From a virus, in the IMG/VR virus record IMGVR_UViG_3300035670_001286, positions 1 through 23,119 of that record: a DNA stretch of 23,119 nt; one strand, given 5' to 3'. Shown here in pieces: positions 1 to 23,119 of this stretch; within the stretch, counting starts at the first letter, position 1, and the number at the start of each line of letters is the position of its first letter. The notes under the pieces were generated by a model. The model saw nothing but the letters and a program-made list of their open reading frames with translations, was not told where the DNA came from and made no database searches. Position numbers and translations under genes: made by a program.

Positions 1-83
1 TTGTTCGCTGGTTTTGGGGTTAGTGAATAAGTTAGGCCGTAAATTAGGGACGTTCCAATAAAGATAATAAGTAGGTCAAACAT
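1..83 (-). CDS. Start of leftward gene, hydrophobic N-terminus (partial)
   Basis: Reading leftward from an ATG at 83, the frame stays open to the window edge for 27 codons, beginning MFDLLIIFIGTSLIYGL and then TYSLTPKPAN. Residues 2-19 are hydrophobic and could be a membrane anchor or signal segment. A complete Bacteroidota-type promoter lies upstream (116-146), which is the main support for a real gene. The gene diverges from the packaging genes, as expected at the boundary of a late operon. Nothing more can be said about function because the rest is outside the window; a small membrane or lysis protein is one possibility. Confidence 0.5.
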   Translation of the reverse strand, partial: MFDLLIIFIGTSLIYGLTYSLTPKPAN

Positions 84-115
84 AGTTTTAAGGGGTTTTA
101 GGGTTAAACATGCAC

Positions 116-146
116 CAAAGTTACAAAGGTTTTTAATAGTTGCAAA
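116..146 (-). promoter_or_regulatory. Leftward promoter, TTTG-N19-TAACTTTG
   Basis: On the minus strand a -33 TTTG (143-146) and a -7 box TAACTTTG (116-123) are separated by 19 bases. Both boxes match the Bacteroidota primary-sigma consensus (TTG, 19-20 bases, TAnnTTTG). The predicted start of transcription is near position 110, giving a leader of roughly 30 bases before the ATG at 83. This is one of the best promoter matches in the window. Confidence 0.65.
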
Positions 147-189
147 TAATTGTTTGTTAATTAATTAATTTAAATTCAATCTAAATAGT

Positions 190-197
190 TAGTTTTG
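190..197 (+). promoter_or_regulatory. Possible -7 box TAGTTTTG ahead of the packaging genes
   Basis: TAGTTTTG fits TAnnTTTG and lies in the AT-rich gap between the divergent genes, 51 bases before the small terminase ATG. No TTG is present 17-23 bases upstream, so the match is incomplete. Some promoter is expected here, but this assignment is weak. Confidence 0.25.
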
Positions 198-248
198 ATT
201 AATCGGATTTTTCAAAGATTATTACGGATGCAATAAAAAAGTTTATTT

Positions 249-590
249 ATGCCAAAAGGAGGGAAAAGAGAAGGATCGGGGAGGAAACCAAAAGTAAACG
301 AGGTGAAACTAGTTGAATCTATGGATGCAATTTCGGTGCCGGATGAAATTTGGAAGGCCTTGTTATATAAATGTCAACAAGGTGACACCGGTGCCTTAAA
401 ACTTTGGCTGTCGTACCGGTATGGTTTACCACGCCAGCAAATTGACGTCACTACCAACGGTGAATCAATAGCCCCGCCAATCCAATGGCTTGCAAAAGAA
501 ATCGAATTTAAAGAAGTTGATACTATAGACTTTGAACCTTTGCAACGGATTGATTTAGAGATAGATGCGCTTACCCGCTTAGACGAATAA
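249..590 (+). CDS. terS: Terminase small subunit (putative)
   Basis: A 113-aa protein that probably recognises phage DNA and recruits the large terminase for packaging. The N-terminus is basic and glycine-rich (PKGGKREGSGRKPK, residues 2-15), a common opening of phage small terminases. Residues 44-67, with GDTGALKLWLSYRYGLPRQ, resemble the helical segment and following linker seen in many phage small terminases. The C-terminal third is acidic (EIEFKEVDTIDFEP), a usual place for large-subunit contact. It lies directly upstream of the large terminase, which strongly supports the role. The ATG is preceded by an A-rich stretch rather than a Shine-Dalgarno. Codon use is more balanced (more C) than in the G-rich large terminase. 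No enzymatic motif is expected. The family call rests on context and composition. Confidence 0.65.
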   Translation: MPKGGKREGSGRKPKVNEVKLVESMDAISVPDEIWKALLYKCQQGDTGALKLWLSYRYGLPRQQIDVTTNGESIAPPIQWLAKEIEFKEVDTIDFEPLQRIDLEIDALTRLDE

Positions 591-602
591 GCGGGGGGGG
601 GG
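574..602 (+). other. Perfect hairpin over the terS stop, followed by a ten-G tract
   Basis: CCCGCTTA (574-581) pairs perfectly with TAAGCGGG (588-595) around a six-base loop, so the terS stop codon TAA forms part of the right arm. The right arm runs into ten consecutive G residues (593-602). There is no T-run, so it is not an ordinary rightward terminator. A role in packaging-site recognition, RNA processing or control of read-through is possible but not shown. A G homopolymer this long in AT-rich DNA may also vary in length or be a sequencing artefact. Confidence 0.5.
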
Positions 603-610
603 TATGTTAA

Positions 611-740
611 TGAGTGTACGGGAACCGGTCGGGAAACCCAAATGCCCAAAATTCAGATAATCAAAAAAAGGGGTACCCCCATTGCTGAGTGTACAGGAAT
701 GGATTGGAAAGTCAAAATGGTGAAAATTCAGATAATCAAA
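611..740 (+). repeat. 55-nt imperfect direct repeat between terS and terL
   Basis: Copy 1 spans 611-665 and copy 2 spans 686-740, offset by 75 bases. By hand alignment they match at 43 of 55 positions without gaps. The ends are strongest: TGAGTGTAC at the left and AAAATTCAGATAATCAAA at the right are identical. A GGGGTACCCC palindrome (670-679) sits between the copies. Mismatches show no clear third-codon-position bias in any frame, so a coding origin is not obvious. It may be a recombination scar or part of a packaging-recognition site. Confidence 0.7.
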
Positions 741-743
741 TGA
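642..743 (+). CDS. Possible 33-aa peptide overlapping the terL start
   Basis: An ATG at 642 opens a 33-codon frame, beginning MPKIQIIKKRGTPIAECTG and ending MVKIQIIK. It stops at a TGA that overlaps the ATG at 740 of the large terminase (ATGA). That overlap is typical of the coupled genes in this operon. The frame is the same as that of terS and is open from just after the terS stop. The peptide contains KIQIIK twice because it crosses the DNA repeat. It is short, so it could be a chance frame, a coupling leader or a remnant. No known family is recognised. Confidence 0.3.
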   Translation: MPKIQIIKKRGTPIAECTGMDWKVKMVKIQIIK

Positions 744-1975
744 TTCAGTTACTACCAGATTATAAGCCTTTGTTCTATGAGAATCCTGAGACTAGGTACT
801 ACTTGATTACGGGTGGTAGGGGTTCGGGTAAGTCATGGACGTTAGCGTTGTTTCTGTTGAACTTGACTTATGAGAAGGGTCATGTGATATTGTTTACTAG
901 GTGGACGTTGGTATCTGCGTTTATATCGATTATCCCTGAGTTCATTGATAAGATTGAGATAATGGGTAAGGAGGGTGATTTTGAGATTACTCAGACGGAG
1001 ATTATAAATAAGCGGACGGGGTCGAAGATATTGTTTAGGGGTATAAAGACGAACCATGGTACTGCGACTGCGAATTTGAAGTCGATTGCGAATGTGACGA
1101 CATGGGTATTGGATGAGGCGGAGGAGTTGGGTGATGAGGATGTGTTTGACAAGATTGATTTGTCGATACGGGCGAAGGATAAGCCGAACAGGGTGATTTT
1201 GGTAATGAACCCTAGTTTCAAGAGTCATTGGATATATAAGCAGTTTGTGAGGGATAAGAGGGATGATACGACTTATATTCACACGACATACTTGCATAAC
1301 AAGCAGAACTTGAGTGAGTCGTTTGTGAAGGCTGCTGAGAAGTCTAAGGTAGAGAATCCGCATAGGTATGCTCACTTGTTCTTGGGGGTATGGTTGGATG
1401 ATAAGGATGGCTTGTTGTGGAACAGGGAGATTATTAAGAAGGCGAGGATGGCGGAGGCACCGAACTTGAGTAGGATTGTGGTTGCGTTAGACCCTGCTGT
1501 TACTGCGAATATGGATAGTGATGAGACGGGAATTATAGTGTGTGGTAAGGACAGGGATGGGAATGCGTATGTGTTGGAGGACTTGAGTGGTAAGTACTCA
1601 CCGAATCATTGGAGTAAGATTGCTAACGATGCTGCGTTTAGGTGGAATGCGGATTGTATTGTTGCGGAGAAGAACCAGGGTGGTGACATGGTTGAGGCGG
1701 TGTTGAAGAGTCAGGGTGTTGGCACGAGAGTTAAGTTGGTGAGTGCTACGAAGGGTAAGTATGTGAGGGCGGAGCCTGTGTACTCGTTGTATGAGCAGGG
1801 TAAGGTGTATCACGTTGGCTCGTTCCCTGCGTTGGAGAATCAGATGGTGTCGTTTGATCCTGAGCGGGGTAAGTCACCTGATAGGGTGGATGCGTTGGTG
1901 TGGGGTATGACTGAGTTGATGGTGAAAAAGAAGGGTGAGGGGTTTGTGTTGATAAGGGGGAAATTATTTAGGTAA
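740..1975 (+). CDS. terL: Terminase large subunit (packaging ATPase-nuclease)
   Basis: This motor cuts concatemeric DNA and pumps it into the prohead through the portal. From the ATG at 740 the protein is 411 aa. Walker A is GGRGSGKS (residues 25-32) and Walker B is WVLDEAEEL near residue 120. The RNase H-like nuclease domain begins with VVALDPAVTANMDSDETG; a second acidic cluster is in CIVAEKNQGGDMVEAVL and a third in SPDRVDALVWGMTEL near the C-terminus. Length and motif order fit the Terminase_3/6 large subunits. A GTG at 689 would add 17 residues lying inside the upstream repeat; I prefer 740 because it starts at the ATGA overlap and just before the first conserved residues. Codon use is strikingly G-biased (TTG, GTG, AGG, GCG), unlike the tail genes. 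Confidence 0.93.
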   Translation: MIQLLPDYKPLFYENPETRYYLITGGRGSGKSWTLALFLLNLTYEKGHVILFTRWTLVSAFISIIPEFIDKIEIMGKEGDFEITQTEIINKRTGSKILFRGIKTNHGTATANLKSIANVTTWVLDEAEELGDEDVFDKIDLSIRAKDKPNRVILVMNPSFKSHWIYKQFVRDKRDDTTYIHTTYLHNKQNLSESFVKAAEKSKVENPHRYAHLFLGVWLDDKDGLLWNREIIKKARMAEAPNLSRIVVALDPAVTANMDSDETGIIVCGKDRDGNAYVLEDLSGKYSPNHWSKIANDAAFRWNADCIVAEKNQGGDMVEAVLKSQGVGTRVKLVSATKGKYVRAEPVYSLYEQGKVYHVGSFPALENQMVSFDPERGKSPDRVDALVWGMTELMVKKKGEGFVLIRGKLFR

Positions 1976-1981
1976 AATTTG

Positions 1982-1989
1982 TACTTTTA
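1982..1989 (+). promoter_or_regulatory. -7-like box TACTTTTA before the portal gene
   Basis: TACTTTTA is one base away from TAnnTTTG and lies 18 bases before the portal ATG, in the 32-base gap after terL. No properly spaced TTG is seen, so promoter function is uncertain. Confidence 0.3.
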
Positions 1990-2007
1990 CAAATAAAATA
2001 GAAATAG

Positions 2008-3387
2008 ATGAATCTTCTCAAGGCATTTAGAACTAAGGAGCTAGGCTTACCGCAGGCGTTGCAATGGCAGTACATAAAGGGGGTTTGGATGCCTTACGAT
2101 GCAAAGGACAGCGTATTTATAGACAAGGCGTATAAGAGTATCCCTGTAGTACAGTCTGTAGTTTCTAAGATTGTAGAGAAGAGTGCGGATGCTCCTCCGA
2201 TGTTGTATAAGGTTAAGGACAAGAGATTTGCAGAGAAGTACTTTGCAAAGAAAAAGTATATTAGCAATAAGGAAAGTGCTACTGAGTTAGCTAAGTTGCG
2301 AGTAAAGGCGTTTGAGTCGATTGAGCAGCATCCGTTCTTAGAGTTGATGGACAGACCGAACCCGACTAGTACGGGTAGAATGTTGAGAGAAGAGGTTGCA
2401 GGATACTTGTTGATTACAGGAAATGCGATTGTGTATGCAAGTGTTCCTGGTGTTGGGACTAGAGCGAAGCAGCCTGTAGAGTTGTGGAGTGTGCCGAGTC
2501 CTACTGTGAAGCCTGTGATGTCAGGAGAAAGAACACAGCCATTGGCAGGATATGCGATAACATATAACTTTGATAATATTATCCCTACAAGTCAGGTAGC
2601 ACATTTCAAGTACTTCAACCCTGTTTCTGAGTGGCAAGGATACGAGAGTACGTTCTGGGGGTTAAGTCCGTTGAGAAGTAGCTTGAACGTAATTTCTCAG
2701 AAGAGGTTTGCAGATGTTGCTCAGGGTTCGTTGTTTGCGAACATGGGTCCTAGTGGTATTGTGAGCGGTAACGCTAGACACGCAGATCAGTCTGAGTTAA
2801 CTGCCGAGCAGGCTGTAGCCATTAACGATTCGTTTAGACAGAACCACATGGGTGCTCATAATGCTGGAGACATTGTTGTGACTCCTAGTGACCTGAAGTG
2901 GGTGCAGATAGGCTTAAGTCCTGTGGACATGGGTATATTGGACTTTAATCAGGACTTGGAGAGACAGATTGCTAATATCTACGGATATCCGTCTCAGTTG
3001 TTGACTCCGCAGGGAACATTGGCGAATAGTGAGACAGGTGACACTCGAGTGGTGACTAACTGCGTATTGCCATTGTTGAGAAAGATGGATGATGTGTGGA
3101 CTAAGATGGCTCGAGAGTGGTATGGAGATAACACCTTGGTAGTAATGTCTGACACGGATGTATATCCTGAATTGGAAGCTGACAAGAAGGAATTGGTACA
3201 TTGGATGCGTCAGGCGATGGTATTCAGTCAGGATGAGATTAGAGAAGCTCTAGGATATGGAACGTTAGTAGATGAGAGTAAGGTGTTGGTTCCTACTAAC
3301 TATATGCCGTTGAGTGATATGCGTGGTGGGGATTTAAATACTGAAATAAACACGGATGAAGACCAAGATATTGACCAAGAACTTTGA
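2008..3387 (+). CDS. Portal protein, HK97 type
   Basis: A 459-aa protein predicted to form the dodecameric ring at the capsid vertex through which DNA enters and leaves, and to dock the terminase. Recognisable features are the N-terminal segment around FIDKAYKSIPVVQSVVSKI, the middle block PFLELMDRPNPTSTGRMLRE followed by LLITGNAIVYAS, and the late block ERQIANIYGYPSQLLTPQG followed by SETGDTRVVTNCVLPLLRKM. These are typical of the HK97-family portals (Phage_portal). The length is normal for the family. Position between the large terminase and the protease-capsid pair agrees. The acidic C-terminus (EINTDEDQDIDQEL) overlaps the next gene by 32 bases. Confidence 0.93.
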   Translation: MNLLKAFRTKELGLPQALQWQYIKGVWMPYDAKDSVFIDKAYKSIPVVQSVVSKIVEKSADAPPMLYKVKDKRFAEKYFAKKKYISNKESATELAKLRVKAFESIEQHPFLELMDRPNPTSTGRMLREEVAGYLLITGNAIVYASVPGVGTRAKQPVELWSVPSPTVKPVMSGERTQPLAGYAITYNFDNIIPTSQVAHFKYFNPVSEWQGYESTFWGLSPLRSSLNVISQKRFADVAQGSLFANMGPSGIVSGNARHADQSELTAEQAVAINDSFRQNHMGAHNAGDIVVTPSDLKWVQIGLSPVDMGILDFNQDLERQIANIYGYPSQLLTPQGTLANSETGDTRVVTNCVLPLLRKMDDVWTKMAREWYGDNTLVVMSDTDVYPELEADKKELVHWMRQAMVFSQDEIREALGYGTLVDESKVLVPTNYMPLSDMRGGDLNTEINTDEDQDIDQEL

Positions 3388-3544
3388 TCCTCTGAATGGC
3401 AAGATAACAGTTAAGGCACAGCGATTAAGTGATGAGTACACCTGCTGGTGTATGGCCAAGGACTACACGTTTGAATTTGAAGAAGGATTAGGTAAAAAAG
3501 AAATAATCGAGCAGACTATTAAGCTGCTATCAGTAATGCCATGA
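3356..3544 (+). CDS. Small protein of unknown function overlapping portal
   Basis: A 62-aa protein whose ATG lies inside the last 32 bases of the portal gene and whose TGA overlaps the ATG of the methyltransferase (ATGA). It is rich in Lys and Glu, with a Cys-Trp-Cys at residues 30-32 (TCWCMAKDYTFEFEEG). The C-terminus (KKEIIEQTIKLLSV) is predicted helical. No membrane segment or known motif is visible. The double overlap suggests coupled translation with its neighbours. It may belong functionally to the enzyme cassette that follows, but that is a guess. Confidence 0.6.
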   Translation: MKTKILTKNFDPLNGKITVKAQRLSDEYTCWCMAKDYTFEFEEGLGKKEIIEQTIKLLSVMP

Positions 3545-4074
3545 CAATAACAGAACAAGAGTTTCTACGAAAAGAAGTCGAGGATATGAACCTAACAATG
3601 AGAAATAAGGCATTTGTAAACTTGGCTAAGAGTGTGGCTAATTATTGCAAGAAGTTTGATGCTAAGAGTGTAATTGACTACGGATGTGGTACAGGGGTAT
3701 ATTCTGAGGTGTTTAGACAGGAAGGATACAATGTAATGGCTCAGGATATTTTTAAGACTCACAGAGATTACTGCAAGGAGAAATACCCTGAGTTAAATGT
3801 AATTCTAAGACTAAAGCCTGCTGAGTTGATGTTGTTCATCGAGGTTGCTGAACACATGACTGACGAAGAGATATTGACTGGAATTGAGCAGATACAGCCA
3901 CGATTGATAGTATTTAGTTCTACTTCTCATAAAACAGAGAATGATGAGGAATGGGGACATATCAACATCAAGCAAGAGCCTGAGTGGATTGAGTTCTGGG
4001 ATACCTTGGGATACAAGGTTATAGAAAGACCACAAACACCAACAGGATGGACTCTGATGTTAGAAAAAATCTAA
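3541..4074 (+). CDS. Class I SAM-dependent methyltransferase
   Basis: A 177-aa Rossmann-fold methyltransferase. Motif I is DYGCGTG (residues 46-52), the SAM-binding glycine loop. The acidic residue after strand 2 is probably D69 in NVMAQDI, and EVAEHMTDEE (101-110) matches the post-strand-4 motif of Methyltransf_11/23 enzymes. A His-Ile-Asn stretch follows (EWGHINIKQEPEWIEFW). There is no DPPY-type motif, so it is unlikely to be a DNA N6-adenine or N4-cytosine methylase. Relatives act on small molecules, lipids or sugars. The next two genes are glycosyltransferase-like and overlap this one, so a sugar or glycan substrate is plausible but not shown. Confidence 0.85.
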   Translation: MTITEQEFLRKEVEDMNLTMRNKAFVNLAKSVANYCKKFDAKSVIDYGCGTGVYSEVFRQEGYNVMAQDIFKTHRDYCKEKYPELNVILRLKPAELMLFIEVAEHMTDEEILTGIEQIQPRLIVFSSTSHKTENDEEWGHINIKQEPEWIEFWDTLGYKVIERPQTPTGWTLMLEKI

Positions 4075-4694
4075 TCTACTTTATTTATTACAATGGTAAG
4101 TTACATCACTACCATGTGTTGAACTTAAAGCTATTGTCAATGTTTTGGTCTGTGTTTGACGGACAGAAAATTGTCAAGATAGCCGTAGATGGTAACTATT
4201 CTATTGACGCTTTGTTGAGCTTGCTGCCAAAAGACTGCGAGTATAGGATTGTCAAGAATATCAAGGAAACAGGAGAGGCATATCATTTCTTAGAGTCGTT
4301 GGTAGAGATAAAAGAAGGCATGACGTTCTATGGTCATTGCAAAGGTGTTACACGACCAATGTGGCGTGGATTAGACACATGGATTACTCACTTGTATAGA
4401 AAGAACTTAGATATAGTACCTACTCTTGGCGATAAGATATTTGCAGGAGTATGCGGTAAGTTATTGCGTTGTCCTCCGTATGTACCTGAAGAGTTTCACT
4501 ATAGTGGTTCGTTCTATTGGATGAATACGGACAAGGTAAAAAAGAGGCTAGGTAAGATTGTAATGGACAAGTACTTGACTGAGAGGTTTCCTGCAATAAT
4601 AGCTAATAAGGAAGAGTGCATCTTTGGATTTGGCACAACTGATAAGAACTTAAATTTCTATGATGAGAGAACATGGAGGGAATTAAGAAGGTAG
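4047..4694 (+). CDS. Glycosyltransferase-like protein
   Basis: A 215-aa protein. It opens with a short beta-helix pattern (NLIYFIYYNG), followed by KIVKIAVDGN, and carries a GHCKG at residues 96-100 followed by VTRPMWRGLDTWITHLYRKN. A His-x-Lys-Gly before an aromatic-rich helix recalls small polysaccharide-synthesis glycosyltransferases (rhamnan-synthesis-F-like and related GT-A-like families). A later FHYSGSFYWMNTDKV block fits a sugar-nucleotide enzyme core. The N-terminus overlaps the methyltransferase by 28 bases and the C-terminus overlaps the next glycosyltransferase by 22. No signal peptide or membrane span is seen, so it should be cytoplasmic. The family is assigned from motif appearance only. 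Confidence 0.55.
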   Translation: MDSDVRKNLIYFIYYNGKLHHYHVLNLKLLSMFWSVFDGQKIVKIAVDGNYSIDALLSLLPKDCEYRIVKNIKETGEAYHFLESLVEIKEGMTFYGHCKGVTRPMWRGLDTWITHLYRKNLDIVPTLGDKIFAGVCGKLLRCPPYVPEEFHYSGSFYWMNTDKVKKRLGKIVMDKYLTERFPAIIANKEECIFGFGTTDKNLNFYDERTWRELRR

Positions 4695-5863
4695 TATATA
4701 GTGTAATTCTAGGAGGATATGATGAGCTAAGTCCTGCTCCTAAGTTTAAGGGGTGGGACTTTGTCGTGTTTACAGACGATGCGGACTTGAAGGCTGATGG
4801 ATGGACTAAATACCTTGTAGATGGTACTAGTGATACACAGAAGGAATCTAGGAAGTATAAGTTCTTATCTCATGTGTATCTAAGTGAATACGATTTAGTA
4901 TGCTATGTAGATGGAAATGTTCAGTTGACATCTGAGCCACCTAGTCATCCGATATGGTTTAGCCATAGAATGCATACAGGGGTGTATAATAACGCAATGA
5001 CCATTACTAAGAATGTAGATGATGTCAAGAGGCAAGTTAGGTTCTACATGGAAAGTAGGTTTAACGACAAGGCAGGATTCTACGAGAACAATTTCTTTGT
5101 GCGGTCGAACAGAAACGAATTGCAGAACAAGTTGATGAGCAAGACTTGGGAGATAATACAAGAATATACAAGTTTAGACAAGTTAGCACTTCCGTTTGCA
5201 ATGTGGTTAACGCAGAGTAGGATGGAGAATATAAAGCATCAGTCCTTGCAGAGTAGGTATATTAAAGTAAAGCCACATAAGAAGCAGTTAGAGGAGAAGA
5301 GAAGTGTAAATGTTCATCACATCACTCCTGGTAGATCAGACAAGAACATAGGTAAGGCAATAAACGAAATAATCGAAAGGCTACCTGAGAACGATTGGAT
5401 TTGTCTTAGGGACATAGATACCTTGCCGATGTATCACGAGAAGATTTATCAGCAATGTGAGGAGATTGCTAGGGCAGCAGAGTTTGACTTGGTGGGATGC
5501 ATGACTAATAGGTTAGGATTGCACTATCAGCTAGTAGGAGGAAGGAAGAGCAATGATTCTGATATCTTAAACCACAGAAAGATTGCTGTGGAGTTGTACA
5601 ACACGCATGGCAATCAAGTGATGGCATTGCAGCAAGCGATTGGTGGGTTGTTTATGCTGTTTCCTAAGAGTACCTGGCTAAAGGTTAAGGGATTCCCTGA
5701 AGGAGGAATACAGATAAATGGACATTTCTTTGACTACCACTTCTGCAAGAGTGTAATGCAGCAAAGGTTACGCATTGGTATCGCTAAAGGTATATACTTA
5801 TTTCACTACTACAGGTTTGAGCATGGAGAGGATACAAGGAAAGCAATTAGACATCTTCTATGA
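4673..5863 (+). CDS. Two-domain glycosyltransferase
   Basis: A 396-aa protein that appears to join two sugar-transfer domains. The N-terminal half (about 5-200) opens with VVYSVILGGYDELSPAP, contains FVVFTDD and has a metal-site-like CYVDGNVQL (77-85), resembling the TOD1/DUF616 type. The C-terminal half (about 210-396) looks like a GT-A (GT2-like) fold: VNVHHITPGRSDKNIGKAIN leads to ENDWICLRDIDTLPM with the likely DxD at D247-D249, then GGLFMLFPKSTWLKVKGF, and ends with a histidine in GIYLFHYYRFEHG. It is cytoplasmic by sequence. Possible targets are virion proteins, host surface glycans or DNA bases; the capsid context makes virion decoration attractive but unproven. The gene ends 36 bases before the protease. 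Confidence 0.75.
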   Translation: MEGIKKVVYSVILGGYDELSPAPKFKGWDFVVFTDDADLKADGWTKYLVDGTSDTQKESRKYKFLSHVYLSEYDLVCYVDGNVQLTSEPPSHPIWFSHRMHTGVYNNAMTITKNVDDVKRQVRFYMESRFNDKAGFYENNFFVRSNRNELQNKLMSKTWEIIQEYTSLDKLALPFAMWLTQSRMENIKHQSLQSRYIKVKPHKKQLEEKRSVNVHHITPGRSDKNIGKAINEIIERLPENDWICLRDIDTLPMYHEKIYQQCEEIARAAEFDLVGCMTNRLGLHYQLVGGRKSNDSDILNHRKIAVELYNTHGNQVMALQQAIGGLFMLFPKSTWLKVKGFPEGGIQINGHFFDYHFCKSVMQQRLRIGIAKGIYLFHYYRFEHGEDTRKAIRHLL

Positions 5864-5864
5864 G

Positions 5865-5896
5865 TTTGTTAGTTTAATAGTTTTTTTCAATCTTTG
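5865..5896 (+). promoter_or_regulatory. Promoter TTTG-N20-AATCTTTG before the protease-capsid genes
   Basis: TTTG (5865-5868), a 20-base spacer and AATCTTTG (5889-5896; 7 of 8 to TAnnTTTG) precede the protease ATG at 5900 by only three bases. Transcription from it would start at or next to the ATG, giving a leaderless message. Its position supports separate high expression of the protease and major capsid protein. Confidence 0.55.
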
Positions 5897-5899
5897 TGT

Positions 5900-6952
5900 A
5901 TGGAATTAATTAGCATAAAAAACCCTGACAGCTATTCAGACTATCCTGAAGCTGTAAGAAACAATGCGAAAAGAGTTCTAAAGTATGTTGAAGAGAATGG
6001 TTGGGGACCATGTGGAACTGATGTAGGAAAGCAGAGAGCCAGCCAACTAGCTAACGGAGAAGCCATTAGCGTAGATACAATTAAGAGAATGTACAGCTAT
6101 CTAAGTAGACACTCAGTAGACTTAGAGTCTTCTACTTCTTACGAAGATGGCTGTGGACTTTTAATGTACGATGCATGGGGAGGTAAGGCTGCACTAACGT
6201 GGAGCAGGAGTAAACTTAGAGAATTAGGAGAAATTAAAGAACAGAGCGTAGGAATGATAACTAAAGGATTAAACCAAGGATTTCAGGATGCAGACATGAA
6301 GCAAGGAATTGTTTCAGGTTACTTTGCAATGTTCGGAAATAAAGATTTGGATGGTGATGTAATCGAGAAAGGTGCATTCACTAAGACAATCATGGAGCGT
6401 GGTCCACAAGGAAAGAAGTTAATTAAGTACTTGCTAGACCACGATTCTCAAAAGTCAGTAGCTCTAATTACTAACCTAGAGGAAGATATGAAGGGACTAA
6501 GATATGAGGCTAAGATTGGTACTCATGCTCTTGGTGTTGACTTTATGAAGATGGTAGAGTCAGGGCTTATTAACCAGCACAGCTTTGGATTCTCTGTGCC
6601 AAAGGACAAGCAGTTCTATGACCAAGGCAGAAAGGCCAATGTTATTAAGGAAGTAATTATGTATGAAGGATCAGCAGTACAATTTCTAGGAGCTAATCCT
6701 GATACCACATATATAGACCTAAAGTCAGAGTCAGATGCATTTGAGTACTTAGAAAGACTTGAGAAGTTTGTAAGAACTTCAGATGCTACAGATGAAACTT
6801 TAGCAAAACTAGAAGAAAGACTAAAATCACTTTATGATTCTATGAAGCCAGCACCTGCTACTTCAGAGGAAGATGAAGCCGAAATAGACGCACAATTAAT
6901 TATCGAATCACTTAAATCTACATTTAGAAATCATGGCAGAATTGCAAATTAA
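5900..6952 (+). CDS. Prohead maturation protease with extra N-terminal domain
   Basis: A 350-aa protein. Residues about 125-260 match HK97-type (U35) prohead proteases: KDLDGDVIEKGAFTKTI, the catalytic-histidine region KYLLDHDS (H181), GLRYEAKI and the serine region GLINQHSFGF (S228). It should cleave the N-terminal scaffold of the capsid protein inside the prohead. Residues 1-110 are an additional helical domain with GKQRASQLANGEAISVDTIK, RMYSYLSRHSVDL and CGLLMYDAWGG, a motif set I associate with Bacteroidota phage head proteins but cannot name. The C-terminal tail is acidic and helical (APATSEEDEAEIDAQL), as in self-packaging proteases. The start is set at ATG 5900; a TTG at 5894 lies inside the promoter box. 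It overlaps the capsid gene by 20 bases. Confidence 0.87.
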   Translation: MELISIKNPDSYSDYPEAVRNNAKRVLKYVEENGWGPCGTDVGKQRASQLANGEAISVDTIKRMYSYLSRHSVDLESSTSYEDGCGLLMYDAWGGKAALTWSRSKLRELGEIKEQSVGMITKGLNQGFQDADMKQGIVSGYFAMFGNKDLDGDVIEKGAFTKTIMERGPQGKKLIKYLLDHDSQKSVALITNLEEDMKGLRYEAKIGTHALGVDFMKMVESGLINQHSFGFSVPKDKQFYDQGRKANVIKEVIMYEGSAVQFLGANPDTTYIDLKSESDAFEYLERLEKFVRTSDATDETLAKLEERLKSLYDSMKPAPATSEEDEAEIDAQLIIESLKSTFRNHGRIAN

Positions 6953-8093
6953 AGAGGTTCAGGAGTTCCTATCTGAGGAGCTACAGACCCTAAAGAAAAA
7001 CTTCTCTACTGAAAGAGAAAAAGACGTTGCAGGATTTGACGCAAAAGTTAAGGACGCAATGGACAAGTTGTCTGCTGATATGCAGGCGAAGCACGCTGAC
7101 CTCCAGAAGGAAATGGATTTGGCATTGGCTCATGCAAATGAGAAAGCAGCTCAGAAGACTGAGCGTAAGAACTTCGGATGGTCTCTACATGAGACTTTGA
7201 AGGCTAACCACGCTGATATGGTTAAGAATGTGAAGTCTGGTAAGGGAATGGAAATGACCATGAAGGATTTCAACTATTCTGACTTCACAGGTTATGAGCC
7301 TTTCGTAACTGATTTCCGTGATCCAATCTTGGTAAAGTATGAGTCTTTCCACTACAGAAACGTACTTCCTGGAGGAACTATGTCAGGTGAATTTGTTAAG
7401 TATCCAAAGGAGAACGCTACTGTAGGTGGTGCTAACACTTGGGCATACGGAGATGGTTCTAAGCCTGAAATCGAGCCTAAGATGACTACTTACCAGGCTG
7501 ATGCCGAGTGGATTGCAGGTCTTATCAAGGGAGTTCCAATCTCTATGATTGAGGATTTGGCTTGGATGACTTCATTCTTGCAGAACAAAGGTCGTGCTGA
7601 ATTGTTGAAGAAGGAAGATAATTATATCCAAGGTTTGCTTCTTGACGCTGCTAACTCTGAGGACTACGATGGTTCTAAGACTATCAGCATCGAAATCTTG
7701 ATTGATGCTGCATTGCGTCAGTTGAAGAACAACCTTCACACTCCAACTGGAATCGTGTTGAGCAACCAAGATTATGTAAACATCTTGTTGGGTAAAGCTG
7801 CTGGTTCTGGTGAGTATGACTTCCCAGGTGTTGTGACTGTTAACCCTGTAACAGGTCAGTTGAACGTAGTAGGTATTCCTGTATTCTCTAACTCTTACCT
7901 ATCTCAAGGAACTGGTATCGTTGGTGATTGGAATCAGGCTCAGTTGTTGACTCGTCAGGCTCCTCGTATCAGATTCTTCGATCAGAACTCTGACGATGCT
8001 GAGAAGAACGTAATCCTAGTTCGTGTTGAAGAGAGAGTTGCTCTTCCTGTGTTCTATGATGATGCCTTCATCAAGGTAACTTTGGCTTCCTAA
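6933..8093 (+). CDS. Major capsid protein, HK97 fold
   Basis: A 386-aa protein predicted to form the icosahedral shell. Residues 1-77 are charged and strongly helical (coiled-coil pattern, LSEELQTLKKNFSTEREKD and following), corresponding to the scaffolding delta domain removed by the protease. The mature part probably begins near residue 75-80 (ERKNFGWSLHE). The remainder shows the pattern of the Phage_capsid family: DPILVKYESFHYRNVLPGG, EWIAGLIKGVPISMIEDL, GIVLSNQDYVNILLGKAAG, PVTGQLNVVGIPVFSN, and the end block VEERVALPVFYDDAFIKV. The gene follows the protease with a 20-base overlap and ends just before a strong terminator, which fits a highly expressed unit. Confidence 0.93.
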   Translation: MAELQIKEVQEFLSEELQTLKKNFSTEREKDVAGFDAKVKDAMDKLSADMQAKHADLQKEMDLALAHANEKAAQKTERKNFGWSLHETLKANHADMVKNVKSGKGMEMTMKDFNYSDFTGYEPFVTDFRDPILVKYESFHYRNVLPGGTMSGEFVKYPKENATVGGANTWAYGDGSKPEIEPKMTTYQADAEWIAGLIKGVPISMIEDLAWMTSFLQNKGRAELLKKEDNYIQGLLLDAANSEDYDGSKTISIEILIDAALRQLKNNLHTPTGIVLSNQDYVNILLGKAAGSGEYDFPGVVTVNPVTGQLNVVGIPVFSNSYLSQGTGIVGDWNQAQLLTRQAPRIRFFDQNSDDAEKNVILVRVEERVALPVFYDDAFIKVTLAS

Positions 8094-8118
8094 TTAGGAA
8101 TCAATAGTTTGAATTAAG

Positions 8119-8147
8119 AGCCTTGGATTTTTCCAAGGCTTTTTTAT
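8119..8147 (+). terminator. Intrinsic terminator after the capsid gene
   Basis: AGCCTTGG (8119-8126) and CCAAGGCT (8133-8140) form a perfect 8-bp stem with a six-base loop, followed by TTTTTATT. It is 26 bases after the capsid stop and closes the head transcription unit. Confidence 0.9.
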
Positions 8148-8155
8148 TATCTTTA
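8148..8155 (+). promoter_or_regulatory. -7-like box TATCTTTA before the connector gene
   Basis: TATCTTTA (one base from TAnnTTTG) lies four bases before the ATG at 8160 and directly after a terminator, where a new transcription start is needed. A TTG at 8123-8125 is 22 bases upstream, slightly longer than the usual spacing. The message would be nearly leaderless. Confidence 0.45.
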
Positions 8156-8159
8156 CAAC

Positions 8160-8699
8160 ATGGCAGGCTACGAATTTAACGAAGATATGCTTGGCGATAT
8201 ATTGCCAGTATATGACTATCAAGGTGCAACGGGACTACAAGTAACTTTTACAAGTGAGGCAAGTTACGTTGAGCCTTATGATATTGAGGACTTTAAGGAT
8301 TACGCAAGGATTGACTTCGATACAGATGACAATTTGATTGCATTGTTTTTAAAGTCAGCAAGACAGAACATTGAGCAGTATATGCAGAAGTCTTTGGGAA
8401 TCAGAACAATTAATTTGATTGCTTTGCATTTGCCTAAGAACTACAAGTTGCCTTATGGTCCTATCACTTCTATAAGCACAGCAGGTTACACATTATTTGG
8501 TGATTTGCTAAAAGAAGGTGGTAAAGACATTAATATTACTTATGTTACGAATGCAAGTTTGGTCAACGAGGCTATTGAGCAAGCAATATATCGTCAAGCC
8601 TATCACTATTACGAAAATAGAGAAATAGGTTCTAAGCCTGATTTGTTGAATGAGGTTAAGTTGCTTGTAAATCCATACAGAAGAATTGTATTCCCATGA
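8160..8699 (+). CDS. Head-tail connector, gp6-like
   Basis: A 179-aa protein likely to form the ring below the portal that closes the head. Residues about 38-75 carry the characteristic opening of gp6/YqbG-type connectors: YDIEDFKDYARIDFDTDDNL followed by IALFLKSARQNIEQYM. The rest alternates short strands (GPITSISTAGYTLF) with a final helical and proline segment (AIYRQAYHYYENRE, LLVNPYRRIVFP). Position directly after the capsid gene is the usual one. The stop overlaps the next start (ATGATG). The N-terminal 35 residues are longer than in the compact family members. Confidence 0.82.
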   Translation: MAGYEFNEDMLGDILPVYDYQGATGLQVTFTSEASYVEPYDIEDFKDYARIDFDTDDNLIALFLKSARQNIEQYMQKSLGIRTINLIALHLPKNYKLPYGPITSISTAGYTLFGDLLKEGGKDINITYVTNASLVNEAIEQAIYRQAYHYYENREIGSKPDLLNEVKLLVNPYRRIVFP

Positions 8700-9040
8700 T
8701 GCGTGAGAAAGTTGCATTTAAGCGTTCTGTGCAGACTCAAGACCCTGTTACTGGTCAATTGATTAACACAGTCTCTACATACTATGAGCCTAAAGGTGCT
8801 AGTGTGCGTGAGATTAGTGCTAGTGCAGATGTTGTTGTGCAGAAGCAAGACTTGAGTACATTGATTGAGGTTGTAATTAGGTACAATCCTTCTGTTGCAA
8901 TTATCAATGGAGATCAGATTGAGTGGCGTGGATTTTACTTTACTGCAATGGCTCCTAGGGTTGACCAATTAAGAAGGTATATTACTATTCGAGCATTCTC
9001 TGCAATGGAAACTACAAATAGAAATGGCAGTCCGAGTTAA
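8696..9040 (+). CDS. Head-tail adaptor (SPP1 gp16/Phage_H_T_join-like)
   Basis: A 114-aa beta-rich protein, presumed to be the stopper or adaptor between connector ring and tail. The opening REKVAFKRSVQTQDPVTGQ is typical of the family, followed by YYEPKGASVREISASADV and GDQIEWRGFYFTAMAPR. Two ATGs occur at 8696 and 8699; the first overlaps the stop of the connector gene. The C-terminus overlaps the next gene by 17 bases. Order connector-adaptor-gp10 supports the assignment. Confidence 0.8.
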   Translation: MMREKVAFKRSVQTQDPVTGQLINTVSTYYEPKGASVREISASADVVVQKQDLSTLIEVVIRYNPSVAIINGDQIEWRGFYFTAMAPRVDQLRRYITIRAFSAMETTNRNGSPS

Positions 9041-9470
9041 AGTAAGTGGAGTCAACATTGTTTTAAGTAATTTAGATAAGTACTCTAAAGACGTTCAAGC
9101 AGGAGTCTATAAAGAAATCCGTGGCTGGGCAGAAAGAACTGAGGCTGATGCTAAAAGAGATGTGCCTGTAGATACAGGAGCATTGAAATCAACTATTCGC
9201 TCTGTAGTATCACAAAATGGTCTTACTTGGATAGTTAAAGCTGGTGGTATAAATAAAGTTGACTACGCACCATATATTGAGTTTGGAACAGGAGTAGGAG
9301 TTAATGAGTCATTTTTACAAGAATATGGTTTAGTACAATACGCTAATCAATTTAGAGGCAATCAACCTCCATTTTTTCCTTTGCCTGCTAGGTCATATCT
9401 TTACCGAAATGCACGGGTAGAGTTTGAGAAGACTCTAGCAAACATCAAGAAACTATTACAACAAACATGA
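9024..9470 (+). CDS. HK97 gp10-like neck/tail-joining protein
   Basis: A 148-aa protein of the HK97 gp10 family, which acts at the head-tail joint. Diagnostic segments are RTEADAKRDVPVDTGALKST (residues 38-57), YAPYIEFGTG around 89-98, and FFPLPARSYLYRNARVEFEK near the C-terminus. Length matches the family. The stop TGA at 9468-9470 overlaps the ATG of a small membrane-protein gene. Confidence 0.85.
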   Translation: MAVRVKVSGVNIVLSNLDKYSKDVQAGVYKEIRGWAERTEADAKRDVPVDTGALKSTIRSVVSQNGLTWIVKAGGINKVDYAPYIEFGTGVGVNESFLQEYGLVQYANQFRGNQPPFFPLPARSYLYRNARVEFEKTLANIKKLLQQT

Positions 9471-9646
9471 TAAAACTAAAGGATTTAGCACAGATTGGCT
9501 TTTTAGCATTTCTGTGCCTAGCAATCTGTTCAGGGATTGTAGAGGCTGCTATTTGGATTAATATGCCATTTGCATACTTATTGTCGATTTCTATTGCTTT
9601 TTTAGTAATTTGGGGAGCAGTTGAAATCTACGAGCGTGCTAAATGA
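9467..9646 (+). CDS. 59-aa two-helix membrane protein
   Basis: A short frame fills the gap between the gp10-like and minor head genes. It overlaps the previous gene by an ATGA at 9467-9470 and the next by an ATGA at 9643-9646, so translation of three genes looks coupled. Two hydrophobic segments are visible: about 9-29 (QIGFLAFLCLAICSGIVEAA) and 33-51 (MPFAYLLSISIAFLVIWG), joined by a very short turn. A few charged residues lie at each end (KLKD; EIYERAK), giving a hairpin topology with both ends probably cytoplasmic. Size and topology fit a class II holin or an exclusion/injection factor; position among neck genes is unusual. No family recognised. Confidence 0.7.
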   Translation: MIKLKDLAQIGFLAFLCLAICSGIVEAAIWINMPFAYLLSISIAFLVIWGAVEIYERAK

Positions 9647-10449
9647 ATTACCCAGACTCTATATTTTTATCTCGACATTCTTACTTTGAGAAGAGGTTTG
9701 CTAGACTCATACTACGAGCATTGTCAGATCAGTACAATGAAATGGCTGATTTATTTGCTTCAGGACAAGACATTGGCAAAGTAGATGACAATGGGTTAAA
9801 GATGGTTTATCAAGCCATGTATCAGCTTATAATGGAGGATGAGGGTACATTAACTTGGAACTCTATGGTTGCTCCTATAACTAATCAGCAGATATCTAAG
9901 AAAGACATCTTTGATGAGGTTGCAAGTACTCTAAAACCACAAGAGATAAGTGAGATGACTTCGTTTTGGAGAAGGCTTATGGATGGCTTCTTGCAGACCT
10001 ACATTGTCTTTAGGATTAATGAAGTGCTTACGACAGGAATTAAGCGTGTTACAGACCTTATCTTTAGGCAGAGAGGTCAAGGGTTAAGTAATGAGCAGAT
10101 AACGGCTCTAATACGCTCTATTGACCTTGAATTAAGAGCTAATACGATTGCACGAACCGAGACTACCAATGCAATGAGCAAGGCACAGATATTTGCCTTA
10201 GAATCATCAGGATTAAATTGGCAGAAAGCATGGAAAGCTATTCGTGATGACAGAACTAGAGACTCGCACATAATTACTGACCCTAAGTTGTTTATTCCCC
10301 TAAAAGACAACTTTATTATACAAGGTCAGCAGCTTGCCTATCCTGGGGATTCTACTCAAGGTGCGACTCCTAACAATACCATTAATTGCAGATGTAGACT
10401 TGCCTTTAAGCAGACAGGTGCAAGGTTTGGATTTAATATCAATCGCTAA
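9643..10449 (+). CDS. Mu F-like minor head protein
   Basis: A 268-aa protein of the Mu gpF/SPP1 gp7 type, normally a low-copy head component involved in morphogenesis or DNA ejection. The conserved C-terminal region is clear: IARTETTNAMSKAQIFALES, KAWKAIRDDRTRDSH (residues 195-209), then GQQLAYPGDSTQGATP and INCRCRLAF containing the terminal Cys-Arg-Cys. The N-terminal 150 residues are helical and poorly conserved, as usual. In most phages this gene lies next to the portal; here it is about 6 kb downstream between neck and tail genes. Confidence 0.85.
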   Translation: MNYPDSIFLSRHSYFEKRFARLILRALSDQYNEMADLFASGQDIGKVDDNGLKMVYQAMYQLIMEDEGTLTWNSMVAPITNQQISKKDIFDEVASTLKPQEISEMTSFWRRLMDGFLQTYIVFRINEVLTTGIKRVTDLIFRQRGQGLSNEQITALIRSIDLELRANTIARTETTNAMSKAQIFALESSGLNWQKAWKAIRDDRTRDSHIITDPKLFIPLKDNFIIQGQQLAYPGDSTQGATPNNTINCRCRLAFKQTGARFGFNINR

Positions 10450-10456
10450 AAAAACG

Positions 10457-10464
10457 TATCTTTG
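10457..10464 (+). promoter_or_regulatory. -7 box TATCTTTG before the tail terminator gene
   Basis: A perfect TAnnTTTG match lies three bases before the ATG at 10468. It supports that ATG rather than the TTG at 10462, which lies inside the box. No TTG is found at the right distance upstream, so activity is uncertain. Confidence 0.4.
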
Positions 10465-10467
10465 ACT

Positions 10468-10890
10468 ATGGATTTGTCTAAGGCATTAAAATCAGGTTAC
10501 TATCAGGCGTTATACCCAGAAATTGGTGTGCCTATTTACGATGCTTTCTCAATTCCTGAGAATGCTGCTTACCCTTATGTGATTATCTCAAGCATTACAA
10601 CAAACGAAATTCAGAACGCTGACTGCAAGAGGTTTAATGCAGAAGTTACAGTTGATATTGTAACAGGCTTTACACGACCTACAGGCATGGATCAGGCTCT
10701 TGACATTGCTGAAGATATTGACGATATTATTAATCCAATGAGCATGAATGACATAAACATTACTGCTTATGGATGGAGAGTTGGGGAGACTAGATTGAAC
10801 TCTTCAAATAGTCTTCAGTTGCGTACAGGCGAATATTGGATATACCGAAATATTCGTACCTACTTTCACATTGTAGTACCCTTTGATTAA
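10468..10890 (+). CDS. Tail terminator/completion protein (DUF3168-like, putative)
   Basis: A 140-aa protein placed just before the tube gene, where siphophages encode the tail terminator. The order of elements resembles DUF3168: an N-terminal helix (LSKALKSGYYQAL), a short strand region with PVYDAF-type sequence (VPIYDAFSIPENAAYPYVII), then ITTNEIQNADCKRFNAEVTV and DIVTGFTRPTGMDQALDIAE, and a C-terminal strand pair. It should cap the tube and join the neck. The start is ATG 10468. Confidence 0.65.
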   Translation: MDLSKALKSGYYQALYPEIGVPIYDAFSIPENAAYPYVIISSITTNEIQNADCKRFNAEVTVDIVTGFTRPTGMDQALDIAEDIDDIINPMSMNDINITAYGWRVGETRLNSSNSLQLRTGEYWIYRNIRTYFHIVVPFD

Positions 10891-10912
10891 TTGATAAATT
10901 CTATTACCTTTG
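10882..10912 (+). promoter_or_regulatory. Promoter TTTG-N19-TACCTTTG before the tail tube gene
   Basis: TTTG (10882-10885), 19 bases and TACCTTTG (10905-10912) match the Bacteroidota consensus fully. The -33 element lies in the last codons of the upstream gene. About 21 bases separate the -7 box from the ATG at 10934. A strong dedicated promoter fits the high demand for tube subunits. Confidence 0.65.
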
Positions 10913-10933
10913 AAATAATAATTGACTACGACT

Positions 10934-11368
10934 ATGGCTAACGAATTATTTAGTAAAGATATTGGTGTCTATGTAGACGTATCCGCTACTGCAACACCTG
11001 ATTGGAAATTGGCGGTTTGTACTTCTTCTAAGTCGCTTTCCATCTCTGTTGGTGCAACAGAAATCAACAATGACTGTACAGGTGACTTTGTAAGAAACCT
11101 TCCATCAACTGCTTCTTGGACTATGTCCTTTGAAGGTGATGTGAATACTGACCCAGGAGCATCTGAGGTTTCTGCTGCTGACATCTTCGGTTACACCGTT
11201 GCTCGTGCTGAAAAGAAATTTAAGTTTGAGTCACTTGACGAGACTTATGTAAGATATGGCGAAGGTTTTATCTCCCAATTTGACGAGACTGCAACTGCAC
11301 CTGAGTATCAGACGTTCTCTGTATCCATTACTGGTTCAGGACCTATCTCTGATGTAGAGCCAACCTAA
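10934..11368 (+). CDS. Major tail tube protein
   Basis: A 144-aa beta-rich protein that should polymerise into the tail tube. The opening MANELFSKDIGVYVDV is followed by WKLAVCTSSKSLSISVGATE, DCTGDFVRNLPSTASWTM and FEGDVNTDPGASE, the pattern of TP901-1-like major tail proteins. The C-terminus has FISQFDETATAPEYQTFSVS and ITGSGPI, matching the typical end of tube proteins. It has its own promoter and is closed by a terminator 33 bases after the stop, so it is a single-gene unit. The start is set at ATG 10934; a TTG 12 bases earlier is less likely. Confidence 0.85.
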   Translation: MANELFSKDIGVYVDVSATATPDWKLAVCTSSKSLSISVGATEINNDCTGDFVRNLPSTASWTMSFEGDVNTDPGASEVSAADIFGYTVARAEKKFKFESLDETYVRYGEGFISQFDETATAPEYQTFSVSITGSGPISDVEPT

Positions 11369-11401
11369 TTTCCTGTTTTCCGTGTTTGTGTTTAGTTAAA
11401 G

Positions 11402-11425
11402 GCCCTCATAGTGAGGGCTTTTTTT
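11402..11425 (+). terminator. Intrinsic terminator after the tube gene
   Basis: GCCCTCA (11402-11408) pairs with TGAGGGC (11412-11418) across a three-base loop and is followed by seven T residues. It isolates the tube gene from the chaperone genes. Confidence 0.9.
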
Positions 11426-11440
11426 GTATCAAATAATTAC

Positions 11441-11448
11441 TAAATTTA
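11441..11448 (+). promoter_or_regulatory. -7-like box TAAATTTA before the tail chaperone
   Basis: TAAATTTA (one base from TAnnTTTG) is four bases before the ATG at 11453 and 15 bases after a terminator. The nearest TTG is only 14 bases upstream, too close for the usual spacing, so this is a weak promoter call supported mainly by position. Confidence 0.35.
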
Positions 11449-11452
11449 CGGC

Positions 11453-11839
11453 ATGACAGGAATCATAAAACTAAACATCGGAGGTCAGGAACGTACCTTG
11501 CGATTTAACAATTTTTCAGCCATCGAATTGGCTAAGATAATTTACAACGGAGAGCAAGCTAATTTTGAAACTGATGACTTGCTAAATCGGATAATGAAAC
11601 TTAATGAGGAAAATCATTATCTGTTAATCAAAACACTTGTTTACGCAGGACTTATTGGTAACGACTATGTTGTTGGATTTACAAAGACTGCAACACCAGA
11701 GCAGGTAGGAGAGTGGATTTCTGAATTAAGTGTTGATGAAATCTATTCTGTGTGGAATACTTTTTGGTCATCTATGGGTGTTGACCTTCCTGCGATTCAG
11801 GAACTAGAAAAAGATTCTGTTGCTGAAAAAAAAAATTAA
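11453..11839 (+). CDS. Tail assembly chaperone, G-type product
   Basis: A 128-aa protein analogous in position and organisation to lambda gpG, which holds the tape measure and recruits tube subunits. It starts MTGIIKLNIGGQERTLRFNN and is mostly helical after residue 22, with DDLLNRIMKLNEENHYLLIK and TPEQVGEWISELSVDEIYSV. It ends in AEKKN just after a ten-A run. The reading frame one base back is open from the A-run to 12141, so a minority of ribosomes should make a longer G-T type protein. The gene lies directly before the tape measure, as expected. Confidence 0.82.
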   Translation: MTGIIKLNIGGQERTLRFNNFSAIELAKIIYNGEQANFETDDLLNRIMKLNEENHYLLIKTLVYAGLIGNDYVVGFTKTATPEQVGEWISELSVDEIYSVWNTFWSSMGVDLPAIQELEKDSVAEKKN

Positions 11840-11889
11840 GGTGGCTTGACATATGTCAAGAAATTTTCGGTGAAGTAGGAATACTTCCT
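11826..11889 (+). promoter_or_regulatory. Programmed -1 frameshift site of the tail chaperone
   Basis: Ten A residues (11826-11835) are read GAA AAA AAA AAT before the TAA at 11837, giving A-AAA-AAA-type slippery heptamers at which both tRNAs can re-pair in -1. Starting at 11845, CTTGACATATGTCAAG is a perfect inverted repeat (six-bp stem, four-base loop), 9-12 bases downstream, the normal spacing for a stimulatory hairpin. A second small stem, AGGAA/TTCCT, lies at 11877-11889. Slippage anywhere within the run adds the same lysines. Confidence 0.85.
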
Positions 11890-12141
11890 AAAAATTTTTA
11901 TGAAATGACTTTTGCAGAGACAATACTTATTCTTAGAGGTCATCATACAGCACAAGCTAGAGATTGGGAGAAGTATAGGCTGGTTGCGTACCAGGTTTAC
12001 ACTTCTATTCCCAAGAAGAATCCTAACAAATCTATTCAGCAGTACTTCCCGTTGCCTACAGATAATACAGGTAAAAAGCTAGATGTAGAACTTGTAAAGG
12101 CAAGGCGTTCAGCCTTCTTAGATAAGATGGCTAAAAATTAG
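11833..12141 (+). CDS. T-type extension of the tail chaperone (made by -1 frameshift)
   Basis: After -1 slippage, translation continues KLRWLDICQEIFGEVG, then ILPKNFYEMTFAETILILRG, HHTAQARDWEKYRLVAYQVY and on to DKMAKN. This adds 102 residues to 127 from the first frame, about 229 aa in total. The added part is the gpT-like domain that contacts tube subunits; the segment around DWEKYRLVAYQVY resembles the usual C-terminus of these chaperones. An ATG at 11905 lies inside this frame, but the 24 codons before it are open and read sensibly, there is no promoter box or Shine-Dalgarno before it, and the frame relation is exactly -1. I therefore treat it as an extension rather than a separate gene. 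Confidence 0.8.
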   Translation, partial: KLRWLDICQEIFGEVGILPKNFYEMTFAETILILRGHHTAQARDWEKYRLVAYQVYTSIPKKNPNKSIQQYFPLPTDNTGKKLDVELVKARRSAFLDKMAKN

Positions 12142-12149
12142 TATTTTTG
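12142..12149 (+). promoter_or_regulatory. -7 box TATTTTTG before the tape measure gene
   Basis: A perfect TAnnTTTG match overlaps the end of the chaperone gene region and is four bases before the tape measure ATG. No matching -33 TTG is seen. It may be a leaderless promoter or a translation-related element. Confidence 0.4.
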
Positions 12150-12153
12150 AAGT

Positions 12154-14271
12154 ATGAACGAACTTCAGATACGCCTAACTGCCGATATACAAGGTTTGCA
12201 ATCAGCCATAAATAAGGCAAAGCAGACCTTAAAATCTTTTGAGTCAGAAACTGCAACTGATTCTGAAAAATCCAATGTTGGATTTAAACGCAAGATAGGA
12301 TTAATTGAACAGCTTAATGTTAAGGCTAGGCAGTTAAAAGTTTCTTTAAGTCAGGCTACAAATGAAGCTCAAATTGCTTCTTTTAATGCTCAATTAGAAG
12401 AAACTAACACTGAATTAGCTAGACTAAATTCTTTAGGCAAAAGTTTTGCAAATACCTCCGTACAATCATTTAATAAATTTAGAGTTTCAGCAGGTGCAGC
12501 AGGTGGATCAGCAATTGCATTTAATCGTATTATTCAGGATGCTCCATTTGGAATTATTGGTGTTGGTAACAACATTCAACAGTTTACAGAACAATTATCT
12601 GCTCTTAGAACAACTACTGGAAGCACAGGAGCTGCTTTAAGAACATTTTTTAGTAGCTTAATTACACCAGCTAACCTAGTTGTTTTAGCTGTATCTGCTA
12701 TTACAACAGCTTTAACTGCTTATCAATTAGGAGCTTTTGATTCTTTATTTGCAACAGAATCATTATCAGATAGGCTAAAAAAATTAAATGAATCTACTAA
12801 AAGTGCTACAGCTAATGCAGGCGTAGAATTAATTAAGTTAGAAAATCTTAGAAGTGTTATTGAGGATGAAACTCTGTCAAGAGACAAAAGATTAAGAGCT
12901 GTAAATGAATTAATAGACACATATCCTAAATTATTTAGTTTAGCAGATAGAGAAAAATTACTTAATGGTGATTTAGTTACATCATACGAGATTTTAACTA
13001 AAGCTATTATTGCTAAAGCCAAGGCTTCAATTGGAGAGCAGGAATTACCAAATTTAATTAAGCAGAAAGAAATTGTTGATTCTCAGTTGCAACTTAGAAA
13101 GCAACAACTAGAAACTGAAGAAGCATTACTTAAAAACAGCAGTCAATTAACAAAAATATCTGAAACTTTTACAGGTTCTGAATATGAACAAGTAGCAAGA
13201 AGAATTAAACCATTAAAGTCAGATGTTGAAGAATTAACTCTTAAACAAAAAGAGTTACAAATTAGCATTGATGGATATACTCAATCAGTTGTTTCTTATG
13301 CAAATGAATTTCAACAATTACTAGGTGATTCCTCAGATGATGTAGCTGATGCAACAAAAGAAGTAAAAATTTATGATGAAGCCTGGAATGAAAATGAGAA
13401 AAGATTACTTAGAATATTTCAATTACTAAATGCAATAAAAGATGAAACTCCTGATGAGGGTGTAGCTCCAAAAGGATTTAAACCTGAAGAAGAAACTGCT
13501 GATGTTGTTCCAAAAGGTAGGATAGAATTTTTAGAAGAGCAAATAGCGTTATTTGAATTTCTAAAGAGATTACAAACAGATACTACTAAAATTGATGAAT
13601 ACACATTAAAAATAGCTCAGTTAAGACAAGAATTAGATTTATTAAATGGTAAAAAAGTAGATGAAAATCTAAATTTAATTGTAGACGCATTTAGTTCTCT
13701 TGGAGCAGGAATTGCAGCTTCTTTAAATATTGGAGATAGAGCATTGAGAGGTTTTGTAACTACTTTGCTTTCTTCAACTCCTAAGATTATTGCAGCAATT
13801 ATTCAACAATCTGCGGCAAATAAAGCAGCTGCTGCTTCAAACATAGCAACTGATAAAGCAGAATCAATATCTAGTGGTATAAAGCAAGGAACTAAATTTG
13901 CCGAATCATTAGGTCCTGTAGGTCTAGCTCTACTTCCTGTATTAATTGCAGGAGCTGTAGCCTTGATTAGTTCTGCATTTGGTAAAGTTTCAGGTGGAGG
14001 ATCTGTATCAGCAGGATCAGGTTCAACCTTCACTAACCGAAGAGAGTTCGGTGGTCCTGTATCTAAGGGCAGAGCTTACATTGTAGGAGAGCGTAGACCT
14101 GAGTTGTTTGTTCCTAACACCAATGGAATCATCGTTCCTCAGTTGCCTTCTATGGACTATTCAGGGGCTTCGATGTCTGCATCAAACTACGGAGTAGATA
14201 TTAGGCTTAAAGGTCCTGATGATTTGCTATTCTTCGTAGAGCAAGCTCAAATTAGAAGAGGATTGAGATAA
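12154..14271 (+). CDS. Tail tape measure protein
   Basis: A 705-aa protein that sets tail length and is ejected with the DNA. It opens MNELQIRLTADIQGLQSAIN, typical of tape measures, and residues 20-100 are heptad-like helices (KQTLKSFESE, LNVKARQLKVSLSQATNEAQ). A hydrophobic segment runs about 169-195 (LITPANLVVLAVSAITTALT) and another about 585-612 (GPVGLALLPVLIAGAVALIS); these may insert into the host membrane. The C-terminus has FTNRREFGGPVSKGRAYIVG then ERRPELFVPNTNGIIVPQ, the standard tape-measure end. Using about 0.15 nm per residue the tail would be near 105 nm. No lytic domain is seen. The middle is very AT-rich (TTA, AGA codons), but the last 230 bases use more G and C, matching the gene downstream. 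Confidence 0.9.
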   Translation: MNELQIRLTADIQGLQSAINKAKQTLKSFESETATDSEKSNVGFKRKIGLIEQLNVKARQLKVSLSQATNEAQIASFNAQLEETNTELARLNSLGKSFANTSVQSFNKFRVSAGAAGGSAIAFNRIIQDAPFGIIGVGNNIQQFTEQLSALRTTTGSTGAALRTFFSSLITPANLVVLAVSAITTALTAYQLGAFDSLFATESLSDRLKKLNESTKSATANAGVELIKLENLRSVIEDETLSRDKRLRAVNELIDTYPKLFSLADREKLLNGDLVTSYEILTKAIIAKAKASIGEQELPNLIKQKEIVDSQLQLRKQQLETEEALLKNSSQLTKISETFTGSEYEQVARRIKPLKSDVEELTLKQKELQISIDGYTQSVVSYANEFQQLLGDSSDDVADATKEVKIYDEAWNENEKRLLRIFQLLNAIKDETPDEGVAPKGFKPEEETADVVPKGRIEFLEEQIALFEFLKRLQTDTTKIDEYTLKIAQLRQELDLLNGKKVDENLNLIVDAFSSLGAGIAASLNIGDRALRGFVTTLLSSTPKIIAAIIQQSAANKAAAASNIATDKAESISSGIKQGTKFAESLGPVGLALLPVLIAGAVALISSAFGKVSGGGSVSAGSGSTFTNRREFGGPVSKGRAYIVGERRPELFVPNTNGIIVPQLPSMDYSGASMSASNYGVDIRLKGPDDLLFFVEQAQIRRGLR

Positions 14272-14276
14272 AAAAA

Positions 14277-14300
14277 ACCTTGGTCATAAACCAAGGTCTT
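14277..14300. terminator. Bidirectional terminator between tape measure and antisense gene
   Basis: ACCTTGGT (14277-14284) and ACCAAGGT (14290-14297) make a perfect 8-bp stem. The left side is preceded by seven A residues on the plus strand, which gives a T-run for leftward transcription; the right side is followed only by CTTTAC. It should stop the leftward 55-aa gene well and the tape measure message at least in part. Confidence 0.75.
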
Positions 14301-14328
14301 TACAAACTCAAAACCCAATAAAACTATG

Positions 14329-14496
14329 TTACTCTTTTTTCTTAAATCCTGCAATCTTGCGGACTACATCTTCATCTATCTCGTAGTTGATGCAAGTGCG
14401 TTCAATTAATTCCTCCGTTATCTCAGGTGCGTGTGACCTAATTTCTGCAATCGTCTTAGCGATTATTTCAGAGCTTTCCTTTAGTGTTCGTGTCAT
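14329..14496 (-). CDS. Antisense 55-aa helical protein in the tail operon
   Basis: Reading leftward from an ATG at 14496, a 55-codon frame ends at TAA (14329-14331). It begins MTRTLKESSEIIAKTIAEIR and continues SHAPEITEELIERTCINYEI to end RKIAGFKKKE. It is charged and helical, with no membrane span and one Cys. It occupies most of the gap between the tape measure and baseplate genes, has a complete Bacteroidota promoter on its own strand (14504-14534) and a terminator with a leftward T-run just after it. Those signals support a genuine autonomous gene despite its size. Function unknown; a small regulator, antitoxin-like or moron product is conceivable. Confidence 0.72.
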   Translation of the reverse strand: MTRTLKESSEIIAKTIAEIRSHAPEITEELIERTCINYEIDEDVVRKIAGFKKKE

Positions 14497-14503
14497 AATG
14501 ACT

Positions 14504-14534
14504 CAATATTAGTAGATTGAAAATTCTAAGTCAA
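14504..14534 (-). promoter_or_regulatory. Leftward promoter TTG-N20-TAATATTG
   Basis: On the minus strand, TTG (14532-14534) and TAATATTG (14504-14511; 7 of 8 to TAnnTTTG) are 20 bases apart. The -7 box is seven bases before the ATG at 14496, so the leader would be almost absent. It diverges from the box of the baseplate gene. Confidence 0.6.
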
Positions 14535-14555
14535 GAGAATCCTTATTTTTTTTCG

Positions 14556-14563
14556 TATTTTTG
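14556..14563 (+). promoter_or_regulatory. -7 box TATTTTTG before the baseplate gene
   Basis: A perfect TAnnTTTG match lies four bases before the ATG at 14568, after a T-rich run. It is needed functionally because the upstream gene is on the other strand. No properly spaced TTG is visible. Confidence 0.45.
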
Positions 14564-14567
14564 ACCA

Positions 14568-16790
14568 ATGGCACAATATAGATTCAGTTGGGGATTATTC
14601 GGAGGTACAGGGACAATAACCGTCAATGGTAATCCTCCTGAAGCATTCTATGAAGAAGGCACAAGTTTAACTATACTTGGCACTTTTGACGCAGGATTTA
14701 CCTTTAGCTCTTACAATATCAATAACGATTTTCTAAGTGCTGTAATAAACCCTTGGACAACAACGATGCCTGCAAGGGATGTTAAGCTAAGAGTTAACCT
14801 AACTGGTACATTTACTCCTGACGATACTGATTACGAGTTAAAGTACTTTTCTGAGACTGAGGATCAATCCAATCAGCTTGTAAGAATAGAAATATACGAG
14901 TTTGGTTATGTTGGTTCTGCAACGCAAAAAGACACAGCAGGTTTCCAGTTTAAGTGGGGAAACTTTGGTGCAGACGAGCTTGACCCTTTGGTTCGAAGTT
15001 ATTTTAACTTTGGTCTTGTTGGTATGCGTGACGAGTACTTTGAGATGCTTGAGGGAGGCTACAGAAAGTGGAAGGTTAAAGTACTTATTGAGTCAGTATT
15101 ATTTTGGGAGGGTTATATTAATAACTCTACACTTACAATTAACGAGATAGGAATTAAGGAAGTCATGCAGTTTACTGCTTCGGATGGCTTAAACTCCTTT
15201 GACTCAAAAAGACTAATTGAGCAGTATATAAATGGGTTTGGAGGCAACAATATGCTTGCAGGATTCTTTGCAGCATTGAACCAAACATTTCCTGAGTTAA
15301 GGCCTATCAATATTGCCTGTGAGATTTACGAGACTAGACTAGATAGAGATGACTGCGTATTTCCGCAGTTGCTAATACCTGATAATGCGGTATATACTGA
15401 TGGTGAGATTCCATTGTATTATGGTAATGGTCAAATAGCCGAGAATACTTCTTTATACGTTTCTGAGTTCTTAGAAGCATTGTTAAAGCCATTCTTGTGC
15501 AGAGTATTCTTGTGGAGAAACGAGTTCTACATTATATCATTGCCTGAGTTGGCTAAGGATAGCTACCGGTTATTTAACTATAATTCTGACGCTACCTTAG
15601 AAGGCACTACAACGATTACAGCAGGTATGGATGTTTCTTGCAAGTTTACGGCAGGACAACGTACAGGAAGACCTGTGTACACAGAGTTTACAGGAACGCT
15701 AGAGCTTGGTGTGTTGGACTACTCATCTCGTGGAGGTATCTATGAAGAACCATTTTCTGTAGACTCTTGGTTCTATACTTCTCCTATTGCTCCATATCCT
15801 AACTTATATCAGCTAAAGGCTTGGAATTATGTAAATGCAATTCCTAGCAATCAACCTGCTTCTTATCCTACAGGCACTAATCCTATTAGAATACAATATG
15901 TTTCTGATTCATTGGGTGAGTATGCTAAGTTATGGGGAACAAGTTCTGTAAGTGGAATAGCAGATGCTGCGTTGTCATTTATTGAACTTGACTCTACAAG
16001 AACAGGGCAGGATATTCCGATTGCCCAGGACTTGGCAAACACATTAAGTTTTCAGCTTGAGTTTATCTTTGAGCCAAGGTCTTCTACTGATCCTAAGCGA
16101 GTAAACACAAATGCAGGAATAATGATTAGAATCGGTTCTTCGTATCTTTCTTACGATGGGGATGTTACGTTTACTTGGACTAATACTCCTACGATTATGC
16201 AGTTCCCTATGGGCGAATTGTATGCTTGGAATAAAGTAGACATTGTTAACGTAGTTGTACCTGAAGATGGAGCGGTCATTATAAGGCTATATGAGGTACT
16301 TACAACTAACGCATCGTCTGTAGATAGGTACACAGTAGGCTATAGAAATATGTCGCTTAAAATCGAGGAAAATGATGCCTTTGCGACTGAAGAGATTTCT
16401 GAAAAGTTTATAACTGACGAATCGTATTCTAACGTGTATCCTGATGTCAAGTTTCAGATTGGAGATGTTGACACAGAAAACTCAAGTAGTGCTATTCGTT
16501 TAGATTTAGTTGGCTACGGATTCCCTAATTCTGTAGCTTGGTCACGAGATGGCATCGAGTCATTACCTTTGATTCAGATATTTCTACAGGAGTTAGCAAA
16601 CATAAAAGGAAGACAGAACCCTAGATTGATATTGACCTTGCCTAGAGATGCTGCAAACCCATTGGAGATTAAGCCATATCAGAACATTGAGTACGATGGT
16701 CACTATTGGATGGTAGTTGCAATGGAAGTAGATTTAATGGCAAATAGTTGGAGACTAGAATTAGCAAGATTAGACTTAGTAGGTAGTTAA
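14568..16790 (+). CDS. Baseplate/tail-tip protein with InlB-like N-terminal repeat
   Basis: A 740-aa protein after the tape measure, where the distal tail and tail-associated proteins are encoded. Residues about 12-79 resemble a single divergent InlB B-repeat: GTGTITVNGNPPEAFYEEGT, then SLTILGTFDAGFTFSSYNIN, ending TTTMPARDVKLRVNL. The rest is beta-rich. Blocks such as QLVRIEIYEFGYVGSATQ, FKWGNFGADELDPLVRSYF and WKVKVLIESVLFWEGYINNS look like tail-tip proteins of Bacteroidota siphophages. FRCRVF-type and receptor motifs are not evident. A further galactose-binding-like beta region may lie at about 380-610. It probably joins the tape-measure tip to the fibre. The exact family is uncertain. Confidence 0.62.
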   Translation: MAQYRFSWGLFGGTGTITVNGNPPEAFYEEGTSLTILGTFDAGFTFSSYNINNDFLSAVINPWTTTMPARDVKLRVNLTGTFTPDDTDYELKYFSETEDQSNQLVRIEIYEFGYVGSATQKDTAGFQFKWGNFGADELDPLVRSYFNFGLVGMRDEYFEMLEGGYRKWKVKVLIESVLFWEGYINNSTLTINEIGIKEVMQFTASDGLNSFDSKRLIEQYINGFGGNNMLAGFFAALNQTFPELRPINIACEIYETRLDRDDCVFPQLLIPDNAVYTDGEIPLYYGNGQIAENTSLYVSEFLEALLKPFLCRVFLWRNEFYIISLPELAKDSYRLFNYNSDATLEGTTTITAGMDVSCKFTAGQRTGRPVYTEFTGTLELGVLDYSSRGGIYEEPFSVDSWFYTSPIAPYPNLYQLKAWNYVNAIPSNQPASYPTGTNPIRIQYVSDSLGEYAKLWGTSSVSGIADAALSFIELDSTRTGQDIPIAQDLANTLSFQLEFIFEPRSSTDPKRVNTNAGIMIRIGSSYLSYDGDVTFTWTNTPTIMQFPMGELYAWNKVDIVNVVVPEDGAVIIRLYEVLTTNASSVDRYTVGYRNMSLKIEENDAFATEEISEKFITDESYSNVYPDVKFQIGDVDTENSSSAIRLDLVGYGFPNSVAWSRDGIESLPLIQIFLQELANIKGRQNPRLILTLPRDAANPLEIKPYQNIEYDGHYWMVVAMEVDLMANSWRLELARLDLVGS

Positions 16791-16791
16791 T

Positions 16792-19700
16792 ATGGCAGAC
16801 GTTTCAGGTAAATTCTTTTCAGCAAAGAAAGTAAGAACAGGTGTATCACCTAGTAGTCCAGGTATTGAGGTTGGAGAAACCTTACCTCCTGTTAATCCTC
16901 CTGGTGGTGCATTGAACTCAGTAGGCTTGACTATGCCTTCTGCGTTTACTGTTTCTAATTCTCCTTTGACTGCTAACGGAACTATTGGTGTTGCAGGTGC
17001 AGGAACTACTGCTGAGTACATTAGAGGTGATGGTAGTTTAGAGACATTCCCTTCTTTGACAGGATATGTGCCTTACACAGGTGCTACGCAGAATGTTGAT
17101 CTAGGAGAGTTTGGTTTAGACGCAGGTTTTGTAAACCTAGATACTACACCTACAGGTACTCCTACTACTCAAGGAACTATCTTTTGGGACGCTGACGATG
17201 AGACCGTTGATATTATATTGAACGGATATACAATGAAGATTGGCGAGGATTTGTTTTATCCTGTCAAAAATCAAACAGGTAGCACGATTGCCAAGGGAAC
17301 GGCGGTAAGGTTTAACGGAACGGTTGGTGCTAGTGGCAGGTTGTTGATTGCTCCATTTATTGCAGATGGTTCGGTGCCATCTACTCGATTTATGGGCGTT
17401 ACTGCGGAGGAAATTTTAAACGGAGAGGACGGCAAGGTATTGTATTTTGGTAGAGTTCGCGGTATTAATACCAATGCCTTTAACGAGGGAGATATTCTTT
17501 ACGCGAGTACAACGGTTGCAGGTGGATTTCAGACTGCGATTCCAGTTGCTCCAAATAATATTGTGCAAGTGGCTGCGGTTGTTACTAAGTCCGCAACGGT
17601 TGGAACTATCTTTGTTAGACCTACGCTAGGCAGCAATATAAATAAGGACGAAGGCGTTAAAATTGTAAGCGTTGCGGATAAGAATTTACTGCAATACCAG
17701 AGCGGCACGGGTTTATGGGAGAATAAAACGCTTGGTCAAGTACTTGGCGGAACGTCTAGTCAGTTTGTTAAAGGCGATGGGTCTTTAGATTCTACGACTT
17801 ATCAAAATACTGCGGACAAGGGACAACCTAACGGCTACGCTTCGCTAGATAGCAACGGCAAAGTCCCATTGGTGCAAATTAACGATGCATTAATTGGTAA
17901 CGTGAATTTCCAAGGCTTGTGGAATGCTGCAACAAATACACCTACTTTAGTTGACCCACCATCGTCAGGCACTAAGGGATATTATTACATTGTAAGTACA
18001 GGCGGAACATTTGCAGGGATTACTTTTGAAGTTGGCGATTGGATTATTTCAAACGGAACGGCTTGGGGTAAGGTAGATAACACGGACGCAGTTAGTAGCG
18101 TATTTGGAAGAACTGGAAACGTAGTTGCTGCTAATGGAGACTACACGACTGCACAGGTTACGGAAAGCGGTAACTTGTACTATACAGAGGCTAGGGTTAA
18201 TGCGAATACTAACGTAGCAGCAAACACGGCAGCCAGACACAATGCAGTTACTCTTGGTACTGCTAACGGACTTTCTTTGTCTACTCAGCAATTGTCTTTA
18301 GGACTAGCAAGTGCAGGAGTTACAGGAGCATTAAGCGGTACGGATTGGAGTACATTTAATAGTAAGCAGCAAGCCCTCAATGGAACAGGTTTTGTTAAGA
18401 TTAGCGGTACTACGATTAGCTACGATAACTCAACTTATCTAACAACGGCAGCTGCTGCAAGTACTTACTTGCCTTTGGCAGGAGGTACGATGACAGGAAA
18501 TATAAATTGGACTGCCAACGATGTCGGACTGACTTGGTCAAGAAACACAGATGGTGCTTTTATAAAGTTTATTTCTGTCGGTGATGGGACAGGTGAATCT
18601 TACTTGCAAATCGGAACATCTGATAACGGAAATGAGGCAATAGTATTTACTCAGAGTAGTTTAATTCGTGTTCAGGTTGATACCGATGGCTTGCTTAAAA
18701 ACGGAAGCAGTCAAAAGTATGTATATGAGAACGGAGCAACTTGGGGCATTGCAATTAGTGGAAACGCAGCTACTGTTACTAATGGTGTTGTTACGACAGG
18801 CTCTTATAGCAATCCTTCTTGGATTACGGCATTGTCTTGGACAAAGATTACCGACAGACCTACAACTCTTGCAGGCTACGGCATTACAGATGCAGTACCT
18901 AGTAGCAGAACAATTACCATAAACGGAACTGCTCAAGACCTTAGTGCAAACCGCACGTTTAACGTAGGCACGGTTACCTCTGTCGGCTTATCCTCAGCGA
19001 CTAGCGGAGTCACTATTGGCTCAACGCCAGTAACTAGCAGCGGGACTATTACCTTGGCAATTGCAACGGCTAGTGGCTCGCAAAATGGCTTGTTAAGTAG
19101 TACCGATTGGACAACCTTTAACAACAAGCAGAACGCTTTAACCAACCCTGTAACAGGGACAGGCACTACTAACTATTTGCCTAAATTTACAGGCACAAGC
19201 ACGATTGGGAATAGCTTATTTCAAGAAACCACAAATGCAATTGGCTTAGGAGTTACACCAAGTGCTTGGGGCGGAGGTTTTTCAAGTGCTTTTCAGATGA
19301 TAAATGGTAGTGGACTTTCAGTTTATACAGGTGGCCCTGAACCAATCATTAATCTTGCTGCAGGTGCATTTTGGGATAGTACTAACAACTGGCGTTACTT
19401 TAACACAGGAAACGCAACTGGTCTTTATTCAATTGACCGAAATTCACACAAATGGTCAGTAGCCCCAAGCGGAACTGCTGGCAATGCTATTTCGTTTACC
19501 CAAGCGATGACCTTGTTCTCAGATGGCAATTTATTATTGACTAGCGGAACAGTTACAAACGCTGGCTTTAAGCTAGATGTTAACGGAACTGGGCGGTTTT
19601 CAAGTAGTTTGACGGTTTCAAATAATTTTGCAATTGGAGGAACAATAACGTCTTTATCTGATACTGATGAATTATCAATTTTTGCTGGCACAACAATAGT

Positions 19701-20487
19701 AGATAATAGGGCAAGAATTGAACTATATGGGCCTAGTCATGCTACATTAGCCAATCAAACATTTGTAAGAGGTACTCAAATAGTTTTTACAAGTAGTGCT
19801 GCTGCTACAGAATATATGCGCATCACCTCAGGCGGCAACGTTCTGATTGGAACGGCAACGGATACTGGGAATATACGTTTACAAGTTGCTCCAAGTGCAT
19901 CTAGTTGGATAAGCCAAACCATAGCAGGAACTGGAGGTACAGACAAAGTAGTAATTGGTAACTATAATGGTCTTGCTGCCATTGGTGCTCATAATTCAGC
20001 ATTAAATGCTTGGGCAAATTTGGCAATAAATTTTGGTGGCGGCAACGTGCTGATTGGAACGACAACGGATAGTGATGGTAGATTAAGAGTTAAAGCCTCT
20101 GGGAATGACACATACGCAATTGCTTTTGAGCGGTCCAATGCAACAACAACTATTGGAGGTTTTTATCAAAACTCAGGTTCTAGTGGAGAAATGATTTTAA
20201 GAGCTAGTAATGGTTCTACCAATGTTAAAATTAGTAGTACTGGCGATTCTTATTGGGCAGCACCTAGTGCAAAATTTTCAATTGGAACAAGTATTAACAC
20301 AACTGATTTACTTAGAGTGGCAGGAAATACGTTTACCAACACAATTAGAACTTTTAATCCAGAAAACGATAATAGGGGTGTTGAATGGCGTTTAGGTTCT
20401 GCCAGTATTGCAAGTATTACACCAAATAGAAGATTAAGAGTAAGTGTTGACGGAATTGAATATTATATAGGAGCAGTTGAAGTTTAA
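16792..20487 (+). CDS. Large mosaic tail fibre protein
   Basis: A 1231-aa protein starting one base after the baseplate stop. Domains in order: a short Gly/Ser/Pro-rich tail-attachment part (1-90); LTGYVPYTGATQNVDLGEFG (89-108); a compact domain (155-280) with NQTGSTIAKGTAVRFNG and RFMGVTAEEILNGEDGKVLY; VSSVFGRTGNVVAANGDYTT (434-453), a common fibre motif; TDWSTFNSKQQAL (517-529) and TDWTTFNNKQNAL (771-783), related repeats; then GNLLLTSGTV and two GGNVLIGT repeats (1014 and 1083). The C-terminus ends GIEYYIGAVEV. No S74 intramolecular chaperone is recognised at the end, so trimerisation may depend on another factor. Base composition varies along the gene (GC-richer 17270-18500, AT-richer after 19560), consistent with recombination. 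It presumably binds the host surface. Confidence 0.8.
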   Translation: MADVSGKFFSAKKVRTGVSPSSPGIEVGETLPPVNPPGGALNSVGLTMPSAFTVSNSPLTANGTIGVAGAGTTAEYIRGDGSLETFPSLTGYVPYTGATQNVDLGEFGLDAGFVNLDTTPTGTPTTQGTIFWDADDETVDIILNGYTMKIGEDLFYPVKNQTGSTIAKGTAVRFNGTVGASGRLLIAPFIADGSVPSTRFMGVTAEEILNGEDGKVLYFGRVRGINTNAFNEGDILYASTTVAGGFQTAIPVAPNNIVQVAAVVTKSATVGTIFVRPTLGSNINKDEGVKIVSVADKNLLQYQSGTGLWENKTLGQVLGGTSSQFVKGDGSLDSTTYQNTADKGQPNGYASLDSNGKVPLVQINDALIGNVNFQGLWNAATNTPTLVDPPSSGTKGYYYIVSTGGTFAGITFEVGDWIISNGTAWGKVDNTDAVSSVFGRTGNVVAANGDYTTAQVTESGNLYYTEARVNANTNVAANTAARHNAVTLGTANGLSLSTQQLSLGLASAGVTGALSGTDWSTFNSKQQALNGTGFVKISGTTISYDNSTYLTTAAAASTYLPLAGGTMTGNINWTANDVGLTWSRNTDGAFIKFISVGDGTGESYLQIGTSDNGNEAIVFTQSSLIRVQVDTDGLLKNGSSQKYVYENGATWGIAISGNAATVTNGVVTTGSYSNPSWITALSWTKITDRPTTLAGYGITDAVPSSRTITINGTAQDLSANRTFNVGTVTSVGLSSATSGVTIGSTPVTSSGTITLAIATASGSQNGLLSSTDWTTFNNKQNALTNPVTGTGTTNYLPKFTGTSTIGNSLFQETTNAIGLGVTPSAWGGGFSSAFQMINGSGLSVYTGGPEPIINLAAGAFWDSTNNWRYFNTGNATGLYSIDRNSHKWSVAPSGTAGNAISFTQAMTLFSDGNLLLTSGTVTNAGFKLDVNGTGRFSSSLTVSNNFAIGGTITSLSDTDELSIFAGTTIVDNRARIELYGPSHATLANQTFVRGTQIVFTSSAAATEYMRITSGGNVLIGTATDTGNIRLQVAPSASSWISQTIAGTGGTDKVVIGNYNGLAAIGAHNSALNAWANLAINFGGGNVLIGTTTDSDGRLRVKASGNDTYAIAFERSNATTTIGGFYQNSGSSGEMILRASNGSTNVKISSTGDSYWAAPSAKFSIGTSINTTDLLRVAGNTFTNTIRTFNPENDNRGVEWRLGSASIASITPNRRLRVSVDGIEYYIGAVEV
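19831..20070 (+). repeat. Two copies of a 33-nt fibre repeat
   Basis: Copies at 19831-19863 and 20038-20070 begin GGCGGCAACGT and differ at two of 33 positions. They encode GGNVLIGTATD and GGNVLIGTTTD, the repeated unit of the distal fibre. Such near-identical units are probable sites for domain swapping. Confidence 0.85.
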
Positions 20488-20507
20488 ACTAAAAAAAAAT
20501 ACAAAAA

Positions 20508-20777
20508 ATGAAACAAATCGAACCGATTACAATCTGGAAAAACGGCCAAAGCCAAGAGGCAACAATCCTAAATGCCTACATTATCAACGACAACCTAGAA
20601 TCGTCTTGCTCGTTCTATTACCAGCTTTGTGCAAGCGGTGAGCAGCCAGATACCATAGGGCAATCCCTAGCCGATGGTAATGTTACAATGGACGGAGAAA
20701 ATTATTTAGCTTGGGACGGCTCAAATGATTACGCCTTTTCCTATATTGCTGAAAAATTAAACTTAACCATTATATGA
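20508..20777 (+). CDS. Small fibre-linked protein, unknown function
   Basis: An 89-aa protein directly after the fibre gene, preceded by an A-rich leader instead of a Shine-Dalgarno. It starts MKQIEPITIWKNGQSQEATI and is mixed alpha/beta, with an aromatic and Cys segment (SSCSFYYQLCASGEQPDTIG) and a Gly/Asp turn-rich stretch (NVTMDGENYLAWDGSNDY). No membrane segment or catalytic motif is visible. Its place immediately after the fibre suggests a fibre-associated or assembly role. It overlaps the next gene by ATGA at 20774-20777. No family identified. Confidence 0.65.
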   Translation: MKQIEPITIWKNGQSQEATILNAYIINDNLESSCSFYYQLCASGEQPDTIGQSLADGNVTMDGENYLAWDGSNDYAFSYIAEKLNLTII

Positions 20778-21052
20778 AAGTCAATTTAGCAATTGAAATT
20801 AAAGACATCGAAGGCAACGCAATTCAAGGCGAGCCAATGCTATTGTCAAAGCTAGTTGGGAACGCTCTGTTTACCGCAGAGGAAAAGGACGACCCAATTC
20901 GAGTTTACGAGTTGGCCAAGAAAATTTACTATTCTGAGAGCGAGATTGAAATGACCAAATCGGATGCCGATCTAATCAAAGACAAGGTCAAGGCCAAAGG
21001 CTTTACTGTGCTTGTTTTGGCGCCGTTATTTGAGGCGTTAAGCGAAAAGTAA
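20774..21052 (+). CDS. Conserved-looking 92-aa protein, unknown function
   Basis: A 92-aa soluble protein coupled to the preceding gene by an ATGA overlap. It starts MKVNLAIEIKDIEGNAIQGE and contains a helical region with DDPIRVYELAKKIYYSESE followed by DADLIKDKVKAKGFTVLVLA. Its TAA (21050-21052) is followed 37 bases later by a strong terminator, so it ends the fibre transcription unit. Together with the 89-aa gene it probably belongs to the fibre rather than to lysis. No family recognised. Confidence 0.65.
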   Translation: MKVNLAIEIKDIEGNAIQGEPMLLSKLVGNALFTAEEKDDPIRVYELAKKIYYSESEIEMTKSDADLIKDKVKAKGFTVLVLAPLFEALSEK

Positions 21053-21088
21053 TGTTATCGGTCATCAACCGAATTAGAAACCAACAGG

Positions 21089-21111
21089 GGGCTTATAATA
21101 GCCCTTTTTTT
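21089..21111 (+). terminator. Intrinsic terminator after the fibre-linked genes
   Basis: GGGCT (21089-21093) pairs with AGCCC (21100-21104) across a six-base loop and is followed by seven T residues. It lies inside a frame that could be read from an ATG at 21052, which argues that the next real gene begins later, at 21160. Confidence 0.85.
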
Positions 21112-21128
21112 ATTGCCTATAAATGCCT

Positions 21129-21136
21129 TATTTTTG
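21129..21136 (+). promoter_or_regulatory. -7 box TATTTTTG before the lysis-end genes
   Basis: A perfect TAnnTTTG match lies 18 bases after a terminator and 23 bases before the ATG at 21160. The nearest upstream TTG is only 13 bases away, so the -33 is not convincing. Position strongly suggests a new transcription start here. Confidence 0.45.
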
Positions 21137-21159
21137 GTAAACGAAATGCAATTAATGAA

Positions 21160-21366
21160 ATGAATCATATTCCCCCATTTGAGCAAGTACTTGGTCTTGG
21201 CATTATCGGAACGCTTGCAAGCATCCTAGATATGAACGAGTCTTTAAAATTCTTAATTCTGATTTTGACCTTTTGCGGTCTTGTCATCAAATTGTGGGAG
21301 CAAATTAAAAAAAGTGAGCATTTTCTACCCGATATCAAAAAATTGTGGGCAAAGTTTAAGAAATGA
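21160..21366 (+). CDS. 68-aa small membrane protein, holin-like
   Basis: From ATG 21160 the protein is 68 aa, starting MNHIPPFEQVLGLGIIGTLA. A moderately hydrophobic segment (LGLGIIGTLASIL, 11-23) is followed by a strong one (LKFLILILTFCGLVIKLW, about 29-46) and a Lys-rich tail (EQIKKSEHFLPDIKKLWAKF). The layout suits a holin. An upstream in-frame ATG at 21052 would extend it by 36 residues, but that stretch contains the terminator hairpin and T-run and precedes the promoter box, so I reject it. It overlaps the next gene by ATGA. Confidence 0.65.
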   Translation: MNHIPPFEQVLGLGIIGTLASILDMNESLKFLILILTFCGLVIKLWEQIKKSEHFLPDIKKLWAKFKK

Positions 21367-21485
21367 AAAAAACCGCTCAAAACATAAAGCCAACATCGTT
21401 TGGCAAGCGTAGAAATGGATTAGCAAAAAAGGCTTATTCTAAGTCTGAGCAAAAGCCAAAGAAATATCGTGGACAAGGACGTTAG
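21363..21485 (+). CDS. 40-aa highly basic peptide
   Basis: A 40-codon frame begins at an ATG overlapping the previous stop. It reads MKKTAQNIKPTSFGKRRNGL, then AKKAYSKSEQKPKKYRGQGR. About one third of residues are Lys or Arg and there is no hydrophobic core. It may bind nucleic acid or a membrane, or be an accessory of lysis. Support comes from tight overlaps on both sides (ATGA at its start and a 17-base overlap with the next frame). I recall similar short basic peptides in related phages but cannot name a family. Confidence 0.6.
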   Translation: MKKTAQNIKPTSFGKRRNGLAKKAYSKSEQKPKKYRGQGR

Positions 21486-21624
21486 AAGTAATCGAATCCG
21501 CTTGGGAATCTGGGCGGCTTTTTTAATTGTGGTAGGCGGAGTGGCTGCATTCTTCTTACCTGAGCATTCTGTAGGTTCATTCTTTGACCTACTTAAAACT
21601 ATTGTCACCAGCCTACTCCTATAA
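21469..21624 (+). CDS. 51-aa membrane protein with GTG start
   Basis: A GTG at 21469, inside the end of the basic peptide gene, opens a 51-codon frame: (M)DKDVRSNRIRLGIW, then a transmembrane segment about 12-30 (LGIWAAFLIVVGGVAAFFL), a short PEHSVG turn and a second, more amphipathic hydrophobic helix (SFFDLLKTIVTSLLL, 37-51). It ends at a TAA overlapping the ATG of the phosphoesterase (TAATG). No in-frame ATG exists upstream before a stop. The charged N-terminus and hydrophobic C-terminus suit a holin or spanin-like lysis accessory. Confidence 0.6.
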   Translation: MDKDVRSNRIRLGIWAAFLIVVGGVAAFFLPEHSVGSFFDLLKTIVTSLLL

Positions 21625-22505
21625 TGGAAGTAACTAAAATAGCACGAAATGTGCATACTATTTCCTTGAATAAAGAGGAAAACAAAGTAGCCTTACTTAG
21701 CGACATACATTGGGACAATCCTAAGTGTGACAGGGTAATGCTAAAAAGACACCTTGACTATTGCCTTGAGAATAAGATACCAGTATTCATAAATGGGGAT
21801 ATGTACTGCCTCATGCAGGGTCGTGGTGATCGGAGAGGAAACAAGTCAGACATTCTTCCTGAACACAACAATTCAAAGTACCTAGATTCTATTGTGGAAA
21901 CGGCTGTGGAATGGTGGTCACCTTATGCATCTATATTGACTGTGATAGGCTACGGCAATCATGAGACTGCAATTATTAAGTACCAAGAGACTGACATTTT
22001 GCAAAGATTTGTTGACTTAATGAACTACAAGAATAAGAGCAACATTTACACAGGTGGTTATGGTGGATGGATGGTGCTTAAATATGAATTGAGGCAAAGC
22101 ACTACCATGACCAAGAACCTGAAGTACTTTCACGGATCAGGTGGAGGAGGGATAGTCACCAAGGGTGCAATCAATTTGACTAGGGCCTTGGAGACTTATG
22201 AGAATATGGATGTCTTTGTGATGGGCCACATACATGAGAACGCAAGCAGAAATGATGTCAGGGACTGCCTCCACTATAATCAAGGAAAGAGAAGCTATGA
22301 ACTACAGCAGAAGCAGATCCACCTTGCGATAACTGGATCGTATAAGGAAGAGTACGGAGACGGATCACATGGGTGGCACGTTGAACGAGGCGCACCTGTA
22401 AAGCCTGTAGGAGGTAGAATACTTACCTTAAACGGAAGGAGATATTTGCATGAAGGTTCTGAGATTCATGAATTATTAATTGATAGTTGTAAATTTCCGC
22501 TATGA
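21624..22505 (+). CDS. Calcineurin-like metallophosphoesterase
   Basis: A 293-aa enzyme with the complete set of metal-binding motifs: SDIHWD (26-31; D27, H29), NGD (57-59), GNHE (111-114), H170 in KYFHGSGGGG and GHIHE (201-205). Two divalent metals should be held and a phosphate ester or phosphodiester hydrolysed. The substrate is not evident; DNA, cyclic or linear nucleotides, or lipid-linked sugars are possible. There is no signal peptide, so action is cytoplasmic. It lies between small membrane proteins and the M15 peptidase and overlaps both. A phosphoesterase at this place is not a standard lysis component and may be a moron. Confidence 0.88.
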   Translation: MEVTKIARNVHTISLNKEENKVALLSDIHWDNPKCDRVMLKRHLDYCLENKIPVFINGDMYCLMQGRGDRRGNKSDILPEHNNSKYLDSIVETAVEWWSPYASILTVIGYGNHETAIIKYQETDILQRFVDLMNYKNKSNIYTGGYGGWMVLKYELRQSTTMTKNLKYFHGSGGGGIVTKGAINLTRALETYENMDVFVMGHIHENASRNDVRDCLHYNQGKRSYELQQKQIHLAITGSYKEEYGDGSHGWHVERGAPVKPVGGRILTLNGRRYLHEGSEIHELLIDSCKFPL

Positions 22506-22879
22506 AACTTTCTACTAATTTTGCTTTATCTGAGTTTGCCTCTGCTGATGGTAAGGCACCATCTGAGCAGGTTCTCAAGAACCTTACTGAATTAGCTAAG
22601 AATTTAGAGGTATTGCGTTCACACCTGAAGTTGCCTATTAGGGTAACTAGTGGCTTTAGGTCTAAGGAACATAATGCTAAGATTGGTGGTGCTTTAAATA
22701 GCTTTCATGTGCTTGGCATGGCTGCTGACATTCAGGTAAAGGGACTAACTCCTGTGCAGGTTGCTCATGCTATAGAGTTGTTGATTAAGGAAGGCAAGAT
22801 GAAAGAAGGTGGTTTAGGAATCTATAGGACATGGACGCACTATGATTGCAGAAATACTAAAGCTAGATGGGAAAAATGA
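22502..22879 (+). CDS. M15-family peptidase, endolysin
   Basis: A 125-aa zinc peptidase expected to cut peptidoglycan cross-links for host lysis. It has RVTSGFRSKEHNAKIGGA (47-64) leading to NSFHVLGMAADIQV, giving zinc ligands H69 and D76, and the third histidine H113 in WTHYDC. This is the M15A pattern (Peptidase_M15_3; D-Ala-D-Ala carboxypeptidase or endopeptidase). There is no signal peptide, so it needs a holin, for which the small membrane proteins upstream are candidates. Length is typical of compact phage endolysins lacking a wall-binding domain. It overlaps the phosphoesterase by 4 bases. Confidence 0.9.
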   Translation: MKLSTNFALSEFASADGKAPSEQVLKNLTELAKNLEVLRSHLKLPIRVTSGFRSKEHNAKIGGALNSFHVLGMAADIQVKGLTPVQVAHAIELLIKEGKMKEGGLGIYRTWTHYDCRNTKARWEK

Positions 22880-23094
22880 AAGCAAGACTAGAATTTGACT
22901 TACCAGAAGAAAAGCACGAGTTTGACAACGCTATTCAAGGGTCGACTATGCGTTATATTTTATGGAATCATTTGGAATATCTAAGAGGCAAGTTAAAACA
23001 TGGTGAGTTATCAGATGAGCAATACCAGGCTTATAAGGATTGCCGAGATAGTTTAACCCAATCTTTAATAAATGAAAATATAGACGTTTACTAA
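22876..23094 (+). CDS. 72-aa conserved-looking small protein
   Basis: Starting at ATG 22876, which overlaps the endolysin stop as ATGA, the protein is 72 aa. It begins MKARLEFDLPEEKHEFDNAI and continues QGSTMRYILWNHLEYLRGKL. The opening FDLPEE..EF..A is a recurrent pattern of small phage proteins of unknown role. It is helical, soluble, without a catalytic motif. An ATG at 22867 would add three residues and overlap more. The next gene starts two bases after its stop. Confidence 0.68.
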   Translation: MKARLEFDLPEEKHEFDNAIQGSTMRYILWNHLEYLRGKLKHGELSDEQYQAYKDCRDSLTQSLINENIDVY

Positions 23095-23096
23095 TA

Positions 23097-23119
23097 ATGC
23101 CACTACCTAAGCCAAAACC
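23097..23119 (+). CDS. Start of a further rightward gene (partial)
   Basis: An ATG at 23097, two bases after the preceding stop, opens a frame reading MPLPKPK to the window edge. Tight spacing supports a real start. A Met-Pro-Leu-Pro-Lys-Pro opening occurs in some phage head-processing proteins, but seven residues cannot identify it. Confidence 0.4.

Follow-up and report, generated by a model that had tools for sequence, protein, structure and literature searches.

We consider it probable that a block of overlapping genes in the head module of an uncultivated phage is a virion-glycosylation cassette, whose enzymes would build a methylated sugar on a particle protein. In relatives of this phage, one glycosyltransferase domain of the cassette was constant, and the genes ahead of it had been exchanged repeatedly at gene edges. 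Two aspects of the work are new: the protein family that we call GTm and the swapping of the genes that would build the glycan, upstream of a glycosyltransferase that stays the same. The stretch of DNA that was analyzed (here, the window) was a 23,119-base IMG/VR virus record. Its head and tail genes were like those of Bacteroidota phages, and the best relatives of its portal protein were found in Cellulophaga phages.

Gene order and boundaries of the cassette

The cassette genes, their boundary genes, the promoter, the hairpin, and the two candidate acceptor genes described here were on the forward strand. The 5' boundary of the cassette was a portal gene (positions 2008 to 3387; PF04860, 3e-45), and the 3' boundary was an S78 prohead protease gene (5900 to 6952; PF04586, 5e-21) that probably starts at the ATG at 5900. 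A first-pass annotation of the window had placed three enzyme genes between these boundaries, and all three open reading frames were present: MT, a class I SAM methyltransferase (3541 to 4074); GTm, a 215-aa protein with a predicted GT-A-like fold (4047 to 4694); and GTc, a glycosyltransferase. GTc was divided into GTcN, an N-terminal glycosyltransferase-like domain (4673 to 5311; PHROG 26101), and GTcC, a C-terminal glycosyltransferase domain (5312 to 5863; PHROG 14179, 3e-43). The overlaps were also as annotated, with 28 bases shared by MT and GTm and 22 bases shared by GTm and GTc. The count of three genes stood for the enzymes, but a fourth gene (3356 to 3544) had been overlooked. This gene, which lies between the portal gene and MT, encodes a 62-aa protein that matched no family in Pfam, PHROG, or NCBIfam. 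The protein was 73 to 97% identical among the IMG/VR relatives of the window (clade 1), and its dN/dS was 0.02 to 0.06.

A separate promoter for the protease and capsid genes had been proposed at position 5865. A scan with the promoter consensus yielded 50 matches against 50 expected, which was no excess, and the promoter was accepted because of its conservation in relatives rather than the consensus count. Specifically, the probable Bacteroidota-type promoter TTTG-N20-AATCTTTG (5865 to 5896) was nearly invariant in 20 relatives, and the coding sequence just downstream diverged. Both promoter boxes were kept in 19 of the 20; the upstream TTTG was altered in L018. From the portal gene to the end of GTc, there was no convincing terminator, and the sole forward hit, at 4729, was inside GTc. 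A terminator-like hairpin with a 12-pair stem and a T tract (8116 to 8143) was located 3' of the major capsid gene (6933 to 8093; HK97-type, PF05065, 9e-12). The capsid protein is a candidate acceptor for the glycan, and a second candidate is the product of a major tail (tube) protein-like gene (10922 to 11368), whose role was inferred from gene order. Clade-1 copies of the tail-tube-like gene matched the tail protein mtp2 of a second group of phages, clade 2, at about 41%. Near the end of the window (21624 to 22879), a metallophosphoesterase gene (PF00149, 3e-5) was followed by a gene for an M15-like peptidase, recognized by eye, in what is presumed to be the lysis region.

Predicted enzymes of the cassette

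MT matched Methyltransf_23 (PF13489) at 2e-7, which exceeded the Pfam cut-off and agreed with the earlier assignment of a SAM methyltransferase. The only other Pfam match above the cut-off was Methyltransf_11 (PF08241, 8e-5). The substrate of MT is probably a sugar, which would make MT a sugar O-methyltransferase. A sequence-profile search of the PDB with MT returned weak matches to generic methyltransferases, and a search of GenBank phages found no MT homologs. When a defense-system role of the block was considered, the search returned generic methyltransferase matches only, and this candidate was set aside.

MT homologs were also found beyond these phages. In L091 (338 to 4077), an MT homolog (39%) preceded a glycosyltransferase of PHROG 7162 and, at a greater distance, a protein that looked TET-associated-glycosyltransferase-like by eye. 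L092, L094, L095, L097, and L098, from phages of another group, carried distant MT homologs (29 to 32%). In L092 and L094, both of which were examined, the homolog was about 1.2 to 1.3 kb from a divergent GT4-like protein and outside the head module.

The methyltransferase sequences bear on the idea of DNA hypermodification, in which the glycosyltransferases would decorate phage bases and MT would be a DNA methyltransferase. Phage glycosyltransferases are known to be capable of this, and a Helsingorvirus neighbor and PHROG 27561 are both labeled as DNA methyltransferases. However, motif IV of DNA amino-methyltransferases, [DNS]PP[YFW], was found in 0 of 29 aligned MT homologs, and MT had no match to the C5 DNA methyltransferase family PF00145 above the Pfam cut-off. 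Moreover, thymidylate-synthase/hydroxymethylase (PF00303) and TAGT (PF20691) genes were missing from 14 related records, which were 30 to 37 kb long and possibly incomplete. A relative encoded a separate, ordinary C5 DNA methylase among its early genes, and the cassette itself was with the late head genes, not the replication genes. We therefore regard DNA hypermodification as highly improbable.

GTm matched no family in Pfam, PHROG, or NCBIfam. Structure prediction, which the first-pass annotation had recommended, produced a good AlphaFold2 model (pLDDT 86.3, pTM 0.86), and Foldseek matched this model to IspD, KdsB, GtrB, ArnC, and LgtC (E values of 6e-5 to 1e-3, probability 1.0). The best fold matches (TM of about 0.4 to 0.47) were nucleotidyltransferases as well as glycosyltransferases, and the predicted structure matches a nucleotide-sugar-transferase (GT-A-like, Rossmann-like) fold. 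The stretches HCKG, located after the central strand, and FHYSGSFYW were invariant, and the alignment of homologs contained no invariant DxD. Because no DxD accompanied the invariant motifs, we refer to GTm as a protein of the glycosyltransferase fold with putative enzymatic activity; it may be metal-independent or atypical. The description of the middle protein as glycosyltransferase-like thus held for the broad nucleotide-sugar fold of the model, but a clear DxD was missing. GTm homologs were found in IMG/VR phages only, with none in GTDB genomes or GenBank phages. GTm appears to be a new family, with no match in the named collections beyond these uncultivated phages.

The call of a two-domain glycosyltransferase for GTc gained family-level support. 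GTc matched the PHROG "glycosyltransferase" family 26101 at 6e-58 over residues 3 to 396, and its C-terminal half matched PHROG 14179 at 2.5e-43 over residues 214 to 396. PF04765 (TOD1_MUCI70) did not match GTc of the window, and it did match GTcN of a Sphingobacterium prophage homolog (1e-7; 31.8 bits versus a cut-off of 21.4). By this route, GTcN may be TOD1/MUCI70-like. GTcC had invariant residues in a homolog alignment (A5) and carried DxD motifs (RDIDT/QDGD). The structure model of GTc was weak (pLDDT 65), and its best matches, two-GT-domain polymerases and GT6 enzymes, may be read as consistent with two GT-A domains from a model too poor to lean on. Sequence-profile searches of the PDB with GTm, GTc, and GTcC returned nothing useful.

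None of MT, GTm, and GTc contained a hydrophobic segment at the membrane-helix level. This result is relevant to a second role that had been proposed for the block, namely that it alters LPS, capsule, or S-layer glycans of the host late in infection and thereby excludes superinfecting phage or keeps progeny off debris. Such modification is a common role of phage glycosyltransferases, it was proposed for gp41 of phi18:1 (PMC11946311), and cassette exchange of the kind described below would fit an arms race over surface glycans. However, the three proteins had no transmembrane segment, and a membrane anchor, a flippase, and a partner of the Gtr type were all absent; in the case of Gtr serotype conversion (a membrane glycosyltransferase with GtrA/GtrB), no such neighbors were present among the listed genes of the window and its relatives. 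The cassette was also tied to the head module in several lineages, some of them lytic, and late expression would be badly timed for exclusion. We consider host-surface modification unlikely. Of the two roles offered in the first-pass annotation, a methylated sugar on a particle protein and alteration of host surface glycans, the relatives favored the first over the second.

Conservation and selection in clade 1

The 62-aa gene, MT, GTm, and GTc were present in all 30 distinct portal-to-protease intervals of clade 1, which was the comparison with related phages that had been suggested as a check. Of 69 distinct junctions, 68 had the identical 28-base overlap of MT and GTm, even where protein identity fell to about 56%; the exception was L166, in which an extra open reading frame was inserted between the two genes. 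These counts indicated that the arrangement was not due to chance.

The cassette genes were under purifying selection, with dN/dS values of 0.03 to 0.28. In most comparisons, GTcN was the fastest-changing part of the cassette and GTcC was the most constant. Relative to L006, the synonymous divergence of MT (0.87) and GTm (0.94) was about twice that of the terminase, portal, GTcC, and protease genes (0.43 to 0.47). This difference points to a recombinational exchange of MT and GTm in clade 1 during which GTcC stayed in place.

Related cassettes in other phages and prophages

Clade 2 had a portal protein only 27% identical to that of the window group and a different capsid protein. Its MT-GTm pair and a free-standing GTcC were flanked by the major capsid gene on one side and the first connector gene on the other. 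Contig L166 carried MT and GTm in the interval from terminase to portal. In Helsingorvirus genomes, the portal and protease genes enclosed a methyltransferase of the Methyltransf_24 type and a full-length homolog of GTc. Two prophages of Bacteroidota had similar arrangements. The Chitinophaga eiseniae prophage had the order portal, methyltransferase, GT, small open reading frame, and GTcC, with the S78 protease and capsid genes later, and the Sphingobacterium sp. SGG-5 prophage had the order portal, methyltransferase, and GTcN-GTcC, with the capsid gene later. The methyltransferases of the Helsingorvirus, Chitinophaga, and Sphingobacterium cassettes differed from MT of the window.

The earlier statement that most HK97-type phages have nothing between the portal and protease genes was fair, but an occupied slot was not unique to the phage of the window. 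The slot was used likewise in Cellulophaga Helsingorvirus phages, Bacteroidota prophages, and cluster O mycobacteriophages.

Exchange of genes upstream of GTcC in clade 2

GTcC was kept in all 66 clade-2 loci with a complete slot, and the slot was never empty; some of these loci overlapped within a single contig, and 66 distinct capsid sequences went into the tree described below. Three types of cassette were observed. Type A had the MT-GTm pair ahead of GTcC. Type B had two GT2-type proteins (about 460 and 230 aa) ahead of GTcC, in some cases together with a Methyltransf_24 enzyme. Type C had another Methyltransf_24 enzyme and a GTcN domain fused to GTcC. All of the variants consisted of sugar enzymes, and the methyltransferase was usually first.

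On the capsid-gene tree, there were at least nine changes of type, compared to a minimum of 2 and to 23 with shuffled labels. As far as the methyltransferase start, L081 (type A) and L234 (type C) shared 97.5% identity, after which their types differed. L088 (type A) and L173 (type B) were 89% identical until about 10 bases 5' of the methyltransferase start, and identity resumed, at 79.5%, near the GTcC start. Exchange breakpoints were therefore sharp at gene edges, namely the MT start and the GTcC start, and the segment ahead of GTcC has repeatedly been swapped for non-homologous sets of methyltransferases and glycosyltransferases.

We also considered whether the block might be moron-like cargo, that is, sugar enzymes that occupy a permissive gap and act, for example, on host cytoplasmic metabolites or proteins rather than on the virion. 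In favor of this idea, the slot tolerates the exchange of unrelated genes. However, it was never empty in the 66 complete clade-2 slots and 30 clade-1 intervals, it had like content each time at three positions that were all in the head module, and the genes were under strong purifying selection. These findings make a cargo role very unlikely.

The exchange is compatible with a more specific form of virion glycosylation, to which we assign an even chance: a glycotype-switching locus, in which GTcC would prime the virion and the rest of the glycan enzymes would be swapped as a unit by gene-edge recombination. If so, relatives with 97% identical flanks would wear chemically different sugar coats, and the locus would parallel, in phages, the O-antigen switching of bacteria. 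That exchange has recurred upstream of an enzyme that stays the same suggests diversifying selection on the glycan itself.

The metagenome contigs G010 (37,113 bases) and G011 (36,190 bases), with loci L265 to L268, L181, L212, and L214, broke at the cassette at both ends. Each contig end carried capsid sequence, and the two ends of G010 differed in their cassette version; assembly of G010 and G011 seemed to fail at the variable locus. In L067 (9240 to 9480) and equivalent positions, the clade-2 slot began with a conserved Cys-rich open reading frame of about 58 aa, located after a strong capsid terminator. Similar small Cys-rich proteins were also present among the early genes (L262, 13564 to 13758; L266, 4560 to 4766). 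Another early gene of L262 (9393 to 10196) encoded a 267-aa protein that looked PAPS-reductase/adenine-nucleotide hydrolase-like by eye and had no Pfam match at 0.01.

Proposed function and comparison with known systems

Phage virion glycosylation is documented mainly in actinobacteriophages, in which it alters antibody recognition. The sugar-enzyme content of the variants, the precedent of the cluster O mycobacteriophages, and that of the chlorovirus enzyme A064R together favor virion glycosylation for the block studied here. For the window phage, we infer the enzymatic activities, the sugar identity, the acceptor protein, and the benefit of the cassette as follows. The cassette would be transcribed together with the late head genes, and its soluble cytoplasmic glycosyltransferases would draw on host nucleotide sugars and assemble a short glycan during particle making. 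The acceptor would be a virion protein, with the major capsid protein and the tail tube as the most likely choices. MT would cap a sugar of this glycan. The constancy of GTcC points to a role in forming the linkage that is common to all variants, and the exchangeable parts (GTm, GTcN, and the methyltransferase) would determine its outer portion in the glycan of each variant. Shared C-terminal Ser/Thr residues of capsid or tail proteins were tried as acceptor sites and rejected, as the signal was too weak. Several points run counter to this reading, among them the missing DxD motif of GTm and the poor GTc model. A location in the late operon would also suit late modification of other targets, and the GTcC homologs of Justusliebigvirus are away from the head genes.

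Modification of capsid and tail-tube proteins in cluster O was reportedly described by Freeman et al. in 2023, a result relayed in PMC11600133, PMC11256854, and PMC12619734. In these phages, an O-methyltransferase gene and three glycosyltransferase genes are located between the portal and maturation protease genes (PMC4351075), and a passage of PMC11600133 describes their products as modifying capsid and tail-tube proteins. This slot was occupied by the O-methyltransferase and three glycosyltransferase genes in Firecracker, Catdawg, and Dylan. The window resembled cluster O (Corndogvirus) in the slot used, in a methyltransferase gene followed by overlapping glycosyltransferase genes, in head gene order, and in being a siphovirus; as in the actinobacteriophage type, the structural operon held several glycosyltransferase genes and a methyltransferase gene. 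In contrast to the window, cluster O has actinobacterial hosts and an O-methyltransferase of the TylF/Methyltransf_24 type rather than the Methyltransf_23 type. We know of no cassette exchange in cluster O mycobacteriophages. The cluster O enzymes had no meaningful blastp or hhalign match to the window enzymes, so sharing of the slot would be convergent or at least independent, and on current evidence the two blocks appear to be analogous rather than homologous. Unrelated enzymes in the same slot in phages of another phylum suggest that a methylated-sugar coating of virions arose more than once.

A further precedent is A064R of chlorovirus PBCV-1. In this system, the capsid glycan is made by cytoplasmic glycosyltransferases of the virus and capped by its methyltransferase, and it has a conserved core and a virus-specific outer part (PMC7019647). 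PBCV-1 differs from the window phage in being an unrelated, eukaryotic virus, in the fusion of the enzymes in one protein, and in its proven biochemistry.

Homologs of GTcC were also found in a glycosyltransferase gene cluster of Justusliebigvirus/Phapecoctavirus. As in clade 2, the homolog (about 42%) was free-standing and beside other glycosyltransferases. However, these phages are 146-kb myoviruses in which the homolog was outside the head module and near replication genes, including DNA polymerase/primase genes in Justusliebigvirus, and no adjacent methyltransferase was recognized in the annotation.

The Helsingorvirus phages phi12:1, phi17:1, and phi18:1, which carry a gp39-gp40-type pair, had a GTc homolog with 32 to 33% identity over 99%. 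Their interval differed from that of the window in the presence of a MuF gene, the absence of GTm, and a Methyltransf_24-type enzyme that is annotated as a DNA methyltransferase in the records. In the case of phi18:1, DNA, LPS, and protein were all left as possible targets, and the structural-module methyltransferase was treated as a DNA enzyme (PMC11946311). Our comparison favors protein among these three and thus offers a concrete reading of the target question for this Cellulophaga phage. It also suggests that "DNA methyltransferase" labels in structural modules may be wrong. One gene with this label was Phi12:1_gp39 (L001, 6546 to 7013), whose family and surroundings are suggestive of a methyltransferase that acts on sugar or protein.
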